A stretch of 64,000 nt of DNA, from the NCBI GenBank assembly GCA_902825215.1, contig LR782234.1, positions 806,001-870,000 of the forward strand, given 5' to 3'. This document shows positions 1 through 64,000 of this stretch, piece after piece. Below the pieces are notes generated by a model that saw nothing but the letters and a program-made list of their open reading frames with translations, did no database searches and was not told the DNA's origin. Source of the stretch: Pseudomonas fluorescens. Its GTDB lineage: Bacteria > Pseudomonadota > Gammaproteobacteria > Pseudomonadales > Pseudomonadaceae. Position numbers and translations under genes: made by a program. Within the stretch, counting starts at the first letter, position 1; every line of letters begins with the position of its first letter.

Positions 1-222
1 ACCTGGAACGCACCGCAGCAGGCCTTCGATGACCCGAGCGATTTCTTCGAAGCCAAAGGCGTCGACGCGGTGTACTTCCCGTTTCATAAGGCCAACGAAT
101 TTCTCGGCATGACCGCGTTGCCAACTTTCCTCTGCGTCGACGTGATGAAACGCCCGAACATCGAAAACGACGTGGCGCGTTACGCGCAGCATTTGACCGA
201 GGTGTTTGGCCTCAAGGGCTGA
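1..222 (+). CDS. mdaB: NAD(P)H:quinone oxidoreductase MdaB, C-terminal part
   Basis: The window opens inside this gene; 73 codons and the TGA remain. The visible stretch begins TWNAPQQAF and contains VYFPFHKANEFLGM, a hallmark of the C-terminal half of MdaB, the flavodoxin-fold FAD enzyme that reduces quinones by two electrons in the cytoplasm and so limits redox cycling. The family is about 190-200 residues, so roughly two thirds lies outside the window. A LysR-type regulator follows on the same strand after 60 bases. The identification rests on recalled similarity to E. coli MdaB. Confidence 0.85.
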   Translation, partial: TWNAPQQAFDDPSDFFEAKGVDAVYFPFHKANEFLGMTALPTFLCVDVMKRPNIENDVARYAQHLTEVFGLKG

Positions 223-282
223 TGCTCGGCTACTATCGAGGGCCTGCGCCTGTGTGGCAGGCCCATCGAGCAGAGGACACCC

Positions 283-1194
283 GTGAAAGCCAGATCCGAT
301 GAACTGCAGATTTTCGTCTGCGTGATCGAATGCGGTTCGATTTCCGCCGCAGCCGAACAGGTCGGGCAGACGCCGTCGGCGGTCAGCCGCACGCTGTCGC
401 GGCTGGAAGCCAAACTCGACACCACGCTGATCAACCGCACCACGCGGCGCATGGACCTGACCGAGGAGGGCCGGTACTTCTTCGAACAGGCCAAGCTGAT
501 TCTCGATCAAATGGATCAACTCGAAGAACGCCTGTCCTCGCGTCAGCAAACCCCGTCCGGGCGACTGCGGATTAACGCTGCGTCACCGTTCATGCTGCAC
601 GCCATCGTGCCCTACATCGACGAGTTTCGCCGGCTCTACCCGGACATTCAGCTCGAACTCAACAGCAATGACCTGATCATCGATCTGCTGGAACAAAGCA
701 CCGACATCGCCATCCGCATCGGCACCCTCGCCGATTCGACGCTGCATGCGCGCTCGCTCGGTTGCAGCCCGTTGCTGATCGTCGCCAGCCCGGCCTATCT
801 GAAACAGCACGGCACGCCGCGACAAGTGGCGGATCTGAGCGAGCACACCTTGCTCGGTTTTACCCAGAACGAAGGCCTCAACCAGTGGCCGCTGCGCTAC
901 GTGCACGGTGACCGTTGGCCCATCGCTCCGGCAATCAGCGCCTCCAGCGGCGAAACCGTGCGCCATCTGGCGCTGGAGGGGCAGGGCATCGCCTGTCTGT
1001 CGCATTTCATGACCATCGATGACATTCGTGCCGGACGCTTGAAAGTCCTGCTGGGTGAATTCAACAGCGGATATCGCCAGCCGATCAACGCGGTGTACTA
1101 CCGTAACTCGCAACTGGCGCTGCGCATTCAGTGCTTTCTGGATTTCATTCAAGGCAAACTGGCGGCGTACGCCAGCGCGGATTTCAAGGGCTGA
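283..1194 (+). CDS. LysR-family transcriptional regulator
   Basis: A 303-residue protein of normal LysR length. Residues 1-60 form the winged helix-turn-helix, with the typical run SAAAEQVGQTPSAVSRTLS followed by RLEAKL and LINRTTRR. Residues from about 90 form the periplasmic-binding-protein-like effector domain (FMLHAIVPYIDEFRRLYPDI). This subfamily commonly controls quinone reductases, SDR enzymes and other redox-stress genes. It lies 60 bases downstream of mdaB and about 100 bases upstream of an NAD(P)-dependent epimerase-like gene, all on the same strand, so either neighbour may be a target. The effector is not visible from the sequence. Confidence 0.9.
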   Translation: MKARSDELQIFVCVIECGSISAAAEQVGQTPSAVSRTLSRLEAKLDTTLINRTTRRMDLTEEGRYFFEQAKLILDQMDQLEERLSSRQQTPSGRLRINAASPFMLHAIVPYIDEFRRLYPDIQLELNSNDLIIDLLEQSTDIAIRIGTLADSTLHARSLGCSPLLIVASPAYLKQHGTPRQVADLSEHTLLGFTQNEGLNQWPLRYVHGDRWPIAPAISASSGETVRHLALEGQGIACLSHFMTIDDIRAGRLKVLLGEFNSGYRQPINAVYYRNSQLALRIQCFLDFIQGKLAAYASADFKG

Positions 1195-1297
1195 TTCGTG
1201 ATTCCTGCGCAAGAGTGATTTGGGTGATGGCGGGTTTTTCGATCAGGGTCAGCGGTCGATACTTGCCTCATCACTTATTCACGCAGGGAGTTTCTCC

Positions 1298-2191
1298 ATG
1301 AACGTATTCGTTACCGGCGCTGCCGGTTTCATCGGCGGTTCCATCGCCACCGGTCTGGTTGAGGCCGGGCATCAGGTGACCGGTCTGGTGCGCAGTGCCG
1401 AACAGGCTGAAGAGCTCAAGGGGCTCGGGATCAACGCCGTCATCGGCACCCTTGACGATCAAACATTGCTCGCTGAACAGGCCCGCGCGGCAGATGCGGT
1501 AATCAACGCCGCCAGCAGCGACCATCGCGGCGCGGTCGAGGCCTTGCTCGACGCTTTGCGCGGTTCCAACAAAGTGTTTCTGCACACCAGCGGGTCGAGC
1601 ATTGTCGGCGATGCGTCGGGCGGTAAATCCAGCGATGTCATCTACTACGAAGATAACTTGCCGGAGCCGACTGTGGACAAAGCCGCCCGCGTGGCGATCG
1701 ATAACCTGATCCTCGCCGCAGCGAAGGACGGCGTGAATTCGGCGGTGATTTGTAACACCTTGATCTACGGCCACAGCCTGGGCGTCAAGCGCGACAGCGT
1801 GCAATTGCCGCGCTTGCTCAAACAGGCGCGCAAAAGCGGCGTGGTGCGGCATGTCGGCACCGGGCAGAACATCTGGTCCAACGTGCACATCGAAGACGTC
1901 GTGGCGCTTTATGTACTGGCGCTGAGCAAGAACGTGCCGGGCACCTTCTACTTCGTCGAAAGCGGTGAAGCGTCGTTCATCGACATGACTACCGCCATGG
2001 CCGCAGCGCTGAATCTGGGCCAGGCACAAGACTGGCCGCTAAAAGACGCCGAAGCCGAATGGGGTTATGAGATGGCCAACTACGGCCTCGGCTCCAACAG
2101 TCGGGTACGCGGCAAACACGCCCGCGAACTGCTGGGCTGGGCGCCGAAGCGCACTTCGGTGGTGGAATGGATTCGTCACGAAATGGTGTGA
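1298..2191 (+). CDS. NAD(P)-dependent epimerase/dehydratase-family (extended SDR) protein
   Basis: The protein has 297 residues from the ATG at 1298, chosen because AGGGAG lies about 8 bases upstream and the Rossmann motif GAAGFIGG then falls at residues 7-14, as in the family. An in-frame extension back to 1220 adds residues with no family character. The protein resembles atypical or extended SDRs of the NAD-dependent epimerase type: LHTSGSSIVGD strand, a mid-domain NTLIYG and a C-terminal substrate cap. The substrate cannot be deduced. It probably belongs to the preceding LysR regulon, but this is inference. Confidence 0.8.
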   Translation: MNVFVTGAAGFIGGSIATGLVEAGHQVTGLVRSAEQAEELKGLGINAVIGTLDDQTLLAEQARAADAVINAASSDHRGAVEALLDALRGSNKVFLHTSGSSIVGDASGGKSSDVIYYEDNLPEPTVDKAARVAIDNLILAAAKDGVNSAVICNTLIYGHSLGVKRDSVQLPRLLKQARKSGVVRHVGTGQNIWSNVHIEDVVALYVLALSKNVPGTFYFVESGEASFIDMTTAMAAALNLGQAQDWPLKDAEAEWGYEMANYGLGSNSRVRGKHARELLGWAPKRTSVVEWIRHEMV

Positions 2192-2225
2192 GTCGTTCAC
2201 CTCTCGCGTAAACACCACCGATCCG

Positions 2226-2316
2226 GTAGGAGCGAGCCTGCTCGCGAAAGCGATGGGTCAGTGGTAGAGATGTTGAATGTGAAGCCGTCTTCGCGAGCAG
2301 GCTCGCTCCCACAGGT
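2226..2316. repeat. Inverted REP pair (REPIN-like)
   Basis: GTAGGAGCGAGCCTGCTCGCG at 2226 onward and its near-exact inverse TCGCGAGCAGGCTCGCTCCCAC at 2291 onward face each other across about 40 bases. Together they can form a long hairpin. This is the standard Pseudomonas REP doublet. It occupies the gap of about 300 bases between the epimerase-like gene and the permease gene. The T8 run after the second REP could make it act as a transcript end for the upstream gene. Confidence 0.85.
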
Positions 2317-2500
2317 TTTTTTTGGCTCGAAGCGTGTAAATCCCACTCCCCGATTTTCATTGATCACGACAACACATACCCATCAGCGACACGCCTTGCC
2401 TCTCCACGAAAATTATTTTCATGCGGTTTGAAATCTCGATCTCGAAATGATTTATGAGTTTCACAACCCATTCGAACGTGACCCTTTCGAGGAGTACCGC

Positions 2501-3850
2501 ATGACGCCTTCCTTCGGCTATTGGCTGCTGGTATATGCCGCTGTCGCCATCATCGCGCTGATCGTGTTGATCGCCCGTTACCGGCTCAATCCGTTCATTG
2601 TCATCACCCTGATTTCCATTGGCCTGGCCTTGGTCGCCGGCATGCCGCCGTCGGGCGTCGTCGGGGCTTATGAGGCCGGGGTCGGCAAGACGCTGGGGCA
2701 CATTGCGCTGGTGGTGGCGCTGGGGACGATGCTCGGCAAGATGATGGCCGAGTCCGGCGGTGCCGAGCAGATGGCGCGAACCTTGATCGATAAATTCGGC
2801 GAGAAGAACGCGCACTGGGCGATGGTCTGCATCGCGTTTCTGGTCGGGTTGCCGCTGTTCTTCGAAGTCGGTTTCGTCTTGCTGGTGCCGATTGCCTTCA
2901 CCGTGGCGCGGCGAGTCGGCGTATCGATTCTGATGGTCGGGCTGCCGATGGTCGCCGGTCTGTCGGTGGTGCATGCGCTGGTGCCGCCGCACCCGGCGGC
3001 GATGCTCGCGGTGCAGGCGTATCAGGCCTCGGTCGGGCAGACCTTGCTCTATGCGATTGCCATCGGCATTCCGACTGCAATCATCGCCGGGCCGCTCTAC
3101 GCCAGATTCATCGTGCCGCGCATTCAGTTACCGGCGGACAACCCGCTGGAAAAACAATTTCTCGACCGCGAGCCGCGCGACAAGCTGCCCGGTTTCGGCA
3201 TCACCATGGCGACCATTCTGTTGCCGGTGGTGCTGATGCTGATCGGCGGCTGGGCCAATCTGATTTCCACCCCGGGCAGTGGGTTCAACCAATTCCTGCT
3301 GTTCATCGGTAACTCGGTCATCGCCCTGTTGCTGGCGACCTTGCTGAGTTTCTGGACACTCGGCATCGCCCAAGGCTTCAACCGCGAATCGATCCTCAAG
3401 TTCACCAATGAATGCCTCGCGCCCACCGCCAGCATCACCCTGCTGGTCGGCGCCGGCGGTGGCTTGAACCGGATTCTGGTGGACGCGGGCGTCACCGATC
3501 AGATCGTCGGCCTCGCCCATGAATTTCACCTGTCGCCGCTGCTCATGGGCTGGCTGTTCGCCGCGTTGATGCGCATCGCCACCGGCTCCGCAACTGTGGC
3601 GATGACCACCGCATCCGGGGTGGTCGCGCCGGTGGCCATTGGTCTGGGTTATCCACACCCGGAATTGCTGGTGCTGGCGACCGGCGCCGGCTCGGTTATC
3701 TTTTCCCATGTCAACGACGGCGGCTTCTGGTTGATCAAGGAATACTTCAACATGACCGTCGCGCAGACGTTCAAGACCTGGACCGTGCTTGAGACGCTGA
3801 TCTCGCTGGTCGCTTTCGGCCTGACCGTCGGCCTTTCCTACCTGCTGTAA
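2501..3850 (+). CDS. GntP-family permease (gluconate/organic acid:H+ symporter fold)
   Basis: From the ATG at 2501 (GAGGAG 7-8 bases upstream) the protein has 449 residues, the usual GntP size. A longer start at 2447 adds a soluble stretch before the first membrane helix and is unlikely. It is strongly hydrophobic with about 12-14 predicted membrane segments. It carries GntP-family stretches such as GKMMAESGGAEQMARTLID, GLPLFFEVGFVLLVPIAF and VHALVPPHPAA. The neighbours are an RpiR-type regulator 16 bases downstream and then a D-aminoacylase. The natural substrate is therefore more likely an N-acyl-D-amino acid or related hydroxy/amino acid than gluconate; this is inferred from context only. 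Confidence 0.87.
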   Translation: MTPSFGYWLLVYAAVAIIALIVLIARYRLNPFIVITLISIGLALVAGMPPSGVVGAYEAGVGKTLGHIALVVALGTMLGKMMAESGGAEQMARTLIDKFGEKNAHWAMVCIAFLVGLPLFFEVGFVLLVPIAFTVARRVGVSILMVGLPMVAGLSVVHALVPPHPAAMLAVQAYQASVGQTLLYAIAIGIPTAIIAGPLYARFIVPRIQLPADNPLEKQFLDREPRDKLPGFGITMATILLPVVLMLIGGWANLISTPGSGFNQFLLFIGNSVIALLLATLLSFWTLGIAQGFNRESILKFTNECLAPTASITLLVGAGGGLNRILVDAGVTDQIVGLAHEFHLSPLLMGWLFAALMRIATGSATVAMTTASGVVAPVAIGLGYPHPELLVLATGAGSVIFSHVNDGGFWLIKEYFNMTVAQTFKTWTVLETLISLVAFGLTVGLSYLL

Positions 3851-3866
3851 CCGGAGCCCGCTGTCC

Positions 3867-4727
3867 ATGGACATCCTCTACCAGATCCGCGCCCGCCAGG
3901 ATTCCTTCAGCGCCGGCGAAGGGCGGATTGCCCGGCTGATGCTCGACGATGTCGGTTTCGCCGCCAGCGCCAGCCTCGAAGACCTCGCGCAACGCGCCGA
4001 CGTCAGCACCGCCACGCTGTCGCGGTTTGCCCGTACGGTCGGCTGCCGCGACCTGCGAGATCTGCGCCTGCAACTGGCCCAGGCCAGCGGTGTCGGCAGC
4101 CGTTTTCTCGATCCGGCGGGCACGCCTGAACAGTCGGCGTTCTACGGGCAGATCGTCGGCGATATCGAAACCACGCTGCGCCAGCATCTGGCCGGTTTTG
4201 ACGAATCGCGCTTCGCCGATGCGGTGAAAATGCTCGGCCAGGCGCGGATGATTCATGCGTTCGGCATGGGCGGATGCTCAACCCTGTGCAGCGATGAATT
4301 GCAGGTGCGCCTGGTGCGTCTCGGCTATCCGATTGCGGTGTGTCATGACGCGGTGATGATGCGCGTCACTGCGGCCAGCCTGAACGCCGAGCAAGTGCTC
4401 ATCGTTTGCTCATTGACCGGCATCACCCCGGAGCTGCTGGAAACGGTCGAGCTGGCGCGCAACTACGGCGCGCGCATCCTCGCCATCACCCGCGCCGATT
4501 CGCCGCTGGCCGAACTGGCCGATATCGTCCTGCCGCTGCAAGGCGCAGAAACCTCGTTCATCTACAAACCGACGGCAGCGCGCTACGGCATGCTGCTGGC
4601 CATCGACGTGCTCGCCACCGAGCTGGCGCTGGCCAATCCTGAAGACAATCAAGAACGTCTGCGGCGGATCAAACTCGCCCTCGACGAATACCGTGGCGGC
4701 GACGATCACCTGCCGCTGGGAGACTGA
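3867..4727 (+). CDS. MurR/RpiR-family transcriptional regulator (HTH-SIS)
   Basis: A 286-residue protein with the RpiR layout. Residues 1-77 form the helix-turn-helix (EDLAQRADVSTATLSRFARTVG). Residues of about 125-255 form a SIS sugar-isomerase-like ligand domain (AFGMGGCSTLCSDELQVRL, ICSLTGITPELLE). It follows the permease by 16 bases and ends 1 base before the D-aminoacylase start, so the three form one operon (permease-regulator-hydrolase). Proteins of this clan usually repress their own operon and sense a phosphorylated sugar or amino-sugar. Here the ligand is more likely a D-amino-acid derivative. Confidence 0.9.
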   Translation: MDILYQIRARQDSFSAGEGRIARLMLDDVGFAASASLEDLAQRADVSTATLSRFARTVGCRDLRDLRLQLAQASGVGSRFLDPAGTPEQSAFYGQIVGDIETTLRQHLAGFDESRFADAVKMLGQARMIHAFGMGGCSTLCSDELQVRLVRLGYPIAVCHDAVMMRVTAASLNAEQVLIVCSLTGITPELLETVELARNYGARILAITRADSPLAELADIVLPLQGAETSFIYKPTAARYGMLLAIDVLATELALANPEDNQERLRRIKLALDEYRGGDDHLPLGD

Positions 4728-4728
4728 C

Positions 4729-6186
4729 ATGCAGTACGACACGCTGATTCGCAACGCTCTGGTCATCGACGGCAGCAACACCCCAGGCTATGCAGCCGAC
4801 GTGGCGATTCTCAACGGCCGCATCGAACGCATCGGCGACCTGCCTGACGCCAGCGCCACGGAGCAAATCGACGCCGCCGGCCGCGTGCTGGCGCCGGGTT
4901 TCATCGATGTGCACACCCACGACGACACTGTGGTCATTCGCCAACCGCAGATGCTGCCCAAGCTCAGCCAGGGCGTGACCACGGTGATTGTCGGCAACTG
5001 CGGCATCAGCGCTGCGCCGGTCACGTTGAGGGGCAATCCGCCGGACCCGATGAACCTGCTCGGCACTCATGCTGCCTTCGTTTACCCACGCTTCAGCGAT
5101 TACCGCGCGGCGGTGGAAGCGGCCAACACCACGCTGAACGTCGCCGCACTGGTCGGCCACACGGCGCTGCGCAGCAATCACCTCGACGACCTGTTGCGCA
5201 CCGCAACGGCGGATGAAATTGCGGCGATGCGCGAGCAGTTGCGCGAAAGCCTGGAAGCCGGTGCCTTGGGTTTATCCACAGGCCTGGCCTACGCCAGCGC
5301 CTACAACGCTTCCACCGATGAAGTGATGCAACTGACTGAAGAACTGACGGCGTTCGGTGCGGTGTACACCACCCATTTGCGCAGCGAGTTCGCCCCGGTG
5401 CTCGAAGCCATGGACGAGGCGTTTCAGATCGGCCGTCACGCGCAATCACCGGTGATCATTTCCCACCTCAAATGCGCCGGTGTCGGCAATTGGGGGCGTA
5501 GTCCGCAACTGCTGGCGGCGCTTGAAGATGCCGCAAAAACCCACCCGGTCGGTTGCGATTGTTATCCCTACGCGGCGAGTTCTTCGACGCTGGACCTCAA
5601 GCAAGTCACCGACGCCCACCGCATCACCATCACCTGGTCGACACCGCACCCGCAAGTCAGCGGCCGCGATCTGATCGACATCGCCGCCGAATGGAATCTG
5701 CCGCTGCTCGATGCCGCGAAACGTCTGCAACCGGCAGGTGCGGTGTACTACGGCATGGACGAGGCCGATGTCAGACGAATCCTTGCTCATCCCTTGTCCA
5801 TGGTCGGCTCTGACGGACTGCCCGAAGACCCGTTCCCGCATCCGCGCCTGTGGGGCGCTTTCCCACGGGTGCTGGGACATTTCAGTCGCGACGTCGGCCT
5901 GTTTGCGCTGCACACCGCCGTGCACAAGATGACCGGCCTGTCGGCGGCGCGCTTTGGCTTGAAAGAGCGGGGCGAAATCCGCGAAGGCCATTGGGCGGAC
6001 CTGGTGTTGTTCGACCCGGCGACAGTGCGCGACGTCGCCGACTTCAACAACCCGCAACGGCCAGCGCAGGGCATTGACGGGGTGTGGATCAACGGCGCGT
6101 TGAGCTATCGAGAGGGCCAGGCAAATGGCAGTCGGGCAGGGCGGTTTCTCGCGCGGCAGGGTGATCTGCGCGACAACTTTCGCTGA
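4729..6186 (+). CDS. N-acyl-D-amino-acid deacylase (D-aminoacylase)
   Basis: 485 residues from the ATG at 4729, preceded by GGGAG and starting 1 base after the regulator stop codon. It belongs to the amidohydrolase (urease-like) superfamily. The metal motif VHTHDD puts His at residues 62 and 64. The zinc-bridging Cys in GNCGIS at residue 91 is typical of D-aminoacylases. Further ligand motifs are SHLK and GSDGLPEDPFPHPRLWG, the latter carrying the catalytic Asp. The enzyme hydrolyses N-acyl-D-amino acids to D-amino acid plus carboxylate in the cytoplasm. The permease two genes upstream would supply the substrate. Confidence 0.92.
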   Translation: MQYDTLIRNALVIDGSNTPGYAADVAILNGRIERIGDLPDASATEQIDAAGRVLAPGFIDVHTHDDTVVIRQPQMLPKLSQGVTTVIVGNCGISAAPVTLRGNPPDPMNLLGTHAAFVYPRFSDYRAAVEAANTTLNVAALVGHTALRSNHLDDLLRTATADEIAAMREQLRESLEAGALGLSTGLAYASAYNASTDEVMQLTEELTAFGAVYTTHLRSEFAPVLEAMDEAFQIGRHAQSPVIISHLKCAGVGNWGRSPQLLAALEDAAKTHPVGCDCYPYAASSSTLDLKQVTDAHRITITWSTPHPQVSGRDLIDIAAEWNLPLLDAAKRLQPAGAVYYGMDEADVRRILAHPLSMVGSDGLPEDPFPHPRLWGAFPRVLGHFSRDVGLFALHTAVHKMTGLSAARFGLKERGEIREGHWADLVLFDPATVRDVADFNNPQRPAQGIDGVWINGALSYREGQANGSRAGRFLARQGDLRDNFR

Positions 6187-6304
6187 TGATTCGTGGCCTG
6201 CGTCACAGTGATGGCACATTGCGACTAAAGAAAGCCAGCAACAGGCCGACTTGCTGACATTCACCCCGTCTACACTGTGGGGCCAATCAGTCAGGGAGCA
6301 CCCC

Positions 6305-6673
6305 ATGAGCTTCGGCAAAACCACCCCGATCCTGCGGATCTTCGATGAAGCCAAAGCTGTTGAGTTCTACGTCGATTTTCTCGGTTTCAAGATCGACTGG
6401 CAGCATCGCTTCGAAGCGAATTATCCGTTGTATCTCCAGGTGTCGCGGGGCGAGTGTGTGCTGCATTTGTCCGAGCATCACGGCGACGCATGCCCGGGTT
6501 CGGCGCTGCGCATCGAGACCGATGAGCTGGAGGTTTTTCAGCAGCAATTGATCGCCAAGGACTACACGTTTTCACACCCGCAGATCCAGGCGATGCCATG
6601 GGGCAGCCAGGACATGACGATTGCCGATCCGTTCGGCAATCGGCTGGTGTTTACCAATGCGATCAGTCTCTGA
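6305..6673 (+). CDS. Glyoxalase/bleomycin-resistance superfamily protein
   Basis: 122 residues from the ATG at 6305, with AGGGAG at a good distance. A single glyoxalase/VOC domain is visible: an N-terminal FDEAKAVEFYVDFLGFKI strand-helix, HLSEHHGD, and the C-terminal DPFGNRLVF signature. Stand-alone VOC proteins of this length act as dimers and include antibiotic-binding proteins, lyases and dioxygenase relatives. The sequence does not decide between them. No operon partner is seen. Confidence 0.85.
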   Translation: MSFGKTTPILRIFDEAKAVEFYVDFLGFKIDWQHRFEANYPLYLQVSRGECVLHLSEHHGDACPGSALRIETDELEVFQQQLIAKDYTFSHPQIQAMPWGSQDMTIADPFGNRLVFTNAISL

Positions 6674-6686
6674 CGCGGGAAAAAAG

Positions 6687-6736
6687 CCCCTCATCCTAGC
6701 CCTCCCGAAACGTCGGACCGCCCGGAGGGAGAGGGG
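6687..6736. repeat. CCCTCATCCTAGCCCTCCC-type intergenic palindrome
   Basis: CCCCTCATCCTAGCCCTCCC at 6687 onward pairs with GGAGGGAGAGGGG ending near 6736. This is a short GC-rich imperfect hairpin of a kind that recurs between Pseudomonas genes. It follows the glyoxalase-like gene by about 15 bases and may double as its transcript end. Confidence 0.5.
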
Positions 6737-6821
6737 ACTGACCGAGGTGTCTTGCGCTATACACCGACCTGAAAAATCGAGTCGATTATGGATTCAGACC
6801 CGCGAACAACCCATTTCAACT

Positions 6822-6846
6822 GTGGGAGCGAGCCTGCTCGCGAAGA
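6822..6846. repeat. Single REP element
   Basis: GTGGGAGCGAGCCTGCTCGCG, the same Pseudomonas REP core seen at 2226 and 12,849, lies just beyond the 3' end of the AraC-family gene. Confidence 0.8.
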
Positions 6847-6857
6847 GGCCCGACCAA

Positions 6858-7874
6858 TCACCGCCGATGCACCTGTCGAAACTCCCCCGGCGGCATCCCC
6901 CGTCGGTTCTTGAACGCCCGGTGAAACGAGCGAGGTTCGGTAAACCCGAGATACTGCGCAATCTCCTGAATCGGCAAATCACTGTTGAGCAAATAATGCT
7001 CCGCCAGCTCCTGCCGCAACTCATCGAGCACCTGCTGATACGACGTTCCCGTCTGCTGCAATTGCCGCTGCAAGGTGCGCAGCGACACATTCAGTTGCTC
7101 GGCCACTTGCTCCTTGCGCGGCAAGCCTTGTTTGAGCAAACCGCGCAGAATGTTTTTCACCTGCTGTTCCAGCGACGCCTCCTCCAGCGTCGCCAGCAAG
7201 CCCAGCGCGTGTTCCTCCAGCGTGCGCAATAACTGCGCATCGGCCTGACGCAACGGCAATTGCAAATAGGCCAGCGGCACGATCAGCGCCGAATACGGCT
7301 GATCGAACAATACCGGGCAACCGAAGAAGGCTTCGTATTGCGTCGACGTAACCTCGACCGGGCAAGCATGTTCCAACCAGACGCAGGCCGGCGACATCTG
7401 CGTGTCGGCAATCCAGCGCGCATAGTGCAGCCACGAACCGAGAACGTTTTCCACCAGATGCCGACGGATTCGCGGGCGCTGGTAGCGGCAATCCCAGATC
7501 AGATGCACCTGTTCGTCGCGCACATCGGCCCGGCTGACGCCCATGTCACCGACCAGTTTTTCGAACGGCATGATCCGGCTCATCGCATCGCCCAGCGTCG
7601 CGCAGTTCATGGTGATGTAACCGAGCACGCTCCAGGAATTGGGCAGGACGAAGTTCGCCGCGTTCAGCCCAAACAGCGGATCGCCCGAATGTTCACAGAA
7701 ATAATCGAGCAAACGCTCATGCGCCTCGCCCGGCAAGCGCAAGCTGTTGTCGCTCAACTGCTGCGCCTGCAACCCGGCCGCTGCCAGCGCCGGCTCGATG
7801 GCCATGCCCAGGTGCTCGGCATGGCGCAGGTACTTGAGCAGCGGCGGAACCGAAGTGAAACCGAGCGATTGCAT
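6858..7874 (-). CDS. AraC-family transcriptional regulator with arabinose-binding-type N domain
   Basis: 338 residues from the ATG at 7874 (AAGGAA 8-10 bases upstream; a longer in-frame start to 7928 has no ribosome site). The N-terminal two thirds match the Arabinose_bd type found in OruR/ArgR-like AraC proteins (YFCEHSGDPLFGLNAANFV, SWSVLGYITMNCATLGDAM). The C-terminal 100 residues are the double helix-turn-helix (VAEQLNVSLRTLQRQLQQTG, IQEIAQYLGFTEPRSFHRAF). It is divergent from the three-gene FAD/GlpD/FGGY operon starting at 8080, which is the likely target. Confidence 0.9.
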   Translation of the reverse strand: MQSLGFTSVPPLLKYLRHAEHLGMAIEPALAAAGLQAQQLSDNSLRLPGEAHERLLDYFCEHSGDPLFGLNAANFVLPNSWSVLGYITMNCATLGDAMSRIMPFEKLVGDMGVSRADVRDEQVHLIWDCRYQRPRIRRHLVENVLGSWLHYARWIADTQMSPACVWLEHACPVEVTSTQYEAFFGCPVLFDQPYSALIVPLAYLQLPLRQADAQLLRTLEEHALGLLATLEEASLEQQVKNILRGLLKQGLPRKEQVAEQLNVSLRTLQRQLQQTGTSYQQVLDELRQELAEHYLLNSDLPIQEIAQYLGFTEPRSFHRAFKNRRGMPPGEFRQVHRR

Positions 7875-8079
7875 GATCGCGTTCCTTGAGCAACGCCTGA
7901 ACAAAGGGTTGCCGAAAGGTAAGGTCAAACCCCGGCGAAAGTAAATGACCGTATCTGGCGCGCCGATTGACTCAATTGGCTACCCGGGTTGGCCGGATAC
8001 GACCGTGACACTCTGGCGCCGCTGGCTAGTATGAGGACTTGAAGCCGCACTGATTCGACGGCCCATAAAGGACACACGC

Positions 8080-9675
8080 ATGCGACGCTGGAATGGCTGG
8101 GGAGAGGCAACCACGGTGGTCGAGTTGCCGGCGCAGGGGGCAAGTTTTCTTGCGCAGCGAGTGGGCGAGGGCCGAGCGCTGCCCGACGCCCCGCTGGACA
8201 CCGCGCTGGCGCGGGTCCCCGCATCGCGCTTGCCGGCGCACGCCTTGTACAGCGTCGACGCCCACGACCGTTTGCTGCATGCGCGCGGCCAGAGTCTGCC
8301 GGACTGGCTGGCGCTGCGCGAAGGCGCGCTGGGCGTTTATCCCGACGCCGTGGCCTTTCCCGAGAGCGCCGCCGATATTCGCCAATTGCTGAAACTGGCC
8401 GAGGAGCAGGATGTGTGCCTGATCCCTTACGGCGGCGGCACGTCGGTGGCCGGGCACATCAATCCGCCGAATTCGGCGCGGCCAGTACTGACCGTTTCGC
8501 TGGCGCGAATGAACCGCTTGATCGACCTCGACGAACAGAGCCTGCTGGCGACCTTCGGCCCCGGCGCGAGCGGGCCGCAAGTGGAGAGTCAGTTGCGCGC
8601 GCGCGGCTATACCCTGGGGCATTTCCCGCAGTCGTGGGAACTGTCGACGCTGGGCGGTTGGGTTGCCAGTCGTTCCAGTGGCCAGCAGTCGTTGCGCTAT
8701 GGGCGCATCGAGCAATTGTTCGCCGGCGGAACCCTTGAAACCTTCGCCGGGCCGCTGCAGATTCCGACCTTTCCAGCCTCGGCGGCCGGCCCGGACCTGC
8801 GCGAAATCGTGCTCGGTTGCGAGGGCCGTTTCGGGATCATTTCCGAGGTCAAGGTGCGCGTCAGTAAGCTGCCCGCCGATGAGCGTTTCTATGGCGTGTT
8901 CCTGCCGGACTGGGCGCAGGCGCTCGGCGCCATTCGCCAGTTGGCCCAGGCGCGCGTGCCGCTGTCGATGCTGCGCCTGTCCAACGCGGTGGAAACCGAA
9001 ACGCAACTGGCCCTGGCCGGTCATCCGCTACAGATCGCCTGGCTGGAAAAGTACCTGAGCCTGCGCGGTGCGGGGGCGGGCAAATGTCTGCTGACCTTCG
9101 GCGTGACCGGCAATCATCAGCAAAACGCGCTGTCGTTGCGCCAGGCACGCCAGCATCTGAAGGCCTTCGGCGGGGTGTTCACCGGCACCTTGCTTGGCAA
9201 GAAATGGGCGCAGAACCGCTTCCGTTTTCCCTACCTGCGCGAGAACCTGTGGAACGCCGGTTACGTGGTCGACACCCTCGAAACCGCGACCGACTGGAGC
9301 AACGTCGACCACTTGCTCAACCTCATCGAAAACAGCCTGCGCGACGCCTTGGCCGCGGAAGGCGAACGCGTGCATGTGTTCACTCACTTGTCTCACGTCT
9401 ACGGCGAGGGCTCGAGCATCTACACCACTTACGTGTTTCGCCCGGCGGCGGATTACCCGGCGACACTGGCGCGCTGGCAGGCGCTCAAGCACGCGGCCAG
9501 TCAGACCATCGTCGCCCATCACGGCACCATCAGCCATCAGCACGGCGTCGGCAAGGATCACGCGCCGTACCTGCTGCGCGAAAAGGGCGCGCTGGCGATA
9601 CAAACCTTTCAGGCGTTGAGCAGGCATTTCGATCCGGCCGGGCGCCTCAATCCCGGCACGTTGCTGCCGGAATGA
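8080..9675 (+). CDS. FAD-binding oxidoreductase, alkyl-DHAP-synthase (AGPS) like, VAO family
   Basis: 531 residues. The FAD_binding_4 domain with the pyrophosphate loop LIPYGGGTSVAGHI lies near residues 110-125. The C-terminal part contains HHGTISHQHGVGKDHAPYL, the signature of the alkyl-dihydroxyacetone-phosphate synthase branch. In that branch a flavin exchanges an acyl for an alkyl chain on dihydroxyacetone phosphate; many bacterial relatives have unknown substrates. It is first in an operon with a GlpD-like dehydrogenase and an FGGY kinase, all joined by ATGA overlaps. This suggests the three act on a glycerol- or polyol-phosphate compound. Confidence 0.87.
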   Translation: MRRWNGWGEATTVVELPAQGASFLAQRVGEGRALPDAPLDTALARVPASRLPAHALYSVDAHDRLLHARGQSLPDWLALREGALGVYPDAVAFPESAADIRQLLKLAEEQDVCLIPYGGGTSVAGHINPPNSARPVLTVSLARMNRLIDLDEQSLLATFGPGASGPQVESQLRARGYTLGHFPQSWELSTLGGWVASRSSGQQSLRYGRIEQLFAGGTLETFAGPLQIPTFPASAAGPDLREIVLGCEGRFGIISEVKVRVSKLPADERFYGVFLPDWAQALGAIRQLAQARVPLSMLRLSNAVETETQLALAGHPLQIAWLEKYLSLRGAGAGKCLLTFGVTGNHQQNALSLRQARQHLKAFGGVFTGTLLGKKWAQNRFRFPYLRENLWNAGYVVDTLETATDWSNVDHLLNLIENSLRDALAAEGERVHVFTHLSHVYGEGSSIYTTYVFRPAADYPATLARWQALKHAASQTIVAHHGTISHQHGVGKDHAPYLLREKGALAIQTFQALSRHFDPAGRLNPGTLLPE

Positions 9676-11273
9676 CCACCATGAATGAGAACTGGAACGC
9701 CGCGTGGCGCGAGCAGATGCTGCCAACCCTGGCGGATGAAAACTGGGACCTGATCGTGATCGGCGGCGGCATCAGCGGCGCGGGCATTGTGCGGGAAGCG
9801 GCGCGGCGTGGTTGGCGCTGTCTGTTGCTGGAACAGCGGGATTTCGCCTGGGGCACCTCCAGTCGTTCTTCGAAAATGGTCCATGGCGGTTTGCGGTATA
9901 TCGCCAAGGGCCAGTGGCGCCTGACCCGCGATTCGGTGCGCGAACGTCAGCGCCTGCTCGACGAGGCGCCGGGGCTGGTCGAGCCCATGAGTTTTCTGAT
10001 GCCGCACTATCGCGGCGGCTTTCCCGGCCCGCGTGTGCTCGGTGGCTTGCTGAGTGTTTACGATGCCTTGGCCGGGCGTCGCAGCCATCGTTTCCATGAC
10101 GCGCAGCAGCTGCGTTTTATCGCGCCGGGGCTGAAGGAGAATGACCTGCTCGGCGGCACCAGTTTCGTCGATGCACTGACCGACGATGCTCGGCTGGTAA
10201 TGCGTGTATTGAGCGAGGCGCGCGCCGATGGCGCAGTGGTGCTCAATGGTTTGCGCGTGGCGCAGGTGCTGCGTGAAGGCGGGCGGGTGTGTGGCGTTGA
10301 AGTCGAAGATTGTGAGTCGGGCAAGACACTGCAATTGCGCTGTGATGTGCTCGCGGTAGCCACGGGGGCGTGGGCCGAACGCCTGCGCCCGAGCGATTCG
10401 CCACGGCAATTGCGCCCGTTGCGCGGCAGTCATTTAGTGTTGCCGGGTTGGCGTTTGCCGGTGGCGCAGGCGCTGACCTTTCTGCATGCGCGCGATCGGC
10501 GGCCGGTGTTCGTTTTTCCGTGGGAAGGCGCAACGGTAGTCGGCACCACTGACCTCGACCATCACGAGGATCTGGATCACAGCGCGAACATCAGCAGGGA
10601 AGAACTCGACTATCTGCTGGCCGCTTGCACGCAAGCCTTTCCCGCTGCCGAAGTGACGGCGACCGATGTGCTGTCGACCTGGTCGGGCGTACGTCCAGTG
10701 GTCGGCGCTGCCGGTGCGCATCAGGACAAACCGTCGAACGAAACCCGTGAACATGTGCTGTGGCAGGAGCCGGGTTGCGTCACCCTGGCCGGCGGCAAAC
10801 TGACCACGTTTCGCCCGCAAGCGATTGAAGTGCTCAAGGCCTGCGCCGACATGCTCGGCCGTCCTTTCGAGGATGACGCCGCGCCGGTGTTCGCCGCCGT
10901 GCAGCCCTCGCCGATTCCCGAACTCAGCCCGCAGCAATGGCGACGCCTGGCCGGGCGTCATGGCCGGGATCTGCCGAGGCTGGCGCAACTGATTGCCGAC
11001 GTCGGGCCGGAAACGGTCGGTACCACCGATACGTTGTGGGCGGAACTGGCGTTTGCCTGCGAGGCGGAAATGGTCCTGCATCTGGATAATCTGCTGCTGC
11101 GTCGCAGCCGTCTCGGCCTGTTGCTGGCGTGCGGTGGCGAGGAACATTTCGCGGCGATCCGCACGCTTTGCCAGCCGCGCCTGGCCTGGAGCGACGAACG
11201 CTGGCAGGCGGAAATTCTGCGTTATCGTTTGCTGTGGCAACGCGATCATGGCTTGCCGGAGATCACGTCATGA
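9672..11273 (+). CDS. FAD-dependent glycerol-3-phosphate dehydrogenase-like oxidoreductase
   Basis: 533 residues from the ATG at 9672, whose ATGA overlaps the stop of the previous gene; a second ATG at 9681 is possible. The dinucleotide motif [11 protein letters not shown] and the GlpD signature [17 protein letters not shown] are present, and the length fits GlpD/GlpA (500-560). GlpD enzymes oxidise sn-glycerol 3-phosphate to dihydroxyacetone phosphate and pass electrons to quinone at the inner membrane. Because the gene sits between an AGPS-like flavoprotein and an FGGY kinase instead of in a glpFKRD cluster, it is probably a specialised paralogue. Confidence 0.87.
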
Positions 11274-12829
11274 CCGCTAAAAAATACCTGCTGGCGATCG
11301 ACAACGGCACCCAGAGCGTGCGCGCGCTGCTCTTCGATCTGCAGGGCAATCTGCTCGGCAAAGGCAAGGTCGAGCTTCAAGCGTATTACTCGACGCAACC
11401 GGGCTGGGCCGAGCAGGATCCGGAATATTACTGGGCGAAACTCGGCGAAGCGTGTCAGCAAGTCTGGCAGCAGACCGCGATTGATCGTGCGCAGATCGCC
11501 GGCGTTTCCCTGACCACCCAGCGCGGCACGGTGATCAATCTCGATGCCGACGGCAAACCATTGCGCCCGGCGATCGTGTGGCTCGATCAACGCCAGAGCG
11601 AAGTTGCAGGCCGCATCAAAGGTCCGTGGGGCTGGCTGTTGAAACTGGTCGGCGCGAAAGCCACCGTCGACTATTTTCGCGCCCAGGCCGAGGCCAACTG
11701 GATTGCCCGGCATCAGCCGCAAGTGTGGGCGGCGACCGACAAGTTTCTGCTGCTGTCGGGGTTTCTCAGCTATCGACTCTGCGGGCGCTTTGTCGACTCG
11801 GTGGGCTGCTGCGTCGGCTACCTGCCGTTCGATTTCAAACGGCTGAAATGGGCGGCTCCGCGAGACTGGAAATGGCAGGCGCTGGCGGTGCGTCCCGAGC
11901 AACTGCCGACCCTGCACAAACCCGGCGAAACCCTCGGTCACATCAGCGCCGAAGCCAGCCGTCACACCGGGATTCCCGAAGGCTTGCCGCTGATTGCCGC
12001 CGGTGCCGACAAGGCCTGCGAAGTGCTTGGAGCCGGCGTGGTCGATACGAGCACCGTGTGCCTGTCCTACGGCACCACGGCGACCATCACCAGCACCCGT
12101 TCGCGCTACCTGGAAGTCGTCCCGCTGATCCCGCCGTATCCCGCAGCGGTGCCGGATCAGTACAACTGCGAAGTGATGATCTACCGCGGCTACTGGATGG
12201 TCAGCTGGTTCAAAAACGAATTCGGCCTGCGCGAAATGCAGCAAGCGCAAGAGCAGGGCATCGAGCCCGAGCAACTGTTTGACGCGCTGGTCAATGCGGT
12301 GCCGCCGGGGTCGATGGGTCTGATGCTGCAACCCTACTGGTCACCGGGCATTCGCGAACCGGGCGTGGAAGCCAAAGGCGCAATGATCGGTTTCGGCGAC
12401 GTGCACACCCGCGCGCATATCTACCGGGCGATTCTCGAGGGCTTGGCCTATGCGCTGCGCCAGGGCATGGAAAACATCGAGAAGCGCTCGAAGGTTTCGA
12501 TCAAGCGCTTGCGCGTGGCCGGTGGCGGTTCGCAAAGCGATGCGGCGATGCAGCTCACCGCCAACATCTTCGGCCTGCCGGCCGAGCGCCCGCACGTCTA
12601 CGAAGCCTCCGGCCTCGGCGCGGCGATCTGCTGCGCGGTAGGGCTGGGCCTGCACACCGACTTCCCCACCGCCATCGCCGCGATGACCCGCGTGGGCACG
12701 GTGTTCACCCCACAACCTGAAGCGCAGCAGGTTTATCAGCGACTGTATGAAGAGGTGTATTTGCGCATGTATAGGCAGCTTAAACCGCTGTATCAGAGCA
12801 TCCGGGAGATTACCGGGTATCCGGCGTGA
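11270..12829 (+). CDS. FGGY-family carbohydrate kinase
   Basis: 519 residues. The N-terminal ATPase motif is [16 protein letters not shown]. The second domain has [21 protein letters not shown] and the FGGY-type signature [20 protein letters not shown]. The family phosphorylates glycerol, xylulose, ribulose and similar polyols with ATP. The start overlaps the previous stop as ATGA, so it is translationally coupled to the GlpD-like gene. In this context it probably makes the phosphorylated substrate of that dehydrogenase. It is distinct from GlpK, and the true sugar is unknown. Confidence 0.88.
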
Positions 12830-12848
12830 AGCTGCTGAATGATTTTTT

Positions 12849-13266
12849 GTGGCAGCGAGCCTGCTCGCGAAAGCGCAGTGTCAGCCAGCATCGAATCGCC
12901 TGACACAACGCCATCGCGGGCAAGCCCGCTCCCACAGGTATCGAGGCGAACACATCATCTGTGAACGACCCGAAGAACCTGTGGGAGCGAGCCTGATCGC
13001 GAAAGCGCAGTGTCAGCCAGCATCGAATCGCCTGACACAACGCCATCGCGGGCAAGCCCGCTCCCACAGTTATCGAGGCGAACGCATCATCTGTGAACGA
13101 CCCGAAGAACCTGTGGGAGCGAGCCTGCTCGCGAAAGCGCAGTGTCAGCCAGCATCGAATCGCCTGACACAACGCCATCGCGGGCAAGCCCGCTCCCACA
13201 GGTATCGAGGCGAACACATCAGCTGTGAACGGCTCGAAAACCTGTGGGAGCGGGCTTGCCCGCGAT
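12849..13266. repeat. Tandem REPIN array, three 132-bp units plus a half unit
   Basis: A unit of about 132 bp starts at 12,849, 12,981 and 13,113, and a final half unit starts at 13,244. Each unit holds one REP (GTGGGAGCGAGCCTGCTCGCG), the spacer AAAGCGCAGTGTCAGCCAGC and on, then an inverted REP of a second flavour (CGCGGGCAAGCCCGCTCCCAC), then a linker beginning GGTATCGAGGCGAAC. The units are almost identical, with a G-to-C change in the first REP and T-for-C in the second (GCCTGATCGC). The array fills the 466-base gap between the convergent kinase and chemoreceptor genes. Confidence 0.9.
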
Positions 13267-13295
13267 TGGGTTTTGGCTTCAGCGCAAAATGAGCA

Positions 13296-15215
13296 TTAAA
13301 CGCGGAAGTGGCTGACCATCTGCTGCAACTGACCACCCAGACGCGCCAGTTCAACGCTCGACGCGGCGGTTTCATCACTCGCTGCGGCGGTCTGCTCAGA
13401 CACATCGCGCACGTTGATGATGCTGCGGCTGATCTCTTCGGCCACGGCGCTTTGCTGTTCGGCAGCGGCGGCGATCTGCTGGTTCATCGACTGGATGTTC
13501 GACACCGTGCGGGTGATGTTTTCCAGCGATGCACCGGCCTTGCGGGTCAGGGCGACGCTGCTGTCGGTCAGCGCGCGGCTGTTGTTCATCACCGCAGACA
13601 CTTGCTGAGTGCCGTTCTGCAAACCAGCAACCAGACCCTCGATTTCCTCGGTGGACTTCTGCGTACGCTGGGCCAGGCCACGGACCTCATCGGCCACCAC
13701 AGCAAAACCACGACCGGCCTCACCGGCGCGGGCGGCTTCGATGGCGGCGTTCAACGCCAGCAGATTGGTCTGTTCGGCCACGGCTTTGATCACGTCCATG
13801 ACGCTGCCGATCTTGTCGCTTTCCTGCTGCAGCACGCTCATCGCTTCGGTCGAACGCACCACTTCGCTGGCCAGACGCTCGATCTGTGCGATGGCCTCAT
13901 TCACCACCTTGTCGCCTTCACGAGCTTCACCGTCCGCCGCAGCGGCGGCTTGCGAGGCTTCTTCAGCGTTGCGCGCAACTTCCTGCACGGTGGCAGTCAT
14001 CTCGTGCATGGCGGTGGCAACCTGATCGGTCTCGACCTTCTGGCTGTTCACGCCGGCACTGGTTTGCTCGGTCACGGCCGACAGTTCTTCAGCAGCGCTG
14101 GCGATCTGGGTGACGCCGTCGCGGATACCGCTGATCAAGTCGCGCAGGGTCACGCCCATGCGCGCAATGCCTTGTTGCAGCACGCCGAGTTCGTCGCGAC
14201 GCGTGACGGTCACGTTCTGGGTCAGGTCGCCGCTGGCGATGCGCTCGACCACGGCCAGGGTTTCTTGCAACGGACGGGTGATCTGGCGGGTGATGATTAC
14301 CGCCGCAATCACGCCCACCAGCAGCGCCAGCAGGGTGCTGATCAACTGGAAGGTGCGCGCCTGAGCACTTTCGACGTCACGACGGTCGAGCTGAATCTGA
14401 TACAGCTGTTCGCTCAGGGACACGATGGTGTTGCCCTGATCGGTCATTTCCTTGCGCGCCTGCACCGCTTCGCTGTTGGCATTCTTGAACGCCATCAGCG
14501 AGCTGCGGTAGTTGATCAGCGCGGTCTCCAGCTGACGCAGCGCGTCTTGCTGGGTCGAAGCGAAATAGGTGTTGAGTGGCTTGAGGCTGGCAAGCGCCGC
14601 ATCGATCTGGCCGACGGCTTTCTGCTCGGTTTCGGCATTGCTGGTGGCGGTGTAGCCGCGCACTTCGTAGCGCGCGAGGATGAAGGCTTCCTTGGCCGCC
14701 GTGACCGCCTGGAACTGTTCGAAACGCTGCTCGCTCATGTCCATCTGCTGCACACGCTTGCTGATCGATTCAATCAGCTCGTACGCGGTCGCGGCGTTGG
14801 CGCTCATGCTGTCGCGGGCGCTGTTGCCGGTGCGATAGGCGTTGCGCATCTTGTTCAGCGACGTCTGGTATTCGGCAATGGTCGCGGCCTGCTGCTTGAG
14901 CAGTTTGACGTTTTCCGGGCTCTTGAATTTGCTGATCAGCGCTTGCTGCTGAGCGGCGAAACCGTCGAGGGTGGTCTGCACGTTCTGCGCGGCGGTTTCA
15001 TCGCCATTGGTCAGCATGTATTGCAGGCGCACCACGCGCAGTTTGGTCAGGCCGCTGTTGAGCTGGGTGATGTCGCTCATCCAGTTGCTGCGGTCGATCA
15101 GCCCGCCAAGGCTGGTCCAGCCGGTCAGGGCCAAAACGCACGTCAGGGCCAGCACCAGGCCGAAGCCCAGGCCCAGTTTCATGTTCACGCTGATGTTGCC
15201 AAACCAGCTATTCAT
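13296..15215 (-). CDS. Methyl-accepting chemotaxis protein with helical bimodular (HBM) sensor, McpS-like
   Basis: 639 residues from the ATG at 15,215; GGAGGA lies 6-7 bases upstream, and a TTG one codon earlier is less likely. Layout: membrane helix at about 10-33, a periplasmic all-helical region of about 250 residues, second membrane helix at about 290-312, HAMP ([18 protein letters not shown]), then the signalling hairpin with tip [20 protein letters not shown]. The long helical sensor and total length match the HBM receptors typified by P. putida McpS, which detects TCA-cycle acids. It feeds CheA at the cell pole. The ligand here is not proven. Confidence 0.9.
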
Positions 15216-15468
15216 CAAAAATCCTCCAGAAACGTTGGGTTTCTTGGTCGTCAGTTAAGCTGGAAGATTGTTGTTCTTTTGAGCCAGCAGGGGTGTAAGC
15301 AGGACTGTATCGGCCGCAAATCCGAGAGCTGAAAGGTTTTTTGTCCCGCGATACGGAACGCCCGCCGCCAAGACTTTTTTCACATGGGTTTCACTGGCTG
15401 GGCACACCATGCTCTGTACCTTCGCCGCATCGAATGACAGCAGTTGCATTGCGGCGAGGCGGCTTTTT

Positions 15469-16140
15469 GTGGAATTGAGACTGAACCTGTTCGGCGTCAA
15501 ACGCGCGATCGATCTGCGCGTGCTGGCACGCTTTCGCGACACCTGGGTGGTGCTGGCGGCATCCATATTGGTGATCCCGCTGACCCTGTGGTTGCTGGCG
15601 CCGACAGCGGTGCCGGACCTGGCCCATGGCAATGTCGCCGGGGCGCAGGCATTGGCGCAGGACTGGGCCCAAGGCGACGTGATCGCGTTGGTGCGCCATG
15701 TCGAGCGCTGCGATCACTCCCGAGCGCAATGCCTGAGCGGCCACGACGGCATCACCGAGCGCTCGCGCAGTGTCGCCGTCGCCGTCGGTGCGCGCTTCGA
15801 GCAACTGGGCTTGAGCAACGCCGACATCTATAACAGCCCGTCGATGCGCACCGTGCAGACCGCCGGCTACATGTTCAACCACGCCGCCAGCGGTGATGAC
15901 TGGCTGATCAACTGCCGCGGACGGATGCTGCAGGACGCGCTGGCGCACAAAGTGCCGGGCCGCAATCTGATCCTGGTGACGCACAGCGAGTGCATGGCGC
16001 AAATTGAAAAAGACCTGAAAGTACCGACCTCAAACGCAGGATACGGCGCGTCGCTGTTCATCGCCGCAGCCAGCACCACTGCGCCAAAAATGCTCGGCTT
16101 TATCGAAGCCTCCGACTGGCGCACGGTGACCACCCGATGA
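15469..16140 (+). CDS. Membrane-anchored histidine phosphatase family protein
   Basis: 223 residues from the GTG at 15,469, preferred because GAGGCGG precedes it at proper spacing; an ATG at 15,409 in the same frame is an alternative. One membrane helix near residues 25-45 (TWVVLAASILVIPLTLWLL) leads into a phosphoglycerate-mutase-fold domain. Its catalytic motif is LVRHVERCDHS, in place of the usual RHGE, and its second His is in LVTHSE. Periplasmic members of this type, such as Ais/PmrG, remove phosphate from LPS core heptose. It overlaps the PAP2 phosphatase gene by ATGA, pointing to a joint role on envelope lipids or LPS. Confidence 0.75.
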   Translation: MELRLNLFGVKRAIDLRVLARFRDTWVVLAASILVIPLTLWLLAPTAVPDLAHGNVAGAQALAQDWAQGDVIALVRHVERCDHSRAQCLSGHDGITERSRSVAVAVGARFEQLGLSNADIYNSPSMRTVQTAGYMFNHAASGDDWLINCRGRMLQDALAHKVPGRNLILVTHSECMAQIEKDLKVPTSNAGYGASLFIAAASTTAPKMLGFIEASDWRTVTTR

Positions 16141-16979
16141 AATCTCGTTTCTATGCTTACAACCTTGGCGTTCCATTGCTCTGCGCAGCGCTGGTGTTCC
16201 TGTTGTTCGACATGACCAGTATCGACATTGCCATCAGCAACCTGCTGTTCGATCCGCAGACCCAGACCTTCCCGATCGACAAGATCCACTTCTTCGAAAA
16301 GCTCACTCATAAATGGGCACGGATCATTCCCGACTGGACCGCAGAAATCGCCCTGATCGGCGCGCTGCTCTCGGTGATCTGGCCGCTGGCCAACCCGCAA
16401 AAGCGCCCACGCCTTGGCGCATTTCTGCAACGAAGCAAAGTCGCGCCACTGCTGCGATTCTGCGCGGAACACCGTAGGGATTTTCTGTTTGTGGTCGTCG
16501 CTTTCGCGGTGTGCACTGGGGTGATTCATTTCCTTAAATCCCACACCAGCGTGTACTGCCCGATTGAAACCACGCTGTACGGTGGAAAAATGCCGCACAT
16601 CGAGTGGTACAAAAACTTCCAGCTATTTCATGAGGCGGGCAGTGGTCGGTGCTGGCCGGGCGGTCACGCATCGGGCGGCTTTACCATGCTGGCGCTGTAC
16701 TTCGTCGCGCGCCGTTATCAATGGCGTTTTTCCAAGGCCATCCTGTGGGGCTCGCTGCTGCTGGGATTCATCTATGGCACCACCCGCGTCCTGCAAGGCT
16801 GGCACTACATGTCCCACACGCTGTGGGCGGGCATCTTCGTCTGGCTCGCCTGTTTGCTCACGGCGCTGGCCTTCTACGGATGGGCGCGGTTGGCGTTGCC
16901 AGTGTTGAGCCGCCCCGAGCAGACACTCAGCCGAGTCGCCGCGACCAGCGCTTGTCCGGCGTTTCGAACAGCGGATTGA
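16137..16979 (+). CDS. PAP2-superfamily membrane phosphatase
   Basis: 280 residues with about six membrane helices. The PAP2 catalytic triad motifs are visible: the RCWPGGHASG segment, a variant of PSGH, and TRVLQGWHYMSHTLWAG, the RxxxxxHxxxD motif region with Thr where Asp is usual. The first motif (KxxxxxxRP) is degenerate around KSHTSVYCP, so the enzyme belongs to a divergent branch. These enzymes dephosphorylate lipid pyrophosphates or lipid A at the periplasmic face. Its start is coupled to the upstream histidine phosphatase by ATGA, and its end overlaps the convergent acetyltransferase gene by about 53 bases. Confidence 0.8.
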   Translation: MKSRFYAYNLGVPLLCAALVFLLFDMTSIDIAISNLLFDPQTQTFPIDKIHFFEKLTHKWARIIPDWTAEIALIGALLSVIWPLANPQKRPRLGAFLQRSKVAPLLRFCAEHRRDFLFVVVAFAVCTGVIHFLKSHTSVYCPIETTLYGGKMPHIEWYKNFQLFHEAGSGRCWPGGHASGGFTMLALYFVARRYQWRFSKAILWGSLLLGFIYGTTRVLQGWHYMSHTLWAGIFVWLACLLTALAFYGWARLALPVLSRPEQTLSRVAATSACPAFRTAD

Positions 16980-17514
16980 CCAGCGCCGTCAGCACATGAT
17001 CCTGCCAGCGCCCGGCAATGTTCAGGTACGCCTTGGCGTACCCCTCTTTCTCAAACCCCAAACGCTCCAGCAGCCGCGCACTGCGCTCATTGCCCGGAAT
17101 GTAGTTGGCCATGATCCGGTGCAGATTCTGCGTATCGAACATATAACCGATACCAGCCTCCAGCGCCTCGGCCATCAAGCCCTGACCCTGATGTTTTTCA
17201 TCCAGGTGATACCCCAGATAACACGCCTGAAACGCCCCACGAATCAGACCGCTGAAATTGCACGCGCCGATCATCTGCTGACCATCTGGCGTCAACAACG
17301 CGAAATGCATTGCCAGCCCGGCCTCGAAGGCACTGGCCTGAATATCGAGACGCCGGCGAATCTGCTCGGTGGAAAAATATTCAGTCGTACGAATCGGCGA
17401 CCACGGCGCGAGATGACGCTGATTGCGTAGATAGAACGCACTTTCCAGCTCAGCCTGATCCGGATCGAGAATCGCAAGCGTCAGGCGCTCGCAGGGCAGG
17501 GTCAACAGCGGCAT
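16927..17514 (-). CDS. GNAT-family N-acetyltransferase, RimJ/RimL-like
   Basis: 195 residues from the ATG at 17,514 (GGAG upstream; an in-frame extension to 17,556 is unsupported). The Acetyltransf_3 fold is evident: N-terminal LPCERLTLAILDPDQAEL, a central LGYHLDEKHQGQGLMAEAL acetyl-CoA loop, and C-terminal NERSARLLERLGFEKEGYAKAY. RimJ-like enzymes acetylate N-terminal residues of ribosomal or other proteins; E. coli RimJ has 194 residues. It is convergent with and slightly overlaps the PAP2 gene. Confidence 0.85.
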   Translation of the reverse strand: MPLLTLPCERLTLAILDPDQAELESAFYLRNQRHLAPWSPIRTTEYFSTEQIRRRLDIQASAFEAGLAMHFALLTPDGQQMIGACNFSGLIRGAFQACYLGYHLDEKHQGQGLMAEALEAGIGYMFDTQNLHRIMANYIPGNERSARLLERLGFEKEGYAKAYLNIAGRWQDHVLTALVNPLFETPDKRWSRRLG

Positions 17515-17603
17515 CGGACGCTCCGGCGCGAGGAATCTGCTCGCAGAGTCGCGCAATCACGAGGTGACGGCAAGTCGGGGCGTGGAAGGGACTTTCTTCC
17601 AGG

Positions 17604-17630
17604 CAAAAAAAAGCCCGCAGGAGCGCGGGC
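17604..17630 (-). terminator. Rho-independent terminator
   Basis: Read leftward, GCCCGC, loop, GCGGGC (17,613-17,630) is followed by eight T. It lies downstream of the DUF6124-like gene and upstream of the acetyltransferase, so it separates the two leftward transcripts. Confidence 0.75.
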
Positions 17631-17762
17631 GAACCGTAGTTTCTTGAATGAGCGAGAGGACTGTACAAGGGTTGGCCGCGCAGGAGCAGTGAATAAAAAT
17701 TCATCTCGATGGGTGGCTGACAGCGCTGTCCCGAACCCTTGAAAATCAAGGCGTCTGGCGAC

Positions 17763-18128
17763 TCAGTGGCGGGTTTCCGGCCCGGCAGCCGACGGATCAA
17801 GATTGTCCCGCGCCCGACAAACCAGCATCTCCGCCATCGCACTCAACTGCTTGATCGCCACCGCCACATGATATTTCGAACCGTCGAACTCATCGGCAAA
17901 CGTGGCGCTGATGGCCGCGAGGGAATCGAGAATCTCGCTGGCATGGTTGAGCAAGGTGAGCGTGTCGACATCTTCACGCACCTTGATCAACTGATTGAGC
18001 GGCAACGCCCGCCGGCGCCGGCTTGGCATCTCGCAGCGTGGGGTGGCAGTGGAGGGGACGACAGGACTGGCAGTCAGCGCATCGGCCGAGACCGGGCCAA
18101 CCAGCGTGAGCCGGGTGATTTTCTTCAT
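17763..18128 (-). CDS. Small Pseudomonas protein, DUF6124-like
   Basis: 121 residues from the ATG at 18,128, preceded by GGAGC 6-8 bases upstream. The N-terminal third is basic and Pro/Thr-rich. The C-terminal part (TLLNHASEILDSLAAISATF, VAVAIKQLSAMAEMLVCRA and a final DNLDP) resembles the helical Pseudomonas-specific family DUF6124, whose members end in a similar RALDNLDP. Function is unknown. It is the last gene before the defence locus and ends at a terminator at 17,604-17,630. Confidence 0.6.
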   Translation of the reverse strand: MKKITRLTLVGPVSADALTASPVVPSTATPRCEMPSRRRRALPLNQLIKVREDVDTLTLLNHASEILDSLAAISATFADEFDGSKYHVAVAIKQLSAMAEMLVCRARDNLDPSAAGPETRH

Positions 18129-18353
18129 GATGGAGCTCCGTGGGTAAACATTCACAGCGATTCAACTGCCAGACCGTCCGCTGGATGGCAGGAATTGAGG
18201 AGGGTAACGGTGAGGGGAAGGGAGCGCTAGTTCATGGGAGTCGACGTGGGTTGAGGGAAAAGTCCTAGGATGCTTTTTGTGGGAAAGGGGGGCAGACGTT
18301 ACTGCCCAAAAAAACGCGCATGGCTTCAGAATTAATTGATTTCAAAGCACAAA

Positions 18354-18378
18354 GAAGATGCCCAACGGCATCTTTTTT
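18354..18378. terminator. Bidirectional terminator at the edge of the defence locus
   Basis: GATGCC-CAAC-GGCATC (18,357-18,372) is followed by six T on the plus strand and by TTCTTT on the minus strand. It sits 23 bases past the stop of the leftward mrr gene. Confidence 0.75.
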
Positions 18379-18400
18379 ATTGCTTGGCTTGTTGTTGGGC

Positions 18401-19337
18401 TTAGCCGAGCGATTCGTCAAAGTAATCGCTGTCGAGTCTGGGAACCTTATAAATCTGTGAGCTGATGCCCACGTCGTGGTCAAGCATCAGATTGACCAGT
18501 CGTTCGCCATCGATCAACACCAGCCCCTCCACCGAGCGCGCGAAGTCAACGGCCTGAGCGGTGAAACCGGAAGTTGTGATGAATACGCCGCGTTTGGCTT
18601 TCTGGCCGGCGAGGGCGCCGTAAAACGCCTGTAGGTCGGGGCGGCCGACGGTGTTCTGCCAGCGCTTTGCCTGCACGTAAACCTTTTCCAGCCCGAGCGC
18701 GTCCAGCGAAATCACGCCATCGATGCCGCCATCGCCGCTGCCGCCGACTTGCTGTAGCGCCAGACGGTTTGCGCCGTAGCCCAAGCTGTGTAAAACGTCG
18801 AGCACGATATGTTCGAAGCGGGTCGGGCTCGCTTGCAGCAGGCTGTCCAGCAGGTCGCCCGCTACGCTGGTGCGCAGCTCAAGGATGGCTTGGTTGAGAC
18901 GCTCCTGTGGGCTGCTCGTAGCGAGCTCGGTCGTGATAATCGACATGGACGCGTCGGTGGTCTCATCCAGTGAGGCCGCATCCGGTGCTGTCTTCAGCTT
19001 CACGCTCATGAAATTCACGGCCAGATGCTCGACCTGTTCTGCGCTCAACGGGGCAGGGTTGGCCTGAGCAAATGCGCGGCCGGTGTCGGTCAACTGCCAG
19101 TAGCCACGCTTGGCGCTGCTGGAATAGCCGGCGCGCTTCAGCCGATCATGCGCCCAGCCTGAGCGGTTCTTGTAGGTAGCCTGACCGCTGGCGATGGTCT
19201 CTTGCCGCTGTGCTTCGCTTAGGCCCAATGCCTGTGCGGCCGCTTCGTGGGCCTCGGATGCGGTGGCACCCTCAGGATGAGCCGAGAGGAACCGCAGGAC
19301 GGGCTCGATGAACTGGTCGTAGGTCGGGGACGGACAT
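18401..19337 (-). pseudogene. mrr: Mrr-type restriction endonuclease, frameshifted near the N terminus
   Basis: Reading leftward from the ATG at 19,337 (AGGAA upstream) gives MSVP and then stops after about 20 codons. If one G of the GGGG run at 19,326-19,329 is removed, the frame runs on as TYDQFIEPVLRFL into the 276-residue open frame ending at 18,401. That restores a 311-residue protein very like E. coli Mrr (304). The open part has the winged-helix N domain (YKNRSGWAHDRLKRAG) and the PD-(D/E)XK nuclease core GGSGDGGIDG...VYVQAKRW. Mrr cuts methylated or foreign DNA. As sequenced, the only alternative start is TTG at 19,228, which would drop 36 residues. Confidence 0.8.
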
Positions 19338-19456
19338 GGTTCTTTCTATTCCTGATAAAGGCTTATCCCAATGTAGCCGCTCGACGGCCGCGCTTACCTG
19401 TGGCGAAGTGTACAAAGCGCTAGCTTGCGCTGGCGCAAAAATCTATTTGCCTGGAG

Positions 19457-20968
19457 TCAGTCGTCCGAGGGGCGGTGTTCCGCCTTCAGCGCTCGGCCGA
19501 CCGCTGTCAGGCGATAGCGTTGCTTGCTGCTGTTGGGCTTGTCTGGAACGGTCATCTCGACCACGCCACTCGCCAGAAGTGGGGCCAAAACCTGCTCGCG
19601 AAACTTGCTGCGGTTGCTGCGCCCGACGAAGTACATTAGCTCGGGCGCAGTGTGATCATTTGTCATCCTGCTCACCAGCGTTACCTGCTCTGGCTGCAAA
19701 GACAGGCGCGTTTCGGCTTGTTCTCGGTCGACAACCCACTCAGTCCCTACTTGGTCCCTACTTGGTCCCGACTTAGTCCCTGCTTGGTCCCTGCTTGGGC
19801 CCGAAAGAGGCCCTTTCTCAACGGTCCGCTGAATCACTACCCTGAATTGGTTACTCTGCCGATCGTCATCAAGAGTGATCATTGGCCAAGCGTCGATTGC
19901 GCGCGGGATACCTGTGCCTAAACCGCGATAGGGCAGGATATGCACAGCATGGGAGGTGAGCGTCGGGTTACGACGGTTGGACAGGCCGAATCGAACTTTC
20001 TCGGTATCGAGTACGTCAGGCAGGTGCCCGGGGCTGATCAATTCGATTCGATCAGCGAAGATCATGATCCGGATCGAGGCGTTGACAAAGTAATCGCGGT
20101 GGATCAGAGCATTGACCAGCAGTTCTTCGAATACCTCCTCCGGCACCTCCAGCTGGCCGAGGGTATTGAAACCCTGTTGGCGCTGCACATGTCGCAGGTT
20201 GCGTTTGATGAAGGCCATGCTCCGCCGGTACTGTTCCTGCAGGTTGCCGTCGATGTCTTCGCTGTCGAGGTAGTGGCGGTCATGCAGCACCGTGCCCGGG
20301 AACGCCACTGCCTTGATATCGAACGCCGGGCACAGACGCTGTGGCGTTTGGCAAAAGAGCAGCAGGCCAGCCAAATTGGGGGTGCTGCCACTGGCGAGGC
20401 CGAGGTTTTCCAGGATGCGTGTAGTCTCAAGGCCGGTCTGTTCAGGATTTTGCCGAAAACGCCTTTGGAAGTACTCGCCAAGCGCCTTGGCGTCGATATC
20501 CGTCACGCTGCTGCCAGCTACCGGTACCGTATCGGCGCACACCAGGCCGTTCTGTTGGAACATGCGCTGCAGTTCTTCACGGGCAGTGACCCGACGCTTG
20601 TCGGCGCCGTTCTTTACCCAGATGCGACCCTGGTTGTCGATATAAGGTTTATTCAGCCCTTGTTCGACTGTCACCACCATAACCAGCCCGTGTTCAGTCT
20701 GAATATTGCTGGACAGCGGATTGATCGCCGGGCGGACGTTCTGCGAAGCCGCATTGGAGAGCAGCTGATTGAGCCGCGCCACGTCGGCGCTACTCAACCC
20801 GCTTACGGTAGCGTCATCGTCTACGCCGATCAGAAGATGACCACCGGATGTATTGGCGAACGCCACCAACTCCGCTGTCAATGCCTCGATATTGTTGAAA
20901 TCCCGCTTGAATTGATGGCGGCTGTCCTCACCACAGGCAAGGATCTGGTGAAGCTCGGCAAGGGTCAT
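19457..20968 (-). CDS. AlbA_2/Schlafen-domain ATP-binding protein (transcriptional-regulator-like)
   Basis: 503 residues. Residues 1-130 form the AlbA_2 (Schlafen) domain: HQFKRDFNNIEALTAELVAF, ANTSGGHLLIGVDDD, YIDNQGRIWVKNGADKR. The middle contains the ATPase-like helix EELLVNALIHRDY and LISPGHLPD, and the C terminus is a winged-helix-like part. Between them lies an 11-residue repeat (SGPSRDQAGTK, SGPSRDQVGTE) encoded by an 11-bp DNA tandem repeat. Such proteins are common beside type I restriction genes and in defence loci, but their action is not established. It is transcribed away from hsdM. Confidence 0.85.
   Translation of the reverse strand: MTLAELHQILACGEDSRHQFKRDFNNIEALTAELVAFANTSGGHLLIGVDDDATVSGLSSADVARLNQLLSNAASQNVRPAINPLSSNIQTEHGLVMVVTVEQGLNKPYIDNQGRIWVKNGADKRRVTAREELQRMFQQNGLVCADTVPVAGSSVTDIDAKALGEYFQRRFRQNPEQTGLETTRILENLGLASGSTPNLAGLLLFCQTPQRLCPAFDIKAVAFPGTVLHDRHYLDSEDIDGNLQEQYRRSMAFIKRNLRHVQRQQGFNTLGQLEVPEEVFEELLVNALIHRDYFVNASIRIMIFADRIELISPGHLPDVLDTEKVRFGLSNRRNPTLTSHAVHILPYRGLGTGIPRAIDAWPMITLDDDRQSNQFRVVIQRTVEKGPLSGPSRDQAGTKSGPSRDQVGTEWVVDREQAETRLSLQPEQVTLVSRMTNDHTAPELMYFVGRSNRSKFREQVLAPLLASGVVEMTVPDKPNSSKQRYRLTAVGRALKAEHRPSDD
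19742..19807. repeat. 11-bp tandem repeat inside the AlbA_2-type gene
   Basis: Six consecutive 11-bp units run from 19,742: AGTCCCTACTT, GGTCCCTACTT, GGTCCCGACTT, AGTCCCTGCTT, GGTCCCTGCTT and a decayed GGGCCCGAAAG. Because 11 is not a multiple of three, three units encode one 11-residue protein repeat. Any single-unit gain or loss would shift the reading frame. Confidence 0.9.
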
Positions 20969-21108
20969 TAAGCTTCTCTAGGCGTATCGATAGATGAGTG
21001 GTCAGGCATTATCCTTCATGAACGAGTAGGTGGCTAACCCAGCGTTTGTGAGCAGACTCATTTCGTCTGAGCGCACAGGTTGGGTCATAGGTCATTTCGA
21101 GCGACGGT

Positions 21109-21405
21109 GATCAATGGCTATATCAGTACGAGCAGTAAGAGCGCCAATGGCAGAAAAAGCTGATTGACCAATTTCAGAAGCAGTCCGGTTTCGTAGTCAT
21201 CATCCTCTCGGCCATCGCAGTCGGTTTTGGGGTGAACGTGCAGGCGGCAAACCACGTTATTCACTTCATTCGTTGCTGGAACCCGGCCAAGGAAGATCAA
21301 GCGACAGATCGGCCTATCGGATTGGGTAGGAGAAGGATGTGGACGTGTACTACCCAACGATTCGGGATGCGGGCGATGCCTACCTTTGAGGCGACGCTTG
21401 ATGAG
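21109..21405 (+). pseudogene. SNF2-family helicase, decayed C-terminal fragment
   Basis: From 21,109 the plus strand encodes QKKLIDQFQKQSGFV, then AANHVIHFIRCWNPAKEDQA, the block before and including the SNF2 helicase motif V/VI region. It continues, after a one-base slip at about 21,312, as AYRIG-stop-EKDVDVYYPTI, and returns to TFEATLDE after another slip at about 21,387. Stops lie at 21,136 and within the RIG(Q) motif, where CAG has become TAG. Two nonsense changes and two frameshifts mark it as dead. SNF2 helicases are parts of several defence systems. Only about 100 codons of a protein usually near 1,000 residues remain. Confidence 0.75.
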
Positions 21406-21663
21406 TCCAAATCTGCTGCCCACTTTCTGCGATTTCTCGACTGCGTGACTTGTGTAGTGGTAGTTGAAGAAGGCTAGAAATAAGGTCGAAATGCTGGCCC
21501 GACGAAACCGAAGTAGATAAGGTTCACCCATTAACCGCAGGTAAAGCTCCGCTTCGATACAAATATCTGTCGACCCCCGCCTAACGCCGGCGCCATGGGC
21601 ATTATCCCAAGCGCATAACAGCGGGCGCCTGCGCACTTATTCTTTTTCCAGTCAGGATTGCCA

Positions 21664-24140
21664 ATGGCTATCAAGAAATCCGATCTTTACTCCTCCCTCT
21701 GGGCCTCGTGTGACGAACTGCGCGGTGGGATGGATGCCAGCCAGTACAAGGACTACGTCCTGTTCATGCTGTTTATCAAGTACATCTCTGACAAGTACGG
21801 TAATTCGGATGATTCGCGCCTCCGGTCAATATTCCACCGGGTGCCAGTTTCAAGGACATGGTTGCTCTTAAGGGCAACGCCGATATTGGCAATAAGATCA
21901 ACACACAGATCATTCAGCCGCTGATTGACGCCAACACCCGGCTAGCCCGAAGTGATTTTCCCGACTTCAACGACCCGAATAAGCTCGGCGAGGGGAAGGA
22001 TATGGTGGAAAAGCTCACCAATCTGGTGGCCATATTCCAGAAGCCCGAGCTGGATTTCTCGAAGAACCGCGCCGAAAACGACGATATTCTCGGTGACGCC
22101 TACGAATACTTGATGCGCCACTTCGCCAGCGAAAGTGGCAAGAGCAAGGGGCAGTTCTACACCCCCTCTGAAGTCAGCCGCATCATCGCCAAGGTCATTG
22201 GTATTAGCCCAGCCAACGCCGTGGGGTCTACAACTGTGTATGACCCCACCTGCGGTTCAGGCTCGCTGTTGCTGAAAGTGGCCGATCAGGCCGGCAAGCA
22301 CATCACCCTGGAAGGGCAGGAGATGGACGTGACCACCGCCGGTCTCGCCCGGATGAACATGATTCTGCATGACTTCCCGACCGCAAACATTTTGCAGGGC
22401 AACACACTGTCCTCGCCCAAGTTCAAGGACGGCGAGCAGCTGCGTACCTATGATTACGTAGTGGCCAACCCGCCGTTCTCGGTCAAGAGCTGGAGCGTCG
22501 GGTTGACGCCAGCCAATGACCCCTATCAGCGCTTTGCCTGGGGCGAGCCGCCAGCCAAACAGGGCGACTATGCCTTTTTGCTGCACATCATTCGTTCGCT
22601 GAAAAGCACTGGTAAAGGCGCCTGCATTCTGCCTCACGGCGTGCTGTTTCGCGGCAATGCCGAGGCCGTGATCCGTGAGCAACTGGTGCGCTCCGGCTAT
22701 CTCAAAGCAATTATCGGCCTACCGGCCAACCTGTTTTTCGGCACAGGCATTCCCGCTTGCATCTTGGTGCTGGACAAAGAAAACGCTAGTACGCGCAAAG
22801 GCATTTTTATGATCGATGCCGCCAAGGGCTTTATCAAAGACGGCCCGAAGAACCGCCTGCGCGATCAGGATGTGCATAAGATCGTCGACACCTTCAATCG
22901 GCTGGATGAGAGCGACCCACGCTATGCACGCATGGTGAGCTTTGATGAAATCAGCGACCCGAAGAACGACTTCAACCTCAACCTGCCGCGCTATATCGAC
23001 AGTACCGAGCCTGAGGATATTCAGGACATCGACGGCCATTTACGCGGTGGCATTCCCGAGCGTGATATCGACGCCTTTGACAGCTACTGGCAGGTGATGC
23101 CAGCCCTGCGCACGGCGTTGTTCAAGCCGGCCAGCCATTCCGGTTACTTTGAGCTGGTCAGCCCTGAGGTGAAATCGGTCATTTTCGGCCATCCGCAGTT
23201 CAATGCTTTCAAAGCTGGCGTGGATAAGCTGTTCAACCAATGGTTGGCGGACAGCACCCCTCGGTTGAAAACCTTTGCAGTCAACAGCCACCCTAAAGAG
23301 CTGATTGCCACACTGTCCGAAGACCTGCTCATTGCCTTCGCCAAAGCGCCCTTGCTCGACCATTACGACATCTATCAGCACCTGATGGACTACTGGGCCG
23401 AAACCATGCAGGACGACTGCTACCTGATCAGTGCCGACGGCTGGAAAGCCGCCGCTAAAGCGCGAGAAATCCTTAAGGTAAAGGATAAGAACAACAAGCT
23501 GGGTTGGGCTGAGAAGCACGACTACTGCCAAGGCAAGCGCCGCTTCAAGTCCGACCTGATTCCGGTCGAGATTCTGATTACCCGCTATTTCATGGCCGAG
23601 CGCAACGCTATTGAGGACCTTGAAACTCGGCTTGCCAGTGTTGAGCAAAGCATGAATGAAATGCTTGAAGAGCATAGCGGTGAGGATGGCTCGCTCAGCG
23701 AAGTGGTTGAAGGTGAGGGTGACAAGCAGAAGGTCACCGCCAAAGCGATCAAGACACGTCAACGCGAGATTGGCATCGATCCGGATTATGAGGATGAACT
23801 CAAGGTATTGGCCGAATACGACGCAGTGATTGATCAGCAAAGCAGCCTCAAGGCCAAGCTCAAAAAGACCGAGGAAGACCTCGAGAACAAGATCCACGCG
23901 AAATACCCGCTGCTTAGTGAGGACGAGATCAAAAGCCTGGTGGTAGAGGATAAATGGTTGGCTACCTTGGCCGCTGCTGTGCAAGGCGAACTCGACCGAG
24001 TCTCTCAGACTCTGACCGGACGCATCCGCGAGCTGAGTGAGCGATACGCTACCCCATTGCCGCAGCTCACTGACGAAGTCGCAACCCTGGCCAGCCGCGT
24101 GGAAGAGCATCTGAAAAAGATGGGGGCGGTATGGCAGTGA
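21664..24140 (+). pseudogene. hsdM: Type I restriction-modification DNA methyltransferase subunit HsdM, single frameshift
   Basis: The ATG at 21,664 (AGGA upstream) opens MAIKKSDLYSSLWASCDEL, a normal HsdM_N start. The frame is lost at the TT at 21,813-21,814. Adding one T gives DDFAPPVNIPPGASFKDMVA and runs in frame to 24,140, a protein of about 825 residues. The catalytic part has the SAM motif DPTCGSGSLL and the N6-adenine methylase motif NPPF. The long tail is a charged coiled coil, as in large HsdM proteins. It methylates the recognition site with HsdS. If the lesion is real, only a product starting at the internal ATG 21,858 would lack about 65 N-terminal residues. The gene overlaps hsdS by 10 bases. 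Confidence 0.85.
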
Positions 24141-25306
24141 AGACAGGGTTCAAACAGACAGAGATAGGTTTGATTCCAGACGACTGGAGTCCTGACTACA
24201 TCGAGAATTTCGCGGTCATCACTACGGGCAGCAAGAACACTCAAGACCGCATACAGGATGGGGTTTATCCCTTCTTCGTGCGTTCACAAACCGTCGAACG
24301 CATTAACAGCTACTCATTTGACGGCGAAGCGGTGCTGACCGCGGGCGACGGAGTGGGAACGGGAAAGATCTTTCACTACATCAATGGCAAGTTTGATGTT
24401 CACCAACGCGTTTATCGAGTTTCGAATTTTGCAGAGCGTGTGAACGGATACTTTTTCTATCTCTATTTCAGCACGCACTTCTATAACCGCATCATGCAGA
24501 TGACCGCGAAGTCGTCCGTCGATTCGGTTCGCCGGGACATGATTGCTCGGATGCAGGTGGCACTACCTCCAACCGAAGCCGAACAACACGCCATCGCGAC
24601 GGCATTGCGCGATGTGGATGCGCTGCTGAGCGCGCTGGAGCTGCTTGTCGCCAAGAAGCGAGATCTCAAACAGGCCGCCATGCAACAACTCCTAACCGGT
24701 CAAACTCGTCTCGCCGGATTTAGTGGGGAGTGGGAGGAAACGACTTTGGGGGCGATTGGTGAGTGCATCATTGGTTTAACCTACCACCCGGATAATGTTG
24801 TCGAGCATGGACTTCTGGTTTTGCGATCTTCGAATGTTCAAGGAGGACGACTGGCTTACGAAAACAACGTACATGTCGATATTGAAGTTAATGAACGTCT
24901 CATAACGAGGCAAGGCGACATCCTTATTTGTGTGCGAAATGGCAGCCGAACGCTCATAGGTAAGAGTGCTGTGATCGACGAATGTGCTGCGGGGACAACA
25001 TTTGGAGCTTTCATGACGGTGTATCGCACTGCGCACTGGCGATTCATTTCACACGCTTTTCAATCTGAAAGTATTCAACGGCAGATTCGCGACAATATCG
25101 GCGCAACAATCAACCAGATCACGAACAAGGATATGAAGGCTCTTCGTCTGAAGCTTCCATCTTCCTGCGAACAAACAGCCATCGCCAACGTGCTATCCGA
25201 TATGGACGCAGAGCTAACCGCACTGGAGCAGCGTCTAGCTAAAACCCGCGCCCTCAAGCAAGGCATGATGCAAGAGCTGCTAACCGGAAGAACCCGACTG
25301 CTATGA
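24131..25306 (+). CDS. hsdS: Type I restriction-modification specificity subunit HsdS
   Basis: 391 residues with two target-recognition domains, each followed by a conserved helical repeat. The first is at about 1-150 and its repeat ends AMQQLLTGQTRLAGF; the second is at about 205-340 and its repeat ends MMQELLTGRTRLL. Matching LPPTEAEQHAIATALRDVDA and SCEQTAIANVLSDMDAE segments mark the two spacer helices. HsdS chooses a bipartite DNA target and holds two HsdM and two HsdR. The start lies inside the end of hsdM. The stop overlaps the next start as ATGA. Confidence 0.93.
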   Translation: MAVKTGFKQTEIGLIPDDWSPDYIENFAVITTGSKNTQDRIQDGVYPFFVRSQTVERINSYSFDGEAVLTAGDGVGTGKIFHYINGKFDVHQRVYRVSNFAERVNGYFFYLYFSTHFYNRIMQMTAKSSVDSVRRDMIARMQVALPPTEAEQHAIATALRDVDALLSALELLVAKKRDLKQAAMQQLLTGQTRLAGFSGEWEETTLGAIGECIIGLTYHPDNVVEHGLLVLRSSNVQGGRLAYENNVHVDIEVNERLITRQGDILICVRNGSRTLIGKSAVIDECAAGTTFGAFMTVYRTAHWRFISHAFQSESIQRQIRDNIGATINQITNKDMKALRLKLPSSCEQTAIANVLSDMDAELTALEQRLAKTRALKQGMMQELLTGRTRLL

Positions 25307-26712
25307 CAAACCTGAGCATGGACGCGACCCCAGCGCAGCAGGCTACCGAACTATTCAGCGAGATCATCAGCGTTTACGAACTGCTTATGGATTCTGCGCT
25401 GGATATTCCCCAGTACCAACGCCCCTATAAGTGGACCGGCAGGAACATCAATCAACTGTTCTCCGATATTGCCATCCATAAGGACAAGTCGGCCTATCGC
25501 TTGGGCACTATCGTATTTCACCACGAAGGTGGGACCAGGAACATCGTCGATGGCCAGCAGCGGACCATTAGCCTGCTGCTGGCGGTTCGTGCGCTGATCC
25601 AACGGAACAAGGAAAAAAAGCTCGAACGCAAAGACTTGCGGGAACGCCTGCTCAAGCTTGAGCAAGCGATGGTGAACCCCAGTTTTACCAGCGATATCTC
25701 GCAGAAGAATATCCACAGCAATTACCTTGAGGTGGCCCGCATCGTCTCCCGTGCGGACTTTACCGAGGCGCATATCGACTTCTTCCTGAACAAGTGCCAG
25801 GTCGTGGCGGTGGCCTTGAATGATGTGTCGGAAGCCTTCCAGTTCTTTGACTCGCAGAATGCGCGGGGTCGTGATCTGGAGCCCCATGATCTGCTCAAAG
25901 CCTACCACCTGCGAGAGTTTAGCTCGCGTGACGAGCCGTTGAAGGCGGCCGCGGTGGCGCATTGGGAAAAAAGTGACACCGAGGCGTTGGCCACACTGTT
26001 TTCCCAATACCTTTACCGCATCCGCAATTGGTCGAAAGGGGTTTCGGCGCGTTACTTCAGCAAGGATGACAGTGACTTATTCAAGGGCGTGAATATCGAT
26101 ACGGTGACCAGCTATCCCTATGTGGAGCAGTTGCGCATCGCCCACCATTTTGTCGATAACTACAACGGGCAGTACGAGCGCAAGATCGACTCGCGCGAGC
26201 TTGGTTTTCCCTTCCATCTGGATCAGATCATCATCAATGGTCGGCGCTTTTTTGAGCTGATCAGCCACTATCAGGGCAAAGTAGCGCGGATCAGCGCCGA
26301 GTCCTGGAACGGGCATGAACTGGTGGGTGCTGAAGGGCTCGATGGCTATGCGAAAACCATCATGGATACTCTCAATAGCTACCCGGCAAGAACCCGTACC
26401 GGTGATTGTTATGTGCGGGCGATGTTCGATTGCCTGTTGATTTACTACATCGACAAGTTCGGTCACGCGGATATCTCCTGCGCCATCGAGAAGATTTTCA
26501 TCTGGGCATTCAGCCTGCGCCTGAAGATGCAGGTGGTGCAGCTGGCCAGCATGGATAACCACGTGTTGGAGAACAATCTGTTCCGGTTGATCAAGGACGC
26601 CACACATCCTGCCGATTTTATTAACTGCAGCCTGCCGGTATTGAGCGGCCAGAAGTCAACCAGAACCGGTGAGATCGAAGCTCTGTTCAAGGCGATGAAA
26701 TATTATGAGTAG
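25303..26712 (+). CDS. DUF262 (GmrSD/ParB-like nuclease fold) protein embedded in the hsd operon
   Basis: 469 residues. The N-terminal DUF262 domain shows the family core IPQYQRPYKWTGRNINQLFSD at about 38-58 and NIVDGQQRTISLLLAVRALI at about 83-102, the DGQQR loop that is ParB/Srx-like and binds or hydrolyses nucleotide in GmrSD. FFDSQNARGRDLEPHDLLKA is also typical. No EH...P DUF1524 nuclease motif is seen in its C-terminal part, so this is a DUF262-only (GmrS-like) member. It overlaps hsdS by 4 bases and the next gene by 8. GmrSD relatives restrict phage DNA with modified cytosines; the role here is not known. Confidence 0.88.
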   Translation: MTNLSMDATPAQQATELFSEIISVYELLMDSALDIPQYQRPYKWTGRNINQLFSDIAIHKDKSAYRLGTIVFHHEGGTRNIVDGQQRTISLLLAVRALIQRNKEKKLERKDLRERLLKLEQAMVNPSFTSDISQKNIHSNYLEVARIVSRADFTEAHIDFFLNKCQVVAVALNDVSEAFQFFDSQNARGRDLEPHDLLKAYHLREFSSRDEPLKAAAVAHWEKSDTEALATLFSQYLYRIRNWSKGVSARYFSKDDSDLFKGVNIDTVTSYPYVEQLRIAHHFVDNYNGQYERKIDSRELGFPFHLDQIIINGRRFFELISHYQGKVARISAESWNGHELVGAEGLDGYAKTIMDTLNSYPARTRTGDCYVRAMFDCLLIYYIDKFGHADISCAIEKIFIWAFSLRLKMQVVQLASMDNHVLENNLFRLIKDATHPADFINCSLPVLSGQKSTRTGEIEALFKAMKYYE

Positions 26713-28678
26713 CGAAATCAGTCAGCTCTCCATCAAGGCGCTGCTCAGCGGTCGGGATGAGTACGTCATCCCGATGTATCAGCGTAATTACGCCTGGGAG
26801 GAGGGCGAAATCACCCAGCTGATTCAGGACGTAATTGACTACCTGCCGGAGGATGGCGATAAAGCGCGCAATTACTACATTGGCACCTTGGTGGTTTATG
26901 AGCGCCCAGATAGCAAAACACCGGTGTTTGAAACCATTGACGGCCAACAGCGGCTGACGACCCTCTCGCTACTGACTTCGTACTTGAAAAACACCCGGTT
27001 GGTTGATCTTGCCTGGTACTCGAACCTGAGTATCCACTTCGATAGCCGTGAGCATTCGCGCGCCACCTTCTCGGCCATTTTTGAGGGGAAATTCAATGAA
27101 GACCCTACCGAGGTGCTGGCGGAGAAACAGATCAATACTGGCATTCTCAATGGCTACCGCCTCATCCAGAAACTCTTGCCGCAAAAGTTGAAAGAGAACA
27201 GCGTTTCGCTTCAGCATTTCTACGACTACCTGTTCCGCTACGTGCAAATCATGCGGGTGAAGGTCCCGGCGGATACGGACCTGAACCATTACTTCGAGAT
27301 CATGAATAACCGCGGTGAGCAGCTGGAGAAGCACGAGGTGCTCAAGGCGCGGATGATGGAGCAGTTGCAGGGCTGCGAGCAAAGCCAGAACTGTCTTCAT
27401 GCCGTTTGGGAAGCCTGCGCCAACATGGAGCGCTATGTGCAAATGGGTTTCACGCCCAACCAGCGTGGCAGCCTCTTTGGTGAAAAGGATTGGGGGCGGT
27501 TTGAGCTTGCAGACTTTGATGCACTGCGGGCCGCGCTGCACAGTTCGCAAGCGGTGGCCGCCAAGCAGGAAACCCCCTTAACCCTTAATCAGATCATTGC
27601 CAAGACACCGGTTGCTGCGAAGCAGGATGAGTCAAGTGAGGACGCGCCAGAGCGTTTCAACACAGTTATCAACTTCCCGAACTTCCTGTTGCATGTACTG
27701 CGTGTCGATACGAAAGCTGACATCCCATTGGATGACAAACGTCTGCTCGATACTTTTGAAGCTTATGTGCTCAAGCAGCCAGATCCTGTAGCCGCGGTGA
27801 AGCGTTTTACCTTTAGCCTGCTGCGCTGCAAGTATCTGTTTGACCAGTATGTAATCAAACGTGAGTTCATCAAGGGCGCAGATGGCTGGAGCCTCAAACG
27901 CTTCAAATGGAATGACGGCGGAGAACGTAGCCGGTCGGGGCGCGGGAGTTATGTGAATACCTTCGGCGAGGAGGATGGCAACGAAGAAATCAACCGCCGC
28001 ATCCTGATGTTGCTATCAGCGTTTCATGTTTCTACGCCAACGCTGGTTTACAAGCACTGGCTGAATGCGGCGCTGTTTCACCTGTTTTATGTTGAACAGA
28101 TTGAAGCTCAGGCTTATTTGCAGCACATGGAGTCGGTCGCCAAAGCGTTTGTCTTTGATCGCTTTCTGGCTTCAGACGTAGGCCTGGATTACTTTGCGAT
28201 GATCTATACCAACCGGGGTATTTGTCAGGCACGCCGCGACAGCATTGCGGCGGACGCATTTGAGTCCAGATTGACGTTTGGCAACATTGAAAACAATTTA
28301 GTGTTCAACTTTCTGGACTACCTTCTTTGGCTTGAACACAGGTCAGAGGACTCGGTTAGATCCTACGAGTTCACCTTCCGTAGTTCGGTTGAGCATTATT
28401 ACCCGCAGAATCCATTAGGCGGACAGCCTCGGCTCGATGCAGACACGCTCAATTCATTCGGAAATCTATGCCTGATCAGTCACAGCAAGAACTCTCGTTT
28501 GAGCAATTTCATGCCTTCAGCGAAAAAAGAATTTTATAAGAACAACACCATCGATAGTATTAAGCAGCACTTGATGATGAAGACCGAGCCTTGGGATGCC
28601 AACGCCATACGCGTACATTCCGTACAAATGAGTAACGTGTTGCTCAACAGTATCGCCAGCAAACACGAAACCGAATAA
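26705..28678 (+). CDS. DUF262-DUF1524 fusion (GmrSD-type) protein embedded in the hsd operon
   Basis: 657 residues. The DUF262 half is at the N terminus: [15 protein letters not shown] near 22-36, [14 protein letters not shown] near 78-91, [19 protein letters not shown] near 200. The C-terminal DUF1524 HNH-like half carries [11 protein letters not shown] near 563, with Tyr at the usual Ile of EHIxP, and [17 protein letters not shown]. This is the full GmrSD architecture in one chain. It starts 8 bases inside the previous DUF262 gene and ends 19 bases before hsdR, so both products are made with the type I complex. A second endonuclease activity co-regulated with HsdR is a reasonable inference. 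Confidence 0.9.
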
Positions 28679-28697
28679 ACACTGCAGGATGCACCTG

Positions 28698-31600
28698 ATG
28701 ATTCAACAACCTCGCTCTGAGCGCCGTACTCAGAATCGTATTGTGGCCTTGTTTACGGACAAGTCGCGGCCTGATTGTCTTGACTACAACTACCTGGGTG
28801 AGTGGAGCAAGCGTGGGCAAAATCGCAACATTGAAGTCGAACTGTTGCAGGCAAACCTGAAACAGCGCGGCTACTCCGATGCACAGATATCGGCGGCGCT
28901 GCAAAAGCTGATGACCGCGGCTGATGCCACTGGCATCACGCTGTATCAGGCTAATTTGCGTACCTACCAACTGCTGCGTTACGGCGTGCCGGTGCAGGTA
29001 GCCGTTGGGCAGGCCCACGAAACGGTGCATCTGGTTGATTGGGAGCACCCTGAACGCAATGACTTCTCCATTGCCGAGGAAGTGACCTTGCGCGGTGGCT
29101 ATGAGCGCCGTCCAGATTTGGTGATTTATCTGAACGGTATCGCCATCGGCGTGATTGAGCTCAAGCGCAGTTCGGTTGAGGTGGGCGACGGTATTAACCA
29201 ACTGATAACCAACCAGGAGGAAATCTTCAACAAGGGATTCTTCAGTACAGTGCAGTTGGTCTTCGCTGGCAGTGACTCTCAGGGTCTGCGCTACGGCACC
29301 ACGACTACCCGCGCCGAGTTTTTTGTCGAGTGGAAGGCATCTTCCCTGAGCGCTGGGTCTGAAGAGTTGAATACTCTGCGCGAGATGCCTGCTCGCTACC
29401 AAGTGCTGTTGGGCGAAGAAGTGCCAATGTCTGGTTACTTGCTAGACGACCCACTGGCGCAGATGTGCGAGAAGTCTCGTTTACTCGATCTGATTCGCAA
29501 CTTCATCATCTTCGATGCGGGAATCAAGAAGGTGCCCCGTCCTCATCAATACGCCGCAGTGAAGGCCGCGCAGGAGCGCGTTCGGCATAAAGAAGGTGGG
29601 GTTATCTGGCACACCCAAGGCAGTGGCAAGAGCATTCTGATGGTGCTAATCGCCAAGTGGTTGCTCGAGCATGATGCTGAGGCGCGCATTCTGGTTATTA
29701 CTGATCGCGATGAGCTGGACAAGCAAATATCCGGGGTGATGCGTAATGCCGGGGTAATCGGTAGCGATTCGCCCTCTCCACGTATTACCTCCCGTGCCGA
29801 TTTTGTGCAGAAGCTCTCAGCTGCCTCACCGCGCCTGCTTTGCGCATTGCTGCACAAGTTCGAACCTGATTTGAGCGTACCGCCACCGCCCATGCATGGG
29901 CACTTCTATGTGTTCGTGGATGAATGCCACCGCACCCAAGGCGGGGATATGAACAAGCAAATGAAACAGTGGCTAGCCAATGCCCTGTTTATTGGCTTTA
30001 CCGGTACACCGCTACTGCGTAAGGACAAACAGACTACGCGCGATGTGTTTGGCACTTACATCCATACCTACAAGTTCCATGAAGCTGTGGCGGATAAGGT
30101 CGTGTTAGACCTTAAGTATGAAGCACGCGACGTACCGCAGCGTTTGACTTCGCGGGACGGAATCGATGCATGGTTTGAACGAGCAACCAAAGCTCTGAAC
30201 AATTACCAGAAATCGATCCTGCGCAAACGATGGGCCACCATGGAGTCGCTCATGAGTGCTGGTGAGCGTAAGCAGCGCATCGTCGCTAGTATCATTGAGG
30301 ATTTTGGCTTAAAGCCACGACTGAACAATGACCGAGGGACGGCCATTCTGGTGGCCGCCAGCATCTATGATGCCTGTCACTACTTTCGGTTGTTTAAGAA
30401 CACCTATTTCGGCACGTATTGCGGCATCGTCACGTCCTATGAGCCGAACCATAACGCAATTTCCCGCGAGCCGAAGCAAAGCGATGAGCGTTACAAGTTC
30501 GATACCTACACGCAGTACGTGCTGAAGCCGGGCCAGACCACCACCGCTTATGAAGAAGAGACCAAGCGTCGCTTTATTGAGGAACCGGCCAACCTGAAGC
30601 TACTCATCGTGGTCAGCAAGCTGCTGACTGGCTTCGATGCGCCCAGTTGCTCCTACATCTATCTGGATAACGAGTTGCGGGACCATAACCTGTTCCAGGC
30701 AATTTGCCGCACCAATCGGCTAGACGGTGATGACAAGGACTTTGGCTATATCGTTGACTTCAAAGAGCTGTTCGGCGACGTACAAAATGCTATTTCGGTC
30801 TACACCTCTGACGAGCTGGATGTCGACGCAGGCAGCGAGGGCAATAATAACGTTGAGTTGAAGAACTGGCTGGTCGAAGGGAAGAGGCAACTGGACGCTG
30901 CACGCGAGGCATTGAGTTACTTGTGCGACCCCGTGGCCCCACCGCGCGAGATTGAGCAGTTTATCCATTACTTCTGTGGTGCTGCCGCTAACGCCAATGG
31001 GCTGGATGAGACCGAAGCACTGCGGGTTTCCTTCTACAAGGCGGTTGCTTCATTTGTGCGAGCGTTTGCCGACTTGGCGCAGAACCTCACCGAAGCCGGT
31101 TACTCGGCTGCTGAAGCCAGCAGGCTTCAGACAGAAGTGCAGTTTTACGCTGACGTTCGGGAGGCGATAAAGAAACATTCCGGTGAAGAGCTGGACATCA
31201 AGCCTTTTGAAGCGGACATGCGGCATCTGCTCAATACCTATATCCACGCAGACCCTGCCGATCCGATGAGCACGGTCGATAATTTTTCGCTGGTTGAATT
31301 GATCGTTCAGACTGGTGTCCACGATGCCATCGCCAAAAAGCTCAACGCCAAAGGCAATCTCTCCAAGGGGGCGATTGCCGAAGGCATTATCAACAACGTG
31401 CGCAAGACCATCATTCGAGAACAACTGACAGACCCGAAATTCTACGAGGGTATGGCGAGGTTGCTCGAGGACCTGATCAAGCAGAGCCGTGAAGATGCAG
31501 CTGCATACGAGGAGTTTTTGCGCAAGGCCGAGGCGCTGGTCAAACAGCTGGCGCAGAAAGGGCCAGGAAGTTCTCCAACTGCACTGAACGGGCATCGGGA

Positions 31601-31850
31601 AGCCATCGTGTTGTTCAACAACCTGGACAGCATTGCAACGACTTCCTTCCAGTGCCCGATAGATGAAGCGGCAAAGGTGAAACTGGCTTTGGATATTGAT
31701 CTAGCAATGCGCGGATCGGCCCCTTCATCCTGGCGAGGAGACCCTGCGCGGGAAGCGCAGGTTCTTAATGCGCTGTTCCCTCTGATGGGGCGTGATCGTG
31801 TAGCGACTTCGGCAATATTCGAAATCATCAAGAACCAACAGGGATATTGA
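28698..31850 (+). CDS. hsdR: Type I restriction endonuclease subunit HsdR
   Basis: 1,050 residues from the ATG at 28,698 (AGG about 9 bases upstream; the ATG at 28,689 touches that site and is less likely). The N-terminal nuclease domain has [20 protein letters not shown], the PD-ExK core. The two RecA-like motor domains follow: HTQGSGKS (Walker A), [19 protein letters not shown] (DECH box), [22 protein letters not shown] and QAICRTNR. A long helical C-terminal domain binds HsdM/HsdS. The subunit pumps DNA with ATP and cuts at a distance. It needs a working HsdM, which is frameshifted here. Confidence 0.93.
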
Positions 31851-32566
31851 TGAACGAGATTATTGAACTGGGTGACATTTCAATTTCGGTAACCAGGAAA
31901 GACATCAAGAATGTCCACCTGAGCGTGCACCCGCCCGAGGGGCGGATAACGTTAGTCGCACCAACAAGTACGCGGCTTGAAGTCGCTAGGGCTTATGCTA
32001 TTTCCAGGCTGAGCTGGATTCGCGAGCAGCAGAGCAAACTGGCGGCGCAGGCGCGTGAAGCGCCGCGTCAATTCGTGGAAAGAGAAAGCCACTACGTCTG
32101 GGGTCGACGTTACCTGATGGTGGTAAAAAACCGTGAAGCCAAGCCATCGGTGGGGCTTGACCACAAGCGCATCACCTTAACGGTTCGCCCCGGCAGCGAT
32201 GCGCATAAGCGCGCCGAAGTGATGCACGAATGGCAGAAGCTGCAACTGCATGCCGTGGTGCCGGTGCTGATCAAGAAGTGGGAGAGCAAGCTGAAGGTGA
32301 AGGTGGCGGGTTATTACCTGCAGCGAATGAAAACCAAATGGGGCAGCTGTAACCACCAAGCAGGGAAAATTCGACTGAACACCGAGTTGGTGAAGAAGCC
32401 GAAAGACCTGCTTGAGTACGTGATCGTTCACGAGATGGTTCACCTGCTTGAACCCACCCACAATGAGCGGTTCATCTCCATCCTTGGGGAGCATTTTCCA
32501 ACGTGGCGTGACGCCCGGGCCGAGTTGAATGAGTTGCCGTTGGCTGCTGAGATCTGGAAAGAGTGA
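31850..32566 (+). CDS. YgjP-like (DUF45, SprT/M48-type) metallopeptidase
   Basis: 238 residues from the ATG at 31,850, whose A is also the last base of the hsdR stop. The zinc motif HEMVHLLEPTHNERF (HExxH with a further His) and the upstream MKTKWGSCNHQAGKIRLNTE are the YgjP/DUF45 signature; all visible metal ligands are intact. Such genes often close type I hsd operons. The substrate is not known; processing or turnover of HsdR or another partner is only a guess. A terminator follows at about 32,600. Confidence 0.9.
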   Translation: MNEIIELGDISISVTRKDIKNVHLSVHPPEGRITLVAPTSTRLEVARAYAISRLSWIREQQSKLAAQAREAPRQFVERESHYVWGRRYLMVVKNREAKPSVGLDHKRITLTVRPGSDAHKRAEVMHEWQKLQLHAVVPVLIKKWESKLKVKVAGYYLQRMKTKWGSCNHQAGKIRLNTELVKKPKDLLEYVIVHEMVHLLEPTHNERFISILGEHFPTWRDARAELNELPLAAEIWKE

Positions 32567-32592
32567 AGCCCTTACTCAATAATCCCAGCCAC

Positions 32593-32660
32593 AAAAAAAG
32601 ACGCCCTAAGGCGTCTTCTTTTTCGAGTTGGTGGGCCGGGGTAATCTGAATTCGTATCTT
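32593..32660 (-). other. Displaced tmRNA 3'-end copy with terminator; left edge of the ssrA island
   Basis: Read leftward from about 32,655: TTCAGATTACCCCGGCCCAC, then CA (the CCACCA end at about 32,629-32,634), a 15-18 base spacer, then the hairpin AGACGCC..GGCGTCT with seven T. The genuine ssrA end at 55,285 reads TTCAAATCCCCCCGGCTCCA, then CCA, a similar spacer, then AGACGTCC..GGACGTCT with seven T. The shared order and bases indicate a diverged copy of the ssrA acceptor/T-arm, as left by site-specific integration. The hairpin also terminates the hsd operon from the other side. Confidence 0.6.
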
Positions 32661-32703
32661 ATCTTATTGATTTTTATAGCTAATATTTGGTTTTGTTTTT
32701 CGT

Positions 32704-32725
32704 TGGAATACCATTTGGAATACCT
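32704..32725. other. Paired arm-type-like sites at the left island end
   Basis: TGGAATACCA (32,704) and TGGAATACCT (32,716) repeat with a 12-base step. The same arrangement, GGGATACCA repeated with a 12-base step, lies just upstream of the integrase at 55,152-55,172. Such sites flanking the core site are what P4-like integrases bind. The remaining 32,730-33,060 shows no convincing gene. Confidence 0.55.
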
Positions 32726-33063
32726 TGCGAAATTGCACGCCAATCGGCCGCGCGCATGATTCGGCTGACAACTGTTCACATTCGCGCTGTCTAGCGTGCT
32801 TCGTATCCGTATTGAGCGGCGAACTGAGTAAAGCTGCCGGGGGCGACAGGCAGAAATCGATCCAACATAGCGGTCATGACTCAACTTTTGCTGATCTTAG
32901 GCGCTCTATTTCGACCGGTATGCCTGACGCCATGAAGTGGGCTCGATATTGTGTTATCAGGTTCCATAACAAGGGATACTGCCTTGTAACATGTGACACC
33001 CGGAGGCAGGTTGGCATCCGGGTGTCTAGCTATAGCATCGCTTTTCGCAACTCGACAAGGGCT

Positions 33064-33945
33064 TTATCTGCTAAATAGATCCTTGTGTAAGGTCACGAAC
33101 GCTTGAACAGTCATCGGTGGCTGTCCCGTGACTTCGCCAATAATGGAGTCCTCACCCTCGAACACGCCGTGCTGGTAGTCCTTGGCAACTTCCAGCAGAT
33201 GCTGAATGAGGAAAGGCTGTAGGCCATCGCTTTGCATTTCCTGGCGGTACTGATCCAGTGTTATCGCGACGTACTTGATCTCCCGATCCAATACTTTACC
33301 GACTTCGTCAGCCACGGCATGCTGGTTCATTTCGACCGGACCGTGAAGCGGATACGTCTTGCCTTTGTGAGGCTGCGGGTTTTGCAATATGGCAGCGATG
33401 AGCCGCGCCTGGTCCTCTGCTGCAATCGGGGCATGACGACCTGAGCCAAAGGGTAGGCGAATCTCGCCGTGTTCAACGATATGTTTACGCCAATGCGGGT
33501 ATATCAACCACTGTGCAAAGTACGTCGGTCGCAAGTGCGTCATGTCCAGCCCCGACCAGTCAAACATTCGTTCTGCGGTGTAGTGATTAAGGGCCGCGTG
33601 ACTCTTGGCAACGCGACGTGCGGAAATTTGAGACATGTTTACAACTGACTCTACCCCGGCTTCTTTAGCAGCGAGAGCGAAGTAGGCAGTCGCTTCAATC
33701 AAGCCAGGTGCGATTGGGTAAACGAAATAAGCTCGCTTGATGCCTTCAAGCGCTGCTCGAACAGCGTTCAAGTCCAGCAGGTCCGCGACCACAACTTCGG
33801 CGCCCAATTGGCGCAGTTTGGCCGCTCGATCATCGTTCGTGCGGACGAGCGCACGTACCGCGTGTTTTTTCTGGCGCAGTATTTCAACGGTTCTTCGGCC
33901 GGTAAAACCACTGGCGCCGGTAACGAGTATGGTGGGGCTTGTCAT
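33064..33945 (-). CDS. NmrA-family NAD(P)-binding protein
   Basis: 293 residues from the ATG at 33,945; the frame stays open to 33,987 but family members start at this TILVTGASGFTGRR. The Rossmann glycine motif GASGFTG is at the N terminus, followed by the NmrA/atypical-SDR pattern HAVRALVR, GAEVVVADLLD and LRPTYFAQW. The catalytic YxxxK of true SDRs is not obvious. Members act as redox sensors or as quinone or azo reductases. It is the leftmost cargo gene of the island. An ATGAT-GACT-ATCAT palindrome lies 72-85 bases upstream and is shared with other cargo genes. Confidence 0.85.
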   Translation of the reverse strand: MTSPTILVTGASGFTGRRTVEILRQKKHAVRALVRTNDDRAAKLRQLGAEVVVADLLDLNAVRAALEGIKRAYFVYPIAPGLIEATAYFALAAKEAGVESVVNMSQISARRVAKSHAALNHYTAERMFDWSGLDMTHLRPTYFAQWLIYPHWRKHIVEHGEIRLPFGSGRHAPIAAEDQARLIAAILQNPQPHKGKTYPLHGPVEMNQHAVADEVGKVLDREIKYVAITLDQYRQEMQSDGLQPFLIQHLLEVAKDYQHGVFEGEDSIIGEVTGQPPMTVQAFVTLHKDLFSR

Positions 33946-34016
33946 CGATTTTCTCTCTCTTTTGGTTTTCGACTGCATAACGGCCATGGTTCGTATGATG
34001 GCCGTAATATGGTTAT

Positions 34017-34030
34017 ATGATGACTATCAT
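34017..34030. promoter_or_regulatory. ATGATN4ATCAT palindrome upstream of the NmrA-like gene
   Basis: ATGATGACTATCAT, inverted 5-base arms. It matches the palindromes at 34,997, 36,795 and 37,214. A second weaker copy, ATGATGGCCGTAAT, lies at 33,995. It is probably the operator of the island TetR protein encoded at 36,130-36,732. Confidence 0.55.
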
Positions 34031-34212
34031 TTTTGTCAACGAGTTCTTCAGCTCTAGGAATTCAGAACGTAAGTTTTAGAGGGGGTAGGCAGTGTAGGCG
34101 GGGACTGGAGGGACGTCAGCAATCTGACGAGAGGGCTGGCAACCACCGGAATGAGTACACCGCACGCCTAACGAGGGTCCGAAGACAAAGTCGGCGGGTT
34201 GATGGATCATTT

Positions 34213-34842
34213 TCACGATGACGGCTTGGATTCAAATGCCTGCATGCCCAGCTTCACTGCAGGTCGGGCCTCTATCAACGCCAGCCAGCGTGCCATGCGG
34301 GGCAACTTTTCCCAATGAATTTGGTCGCGCACCGATCTTGCAAAAGTAAACGCAGATATATCGGCCATTGAAAAGGTATCGCCCGCTATGTACCCGCCCT
34401 CGAGAAATGCCTCTGCCGTCATCAGATGTTCCAACGCTCGTCGGCTTAATGGTGCAGATGCATCTTGCTGCCCTATCTGGCGCAGAAAAAAAGCAGCGTG
34501 GCTTGGGGCGATGACATCCGTGACGAAGAAATAAAACCGGTCATAGACCCGGTACCGTTGAGCACTCGGCCCTCTGGGCGACAGCCGGCCAGGGGCGTGT
34601 TCGTCAGCATACTGAATAATGCCATTTGACTGATTGATTACAAGGGGAGGTGAGACGCTGTGATTTACAAATGTCGGAGCCTTACCTAACGGGTTAAGCG
34701 CCAGATATTCTGGGGCACGCTGATCGCCAGAGAGAAGGTCAAGGCGTCTCGGGGTAAATTCTATGCCCGCTTCAGCCAAGGCGATTGCAGCTCGCACACT
34801 ATTCCCCGTTGATGCGCCATAAAGCTCCCGTACCTCAGACAT
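34213..34842 (-). CDS. Glutathione S-transferase family protein
   Basis: 209 residues. The N-terminal thioredoxin-fold domain begins VRELYGASTGNSVRAAIALA, with NPLGKAPTFV (the cis-Pro loop) and INQSNGIIQYADE binding the gamma-glutamyl part. The C-terminal helical domain contains YIAGDTFSMADISAFTFA, the conserved N-capping box. GSTs conjugate glutathione to electrophiles in the cytoplasm. It diverges from the MarR gene across about 165 bases and probably belongs to the detoxification cargo. Confidence 0.87.
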   Translation of the reverse strand: MSEVRELYGASTGNSVRAAIALAEAGIEFTPRRLDLLSGDQRAPEYLALNPLGKAPTFVNHSVSPPLVINQSNGIIQYADEHAPGRLSPRGPSAQRYRVYDRFYFFVTDVIAPSHAAFFLRQIGQQDASAPLSRRALEHLMTAEAFLEGGYIAGDTFSMADISAFTFARSVRDQIHWEKLPRMARWLALIEARPAVKLGMQAFESKPSS

Positions 34843-34981
34843 AAAGTTCTAACCTCGTAAAATTGGTTACGCGAATGCGTCCACGAATGGACGATGTATG
34901 ACGGTTTCAGCAATTTTGCTGACCTCTTAGGGCTCGTCGGCGCTGAGCACAGCCTCAGTGCCTCAATTTGTACTTGACTGG

Positions 34982-34995
34982 TGTGTATTTACACA
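34982..34995. promoter_or_regulatory. MarR-type operator 1 (TGTGTA-N2-TACACA)
   Basis: TGTGTATTTACACA lies 14-27 bases upstream of the marR ATG and within the divergent GST/marR intergenic region. The same palindrome occurs at 35,453 in front of the next gene. Both are followed by the bases TATGAT. It is presumably the autoregulatory site. Confidence 0.65.
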
Positions 34996-34996
34996 T

Positions 34997-35010
34997 ATGA
35001 TGGTCGTCAT
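34997..35010. promoter_or_regulatory. ATGAT-type palindrome overlapping the marR start
   Basis: ATGATGGTCGTCAT directly abuts the TGTGTA operator and covers the ATG at 35,009. It matches the family at 34,017, 36,795 and 37,214 in one arm exactly and the other with one change. It may be fortuitous in part because it includes the start codon. Confidence 0.4.
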
Positions 35011-35419
35011 GAAAAGCCCCCATGGCGCCGACCTTTGTCATTGCCTCGCCGCCAGACGCCATGCGCGTCTGTTGACCCGCCTCTACGATCGGCATCTGTC
35101 TGCTGCGAAACTCACTGTCTCGCAGTTTTCGACTCTTGCGTTGATCAATGAGCATCCCGGGATCCTGATCGCCGAATTGGCTGAGGTAATGGTCATGGAG
35201 CGAACTACGTTGGTTCGGGCACTGAAGCCACTGCAGAACGAAGGTTATGTCGCTAGCCATGCCGAAGGGCCGCGTTCTGCCATCAGGCTCTCGCTGTCTG
35301 CGCAAGGACGAGCGAAGTTGGAGGAGGCCGAGCCCTATTGGAAAGCTGCGCAGCGTGAGCGTGAGGATCAAATCGGCGGGGTCGCTGCAGTTCTGATTCG
35401 TAACTCACTTCTTCAGTAG
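35009..35419 (+). CDS. MarR-family transcriptional regulator
   Basis: 136 residues from the ATG at 35,009; in-frame ATGs at 34,997 and 35,000 are alternatives, but the operator at 34,982 favours the later start. The winged helix is clear: SQFSTLALINEHPGILIAEL, AEVMVMERTTLVRALKPLQ, EGYVASHAEGPRSAIRLSLS. MarR dimers bind short palindromes and release them on meeting phenolic or oxidising compounds. A matching perfect palindrome lies before this gene and before the next, so self-control plus control of the NTF2-like gene is likely. Confidence 0.88.
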   Translation: MKSPHGADLCHCLAARRHARLLTRLYDRHLSAAKLTVSQFSTLALINEHPGILIAELAEVMVMERTTLVRALKPLQNEGYVASHAEGPRSAIRLSLSAQGRAKLEEAEPYWKAAQREREDQIGGVAAVLIRNSLLQ

Positions 35420-35452
35420 GCCGGTGGTAAATAAATTTTTTTGCGTGTTTTG

Positions 35453-35466
35453 TGTGTAATTACACA
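35453..35466. promoter_or_regulatory. MarR-type operator 2 (perfect palindrome)
   Basis: TGTGTAATTACACA is a perfect 14-base palindrome 33-46 bases upstream of the ATG at 35,499, next to an AT-rich stretch (AATAAATTTTTTTG). It matches operator 1 at 34,982 in both arms. Confidence 0.7.
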
Positions 35467-35498
35467 TATGATTTTTACCCCGAAATGAGGAAGTACTC

Positions 35499-36047
35499 AT
35501 GAAAGCTTTTCCAAGAATTTCGTCCCAGAGCGTTGTCGATCCAGCGGTCCGAATCAGCGCGATCGACTTCGTGAACAGGCTCAATTGGTGGTTCGAGACT
35601 TGGGATGTGGAGTCAATGGTCGATGCCTTTTTACCGGACGCCGTCGCGTACCACTTCCATGGCACCATTCGTGGTCACGATGAGATTCGCCAGTTCTTCA
35701 AGAAGGACTATCCGTATCTGATTCCTGGGGTCAGCCGACACGCTACCAATCACATTGTCGATGTCGATGAAGACGGTGTGGTGGTGCGCTATCAGAATTT
35801 GCTTGTGCGCTACGCCACCCCAGAGTCGGCAGCGATGCTGGGAGATGGCCAAGCCATCGATAGCCCCGGTGATTTGCCTGCTATCTGGCTCTACTCGCCA
35901 ATGATGGATCGCTTGCGTCGAACTGAACATGGCTGGAAAGTCTTCGAGCGGTTCATAGGTGGTTCAACTATCAACACGAGGCTCAACCCACCGACCACTG
36001 ATCCTGCTCAACTTGCCAAGTACATGCCCCAACTAAAGCAAGCGTAA
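35499..36047 (+). CDS. NTF2-like/SnoaL-type protein
   Basis: 182 residues; the ATG at 35,499 has GAGGAAG upstream. The cone-shaped NTF2-like fold is suggested by FVNRLNWWFETWDVESMVDA, FLPDAVAYHFHGTIRGHDEI, GVSRHATNHIVDVDEDGVVV and GWKVFERF. Members are ring hydroxylase small subunits, isomerases or polyketide cyclases. The catalytic type cannot be set here. It is preceded by a perfect MarR-type operator and so is probably induced by the MarR ligand. Confidence 0.75.
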   Translation: MKAFPRISSQSVVDPAVRISAIDFVNRLNWWFETWDVESMVDAFLPDAVAYHFHGTIRGHDEIRQFFKKDYPYLIPGVSRHATNHIVDVDEDGVVVRYQNLLVRYATPESAAMLGDGQAIDSPGDLPAIWLYSPMMDRLRRTEHGWKVFERFIGGSTINTRLNPPTTDPAQLAKYMPQLKQA

Positions 36048-36129
36048 GAGCTGCCATTGTCGAGTAGAAAATGATGGGCGTGTCGTTCCACACATATTCG
36101 GAAAAGCGAAGCCCTTGCTGACAGTAAAG

Positions 36130-36732
36130 TCAGTCTTCATCCTTTGAGCGGCGCTTAGCAGCCCGCTCTTTTTTTGTGGGAGTGACAGGCCAGGCATTAA
36201 TGACCGATTGTAGAAACTGCTCAGACAGTTCAGGGCTATCCAGCGCTCTGGCAATGAGCATCGCCCCCGTAATCGATGACAGGACGCGTAGTGACTCTTG
36301 GTACTTCTCTTCAGGATTTTCGCCTTCGACTAACGCCATCAGGGTATCGATCAAATGCTCGACGCCTCTGGTGAAGGAGCTGCTGACCGTGCCACCGGTA
36401 CGCGCGACATCCGCACCTAATGCAGGAATGGGACAACCCTCGGTCCAGTTATCCAGATGCGCTTGTGTCAGGTACGTCTTGACGAGCTCGGGAATAGATT
36501 TGGCATTTTGCCAATCCTGAATATTTGATTCAAATGTACGGCTGACCGCTTCTGACGCGAGCTGTTCCTTGCCGCCCGGAAACTGTCCGTAGAACCCGCC
36601 ATGGGTCAGGCCAACTGAGCGCGAGAGCTCGCCGATACCAATTCCGTCGATGCCTTTTTCCCGATACAGCCGTGACGCTGCAGTAAGGATGGCTTCTTTG
36701 TTGGCTGCGGCCTGGTCTTTCGTCACTTTCAT
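36130..36732 (-). CDS. TetR-family transcriptional regulator
   Basis: 200 residues from the ATG at 36,732, with AGGAG about 7 bases upstream. Residues 10-55 form the helix-turn-helix (ILTAASRLYREKGIDGIGIG, LSRSVGLTHGGFYGQFPGGK). The ligand domain belongs to the TetR_C group with CPIPALGADVAR. It sits between the NTF2-like gene and the truncated mexT-like gene. Its own upstream region has the palindrome ATGATATTCGTCAT (36,795). Related palindromes lie before the NmrA-like gene and the RND pump, so it is a candidate repressor of the island cargo. Confidence 0.88.
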   Translation of the reverse strand: MKVTKDQAAANKEAILTAASRLYREKGIDGIGIGELSRSVGLTHGGFYGQFPGGKEQLASEAVSRTFESNIQDWQNAKSIPELVKTYLTQAHLDNWTEGCPIPALGADVARTGGTVSSSFTRGVEHLIDTLMALVEGENPEEKYQESLRVLSSITGAMLIARALDSPELSEQFLQSVINAWPVTPTKKERAAKRRSKDED

Positions 36733-36794
36733 GAAATTGCTCCTGTGGCCAGGTGGCATCGCCTGGACATAGCGATGTTGCTGGGCTGGCTTTC

Positions 36795-36808
36795 ATGATA
36801 TTCGTCAT
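36795..36808. promoter_or_regulatory. ATGATN4GTCAT palindrome upstream of the TetR gene
   Basis: ATGATATTCGTCAT lies 63-76 bases before the TetR start and about 100 bases before the divergent mexT-like fragment. It shares the arms of the sites at 34,017 and 37,214. Confidence 0.5.
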
Positions 36809-36904
36809 ATAAAGTTGCTGCAATGGCTGTCTAGGCATCTGTAGAAGTCTCGCGGATCCCATGGCTTAAGCTCAAGTCAAATAATTCCCCGGTGGACCGG
36901 CCCC

Positions 36905-37183
36905 ATGAAACGTAATGATCTGCGCTGTGTCGATCTGAATCTGCTGGTGGTGTTCGAAGCTCTTATTCAGGAGCGCAACCTCACCCGCGCCGCTGAAAAA
37001 TTATCTCTTGGTCAGCCAGCGGTCAGCGCAGCGCTGGTGCGTTTGCGCAGGCTGTTCAACGACCCTCTGTTCGAGCGCATCGGTCGTCGAATGGTGCCCA
37101 CCTCTCGTGCATTGCGTGCTGCACAGACGCTTGGGCCAGCGTTGGATTGCGTGTGTACTGCGATCGCCGACACCAGGGTTTAA
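36905..37183 (+). pseudogene. Truncated MexT-like LysR regulator (DNA-binding part only)
   Basis: 92 residues beginning MKRNDLRCVDLNLLVVFEAL and containing RAAEKLSLGQPAVSAALVRL, closely resembling the N terminus of MexT, the LysR activator of mexEF-oprN. Full MexT is about 300 residues. Here the frame stops at 37,183 after the helix-turn-helix, and no remnant of the effector domain is visible in the 140 bases before mexE. It is positioned exactly where mexT lies in Pseudomonas. It could make a stand-alone DNA-binding peptide, but a decayed activator is more likely. Confidence 0.75.
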
Positions 37184-37213
37184 CCGGGCTGATCCCTTTT
37201 TTTGTCATTAAAT

Positions 37214-37227
37214 ATGATGGCCATCAT
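37214..37227. promoter_or_regulatory. Perfect palindrome upstream of the RND pump operon
   Basis: ATGATGGCCATCAT is a perfect 14-base palindrome about 97 bases before the mexE-like ATG. It is the best member of the operator family seen at 34,017, 34,997 and 36,795 and is the proposed TetR target controlling the pump. Confidence 0.6.
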
Positions 37228-37323
37228 TATTAGTGATAGCCAACTTCACTCCCTTCGATTCGTCGTGACCTCGCGCGAGGCCGAGAATCCGCAAATTCCC
37301 AAACCGTCTGGCGGACACAACCC

Positions 37324-38568
37324 ATGGAACAGTTACTCAAACCTTTGCGTTATCCCCTTGCTGCGTTGGCGCTGGTAGCGCTTGCCGCATGTGAACGCAC
37401 ACCCGATGCCGCTCAGGTTCCCGGGGCGACGCACGTTACCGTCGCGAAAGTGCTTGAGCAACCCATCACCGAGTGGGATGAAGTCACTGCTTGCCTGGAA
37501 GCACCAGAAACCGTAGAGGTTCGCCCACGGGTGTCGGGCCAGATCGAACGCGTTGCTTTTACCGATGGTGTGCTGGTGAAGAAGGGCGATTTGCTGTTCC
37601 AGATTGATCCGCGTCCGTTCGAGCATGAAGTGCATCGCATCGAGGCGCAGTTGCAACAGGCACGCGCCACGCTGATCCGCACTAGCAACGAGGCGCAGCG
37701 CGGACAGCGTCTGTTAAGCAGCAACGCGATCTCTGCCGAGCTCGCCGACACTCGCACGACCACGGCGCAGGAAGCCCGGGCCGGTGTCGATGCGATTCAG
37801 GCGCAGCTGGATCTGGCGCGTTTGAATCTCAGCTTCACCCGCGTCACGGCGCCGATCACCGGTCGTGTCAGCCGCGCGGAAATCACCGCCGGCAACATTG
37901 TCACCGCCGACACGACCGCGCTGACCAGCGTGGTCTCCACCGACAAGGTCTACGCATACTTCGATGCTGACGAACGCATGTTCCTCAAGTACAGCCTGCT
38001 TTCCCGCCAGGGCCAGCGCGGCCAGACCACGCCGGTCTACATGGGGCTTTCGAACGAGGAGGGCAACACGCACCTTGGGCAGATGAACTTTGTCGACAAC
38101 CAGGTAAACCCGAAAACCGGCACCATCCGAGGCCGTGCGGTTTTTGATAACGCCGGCGGTCAATACACCCCTGGTCTGTATGCGCGCTTGAAACTGGTGG
38201 GTAGCGCTGCGTATCCCGGTCTGTTGATCAAAGACGAAGCGGTCGGCACCGACCTCGGCAAGAAATTCGTGCTAGTGGTCGACCAGGACAACAAAGCGGT
38301 TTATCGCAGCGTTGATCTGGGGCCGAAACTGGAAGGCCTGCGCATCGTGCGCAGCGGCTTGCAGAAAGAAGATCGCATCGTCATCAACGGCCTGCAGCGC
38401 GTCCGCCCAGGTGCTTTGATCGATCCGCAGGACGCGCCGATGGCGAGCCCGGAAACGGTCGCCACACTGGCTCGCCAGCGTCAGGCAATCGAAGCCGCCA
38501 ATCAACCGGCTTCAGCTAAATCGCCTGCGCTGGTGAATGCTGAATCTGCCGCTGCACCTCGCGGATAA
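37324..38568 (+). CDS. mexE: RND efflux periplasmic adaptor, MexE-like
   Basis: 414 residues. The signal sequence ends in the lipobox LAAC (Cys 23), so it is a lipoprotein of the inner membrane facing the periplasm. The lipoyl/hairpin half has VRPRVSGQIERVAFTDGVLV and KKGDLLFQIDPRPFE; the beta-barrel part has KVYAYFDADERMFLKY and VGTDLGKKFVLVVD. It bridges MexF to OprN. It heads the three-gene pump operon and is only 11 bases from mexF. The MexEF assignment follows from the mexT-like fragment upstream and overall resemblance; substrates in P. aeruginosa include chloramphenicol, quinolones and trimethoprim. Confidence 0.82.
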   Translation: MEQLLKPLRYPLAALALVALAACERTPDAAQVPGATHVTVAKVLEQPITEWDEVTACLEAPETVEVRPRVSGQIERVAFTDGVLVKKGDLLFQIDPRPFEHEVHRIEAQLQQARATLIRTSNEAQRGQRLLSSNAISAELADTRTTTAQEARAGVDAIQAQLDLARLNLSFTRVTAPITGRVSRAEITAGNIVTADTTALTSVVSTDKVYAYFDADERMFLKYSLLSRQGQRGQTTPVYMGLSNEEGNTHLGQMNFVDNQVNPKTGTIRGRAVFDNAGGQYTPGLYARLKLVGSAAYPGLLIKDEAVGTDLGKKFVLVVDQDNKAVYRSVDLGPKLEGLRIVRSGLQKEDRIVINGLQRVRPGALIDPQDAPMASPETVATLARQRQAIEAANQPASAKSPALVNAESAAAPRG

Positions 38569-38579
38569 GGAGCACTGAC

Positions 38580-41500
38580 ATGAAGTTCTCCCAGTTCTTT
38601 ATCACGCGGCCGATTTTCGCCGCAGTGCTATCGCTGCTGATCCTGATCGCCGGAGCCATCTCGCTGTTCCAGTTACCGATCAGCGAATACCCGGAAGTGG
38701 TGCCACCGACCGTGGTGGTCCACGCCAACTACCCCGGCGCCAACCCGAAAGTCATCGGTGAAACCGTGGCCGCGCCGTTGGAGCAGGCGATCACCGGCGT
38801 CGAGAACATGTTGTACATGTCCTCGCAATCCACCGCTGACGGCCGACTGACCCTGACCGTGACATTTGCTTTGGGCACCGATCTGGACAACGCCCAGGTC
38901 CAAGTGCAGAACCGTGTGACCCGCACCGAACCCAAGCTGCCAGAGGAAGTGACGCGCATAGGTATTACCGTCGACAAGGCTTCTCCCGAGCTGACCTTGC
39001 TGGTGCATCTGGTGTCACCGGACAAGCGCTACGACATGCTCTACCTATCGAACTACGCGATCCTCAACGTCAAGGATGAGCTGTCGCGCCTCGACGGTAT
39101 CGGCGATGTGAAGATGTTCGGTATCGGTGATTACTCGCTGCGTATCTGGCTCGATCCGAACAAGACCGCTTCGCGCAATCTGACCGCAACCGACGTAGTT
39201 AACGCGGTGCGCGAGCAGAACCGTCAGGTCGCTGCAGGACAACTGGGTTCGCCGCCGGCACCGAATGCCACGAGCTTCCAGATGTCGATCAACTCCCAGG
39301 GGCGTTTGGTCAGTGAAGAAGAGTTCGAGAACGTCATTATCCGCAGCGGTCCGGATGGCGAGATCACGCGTCTGAAAGACATCGCCCGGGTCGAGTTGGG
39401 CTCCAACCAATACGCCTTGCGCGCCTTGCTCAACAACGAGGAAGCGGTGGCGATGCCGATCTTCCAGCGTCCGGGCTCGAATGCGATCGACATCTCCAAC
39501 CAGGTGCGGGCGAAGATGGCGGAACTGAAGAAGAGTTTCCCGGAAGGCATGGACTACGAAATTGTCTATGACCCGACGATCTTCGTGCGCAGTTCGATCG
39601 AGGCAGTGGTTCACACCCTGTTCGAAGCATTGATTCTCGTGGTACTGGTGGTGATCCTGTTCCTGCAAACCTGGCGCGCCTCGATCATTCCGCTGGTCGC
39701 GGTGCCGGTGTCGCTGATCGGTACGTTTGCCGTGATGCACCTGTTCGGCTTCTCGTTGAATGCGCTGTCGCTGTTCGGCCTCGTGCTGGCGATCGGGATC
39801 GTGGTGGACGATGCGATCGTGGTGGTGGAGAACGTCGAACGGAACATCGAGTCGGGGCTGGAACCGGTCGAGGCGACCAAAAAAGCCATGGGCGAGGTGA
39901 CCGGTCCGATCATCGCCACGGCGCTGGTGTTGTGTGCGGTGTTCGTACCCGCAGCCTTTATTTCCGGCTTGACCGGGCAGTTCTACAAGCAGTTTGCGTT
40001 GACGATTGCGATCTCTACGGTGATCTCTGCGTTCAACTCCTTGACCTTGTCACCGGCCCTGGCCGCCGTGTTGCTCAAAGCACACGGCGCACCGAAGGAC
40101 CGTTTCTCCAAAGTGTTGGATCGCCTGCTTGGTGGCTGGCTGTTCAAACCTTTCAACCGCTTCTTCGATAAGGCCAGCCATGGCTATGTGATTGCCGTGG
40201 CCAAGATCATTCGCGGCAGCAGCGTGGCGTTGCTGATATACGCAGGTCTGATCGCCTTGACCTACATGGGCTTCAGCACCACGCCGACCGGTTTTGTGCC
40301 GACCCAGGACAAGAAGTACCTAGTGACTTTCGCCCAATTGCCGGACGCCGCCAGCCTGGATCGCACCGAAAACGTGATCCGGCGCATGAGCACCATCGCC
40401 ATGAACGAACCGGGCTTCGACAGCGCCGTGGCCTTCCCGGGCCTTTCGATCAACGGCTTCACAAACAGTCCGAATGCCGGCATCGCCTTCATCGGTTTGC
40501 GGCCGTTCGATGAGCGCAAGGATCCGAGCCTGTCAGCCGGGGCGATTTCCGCTTCGCTGAACGCCAAGTTCGGCAGCATCCAGGACGCCTACATCGCGGT
40601 GTTTCCGCCGCCGCCAGTGCAAGGCTTGGGCACCATCGGCGGGTTCCGTTTGCAGATCGAGGACCGGGGCAACCTGGGTTACGACGAGCTGTACAAAGAA
40701 ACCATGAACATCATCAACAAGAGCCGCAGCGTTCCGGAGCTGGCCAACCTGTTCACCAGTTACACGGTCAACGTGCCGCAGATCGAAGCCGCCATTGACC
40801 GCGAAAAAGCCAAGACCCACGGCGTGGCGATCAACGACATTTTCGACACGTTGCAGGTGTACCTGGGCTCGCTGTATGCCAACGACTTCAACCGTTTCGG
40901 GCGGACCTATCAGGTCAACGTACAGGCCGAACAACAGTTCCGCCAGGAGCCGGAACAGATCGGCCAATTGAAGGTGCGCAACGACCGCGGCGAGATGATC
41001 CCGCTGGCCACCTTCGTCAAGATCAGCCCTAGTTCGGGGCCTGACCGCGTCTCGCACTACAACGGTTTCGTCACCGCCGAAATCAACGGCAGCGCTGCGT
41101 CAGGCTACAGCTCCGGCCAGGCCCAGGCGGCGATTGAAAAACTGCTGAAAGAAGAACTGCCGAATGGCATGACCTACGAATGGACCGACCTGACCTACCA
41201 ACAGATCCTGTCCGGCAACACCGCGTTGCTGGTGTTCCCGCTCTGCGTGTTGTTGGCGTTCCTGGTGCTGGCGGCGCTGTATGAAAGCTGGAGCCTGCCA
41301 TTGGCGGTGATCCTGATCGTGCCGATGACCCTGCTGTCGGCGATTGCCGGGGTGATCATTTCCAAAGGCGACAACAACATCTTTACCCAGATCGGCCTGA
41401 TCGTGCTGGTTGGTCTGGCCTGCAAGAACGCGATCCTGATCGTCGAGTTCGCTAAGGACAAACAGGAGCAGGGCATGTCGCCACTGGATGCGGTGCTGGA

Positions 41501-41771
41501 GGCTTGCCGCATGCGGTTGCGGCCGATCCTGATGACCTCGTTCGCCTTCATCATGGGTGTGATTCCGCTGGTGACGTCCACCGGTGCCGGCTCCGAAATG
41601 CGCCGGGCGATGGGGGTTGCGGTGTTCTCCGGGATGCTCGGCGTAACTTTCTTCGGCTTGCTGCTGACGCCGGTGTTCTTCGTGCTGATTCGTCGCTCCA
41701 TTGAGCGCAAAAACGCGCGCAAGGTCGCCAAGGTTCACCCAACAACCGCATTGAATCCGGAGGCACACTGA
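38580..41771 (+). CDS. mexF: RND efflux transporter, MexF-like
   Basis: 1,063 residues, the standard HAE-1 size. It begins MKFSQFFITRPIFAAVLSLL with the first membrane helix. It has the GLVLAIGIVVDDAIVVVENV helix-4 segment whose paired Asp residues carry protons, and two large periplasmic loops. It exports drugs from periplasm and inner leaflet using the proton gradient. MexF rather than MexB is favoured by the mexT-like gene and the gene order E-F-N. The end overlaps oprN by 1 base. An AAKKSF-type start site AAGGAGC precedes the ATG. Confidence 0.9.
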   Translation: MKFSQFFITRPIFAAVLSLLILIAGAISLFQLPISEYPEVVPPTVVVHANYPGANPKVIGETVAAPLEQAITGVENMLYMSSQSTADGRLTLTVTFALGTDLDNAQVQVQNRVTRTEPKLPEEVTRIGITVDKASPELTLLVHLVSPDKRYDMLYLSNYAILNVKDELSRLDGIGDVKMFGIGDYSLRIWLDPNKTASRNLTATDVVNAVREQNRQVAAGQLGSPPAPNATSFQMSINSQGRLVSEEEFENVIIRSGPDGEITRLKDIARVELGSNQYALRALLNNEEAVAMPIFQRPGSNAIDISNQVRAKMAELKKSFPEGMDYEIVYDPTIFVRSSIEAVVHTLFEALILVVLVVILFLQTWRASIIPLVAVPVSLIGTFAVMHLFGFSLNALSLFGLVLAIGIVVDDAIVVVENVERNIESGLEPVEATKKAMGEVTGPIIATALVLCAVFVPAAFISGLTGQFYKQFALTIAISTVISAFNSLTLSPALAAVLLKAHGAPKDRFSKVLDRLLGGWLFKPFNRFFDKASHGYVIAVAKIIRGSSVALLIYAGLIALTYMGFSTTPTGFVPTQDKKYLVTFAQLPDAASLDRTENVIRRMSTIAMNEPGFDSAVAFPGLSINGFTNSPNAGIAFIGLRPFDERKDPSLSAGAISASLNAKFGSIQDAYIAVFPPPPVQGLGTIGGFRLQIEDRGNLGYDELYKETMNIINKSRSVPELANLFTSYTVNVPQIEAAIDREKAKTHGVAINDIFDTLQVYLGSLYANDFNRFGRTYQVNVQAEQQFRQEPEQIGQLKVRNDRGEMIPLATFVKISPSSGPDRVSHYNGFVTAEINGSAASGYSSGQAQAAIEKLLKEELPNGMTYEWTDLTYQQILSGNTALLVFPLCVLLAFLVLAALYESWSLPLAVILIVPMTLLSAIAGVIISKGDNNIFTQIGLIVLVGLACKNAILIVEFAKDKQEQGMSPLDAVLEACRMRLRPILMTSFAFIMGVIPLVTSTGAGSEMRRAMGVAVFSGMLGVTFFGLLLTPVFFVLIRRSIERKNARKVAKVHPTTALNPEAH

Positions 41772-43189
41772 TGAACACCTTGAAGCTTTTTTTACCCAGC
41801 CTTCTGGTCGTTGCGCTCGCCGCGTGTACGGTCAGTCCCGACTACAAGACGCCTGACACCGCGCCGGCCACTATCGTGTCGATCCAGGGCGGGCACTACG
41901 ATCAATCGCGGTTTGAAACGGTGTGGTGGCAGCAATTCGATGACCCCACGCTCAACCAGTTGGTGAGCAAATCCCTGGAAGGCAATCGCGATCTGCGCGT
42001 GGCGTTCGCCCGCTGGAAAGCGGCCCGAGCGATTCGGGACGACGTCAGCAACGACAATTTGCCGGTGGTTACCAGCCGCGTCAGCAGCCAACAAGGAAAA
42101 GGCCAAGTGCCCGGTCAGACCGAAAGCCGCGTCAATCAGGAGCGCTATGATCTTGGCCTCGACATGGCCTGGGAAGTCGATCTGTTCGGTCGCATCCAGC
42201 GCCAACTGGAATCCAGCGACGCCCAGGAAGATGCTGCCGCCGCAGACTTGTATCAACTGCGCGTGACGATGATTGCCGAATTGGTGGACGCCTATGGCCA
42301 ATTGCGCGGCGCACAACTGCGGGAAAAGATCGCCCTGGCCAACCTGAAGAACCAGCAGGATTCGCGCAGCGTGACGGTCAGCCTGCGTGATGCGGGGGTG
42401 GGTAATGAACTCGACGTAGTGCGCGCCGATGCACGTCTGGCTGCGGTCGAGGCTACGGTGCCGCAACTTCAAGCGGAGCAGGTGCGGCAGAAAAACCGCA
42501 TCGCCACGCTGCTGGGTGAGCGTCCGAATACGTTGAGCGTGTCGTTGAGCCCCGCCGAGTTGCCAGCCATCGCCAAAGCGCTGCCGATTGGTGATCCCGC
42601 CGAGCTGCTGCGTCGGCGCCCGGATGTGCTCGCCGCTGAGCGCAGGCTGGCTTCCTCCACTGCGGATATCGGTGTGGCCACCGCCGACTTGTTCCCACGC
42701 GTGAGCCTGAGCGGTTTCCTTGGTTTCACCGCCGGCCGTGGTTCGCAGATTGGTTCCAGTGCCGCCAGGGCCTGGAGTCTCGGACCGAGCATCACCTGGG
42801 CAGCATTTGACCTGGGCAGCGTGCGGGCGCGCATTCGCGGTGCTGACGCCAATGCCGAAGGCGCGCTGGCGACCTATGAACAGCAAGTGCTGCTGGCGCT
42901 GGAAGAGTCTGAAAACGCCTTCAGCGACTATGGCAAACGCCAACAACGCTTGTTGTCGTTGATCAAACAAAGCGAATCGAGCCGCGCCGCAGCCGCCCTT
43001 GCGGCCATCCAGTACAAGGAAGGAACCGTGGACTATCTGGTGCTGCTTGATGCGCAACGCGAGCGGCTCAACGCCGAAGATGCTCAAGCACTGGGTGAAA
43101 CCGATCAGTACCGTGGCATCGTCGCGATCTATAAAGCGTTGGGTGGTGGTTGGGACAGCGGTGACGGCAGGATCGCGAGTATTTATTGA
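41771..43189 (+). CDS. oprN: Outer-membrane efflux channel, OprN-like (TolC family)
   Basis: 472 residues with lipobox LAAC (Cys 19). Two OEP repeats are visible: WQQFDDPTLNQLVSKSLEGN and YDLGLDMAWEVDLFGRIQRQ in the first, and LRRRPDVLAAERRLASSTAD, LGPSITWAAFDLGSVRARIR and YKEGTVDYLVLLDAQRERL in the second. It forms the trimeric exit duct for the MexEF pump. Its ATG shares a base with the mexF stop, so translation is coupled. The nearest Pseudomonas relatives by context are OprN. Confidence 0.87.
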   Translation: MNTLKLFLPSLLVVALAACTVSPDYKTPDTAPATIVSIQGGHYDQSRFETVWWQQFDDPTLNQLVSKSLEGNRDLRVAFARWKAARAIRDDVSNDNLPVVTSRVSSQQGKGQVPGQTESRVNQERYDLGLDMAWEVDLFGRIQRQLESSDAQEDAAAADLYQLRVTMIAELVDAYGQLRGAQLREKIALANLKNQQDSRSVTVSLRDAGVGNELDVVRADARLAAVEATVPQLQAEQVRQKNRIATLLGERPNTLSVSLSPAELPAIAKALPIGDPAELLRRRPDVLAAERRLASSTADIGVATADLFPRVSLSGFLGFTAGRGSQIGSSAARAWSLGPSITWAAFDLGSVRARIRGADANAEGALATYEQQVLLALEESENAFSDYGKRQQRLLSLIKQSESSRAAAALAAIQYKEGTVDYLVLLDAQRERLNAEDAQALGETDQYRGIVAIYKALGGGWDSGDGRIASIY

Positions 43190-43288
43190 TATACCGGTCG
43201 AAACCCTGGCGAAATCTTTGGCACAATATCAGAAGCGATTCAGAGAAGGTGCAGCGTTTACCTCGCCTGATCGTTCGTCATTATGATT

Positions 43289-43319
43289 CCAGCAGCGATT
43301 GCTCACGCATCGCTGCTGG
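43289..43319. terminator. Perfect hairpin between the convergent oprN and tetR genes
   Basis: CCAGCAGCGAT, 9-base loop, ATCGCTGCTGG: 11 perfect base pairs. No long T run follows in either direction, so it is a weak or structural terminator, sited about 100 bases past oprN and 40 bases past the stop of the leftward TetR gene. Confidence 0.5.
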
Positions 43320-43360
43320 TCTGGACTCCACAGGCAAGGCGTGTCGAGAACTGCGGCAAC

Positions 43361-43924
43361 TTAAGGTAATAGGCCTGCCGAGCGATACGTCGCGATTGTT
43401 CTGTCAAAGACACTGATGTCAGCCCGCCCCCGAGCGATCAATTGAGCTCCCTCCACAGCCGCATAGATCGCCAGCGCTTGTTCCTGTCGTTCCTCAAGGC
43501 TCAGCTGTGGCCGGCAAACCGACAACACTTCCGTCAGCCAGCGCACATTCAGTTCGGTGAAACCGTCAACCTCTGTCCTTACCTCTGGTGGCAAGTCATC
43601 GTATTCGGCAGACATGATCCCGCACAGGCACATGCGATTGTCGTTGACCAGAGCCATGCGAAAGATGTCGGTATAGCCATTCATCCACACAGCCAAGTCT
43701 TCGGAATGGGTCCGTAAGCCAGCAAGGTATTCAAGCCCATCCTCGGTGTAACGTTTGGCCAAAGCCGCGCCCAAGTCGCCTTTGGTAGGGAAGTGGTAGT
43801 GGATGCTCGCGCTTTTGATGCCGACTTCCTTGGCGAGCTCACGAAAGCTCAAGCCGTTGTAGCCCCGGGTCTGCACCATCTTTCGGGCAGCCGTCATGAT
43901 TGTTTCTCGTGTATCCGTGGTCAC
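43361..43924 (-). CDS. TetR-family transcriptional regulator (second)
   Basis: 187 residues. The helix-turn-helix reads IMTAARKMVQTRGYNGLSFR, LAKEVGIKSASIHYHFPTKG, a perfect TetR_N pattern. The C-terminal domain contains MCLCGIMSAEYDDLPPEV, typical of the group close to AcuR/NemR-like proteins that sense electrophiles. It diverges from a GST-family gene across 98 bases that hold two CTATCGATAG palindromes, so it very probably represses itself and the GST-hydrolase genes. Confidence 0.9.
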   Translation of the reverse strand: MTTDTRETIMTAARKMVQTRGYNGLSFRELAKEVGIKSASIHYHFPTKGDLGAALAKRYTEDGLEYLAGLRTHSEDLAVWMNGYTDIFRMALVNDNRMCLCGIMSAEYDDLPPEVRTEVDGFTELNVRWLTEVLSVCRPQLSLEERQEQALAIYAAVEGAQLIARGRADISVFDRTIATYRSAGLLP

Positions 43925-43936
43925 AAATTTATCTCC

Positions 43937-43999
43937 CTATCGATAGATAGATGTTGACAGTGGGAATATCGTTGCCGTAGCTTATACCTATCGATAGGT
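43937..43999. promoter_or_regulatory. Divergent promoter with two TetR operators
   Basis: Two operators, CTATCGATAG with a trailing ATAG at 43,937-43,950 and the perfect palindrome ACCTATCGATAGGT at 43,986-43,999, flank a rightward promoter-like sequence: TTGACA at 43,954 and TAGCTT near 43,978. The second site lies directly in front of the GST gene and would block its transcription. GATAGATAG follows the second site, extending its arm. Confidence 0.7.
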
Positions 44000-44022
44000 A
44001 GATAGATAGCTAAGGAGCTCGC

Positions 44023-44667
44023 ATGAAGGTTTTTGATATTCCCGGTTTTCCCAACCCGCTGCGTATTCGTATTGTTCTGGCCGAAAAAGGTCTGGGCTCG
44101 CAAGTAGAGTTCATCAAGGTCGACCTGCCCGCTGCGGAACACAAGCAACCCGCGTTCCTGACGATCAACCCGTTGGGTACCGTCCCGGTGCTGCAACTGG
44201 ATGACGGCACCAACATCAGCGAATGTACCGCAATCACCGAGTACCTGGACAATCTGGACGGCAACCCGATTCTCACCGGCAAGACGCCGAAGGAAAAGGC
44301 CATTATCCACATGATGCAAAAGCGCGCGGAGTCCGAGCTGGCGGATCCGGTCGGCTATTACTTCCACCACGCCACGCCGGGGCTCGGTGCCGCGCTGCAG
44401 CCCTACAAGAGTCCTGAATGGGAAGGTCGTATCGAGTGGGGCAACCGTCAGCGCGACAAAGCAGTTGCCGGCATGCACTACTTCGATCAGCTCTTGCGTA
44501 GTCAGCCATACATCGCCGGTGAGCAATTTTCCATGGCAGACATCACGGTGTATGCCGGGCTGATCTTCGCCGGTTTCGCCAGTATTGCCATCCCCAATCA
44601 GTGCAGCGCGCTCCTGGCATGGCAGGCGAAAGTGCAGCAACGCCCAAGCGTAAAAAATCCCGCCTGA
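44023..44667 (+). CDS. Glutathione S-transferase family protein
   Basis: 214 residues; the ATG at 44,023 has AAGGAGC upstream. The thioredoxin-fold half reads VFDIPGFPNPLRIRIVLAEK, with NPLGTVPVLQLDDGTNISEC forming the cis-Pro and glutathione-binding segment. The C-terminal half has YIAGEQFSMADITVYAGLIF. It resembles bacterial GSTs of the YfcG/theta-like type. It is under the divergent TetR operators and is followed 73 bases later by an exported hydrolase. Confidence 0.88.
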   Translation: MKVFDIPGFPNPLRIRIVLAEKGLGSQVEFIKVDLPAAEHKQPAFLTINPLGTVPVLQLDDGTNISECTAITEYLDNLDGNPILTGKTPKEKAIIHMMQKRAESELADPVGYYFHHATPGLGAALQPYKSPEWEGRIEWGNRQRDKAVAGMHYFDQLLRSQPYIAGEQFSMADITVYAGLIFAGFASIAIPNQCSALLAWQAKVQQRPSVKNPA

Positions 44668-44740
44668 TCCTTGCTCCGCCCCAACTGGAAAACAGTCAGG
44701 GCGGACCTAAACCTACTCGTTTTTTTTCAGGTGCCTCTAT

Positions 44741-45712
44741 ATGACCCTTTTCAACATCCGATGGGCGATGCGCCATACCCTGGCCATCGTAGCGCTGACG
44801 ACTGCGTGCTCGACATTGACTGTTCAGGCCAGCAGCGCCCCAGCAGAAAAAAAAGCTGCACATAGCTACACCCATCAAACCGCTCCGACCCAGTTTATCG
44901 AAGTCGAGGGTGCGCGCCTGGCATATCGTCGCTTCGGCAAACCCAGTGCCGTGCCACTGGTATTTCTCCAGCATTTCGTTGGCAACCTAGACAGCTGGGA
45001 TCCCAAAGTCATCGACGGTTTTGCCCGTGATCGTGAAATTATCCTTTTCGACAATGCCGGCGTCGCCAGTTCCAGCGGTGAAGTACCGAACACCATCGAA
45101 GGCATGGCCAAATATGCCTCCGGCCTGCTGCAGGCACTGAACGTGAAAAAGGCTGACTTGCTCGGCTTTTCCATGGGCAGTCTGATCGCACAGCAAGTGA
45201 CGCTTGATCATCCGAACCTCGTGCGTCGTCTGATTCTGGTCGGTTCATCACCTCGCGGTGGAGTTGGTATGGACTCGCTGACGCCGGAATTTCAGGGCTA
45301 CCTGGCGAAAAAGCGTGCGGTACCGGATGAACTGCTGCTGGACGTTTTCTTTACCCAGACCGTAGAAAGCCAGGCCGCCGGACATGAATTCCTTACCCGT
45401 CTGCGCTCACGTAGGGTCAATCGCGATGTTGATGTCGATAGCAAGACTGCACCCGCACAAGCAGCCGCCATCGCTGGTTGGGGAGCGCCAGCCGGTAACG
45501 CCAACGGCTACCTGAAAGGCATCAAGCAACCGACGATGGTAGTCGCCGGCAGCCATGACATCGTCTTCTACACAGTTAATGACGTGACCTTGCAGCAGAG
45601 TTTGCCCAACGCCCAGTTGGTTATCTACCCGGATTCAAACCATGGCGCGATCTATCAATACCCGGATCTATTTTTGAAACACGCCACGCTGTTTCTCAAT
45701 GGAGTGAAGTAA
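44741..45712 (+). CDS. Exported alpha/beta hydrolase
   Basis: 323 residues. An N-terminal signal peptide (MRHTLAIVALTTACSTLTVQ followed by AS) suggests export. The alpha/beta-hydrolase fold is shown by FLQHFVGNLDSWDP (oxyanion strand), the nucleophile elbow LLGFSMGSLIAQQ with catalytic Ser, acid in VVAGSHDIVFYT, and base in SNHGAIYQYP. The substrate is not deducible. It lies with the GST gene under the TetR operators and with an oxidoreductase downstream. Confidence 0.85.
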   Translation: MTLFNIRWAMRHTLAIVALTTACSTLTVQASSAPAEKKAAHSYTHQTAPTQFIEVEGARLAYRRFGKPSAVPLVFLQHFVGNLDSWDPKVIDGFARDREIILFDNAGVASSSGEVPNTIEGMAKYASGLLQALNVKKADLLGFSMGSLIAQQVTLDHPNLVRRLILVGSSPRGGVGMDSLTPEFQGYLAKKRAVPDELLLDVFFTQTVESQAAGHEFLTRLRSRRVNRDVDVDSKTAPAQAAAIAGWGAPAGNANGYLKGIKQPTMVVAGSHDIVFYTVNDVTLQQSLPNAQLVIYPDSNHGAIYQYPDLFLKHATLFLNGVK

Positions 45713-45825
45713 TCGAAGCAATGCACTGACGATTTGGTCGGCAGTACATGCCGCACCACCGATTAGGCTCCAAGTCAGGCCTGCGTCTACAGATCTGACG
45801 AGCAAAGAATCCAGGATCTCAGATT

Positions 45826-46824
45826 ATGAAAGCGATTCAGTTCCTTAGCTTCGGCGGCCCCGAAGTACTCGAGTACGTCGACTTGCCAACGCCCGTGCCG
45901 GGGCCGGGAGAGGTATTGATAGACACCTCTGCGATTGGGGTGAATTTTCCGGATATCCGTGAACGGTTAGGCATGTATAACCGGCCCGAAACACGCGTTG
46001 GTGGTGTCACGCTGCCGCATGTAGCCGGACTTCAGGTGGTCGGACGCGTTTCGAAAACTGGAGCGGGTGTTGACCCTGCCGTTGTCGGGCGCAAGGTCAT
46101 GGCCTTGATGCCCAAAGGCGCATACGCACAGCAGGCTATTGCCGGTGCTGACATGCTGGTAATGCTGGATGAGTCGGCAAACGACGTCGCCATGGCGGGT
46201 TTACCTTGTCAGGGAGTGACTGCGTTCCTCGCTCTACGCACATGCGCGCATTTACAGTCAGGTGAAAGCGTTTTGATCCAAGGCGCCGCCGGGGGGGTTG
46301 GCAGTCTGGCTGTGCAGATTGCTAAAGCCATGGGCGCACAGACAGTTATCGGTACGGCCAGCACTGAAAGTCGACGCGCATTCGTGCGCAGCCTCGGGGC
46401 CGATTATGCCATTAGCTACGACACTCCCCAGTGGCCGGAGCGGGTGCTTGAACTGACCGAGGGGCGTGGAGTTGATGTGATCCTCGAAACCATCGGCGGC
46501 GAAGTGTTCGATCAGAATTTTGAGTGTCTCGCCATGCTGGGGCGTTGTGTGGTGGTGGGCTCCACGCGGGGGCCAGGCGAGGCATTGGCGCCTCGTCGGT
46601 TGATGGCCAAAGCGCAAACCTTGACCGGCATGTACCTGCCGACGTTCTTCCAGCGCCCTACGTTGATCCGCGAGGCTTTGCAATTCCTCGCTGACGGCGT
46701 TTCAGGCGGAGTGATCAGACCAGTCATCGGCGCGACGTTACCCTTGAGCGAAACGGGCCTGGCGCACGCCTTATTGGAGCGAAGGGAAGTCCAAGGCGTC
46801 ATTGTGCTGGTTCCAAACCTCTAA
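45826..46824 (+). CDS. Quinone oxidoreductase-family (zeta-crystallin-like) dehydrogenase
   Basis: 332 residues. It begins MKAIQFLSFGGPEVLEYVDL, the MDR/QOR start, with GVNFPDIRERLGMY and the NADPH-binding VLIQGAAGGVGSLAVQIAKA (AAxGGVG motif). The structural and catalytic zinc ligands of alcohol dehydrogenases are absent, as expected for QOR. It reduces quinones or enones with NADPH in the cytoplasm. It fits the electrophile-detoxification theme of the cargo. Confidence 0.88.
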   Translation: MKAIQFLSFGGPEVLEYVDLPTPVPGPGEVLIDTSAIGVNFPDIRERLGMYNRPETRVGGVTLPHVAGLQVVGRVSKTGAGVDPAVVGRKVMALMPKGAYAQQAIAGADMLVMLDESANDVAMAGLPCQGVTAFLALRTCAHLQSGESVLIQGAAGGVGSLAVQIAKAMGAQTVIGTASTESRRAFVRSLGADYAISYDTPQWPERVLELTEGRGVDVILETIGGEVFDQNFECLAMLGRCVVVGSTRGPGEALAPRRLMAKAQTLTGMYLPTFFQRPTLIREALQFLADGVSGGVIRPVIGATLPLSETGLAHALLERREVQGVIVLVPNL

Positions 46825-46943
46825 GAGTGGTTCGCCGATTCCGCTGGATTTTCTTGCAAGCGAGGAACACCGGACCTTCCGTGGCGTTGATCAGGTGGCC
46901 ACATACTCATCAGTAAATACGCCCATCACGAGAGGAGCGCGCT

Positions 46944-47885
46944 ATGCGCCGTCACGGCTTCATTGCAAGTGCAAGATGTTTGACGCTCGGACTGATGCTC
47001 GCGTGGGACGGCCATGCGACGGCAGCTGATATTCACTACCGGTTCATCATGGTCGCTGGCAACAAAATGTTTTATCGGGAGGCTGGCAATCCTCATAAAC
47101 CGACCATTCTGCTGCTTCATGGTTTTCCGTCGTCTTCGCACATGTTCCGCGACCTGATTCCTGAGTTAGCACCGTTTTTTCACGTGCTGGCCCCTGATTA
47201 CCTCGGTATGGGAAACAGCGCCGTCCCCACCGCAGCAGCCTTGACGCCGCTTACTTTCGACGCATTAGGTCAATCGATAGAAGAGTTGGTTCGGGAGTTA
47301 GGAATTAAAAGTGCGGTGATCTACATGCAGGACTTTGGCGGCCCTGTCGGAATGCGCCTGGCGACACGTAATCCACAGTGGGTGCGCGGATTGGTCATCC
47401 AGAACACGCCGATTACGCTGGATGGATGGGAGCCCATGAGGCTGAAAGCGATTCAGGCAAACGTTGGTCCGCAAACGCCTGAGAAACGTTCAGCCGCCCA
47501 GGCGCGGGTTGTTCTGGCGACTGACCAGTTTTTTTATCAGCACGGTGCCCGCAATCCCGATGGCCTTAATCCTGACGCCTGGGCAAACGATGCCTTTGCG
47601 CTCAGCGATCCTGAAAAACGGCGAGCCATGACGGATCTGCAGCTCGACATCGGATCGAACCTCGCGTTGTACCCGCGATGGCAAGCTTACTTGCGAAAGG
47701 CTCAACCCACCACGTTGGTGGTCTGGGGAGATGGCGACCCGATTTTTACGCCACGAGGCGCAGATTCCATCAAGGAGTTCGTACCCGGGGCTCAGATCCA
47801 CCATTACAACACCGGGCATTTCGCGCTGGAGGAAGATCATCGTGACATAGCACAACGCATTATTCAGGTCTTTTCCGGGCAGTGA
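46944..47885 (+). CDS. Exported alpha/beta hydrolase, haloalkane dehalogenase/epoxide hydrolase-like
   Basis: 313 residues. The start MRRHGFIASARCLTLGLMLA looks like a signal peptide ending near ATA-AD. The core has LLLHGFPSSSHMFRDLIPEL, APDYLGMGNS, an Asp nucleophile elbow in MQDFGGPVGMRLA (Asp rather than Ser), the acid in WGDGDPIF and the base in TGHFALEED. Asp nucleophiles mark the dehalogenase/epoxide-hydrolase branch. It is 17 bases from the MFS gene and probably co-transcribed with it. Confidence 0.85.
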   Translation: MRRHGFIASARCLTLGLMLAWDGHATAADIHYRFIMVAGNKMFYREAGNPHKPTILLLHGFPSSSHMFRDLIPELAPFFHVLAPDYLGMGNSAVPTAAALTPLTFDALGQSIEELVRELGIKSAVIYMQDFGGPVGMRLATRNPQWVRGLVIQNTPITLDGWEPMRLKAIQANVGPQTPEKRSAAQARVVLATDQFFYQHGARNPDGLNPDAWANDAFALSDPEKRRAMTDLQLDIGSNLALYPRWQAYLRKAQPTTLVVWGDGDPIFTPRGADSIKEFVPGAQIHHYNTGHFALEEDHRDIAQRIIQVFSGQ

Positions 47886-47902
47886 AGCATCAGGAGATTG
47901 GT

Positions 47903-49147
47903 ATGTCGGATAGAGATAATCTGCTCTCAGGAGAGACAGCTCACCGGGCGGGTGCCTTCGCGTTTCCCTTATTGGCCATGGTGCTTTTCGCGTTCTTCTT
48001 TGCTGCGAGCACACCTTCGCCTCTGTTCGTGGTGTTTCAGCGTCATTGGGGCTTTTCGTCCGGGATGCTGACCGTCGCGTTCTCGGCGTACGCCATCGCA
48101 CTGTTGGTCGCCCTACTCAGCGCCGGGTCGTTATCCGACCATATTGGTCGACGTCCGGTCGTAATCGGCGCGCTTGGTTTGCAGACCCTGGCGATGATCC
48201 TTTTTGGCTATGCCGATGATATAAATCATCTTATTGCCGCGCGTTGTCTTCAAGGGCTGGCGACGGGAATTGCCAGTGGTGCCTTGTCGGCGGCGGTGGT
48301 CGAGGCAGCACCTGTCAGCCACAAGAAGGCAGGGGTACTGTTCAGCAGCATCGCTCCGCTAGCCGGGTTGGCCACAGGATCGTTAATCACAGGGTTATCG
48401 ATGTACTGGTTCAGCACACCGGAGGTGATGGTATTCGCGGTGCTGGCGTTCATTTTCTTGATTGCCGCGGTGGGGGTGGCGATGGTCCCGGAAACGGCGA
48501 CTCGGCGTGCCGGTGCTTTGGGATCCTTGAAGCCTCGTATTTCGGTGAGTGCGAGGGCCCAGGCTGCATACGTTCGAAGCATACCGCTGTTGCTCGCCAT
48601 CTGGGCGCTGTGCGGCCTGTACATGTCACTGGCGCCCTCGATTCTTTATGGAGTATTCAACGTGAACAGCGCCGGACTCAACGGTCTGACAGTTGCTGCG
48701 CTGTGCGGTCCCGCAGCCATTGCAGCAGCGGTTTTGGGCCGTTTCCTCACGCTCTCTCTTTGCGCTGCAGTGGGTGCTATAGCCATGGTCGTTGGGCTCG
48801 GTGTCCTGATCATGTCTCTGTTGGGAGGAGGGGTCGTAGTATTTTTCATCGGCACGCTAATTGCGGGAGTTGGATCTGGAGCGGGATTCTCGGCGGTTCT
48901 GCAAACGCTGGCACCACTCGCCGAAGAACATGAGCGAGCAGAGCTCTTCGCGGCGATTTTTGTGGCCTGTTATTTGTCGTTGAGCCTGCCTCCGATCATG
49001 GCCGGATTCGGAGTCGGAGTTTTTGGCCTGCTAGACACCAGCTGGGTTTATCTCGTCGCGCTGTTACTGGTAGCTCTGACCACCAGCCTGACGCATTGGC
49101 GCGTGTATCGTGGTCATCAAATAAGCACGTCAGCTGTCCAGTCATGA
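47903..49147 (+). CDS. MFS transporter
   Basis: 414 residues from the ATG at 47,903 (AGGAG 7 bases upstream; a start at 47,882 has none). About 12 membrane helices. The MFS motif A between helices 2 and 3 reads GSLSDHIGRRPVVIGAL, and RCLQGLATGIASGALSAAVV follows in helix 4. It resembles drug or small-molecule exporters of the DHA1 kind. It is the last gene of the cargo block. The exported compound is not known; a product of the neighbouring hydrolases is possible. Confidence 0.87.
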   Translation: MSDRDNLLSGETAHRAGAFAFPLLAMVLFAFFFAASTPSPLFVVFQRHWGFSSGMLTVAFSAYAIALLVALLSAGSLSDHIGRRPVVIGALGLQTLAMILFGYADDINHLIAARCLQGLATGIASGALSAAVVEAAPVSHKKAGVLFSSIAPLAGLATGSLITGLSMYWFSTPEVMVFAVLAFIFLIAAVGVAMVPETATRRAGALGSLKPRISVSARAQAAYVRSIPLLLAIWALCGLYMSLAPSILYGVFNVNSAGLNGLTVAALCGPAAIAAAVLGRFLTLSLCAAVGAIAMVVGLGVLIMSLLGGGVVVFFIGTLIAGVGSGAGFSAVLQTLAPLAEEHERAELFAAIFVACYLSLSLPPIMAGFGVGVFGLLDTSWVYLVALLLVALTTSLTHWRVYRGHQISTSAVQS

Positions 49148-49411
49148 GACCCGTAGGAAAGTCAGGAGGGAAGGTAGCTGCCAGGCTATGCCTGATAGAG
49201 GCGAATGACAGTCGATTTATGGATTTCGCTTTTAAAGGAACGCCACTGCCGTTGATGATGTCGGCTATGTCTAAAGTGATTCACTTCAAGGCGGGTAAAG
49301 AGTTCCGATATCTGTCCGGTATCCCTGCTCGATGCGTGCATCAACAGATCGCCGAATACTCCTCTGTCCCGTCCGCTGAAGGCTTTCCCGGTATCAGAAC
49401 CCCATGGGGCA

Positions 49412-49633
49412 ATGAATTCAGCCCAATGGATTGAGGACGGCGTTCGTTGTGCGGAGACCTGGCTTGACGGCACATCACTACCGCTATGGTGGGCACTGGC
49501 GCAGAACCGAAAGCATCATCGCTCAGGTGATATACAGGAAGCGTTCGAGGCCGGCTTTCTGCTGCGGTTGCAGCAGACGCTAATCATGCGGCATGAAACC
49601 GCCACCTCCCAATCAACCAGCTTTGATGCTTGA
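49412..49633 (+). CDS. Small tryptophan-containing ORF of unknown function
   Basis: 73 codons from an ATG with a weak GGGG element: MNSAQWIEDGVRCAETWLDG, then LPLWWALAQNRKH and IQEAFEAGFLLRLQQTL. The amphipathic, balanced composition looks more like a real small protein than a chance frame. I do not recognise it with confidence. It stands alone between the MFS gene and the replication-like module. Confidence 0.4.
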   Translation: MNSAQWIEDGVRCAETWLDGTSLPLWWALAQNRKHHRSGDIQEAFEAGFLLRLQQTLIMRHETATSQSTSFDA

Positions 49634-49671
49634 GGCTGTATTTGACGTTTGAGTTATTGCTTTTCCCGCCA

Positions 49672-49715
49672 AACCCTCCGAACCAGCGATCTTTGATCGC
49701 GCCGATCGGAGGGTT
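49672..49715. other. Two-tier hairpin
   Basis: Outer arms AACCCTCCGA (49,672) and TCGGAGGGTT (49,706) pair over 10 bases. Inside them GCGATC-TTT-GATCGC (49,686-49,700) forms a second perfect stem. The structure lies about 40 bases past the small ORF and may be its terminator or the start of the mobile module. Confidence 0.65.
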
Positions 49716-49871
49716 CACTCGCTCTTTCTCGAAGCCACTTCGTTCCACCTTCCCTTTCAAATTTTTGATTAGCGCTGTAGCGTCATTTCCCCATCAGTAA
49801 TTACCCACGATCTCTATCGAGCGCAGCTTCGGTGTCAGTGCGGAGGTTGTCGTGGGCCATGGCTAGAGAAT

Positions 49872-49950
49872 TGGCGACACTGGCGACATCGGCGACAACC
49901 CACGTCGGACGTGCCCTGGAGCGTGGCGACAAAAGTGGCGACAGTCGCCA
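49872..49950 (-). repeat. Left iteron-like array (TGTCGCC, inverted)
   Basis: Read leftward, TGTCGCC/A units start at 49,943, 49,931, 49,897, 49,888 and 49,879, giving steps of 12, 34, 9 and 9 bases, plus one unit in the other orientation at 49,944. The right array at 52,160-52,242 has the same units with steps 12, 11, 34, 9, 9 and matching inter-unit bases (CCACGCTC, GGGTTGTCGCCG). The two arrays are inverted relative to each other. Confidence 0.8.
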
Positions 49951-50242
49951 CTTCTTGCCCCCTAATGCCCGGAATGCTTGACCGTCTTTTCGAGTGGGTA
50001 TAAAAATTGGCGCACGGATCGCTGTCGTTGACAGCACCAGCCCAGGTAGCCAGAACCTTTAAGGCTACGCCACTTGCGTGGTGGATCTCCCGAAGTGCGA
50101 TTAGCGTCCGGCGGCTCGCACGGTCACTCCCCAAGAGTGATGGATGCCTACTCGACTTAATCTGTCCACTGCGGCAGACGATGGACTTACCCTGCTGCGC
50201 TGCAGCAACCTCACCCTTCGGCACACTCAGTTGCGCCAATCC

Positions 50243-50277
50243 GCGCCCGTCTCTTTCTCCTGGAAAGAGACGGGCGC
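50243..50277. other. Perfect 15-bp stem hairpin
   Basis: GCGCCCGTCTCTTTC (50,243-50,257), loop TCCTG, GAAAGAGACGGGCGC (50,263-50,277). No T tract follows in either direction. It lies between the left iteron array and the DUF3987 gene. The rest of 49,960-50,690 shows no gene I can support. Confidence 0.75.
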
Positions 50278-50698
50278 TCGTACCACTGCTGCAAGCCACG
50301 TCGTACAGGGCATTGCCGCAACTCTCCTCGTGACAATCGACCTGACAACTCCGATTCGTCGCCATCCGCAACGACACAGGCGCCGGTGCCGCAGCCCATG
50401 GAGAGGCTGCACCTGACTGACAGTCAGGCATGCCCCAGGTGTCCAGGTCTTTGCCTTCTCCCACCCAGGATCTGTAGGTGCCGAACTCGTCAGTCGGCAC
50501 AGCCTCTGCCCGCCCGCATCTTCGGATGCGCTAAGGAGGCCAAGTTCATGGGGTCATGCCCTCGTTCCCGGTCGTAAGGAGCCGTTCGTTCCGCGTCAGT
50601 GAACACCTCACAGGTCGCAGGGGCCTTGATCCCTGATAACACTCAACAGCTGTGGCGGGAGTACGTGAGGCAACCAGCAATCACCGAGGAGAGGGCCC

Positions 50699-52105
50699 AT
50701 GCAGCAGTTAGATCCGAAGCTTGAACTACCACGATCCCCTCGACCGTTAATCGAGTCGAATCCGGAGGCCGAACCTTATCCGGTGCAGGCGTTGGGGGGC
50801 ATTCTTGGTCCCGCGGTCGAGCGCATGGCCGAGGTGATCGGCGTGCCTCAAGCACTGGCAGCACAATCGGTCTTGGCTGCCTCAGCGCTGGCCACTCAAG
50901 GTCATGCAGGCTTACACCTCGACGGAAGAAATTACCCCCTGTCGCTGTACCTGATCACGGTGGCCGCGTCAGGTGATCGCAAGACCGCCGCAGACAGGTT
51001 TGCATTGCTGCCAGCACGACAATGGGAGCGTGAACAGTGGCAGCGCTACCGCGAACAGCTCTCCCGGTACCGCGCCGCACAGCGACAGGCGCAGCGTATC
51101 AATCCTGCCGACCCCGACTCCGCAAATGACGTGCTGCTCGAAGCGGAGCCCTCTGCACCTCGGCTGATCACCACAGACCCGACTATCGAGGCCTTAATTA
51201 AGGGGCTCTGTCATGACTTGCCCAGCATGGGGCTGTTCTGTGATGAGGGCGGACAATTCCTCGGTAGCAGCACCATGAGTCGCGATAACCGTTTGAAAGC
51301 GATCACGACCTTGTCGTCACTCTGGGACGGGAGCCCGATTGATCGTGCTCGCTCCATGGTCGGTGAAAGCCTACGAGCCTACGATCGGCGCGTGAGCCTG
51401 CACCTGATGCTGCAACCGTACTTGGCCATGCAGTTACTCAGTGATCCGTTGCTGCAAGGGCAAGGCATCCTCGGTCGCTGTCTGATGACCTGGCCCACGA
51501 GTCTGGCTGGACAACGCAGCTATCAGGCTGTCGACTTGTCCAAAGACGCCGCACTAAAGCGATATCACCAACGCCTTTCGGCCCTGTTTCATCAGCCTTG
51601 GTCACTTTCCGCTGACGGTGCTCTCCAGCTATCACCGCTGAACCTCAGTCCATTGTCCCGTCGTCGCTGGATTGATTTGCATGACGCCATCGAAGCCCAG
51701 TTGGGTGAATTTGGGGAGCTGGCCAGCGTGCGGCCTAGCGGATCGAAAGCCGCCGACAACCTGCTGCGCGTCGCTGGCATTTTGGCCGTGGTGGAGGAGA
51801 GCAGTGTCGTGGAGGTCGATCATATCCAACGAGCCTCCGCTTTAATCGGCTACTACCTCAACGAGATCCAGCGCCTGACTGAACAGGAACCGGTGTGCCG
51901 GGTAAAGGAAGAGGCGGACCGGCTGCTGCGCTGGCTCCAGATCAAAGATTGGAAGCGCTTCAGTATTCGAGAGCTGAATCGCAACGGTCCCCGCTTTGCC
52001 CGTAAGAGCAGCCGTCATGCCGCTAAGCTGCTGGTCGAGTTGATTGATCATCAGTGGCTGATCACCGACGGGAATACCTTCGAGGTGCGCCATGTTCAAT
52101 CTTGA
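50699..52105 (+). CDS. DUF3987-type protein (plasmid/phage replication helicase-like)
   Basis: 468 residues; the ATG at 50,699 follows GAGGAGAG. It fits DUF3987 (YfjI-like): VIGVPQALAAQSVLAASALA, LYLITVAASGDRKTAADRF with a degenerate Walker A (GDRKT), MGLFCDEGGQFLGSSTMSRD with a Walker-B-like CDE, and HLMLQPYLAMQLLSDPLLQG. Such proteins occur on integrative elements and are thought to be replication-type ATPases. It begins a chain of four genes with overlapping ends, and matching iteron-like arrays lie on both sides. Confidence 0.8.
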   Translation: MQQLDPKLELPRSPRPLIESNPEAEPYPVQALGGILGPAVERMAEVIGVPQALAAQSVLAASALATQGHAGLHLDGRNYPLSLYLITVAASGDRKTAADRFALLPARQWEREQWQRYREQLSRYRAAQRQAQRINPADPDSANDVLLEAEPSAPRLITTDPTIEALIKGLCHDLPSMGLFCDEGGQFLGSSTMSRDNRLKAITTLSSLWDGSPIDRARSMVGESLRAYDRRVSLHLMLQPYLAMQLLSDPLLQGQGILGRCLMTWPTSLAGQRSYQAVDLSKDAALKRYHQRLSALFHQPWSLSADGALQLSPLNLSPLSRRRWIDLHDAIEAQLGEFGELASVRPSGSKAADNLLRVAGILAVVEESSVVEVDHIQRASALIGYYLNEIQRLTEQEPVCRVKEEADRLLRWLQIKDWKRFSIRELNRNGPRFARKSSRHAAKLLVELIDHQWLITDGNTFEVRHVQS

Positions 52106-52445
52106 TGAGGCGCTGCGCAACCATTTGGCTCAGCGCCAAAAGGAGCCGAAAGCGCGGTTTGTCGCCGCGACTGTCGCCGCTTTGTCGCCACGCTCAAAGC
52201 CAGGCAGGACAAGGGTTGTCGCCGCTGTCGCCGATGTCGCCACCACCCGTAAAGCTATCACCTCGACGACAGCCATCATCCAATGCTTGAAAGAGGAGGG
52301 CGCGCATCTCTATGTCACCGACAACACGCTGTGTTTTCGCCCGACTGATTGGGCTCAGCTCGCCATCGTGAGCGCGCACTGGCGAGCCCTTTTACATGAT
52401 CTTGCTGCAGTCAATCAGGAGCAGAAAAATGGCTCGGGTCGGTAA
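52092..52445 (+). CDS. Small protein encoded across the right iteron array
   Basis: 117 residues; the ATG at 52,092 follows GAGGTG and overlaps the DUF3987 gene by 14 bases. The N-terminal third includes a repeat-coded VAATVAALSPRSK and VVAAVADVATT from the TGTCGCC units. The C-terminal half (TAIIQCLKEEGAHLYVTDNT, LCFRPTDWAQLAIVSAHW) looks like a folded domain. Family unknown. It overlaps the recombinase gene start by 17 bases. Confidence 0.65.
   Translation: MFNLDEALRNHLAQRQKEPKARFVAATVAALSPRSKPGRTRVVAAVADVATTRKAITSTTAIIQCLKEEGAHLYVTDNTLCFRPTDWAQLAIVSAHWRALLHDLAAVNQEQKNGSGR
52160..52242 (+). repeat. Right iteron-like array (TGTCGCC)
   Basis: Six TGTCGCCG/A units start at 52,160, 52,172, 52,183, 52,217, 52,226 and 52,235. 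The last three are spaced 34, 9 and 9 bases, exactly as in the inverted left array at 49,872-49,950. The array lies inside a coding frame. Confidence 0.85.
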
Positions 52446-53409
52446 GCGAGCTGGGCGCAATTTTGGTTTCGGTCGCCAGCTCAGCTATGCCGGACCGCAA
52501 GCCCTGAAAGAACTGTTTGGCGATGGCCATTTTGGTACCGTCAAAGCCCATAGCGATCGCTGGCAGGCCTTCGTGCAATGGTGTCGATCCGAAGAAGGAC
52601 CGAGGCTCAATGACGCGCGACAGATCGACCGCGAGATCCTCATGCGGTACGCCGCCCACGTGCGCGAGCAGGTTAATCAGGGCAACGTCGGCATCGCCAC
52701 CGCGCAGAATCGCCTGTCCAGTGTGAACCGAACCATCGCCGCGCTGCGCGGTGATCAGTACGTCAAAATACCCAGTCCAAGTAAGGCGCTTGGCTTGCAG
52801 CGTTCAAGCGTTCGTAGTGAGGCGCCGCAAGGCCAAGACCGTGGGCAGGTCGGGCTGATTGCGCAAGCGCTGTCAGAGAGAGGCCAGCAACGAGTGACCG
52901 CAATTGTGCACTTGGCCCGGGAGACCGGCATGCGTTTGCGTGAGGCAATCTTGGCGGATCTGCTCCGACTGCAACGTGAAGCTCGGCAACTGGGCAAGAT
53001 CAACATCCAGGATGGTACCAAGGGTGGTCGGTCTGGCGCATCGGCACCGCGTTGGATCGTGGTCACGGATCAAGTTCGCGATGCTCTGGCTAGGGCCTGC
53101 GAGGCGTTACCCAGTGGCAGTCGAAATTTGTTGGCACCCGATGAAAGCTACAAAGACTTCATACAGAAAGTCGTGCGGCCGGCACGGGACCTCCTGCATG
53201 AGCAGGGTCTGAAAGGCTTTCATGAACTGCGTGCGGCGTACGCCTGTGAGCGCTATGAGCAACTGACCGGCTTCCCTGCACCCATCAATGGCGGTCGTGG
53301 TTATAGAGAAGATCGTCAACTCGATCAGCGTGCACGACAGCAGATCAGTCATGAGTTGGGACATAACCGCATTGATGTGGTGAGTGCCTACATCGGAGGC
53401 CGGCGATGA
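52429..53409 (+). CDS. Integrase_1-type tyrosine recombinase
   Basis: 326 residues from the ATG at 52,429 (AGGAG 7 bases upstream). The N-terminal SAM-like core-binding domain (FGTVKAHSDRWQAFVQWCRS) precedes a catalytic domain with the first Arg in ETGMRLREAILADL, the HxxR box in FHELRAAYACERYEQLTG, and the end SHELGHNRIDVVSAYIGG holding His and the nucleophile Tyr. This family occurs on ICEs and islands beside DUF3987 proteins. Whether it moves the element or resolves dimers is open. The next gene starts within its stop as ATGA. Confidence 0.85.
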   Translation: MARVGKRAGRNFGFGRQLSYAGPQALKELFGDGHFGTVKAHSDRWQAFVQWCRSEEGPRLNDARQIDREILMRYAAHVREQVNQGNVGIATAQNRLSSVNRTIAALRGDQYVKIPSPSKALGLQRSSVRSEAPQGQDRGQVGLIAQALSERGQQRVTAIVHLARETGMRLREAILADLLRLQREARQLGKINIQDGTKGGRSGASAPRWIVVTDQVRDALARACEALPSGSRNLLAPDESYKDFIQKVVRPARDLLHEQGLKGFHELRAAYACERYEQLTGFPAPINGGRGYREDRQLDQRARQQISHELGHNRIDVVSAYIGGRR

Positions 53410-53675
53410 AGTCCGAGTTCGATATAGCGTTGTTTCTGAGCCCCGTGCTCAAAGGTGCGCATGCCACGCGACAGCGGCACATCAGGCAAGCAGAAAGGAT
53501 GCACGAGGTGATTCGTGAGCGCTGGGGTTGCGCGACTCCTTGGTCTTGGAGGGAAAAACATGTGAGATGGTTTTTTGAGCACTATCTGAGTTGCTCAGCG
53601 CCCGCGACCGTCTATTACTATGCGTTAACAGCAGGATTGATCCGTCGCAGAAAGGCGCTACTCGTGGTTGTCTGA
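53406..53675 (+). CDS. Small protein resembling a recombinase core-binding domain
   Basis: 89 residues with an ATGA overlap to the recombinase stop. KGAHATRQRHIRQAERMHEV, IRERWGCATPWSWREKHVRW and FFEHYLSCSAPATVYYYALT resemble the SAM-like N-terminal domain of tyrosine recombinases. There is no catalytic part. It may modulate the Integrase_1-type enzyme. A perfect 18-bp hairpin follows 19 bases later. Confidence 0.65.
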   Translation: MKSEFDIALFLSPVLKGAHATRQRHIRQAERMHEVIRERWGCATPWSWREKHVRWFFEHYLSCSAPATVYYYALTAGLIRRRKALLVVV

Positions 53676-53693
53676 TAGACGTTTTTAAGCGTG

Positions 53694-53738
53694 AGCCCCT
53701 GAGTATGGGAATGCGGAGCCTTCCCATACTCAGGGGCT
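53694..53738. other. Perfect 18-bp stem hairpin
   Basis: AGCCCCTGAGTATGGGAA (53,694-53,711), loop TGCGGAGCC, TTCCCATACTCAGGGGCT (53,721-53,738). It lies between the four-gene module and the convergent P4-type integrase. It could be a two-way terminator without a T run or a structural recombination or origin site. Confidence 0.75.
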
Positions 53739-53841
53739 TGGCTGAAGAGGCGCAGGCATACCAGCGATTTAGCGACAGTCGTCACTCCTTTCGCCCTGCT
53801 GCACGACACCGATTGTAGCCGGCGTTGCGTACCTTAGATGC

Positions 53842-55098
53842 TCAGCGAATCGGTACGACGTTGCGGTCCCTGGTTTGATTGATGGCCGATGCCGACAGGC
53901 TGCCGGTGGCCGCCTTCTGGATATGTTCACTCCACCAAGCCATCATCGGACGCCGGCGTTCGATGTAATCCGTCCGGTTGTAGGCGCTACGAACTTCGTC
54001 CTTGTCGACATGCGCCAGCGCGACCTCGATCAGCTCCGGATCCCAGCCATGCTCATTCAGGATGGTGCTCGCCATCGAGCGCAAGCCGTGGCTGACTAGA
54101 CGGTCCTGAAAGCCCATGCGCTTCAATGCCATGTTGGCGGTCTGGCTATTGGCATGGGTGCGGGGATTTCTATCTGAGGGGAACACGTATTCTCTGTTAC
54201 CGCTGAGTTGCTTGAGCGTCTCCAGTAACGAAATTGCCTGATCGGTAAGAGGGATTGTGTGCGGCCGACGCTTTTTCATGCGCTCTGGCGGAATGGTCCA
54301 AATGCGCTTGTCGAAGTCGATATCTGCCCATCGCGTGGTGGCTGCTTCGGCAGGGCGGGTCATCGTGTGCAGCTGCCATTCGATCAGGCAGCGGGTCGTG
54401 CGCTTGATACTGGCGTTCGCGATTTCCATCATGAGCTCGGGAAGCTCCTCAGGTGGTAGCGCAGCCATGTTCTCTTTCTTGGGTTTCTTGAATACCGCCC
54501 GAATTCCATTGAGGGGATTCGCAAATATCAGCCCGGAGTTGACCCCGTAGGTCATGATCTCGTTGAGTCGTTGGCTCAATCGTTTCACGGTTTCGAGACT
54601 CCCTTTGGCCTCGATTGGGCGAAGGATCTTGATAACCATCGGAGCAGTGATTTGAGAGAGCGGCGTTGTTTTCATGCTTGGGAAAACATGGAGCGTTAGC
54701 GATCTCCAAATGTCTTCGGCGTAGGCTTTGGTTACGGAGTCTTTCTTCAGCTCGAACCAGGCAGTGGCCACCTTCTCGAAAGTGTGTTCAGTCTCAGCAA
54801 GTTTGGCTTGCCTTACCTCATCGCGCTGGGTTTTGGGATCAGTGCCCAAAGCGAGCAACTCACGCGCCTCTGCGGCTTTCTTCCGGGCGTTGGCTAGCGA
54901 GAGGTCGGGGTATGGACCGAGCGCCATATTAAGACGGCTTCTGGTCAACGGCTCGCGGTAATTGAAATTCCACATCATCGAGCCGCTGGCGCGTACTCGA
55001 AGCTGCAGGCCGTCGCCGTCGCTGAGGACGAAGTCTTTACCAGTTGCCTTGACTGCCTTGAGCTGGCGATCGGAGAGGCGGGTTGCGTTAGTAGGCAT
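53842..55098 (-). CDS. P4-type tyrosine integrase of the ssrA island
   Basis: 418 residues from the ATG at 55,098; GGAGG 8 bases upstream supports it over the longer frame to 55,173. The N-terminal DUF4102-like arm-binding domain reads LSDRQLKAVKATGKDFVLSD, GDGLQLRVRASGSMMWNFNY. The core-binding domain follows, then the catalytic domain with Arg in HTMTRPAEAATTRW, HGLRSMAST, and HVDKDEVRSAYNR carrying the Tyr. It reads away from ssrA, 187 bases from the tmRNA CCA end, the usual place for an integrase that targets a tmRNA/tRNA gene. Confidence 0.92.
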   Translation of the reverse strand: MPTNATRLSDRQLKAVKATGKDFVLSDGDGLQLRVRASGSMMWNFNYREPLTRSRLNMALGPYPDLSLANARKKAAEARELLALGTDPKTQRDEVRQAKLAETEHTFEKVATAWFELKKDSVTKAYAEDIWRSLTLHVFPSMKTTPLSQITAPMVIKILRPIEAKGSLETVKRLSQRLNEIMTYGVNSGLIFANPLNGIRAVFKKPKKENMAALPPEELPELMMEIANASIKRTTRCLIEWQLHTMTRPAEAATTRWADIDFDKRIWTIPPERMKKRRPHTIPLTDQAISLLETLKQLSGNREYVFPSDRNPRTHANSQTANMALKRMGFQDRLVSHGLRSMASTILNEHGWDPELIEVALAHVDKDEVRSAYNRTDYIERRRPMMAWWSEHIQKAATGSLSASAINQTRDRNVVPIR

Positions 55099-55120
55099 GG
55101 GGGCTACCTCCAGCACCGTT

Positions 55121-55172
55121 TTGGTATCCTGAAAGTAGCACTTGGCAGCCCGGGATACCACCTGGGATACCA
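55121..55172. other. Arm-type-like sites upstream of the integrase
   Basis: TTGGTATCC at 55,121 and GGGATACCA at 55,152 and 55,164 lie between the integrase start and ssrA. The last two have the same 12-base step as the TGGAATACC pair at 32,704 and 32,716. They probably bind the integrase N domain and may let it control its own promoter. Confidence 0.55.
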
Positions 55173-55250
55173 AAGCGCCTGGAACTCAGAAATCCTCAAA
55201 AGCCCCCGCTAGCCCTGAAACCCCCGTATTTACTGGATTTTAGGCACAAA

Positions 55251-55273
55251 AAAAGACGTCCGTGGACGTCTTT
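55251..55273 (-). terminator. ssrA terminator
   Basis: Read leftward, AGACGTCC-AC-GGACGTCT is followed by seven T, 12 bases beyond the CCA end of tmRNA. Confidence 0.8.
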
Positions 55274-55284
55274 AGATGATGAAG

Positions 55285-55673
55285 TGGTGGAGCCGGGGGG
55301 ATTTGAACCCCCGTCCGCCAGTACTCCGCTGTCGGTACTACATGCGTAGCCGTGTCTATTAAGTTAACCCTCAGCGACCCGACGGGCAGGGTGCTTTGGG
55401 CGAGTTGTGTAAGTTTTAGCCGCTTCGTCCACAACGTACTGCACGGCGATTCTGTTCTATATGACAATCATTTCGGGTTTACAGACATCCCCTGATGATT
55501 GCTGGACCCGAAGGTACCAGGAGCATTGTCAGCTGCAATTAAGCAGCGAGAGCAACACCGTATTGGTCGTCATTGGCAACTATAAGTAGTTGCAACAGTG
55601 GATTTACGACTTCTGTTACCAAGTCGGCATGCACCTAGAGTTTCGCAACCGGCGTCGAATCCTAAACGGCCCC
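55285..55673 (-). ncRNA. ssrA: Transfer-messenger RNA (tmRNA)
   Basis: About 389 bases. The 5' end GGGGCCGTTTAGGATTCGAC at 55,673 pairs with the 3' acceptor strand CCGGCTCC before ACCA at 55,285, and the T-arm GGTTCAAATCC is intact. The tag frame (55,539-55,577) reads ANDDQYGVALAA then TAA, matching Pseudomonas tags. tmRNA with SmpB frees ribosomes stalled on broken messages and marks the peptide for proteolysis. Its 3' end is the attachment site of the adjoining island. Confidence 0.95.
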
Positions 55674-55769
55674 GAACTCATTGCCCGGTGAATCTGTTCG
55701 GGCAACAAGCGTGCACAGTGTACGTCAAAACCCGAGTGAGGCCAACCCGAAGGTTGGCCTCGAAAACGA

Positions 55770-56045
55770 TCAGTTACGCGTCGGGTTACGGATCTGCATC
55801 TTGCTGATGATGCCGTTGGTAACCTCAATGCATTCCTTGTCGTTGCCGGACGCCTGGGCCGCAGTGGCTTTTTCCTGTGCGTCCTTGATGTTATTCATGG
55901 AGCTTTCAGGAAGGGACGGCTGGCTAGTGACGAAATCTTTGATGCTTTGAAGATTCCCGGCACAAAGGTCTTTGTCCGCCGCGAACACCGGCGAGGCCAG
56001 AAGTGCACCAGTGATAAACAATCCAGCAATTGCAGAATGCTTCAT
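55770..56045 (-). CDS. Small exported two-cysteine protein A
   Basis: 91 residues; the start MKHSAIAGLFITGALLASPV is a signal peptide ending near VFA-AD. The mature part of about 68 residues has one Cys in DLCAGNLQSIKDF and one in NDKECIEVTNGII, likely a disulfide, and is otherwise helical. It is homologous in layout to the next gene. Function unknown; probably periplasmic. The ATG has GGAGA upstream. Confidence 0.8.
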   Translation of the reverse strand: MKHSAIAGLFITGALLASPVFAADKDLCAGNLQSIKDFVTSQPSLPESSMNNIKDAQEKATAAQASGNDKECIEVTNGIISKMQIRNPTRN

Positions 56046-56250
56046 GGGTATCTCCTTGAACGATGGGGGCTCGGTGCTGCCGGACGGTCTGGCGGCGATG
56101 CCGAGGTCAAGACAAGTCAGGTCAGTATAGGACCTGTTGGGTTGACCGCTTCGCTGCGCAGGAATTCGGTTTTATTTGCAACGAATGTTAAAAGGCCAGC
56201 TCAACCGAGCAGTGCCGATTCAGCCGACCCGCCATAGGTCGGCTCAGGAA

Positions 56251-56532
56251 TCATTTTTTGGTGTCACCCGTAGCATTTTGAATGTCCAGCAACGTTTGCT
56301 GGGTTTCAGCGAGACAGTCATCAATCTTGCCTTGCGCCTTCAATGCACGGGCCTTGCTGACGCTGGCCGAAACGCGCGAGTTCAGATCGGGGGAGGTCTG
56401 ATATTGCGCCTTGGCGTTATCGATTCTCTGCAGATTGGCATCGCACAAATCGGCAGGTTTTTCAGCGGCGAACGAAGCCGACGCCATCATTGAGGCAGTG
56501 ACAAACAGACCCAACATCACAGAGCGGTTCAT
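56251..56532 (-). CDS. Small exported two-cysteine protein B
   Basis: 93 residues from the ATG at 56,532 (AGGAGA upstream). It has a signal peptide MNRSVMLGLFVTASMMASAS ending near FA-AE. The mature chain has Cys in DLCDANLQRIDNA and DDCLAETQQTLL, spaced as in protein A, and the two share the CxxNLQxI motif. The pair probably arose by tandem duplication. Function unknown. It lies between ssrA and the lactate operon, on the same strand as the latter but about 110 bases beyond its end. Confidence 0.8.
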   Translation of the reverse strand: MNRSVMLGLFVTASMMASASFAAEKPADLCDANLQRIDNAKAQYQTSPDLNSRVSASVSKARALKAQGKIDDCLAETQQTLLDIQNATGDTKK

Positions 56533-56644
56533 GTGTATCTCCTTGAACTGAGGGTTCAGACTTCGCTGACCGTTGAACAGGCCCCGAATGGTCCGGGGCA
56601 TGTGCAGTGGACTGCCGTCTTGTTCAAGGGTTCTGATTTTTTCT

Positions 56645-59451
<2,807 letters not shown>

Positions 59452-59455
<4 letters not shown>

Positions 59456-60123
59456 TGATCCTCCAGAATCAGCACGACCAGATCTTTCGGGCCATGCGCG
59501 CCATACGCCAGCACCTGCTCAATATCGGCGGTTTTCGACGGGCCGGAGACCAGCAGCGCGTTGGTCGGCATGCCTTGCGCCCATTCGAATTCCGCTTGCA
59601 CCTGGTAGAAGTTATCGCGAATTTCGCTGGCCTTGAGCAGGGCGAAATGCACCGGCGGCACCAGGCTCATCAAGCGTGGCTCTTCGCGAGTTGGCCAGAT
59701 AATCAGGCTGCCAGTCGCGGCGATGGCGCCGAGGGTGCCGGTAAGGCTGGCCGGGGTGTCGTTGAACAGTTCGGCTTTCCATTCTTCCACCGGCCGGTCG
59801 TAGGATTTCAGCGCGGGCAGCCCGGGATTGTTCGCCCAGTGTTGTGTGATCCGTTGCCCGTGCGGTGTCGTCGGTGCGATCAGCAGACTCGGCAACTGGC
59901 GATCGCGCAGCAATTGCGCGAGCAGCGCCGGCCATGCTTCGGCCGAGGTCAGATGGATTTCGGTGTGTACCGCTTCCATCAATTTGCGCAATTGCGGGAT
60001 GCGCTGTTCGGCGCTGTAGGTGTAAGGCTGCGTCACCAGATCGACGTCGAAGTTGTCGGCGATTGGCGTGGTGCCCGCCAGACTTTTCCTCAGTTTGCCG
60101 AGGATATTGTGCTTGGCGCTCAT
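59452..60123 (-). CDS. lutC: L-lactate utilisation protein C (LutC/YkgG)
   Basis: 223 residues from the ATG at 60,123, whose ATGA overlaps the lutB stop; longer frames upstream lie inside lutB. The LUD domain shows SAKHNILGKLRKSLAG at the start, LTGTLGAIAATGSLIIWPTR and LVPPVHFALLKASEIRDNF. LutC completes the LutABC complex that oxidises L-lactate in species lacking or supplementing LldD. Coupling to its neighbours by ATGA on both sides supports fixed stoichiometry. Confidence 0.88.
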
Positions 60124-61577
60124 CAACGATCTCCCTGTTTGGCCAGATGCTCGCGGGCCATGTCGTGCAATGAGCGAGCGGCGGGTTTCGGTGCGCTGTG
60201 GTTTTGCGTCCACGGGCCGACATTTTTCGGCGTGAGCGCGCGCAGCCGGGTGGCGAAGAAACCGAACAGGCGATACAGCGTCGGCGAGCTGTTGAGTTTC
60301 GCCCAGGCGTTCCAGATGAAGCGCTCCTTGCGCGAATACTTGCTGCCCTGGCCGCGCATCACTTGATGCGGCGAGTCCGGCGCTTTGACGTTCTCTTCGC
60401 GCAAGCGGCGCAGAATGGCCGGGATCGGAATTTTCACCGGACACACTTCACCGCAGGCGCCGCACAGCGAGGACGCGCTCGGGTGGTCCGGGACTTTCGC
60501 CAGGCCGACCATGTGCGGGGTGATGATTTTGCCGATCGGCCCAGGGTAGACCTCGCCATAGGTGTGGCCGCCGACGCGGGTGTACACCGGGCAATGGTTC
60601 ATGCAGGCGCCGCAGCGGATGCAGTTGAGGGTCTGGCGCAATTCACTGTCGGCGAAGGCCTGGCTGCGGCCGTTGTCGAGCAGCACCAGATGCACTTCCT
60701 GCGGGCCGTCGAGTTCGTGTTCCTTGCGCGGGCCGGAGATCATGTTGACGTAGGTGGTGATCGGAATACCCAGCGCCGAGCGGGTCAGCAGGGACAGCAA
60801 CGGCACCACGTCGCGCAGGTTTTCCACGACTTTTTCGATGCCGGTGACGGCGATGTGCACCGGCGGCACGCTGGTGGTCATGCGCCCGTTGCCTTCGTTT
60901 TCCACCAGCAGCAGGGTGCCGGTCTCGGCCACGGCGAAGTTGACGCCGGAAACGCCAATGTCCGCTTCGAAGAATTTCTGCCGCAAGACTTTGCGACCGA
61001 TCTGAATGAGTTGGTCAACGTCCTTGGTGTACTCCACGCCAAGTTTGTCGTGGAACAAGGACGCGACCTGACCGGCATTCTTGTGGATCGCCGGCATAAT
61101 GATGTGTGAAGGCTTCTCGTGGTCGAGCTGGACGATGTATTCCCCCATGTCGGACTCCAGACATTCAATGTCCCGAGCCTCGAGGAAATGGTTCATCTCC
61201 ATCTCTTCGCTGACCATCGATTTGCCCTTGATCACTTGCCGCGCCTCGTGAGCGCGGATGATCGAGAGGACGATGCCATTGGCTTCGTCCACCGTTTCCG
61301 CCCAGTGCACTGTCACACCGTTGCGGGTCAGGTTCTGTTCCAGTTGCTCGAGCAGGTCGGGCAATTTGGACAATGCGCGGGCCTTGATCGAATTGCCCAG
61401 TGCGCGCAAATGTTCTCGTTCATGGGCATCACTGAAAGCGGCGGCGCGCTTGGTCATCAGTGAGTCCATGGCAGTGCGGAAGTTGTTCCTTAACTGCTGG
61501 TCACCCAAGGCGTTGTGCGCCCGTGTGCGGAAATCTTCTTCTACGGCGACCGTAGGAATAATCGTCGAGGTGCTCAT
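60123..61577 (-). CDS. lutB: L-lactate utilisation iron-sulfur protein B (LutB/YkgF)
   Basis: 484 residues from the ATG at 61,577 with GGAGG upstream. An N-terminal LUD/DUF162-like part (MEMNHFLEARDIECLESDMG, YIVQLDHEKPSHIIMPAIHK) precedes two 4Fe-4S motifs, CIRCGACMNHCPVYT and CGACGEVCPVKIPIP. It carries electrons in the LutABC L-lactate oxidase. Both ends overlap neighbours by ATGA. Confidence 0.9.
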   Translation of the reverse strand: MSTSTIIPTVAVEEDFRTRAHNALGDQQLRNNFRTAMDSLMTKRAAAFSDAHEREHLRALGNSIKARALSKLPDLLEQLEQNLTRNGVTVHWAETVDEANGIVLSIIRAHEARQVIKGKSMVSEEMEMNHFLEARDIECLESDMGEYIVQLDHEKPSHIIMPAIHKNAGQVASLFHDKLGVEYTKDVDQLIQIGRKVLRQKFFEADIGVSGVNFAVAETGTLLLVENEGNGRMTTSVPPVHIAVTGIEKVVENLRDVVPLLSLLTRSALGIPITTYVNMISGPRKEHELDGPQEVHLVLLDNGRSQAFADSELRQTLNCIRCGACMNHCPVYTRVGGHTYGEVYPGPIGKIITPHMVGLAKVPDHPSASSLCGACGEVCPVKIPIPAILRRLREENVKAPDSPHQVMRGQGSKYSRKERFIWNAWAKLNSSPTLYRLFGFFATRLRALTPKNVGPWTQNHSAPKPAARSLHDMAREHLAKQGDR

Positions 61578-62398
61578 TGCGCACCTCCGGTTCGTTGCCA
61601 CAGGAAGCTCGCCAGGTGTTGCCCGCGCAGTGCTTCCCGTTGTTTCTCCAGTGCGCCGTTGATGTTCATCAGGCAGCCACAGTCGGCACTGAGTACCTGG
61701 TGCGCGCCGGATTCCTTCAGCGCGCGGGTCTTGTCAGCCACCATCGCCCCGGAAATGTCTGGCATACGGACGCTGAATGTTCCGCCGAAGCCACAGCATT
61801 CGCTTTCGTGGTCGTGGTTGACCCGCTCCACATTGCTCAACTGCGCCAACAACTCGCGGCCGTGCAGGTGGGTGTTCATTTCGCGGCGTGCCGAACACGA
61901 GGTGTGCAGCGCGACTTTCACCGGTTCGCCGCTGTCCTTGAGCTGCACCTTGCAGACGAACAGCAGGAACTCGGCCAGTTCATAGGTGCGGGCCGCGAGG
62001 GCCTGCACCTGTTTCAGCGTTTCCGGCTCATCCTTGAACAAGTCGGCGTAATGCTCGCGCAGCATGCCGGCGCAGGAACCCGACGGCACCACCACCGGAT
62101 AATCCCCGGCAAACAGCGCCAGTTGCGAGCGCGCCACGGTCCGCGCCTGCTCGGTGTAACCCGAGGTGTAGGCCGGTTGCCCGCAGCAGCTCTGCCCTTG
62201 CGGATACTCGACCCGAATGCCTTCGCGCTCCAGCAAGTGGATCGCGTCCATCCCGGCTTCGGGGTAGAACAGATCAACCACACACGTGCCGAACAGGTAA
62301 ACCCGCGACGGTTTCTCGCTGGGGTATTGCCGAGGTTCGGGCAGTGGCGGCGCCACGCGGGTCGCGTTTGGCACAGCGTTGTAAAAAAGCTCGCTCAT
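61574..62398 (-). CDS. lutA: L-lactate utilisation protein A (LutA/YkgE)
   Basis: 274 residues with two CCG (heterodisulfide-reductase-type) domains: GTCVVDLFYPEAG then GQSCCGQPAYTSGYTEQ in the first, and HTSCSARREMN then ESECCGFGGTFSVRMPD in the second. These cysteines bind an unusual Fe-S centre. It partners LutB and LutC. The gene lies 149 bases after the permease and begins the tightly coupled part of the operon. Confidence 0.9.
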   Translation of the reverse strand: MSELFYNAVPNATRVAPPLPEPRQYPSEKPSRVYLFGTCVVDLFYPEAGMDAIHLLEREGIRVEYPQGQSCCGQPAYTSGYTEQARTVARSQLALFAGDYPVVVPSGSCAGMLREHYADLFKDEPETLKQVQALAARTYELAEFLLFVCKVQLKDSGEPVKVALHTSCSARREMNTHLHGRELLAQLSNVERVNHDHESECCGFGGTFSVRMPDISGAMVADKTRALKESGAHQVLSADCGCLMNINGALEKQREALRGQHLASFLWQRTGGAQ

Positions 62399-62498
62399 CA
62401 GGCGTGTCTCCGGGTGGTCCCGGTTATCCGTCTGCGGCGGCTGCTGAATATAAAGATCATTGCTTTCAACAGCCTTACAGACCCGGTGGTGAATGGCT

Positions 62499-62522
62499 GA
62501 CGCCGGATCACGGGCCGGCGTC
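62499..62522. other. Intercistronic hairpin between lldP and lutA
   Basis: GACGCCGG, 8-base loop, CCGGCGTC, with no T tract. It probably stabilises or partly ends the lldP message, setting a lower level for lutABC-dld. Confidence 0.5.
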
Positions 62523-62547
62523 GGTTATTGCTGTGTTGCTTGTAGGC

Positions 62548-64000
62548 TTAATGCACCAGCATGCCAGTGAACCAGTAGGCCTGAGCCAAGGTGATCAAAC
62601 CGACGATCGTTGCAAAGAATAGGCTGTGCTTGAGGGTGAAGCGGAACAGATCAGATTCCTTGCCCACCAGCCCGGTCGCGGCGCAGGCCACGGCGATCGA
62701 TTGCGGCGAGATCATTTTGCCGGTCACGCCGCCGCTGGTATTGGCGGCTACCAGCAGGGTGTCGTTGACGCCGATCTGGTGCGCGGTGGTCGCTTGCAGC
62801 GAACTGAACAGCGCGTTGGATGAGGTATCGGAACCGGTGAGGAACACGCCCAGCCAGCCGAGGAACGGCGAAAAGAACGGGAATGCGGCGCCAGTGCCGG
62901 CCAGTACCAGGGCCATCGTCGATGACATGCCTGAGTAGTTGGTGACGAAGGCGAACGCCAGCACCATGCCGATCGACAGAATCGGCCAGCGCAGTTCGTA
63001 AAAGGTTTCTTTCAAAGTGGTCAGACCAGTTTTGAAGTTGATCTTCAGGACCAGCATCGAAATCAGCGCAGAGAAGAAAATCGCCGTGCCGGTGGCGGAA
63101 ATCGGGTCGAGTTTGAACACCGCTGGAATGGCGGTCGGGTTGGCCACGATCGGCGCAGTCTTGATCACCAGTTGATCAAGGTGCGGAATCGCGAAGTTGA
63201 ACACCCAGTTGTACATCGAGCCGCCCGCAGCGAACATCGCTTTGAAAGGCTTCAGCGTCCAGATCGTCACCAACACAGTAAGAATCAGAAACGGCGACCA
63301 CGCCTTGATGATTTCCCCGAGGCTGTAAGGCGAAGCCACGGTGGTGCGCTTCTGGCCGAAACCGCCGACGCTGGCGCTGACTACCGAAGCGGCAACGGCA
63401 CCGACGATATGCTGCCCGGCGGCACGTTTTGGCTGCCAGATTTTCAGGAACAGCGTCAGGGAAATCAGGCTGGCCAAGGCCGAGGTGATGTCCGGCAGTT
63501 CCGGGCCGATGAAGTTCGACGTGAAGTACTGCGTGATGGCGAAGCTCAAGCCTGCGACCAGCGCGGCCGGCCAGGTTTCGCGCACGCCGCGCAGGCCGTC
63601 CATCATGAACACCAGCCAGAACGGCACGAACAGCGACAGCAGCGGCAGTTGGCGACCGGTCATGGCGCCGATCTTGAAGGCGTCGATACCGGTGACTTGA
63701 CCGGCGACGATGATCGGAATCCCCAGGGCGCCGAAGGCTACCGGTGCCGTGTTGGCAATCAGGCACAGGCCGGCGGCGTACAAGGGATTGAAACCCAGGC
63801 CCACCAACAACGCAGCGGTGATCGCCACGGGAGCGCCGAAACCGGCGGCGCCTTCGAGGAATGCACCGAAGCAGAAGCCGATCAGCAGCACTTGCAGGCG
63901 CTGGTCGTCAGTGATCGACAGCACCGAGCTGCGGATGACTTCGAACTGGCCACTCTTGACCGTCAATTTGTAGAGGAACACCGCCGCGACAATGATCCAG
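62548..64000 (-). CDS. lldP: L-lactate permease LldP, 5' end outside the window
   Basis: 484 C-terminal codons are present; the frame runs off the right edge, and complete LldP has about 560 residues. It is a membrane protein of the LctP family: [60 protein letters not shown], and the end [13 protein letters not shown]. It imports L- and D-lactate with protons and supplies the lutABC and dld products encoded downstream. Any LldR-type regulator would be beyond the edge. Confidence 0.93.

What the first reader, a model, noticed from the sequence alone, without database searches (positions are those of the whole stretch)
49872..52242. Inverted pair of iteron-like TGTCGCC arrays around a DUF3987 gene
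The left array (reverse) and right array (forward) share unit sequence, inter-unit bases and the exact spacing 34-9-9 (with 12 also shared), 2.3 kb apart. The right copy is within a coding frame. Ordered short repeats around a replication-type ATPase resemble plasmid origin iterons or a repressor array; I know of no description of this arrangement for DUF3987/Integrase_1 modules.
Basis: partly seen in the sequence, partly recalled or inferred. Interest (0 to 1): 0.75.

Follow-up and report, generated by a model that had tools for sequence, protein, structure and literature searches.

The report
Split replication origin flanking its helicase
Two mirror-image sets of a seven-letter DNA repeat sit on either side of a gene for a predicted MCM-like helicase in what is likely a Pseudomonas mobile island; they are likely the two halves of the island's replication origin, which the helicase's tail is predicted to read, because one repeat letter and one residue of that tail change together across relatives.

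The parts
49873..49943 (-). Left half-array (called A2): five heptamers TGTCGCC on the minus strand, spacing 12-34-9-9 outward
   Evidence: conserved in relatives
49978..50007 (+). Sigma-70-like promoter (TTGACC-18-AAAAAT by the scan; TTGACC-15-TATAAA by eye) between the left array and the radC RNA
   Evidence: 9 of 12 matches; consensus match only
50004..50147 (+). radC RNA, RF01754, in the leader of the DUF3987 gene
   Evidence: 91.3 bits, gathering 40
50699..52105 (+). DUF3987 gene, 468 aa: predicted MCM-like AAA+ helicase, proposed initiator
51884..52102 (+). Codons 396-468: predicted C-terminal winged helix, proposed array reader
51992..51994 (+). Codon of Arg432 (motif GPR), the residue that co-varies with the last base of the heptamer
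52092..52445 (+). 117-codon ORF that contains the right half-array; no Pfam family over its cut-off
52160..52241 (+). Right half-array (called A3): six heptamers TGTCGCC on the plus strand, spacing 12-11-34-9-9
52396..53409 (+). Integrase_1 (PF12835) tyrosine-recombinase-like gene, in 72 of 72 clade loci and 1 of 75 others
53406..53675 (+). 89-codon ORF at the end of the operon, no family
53694..53738 (.). Hairpin with 18-bp perfect arms between the operon and the P4-type integrase; seen beside that integrase in both arrangements in the loci read by eye
53772..53786 (+). Probable remnant of a third array beside the P4-type integrase
53842..55173 (-). P4-type integrase
55285..55673 (-). tmRNA (ssrA) gene, presumed insertion site of the island

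Best explanation
The two inverted TGTCGCC arrays are likely the two halves of one replication origin, which the DUF3987 protein, a predicted MCM-like helicase, would bind through its predicted C-terminal winged helix. Shown by calls: the arrays, their fixed geometry and orientation, their presence beside many DUF3987 genes, and the co-variation of one array base with one residue of the winged-helix region. Predicted: the MCM and winged-helix folds. Inferred and untested: each half (about six units) would gather one hexamer, the two hexamers would face opposite ways and start replication of the excised island; in the window's lineage, where the initiator gene lies between the halves, they would have to meet by DNA looping. 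Because the left half lies just upstream of a promoter-like site, bound DUF3987 would probably also affect its own transcription.
Against: No replication, binding or copy-number data. Where a core between the halves could be measured in Pseudomonadaceae it is mostly not AT-rich (0.29-0.52; short cores of 0.64 and 0.78 in L068/L183 and L063/L151), unlike PICI origins. The only plasmid record of the clade found (L002, 19 kb) has no intact left half. In 9 of 64 modules no left half was found in the held flank. E. coli K-12 yfjI shows no array (best score 6.5, background up to 7.5). The co-variation has two exceptions, L127 and L133, both weak arrays; column 432 drops to rank 53 at 50% clustering with 13 rows; the phylogeny-corrected p is only 0.031; and the word was oriented by a core ending in A or C, so other endings could not enter and L108 and L134 are read against the usual sense. 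The 19 loci with the integrase on the right are close relatives, so their array loss may be one event. 12 of 24 loci of the phylum-wide draw do not exceed their shuffles.
Confidence: 0.74

Rival explanations
1. The arrays are operator sites for autorepression or activation of the operon by DUF3987 or another island protein, with no origin role.
For: The left array ends 34 bp upstream of a promoter-like site.
Against: In 12 of 14 more distant loci examined both arrays lie at the 3' end of the gene; the right array of the window is in coding DNA; the protein has a predicted helicase fold rather than a plain regulator fold.
Confidence: 0.12
2. The arrays are a centromere-like or packaging site of the satellite, bound by DUF3987 or a helper protein.
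For: Two sets of short direct repeats also make up plasmid partition sites such as R1 parC (recalled); relatives have P4-satellite RNAs.
Against: No ParA/ParM-like or terminase-like family among the module's five proteins; the word co-varies with a helicase protein.
Confidence: 0.07
3. The arrays are recombination or arm sites for Integrase_1 or the P4-type integrase.
For: An array follows the P4-type integrase gene directly in 29 of 32 loci where that gene lies upstream; Integrase_1 follows the right array in the window's clade.
Against: The core between the halves differs between relatives; arrays occur where no Integrase_1 was found (flanks short in part); array loss in 0 of 19 loci with the integrase on the other side.
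Confidence: 0.04
4. The repeats are chance or a by-product of a low-complexity Ala-Thr-Val peptide.
For: The array region encodes such a linker in many relatives.
Against: The left array is noncoding and one right heptamer is in another frame; shuffles and control regions.
Confidence: 0.01

Closest known systems
SaPI / PICI Rep-ori replicons
   Same: A helicase initiator whose C-terminal domain reads short iterons; two iteron sets immediately 3' of the initiator gene (passages read)
   Different: DUF3987 rather than SaPI-type Rep; iterons inside coding DNA in many members; mostly no AT-rich core in Pseudomonadaceae; in the window clade the two sets are 2.3 kb apart with the initiator between
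SCCmec Cch / Cch2 helicases
   Same: Helicase, proposed self-loading, with a C-terminal dsDNA-binding domain that recognises repeats just downstream of its own gene (Cch2, passages); an SCCmec helicase called MCM-like in a title in a reference list
   Different: Cch is DUF927 and Cch2 of the Primase_Cterm/D5 type; only three iterons in the Cch2 site
Satellite phage P4 alpha with ori1 and crr
   Same: P4-type integrase in the window; C4 antisense RNA in relatives L035, L057, L002; two separate iteron regions needed in cis and bridged by the initiator (recalled)
   Different: P4 alpha is a primase-helicase of another family; iteron word and geometry differ (recalled)
Lambda O gene with its embedded origin
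   Same: Iterons lie within the initiator gene and match its DNA-binding part (recalled)
   Different: O is not a helicase; four larger iterons (recalled)
DUF3987 as predicted MGE helicase (Kazlauskas 2018, PMC5862659)
   Same: DUF3987 predicted to be a helicase domain of mobile elements; C-terminal WH domains in primase fusions suggested to recognise origins (passages)
   Different: No DUF3987 origin, iterons or recognition residue in the passages seen

Membership tests
PICI/SaPI-type replication origin | Two sets of iterons | tested here: met
PICI/SaPI-type replication origin | Located immediately 3' of the initiator gene | tested here: inconclusive
   Both sets in 12 of 14 distant loci examined; in the window clade only one set is 3', the other is upstream
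PICI/SaPI-type replication origin | AT-rich region between the two sets | tested here: not met
   Core AT 0.29-0.52 in most Pseudomonadaceae measured; an AT-rich spacer seen by eye in one Legionella plasmid. So it is not filed as a PICI origin, only as working like one
PICI/SaPI-type replication origin | Initiator binds the iterons and drives replication | not testable with these tools
   Indirect only: co-variation
MCM-type AAA+ helicase fold | MCM-like ATPase domain | tested here: met
MCM-type AAA+ helicase fold | C-terminal winged helix | tested here: met
MCM-type AAA+ helicase fold | Hexamer and helicase activity | not testable with these tools
   -
P4-like satellite | P4-type integrase beside its insertion gene | tested here: met
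   the second island end was not found
P4-like satellite | C4 antisense immunity RNA | tested here: not met
   Not in the window at the gathering score, though in 3 of 6 clade loci scanned: L035, L057, L002
P4-like satellite | Capsid-size, polarity-suppression or cos functions | not tested
   -
Tyrosine-recombinase attachment site | Conserved crossover core | tested here: not met
   Core sequences differ between relatives
Iteron plasmid origin (plasmid Rep type) | Encodes a plasmid Rep initiator family | tested here: not met
   No Rep family in the module's five proteins

The most novel reading that the evidence does not exclude
DUF3987 is a whole family of bacterial MCM-like, self-loading initiator helicases, each with its own paired-iteron, double-hexamer origin, often written into coding DNA; a one-residue, one-base code in the winged helix (Arg432 reads the guanine opposite the last C) lets origins and helicases switch words together, and Pseudomonas islands have split this origin into two distant half-origins that only work in divergent orientation and are joined by looping.
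Probability: 0.35. Interest if true: 0.82.

Novelty: new variant of a known kind. Interest (0 to 1): 0.68.

Why it matters
DUF3987 (YfjI family) proteins are widespread (59 of 398 genomes in a phylum-wide draw) and Pfam describes the domain as of unknown function. The arrays give the family a likely job, a place to look for each element's origin, and a recognition rule that can be tested in a tube. The split form poses a direct question: can two half-origins that stand 2 to 20 kb apart load one pair of helicases? If so, it is a bacterial counterpart to the opposed MCM hexamers of archaea and eukaryotes.

Tried and rejected
Integrase_1 or the 117-residue protein as array reader: set aside, since Integrase_1 was found in 1 of 75 non-clade loci while arrays follow DUF3987 (the flanks of the loci are short). 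Attachment site: set aside on the unconserved core. Peptide repeat: set aside on the frame shift and the noncoding copy. A copy of the tmRNA 3' end marking the other island end was sought in the window; no match of 16 nt or longer. E. coli K-12 yfjI as a laboratory model: no array. Small plasmids as proof of replicon function: the two Psychrobacter plasmids also carry repM, so they prove nothing, though they have many GCTTAAG words after the DUF3987 stop. DUF3987 of L135 against phage records: no match. NCBIfam gave no family for the DUF3987 protein or for the 117- and 89-codon ORFs. A profile search of PDB sequences gave only weak hits, best MCM3 at E 0.0043.

Rows dropped before counts; of 158 sequences five had no tblastn hit (L116, L119, L120, L121, L129); the 153 kept include repeats of one locus from different collections and 72 window-clade loci, which have only one half downstream and so can hardly score. 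The loci of the phylum draw were the 30 best DUF3987 matches; 24 were testable and not the window's own; 147 aligned proteins were cut to 88 at 95% identity; 67 had an array score of at least 7.5 and a word with a core [ACT]GC[AC]; the other 21 did not enter; three with a TGCA core (L072, L147, L191) were left out, giving 64; 72 clade loci were reduced to 64 distinct, the window among them.

Full report
1. What is there. The window lies in a chromosome of 6.25 Mb, likely of Pseudomonas to judge by the named relatives. Two arrays of TGTCGCC flank a DUF3987 gene: five units on the minus strand at 49873-49943 and six on the plus strand at 52160-52241, together a 62-nt inverted repeat of 81%. Between the left array and the gene lie a promoter-like site and a radC RNA, RF01754, at 50004-50147 (91.3 bits). 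The gene is followed by a 117-codon ORF that holds the right array, an Integrase_1 gene and an 89-codon ORF, then a hairpin, a P4-type integrase on the other strand and the tmRNA gene. This looks like an island inserted at tmRNA; its other end was not found in the window.

2. Close relatives. A search of 398 genomes of the family gave 84 with a DUF3987 match; further loci came from named genomes (79 loci kept of 283 stretches that encode a relative) and viral contigs (7). Among 64 distinct modules of the window's clade, the window included, the right array is present in 62; the left array lies within 1.3 kb upstream in 51 and 3.9-5.9 kb upstream in 4 more; 9 have no left array in the held flank. 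No locus has an array in the wrong orientation in either place. The gap of 34 is kept in 64 of 64 right arrays and 45 of 54 left arrays (up to 2 mismatches). A genus-wide scan for the exact three-unit core found it in 60 of 298 genomes, against 1 of 298 for the reversed pattern. All 37 same-contig pairs read from that output are divergent; 32 are 2.3-2.5 kb apart, two about 0.18 kb, and three 7.5, 9.3 and 20.8 kb.

3. A natural orientation test. In 32 clade loci the P4-type integrase lies left of DUF3987, so that an array after its end has the left-half orientation; an array with at most 2 mismatches of 21 stands 7-66 bp after the end of the integrase match in 29 of 32 (exceptions L054, L188, L195). 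In 19 loci, with the window's own arrangement, the integrase lies on the right and the same place would give the wrong orientation; 0 of 19 keep the array (7-11 mismatches), and all 19 have the left array upstream of the operon instead. In 13 of the 64 loci no such integrase was found. The 19 are close relatives, so this may be one event.

4. The wider family. Of 14 DUF3987 loci examined at 31-46% identity to the window (L059-L072), 12 have both arrays head to head at the 3' end of the DUF3987 ORF, often in its coding tail; L067 and L071 have one clear half. The usual spacing is 9-9-34-11-10, a core of about 21 bp, then 10-11-34-9-9, with variants. The words differ: TGTCGCC, TGTCGCA, TTCCGCA, TTCGCCA, TCCTCAA, TCTGCA and others. 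Some more distant members have 3 + 3 units (L107, L111, L152). A statistic applied alike to all loci (two inverted triads) exceeds the locus's 60 shuffles downstream of the gene in 65 of 153 loci, upstream in 3 of 152 and inside the gene in 0 of 153; scores of 38 or more occur in 38, 0 and 0. In the phylum-wide draw, which was chosen by DUF3987 score and not by arrays, 6 of 24 testable loci reach 38 and 12 of 24 exceed their own shuffles; 12 do not. One locus has the halves convergent (L207) and one a half moved upstream (L157). E. coli K-12 yfjI has none.

6. Co-variation. In 64 non-redundant loci the residue after the GP motif (Arg432 in the window) is Arg in 38 loci whose word ends GCC and not Arg in 24 whose word ends GCA; L127 and L133, with weak arrays, are exceptions. 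The word was oriented by a core [ACT]GC[AC], so other endings could not enter, and L108 and L134 are read against the usual sense. On a tree of the ATPase domain alone the base changes 8 times; of 8 independent pairs 6 change the same way, none the opposite way, 2 show no difference (p 0.031). Column 432 is the best of 468 columns at three clustering levels and rank 53 at the fourth, with 13 rows. L136 and L144 are near-identical in the ATPase domain but differ in both word and residue; Azomonas agilis carries two modules with different words and different recognition segments (L149 and L183). Arg424 is present in 44 of 44 TGTCGC loci and 1 of 8 TCCGC loci. An Arg-guanine contact would be the textbook reading (recalled).

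7. Mechanism. [quoted passage not shown] DUF3987 had been predicted to be a helicase of mobile elements (passages of PMC5862659). The DUF3987 arrays share the plan but mostly not the AT-rich core, are often written into coding DNA, and in the window's clade are split by the initiator gene. P4-type traits fit: C4 antisense RNA in L035, L057 and L002 (3 of 6 loci) and in L144, L149 and L193 (3 of 11), int-alpA RNA in L142 and L144; the window itself has no C4 match. Looping between halves would resemble P4 ori1-crr (recalled).

8. Limits. There is no binding, replication or copy-number evidence. The one plasmid record of the clade found, a 19-kb P. putida circle with no annotated Rep and none in the Pfam hits of the eight proteins checked, lacks an intact left half, so both halves may not be required. 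The four searches that named DUF3987 or YfjI, on iterons in islands, listed no report of iterons for DUF3987; ten papers in the library contain the name, and DUF3987 passages were read in two of them. The other searches concerned radC, SaPI, P4 and a prophage name. For radC RNA only a table row of PMC2864571 was seen.

Noticed in passing
window 50004-50147: A radC RNA (RF01754), a candidate cis-regulatory RNA, leads the DUF3987 operon; it is present in 6 of 6 clade loci scanned. Similar DNA lies before a different gene in three Stutzerimonas plasmids.
   Followed up: partly
window 53694-53738: A hairpin with 18-bp perfect arms and a conserved loop lies between the P4-type integrase and the module in both arrangements in the loci read by eye, as if integrase, array and hairpin moved as a unit.
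   Followed up: partly
L002 (NZ_CP043577.1): A 19-kb circular P. putida record carries the module, a C4 antisense RNA, Zorya type II genes (ZorA2, ZorB2, ZorE2) and annotated dcm and vsr genes.
   Followed up: partly
L149 and L183: Azomonas agilis holds two DUF3987 modules whose words differ (TGTCGCA and TTCCGCA), as would be expected if two replicons must not cross-react.
   Followed up: partly
L207 and L157: A Legionella MAG has the halves in convergent order, and a gammaproteobacterial MAG has a half-array about 1.7 kb upstream of the gene: rearrangements of the same kind of site.
   Followed up: no
window 52396-53409: Integrase_1 occurs in 72 of 72 clade loci directly behind the right array and in 1 of 75 other loci; its role is unexplained.
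   Followed up: partly
window 52190-52216 and relatives: The 27-bp gap between units 3 and 4 keeps a similar stretch (about CGnGGG) before unit 4 in both arrays of the clade and, by eye, in several distant relatives; meaning unknown.
   Followed up: no
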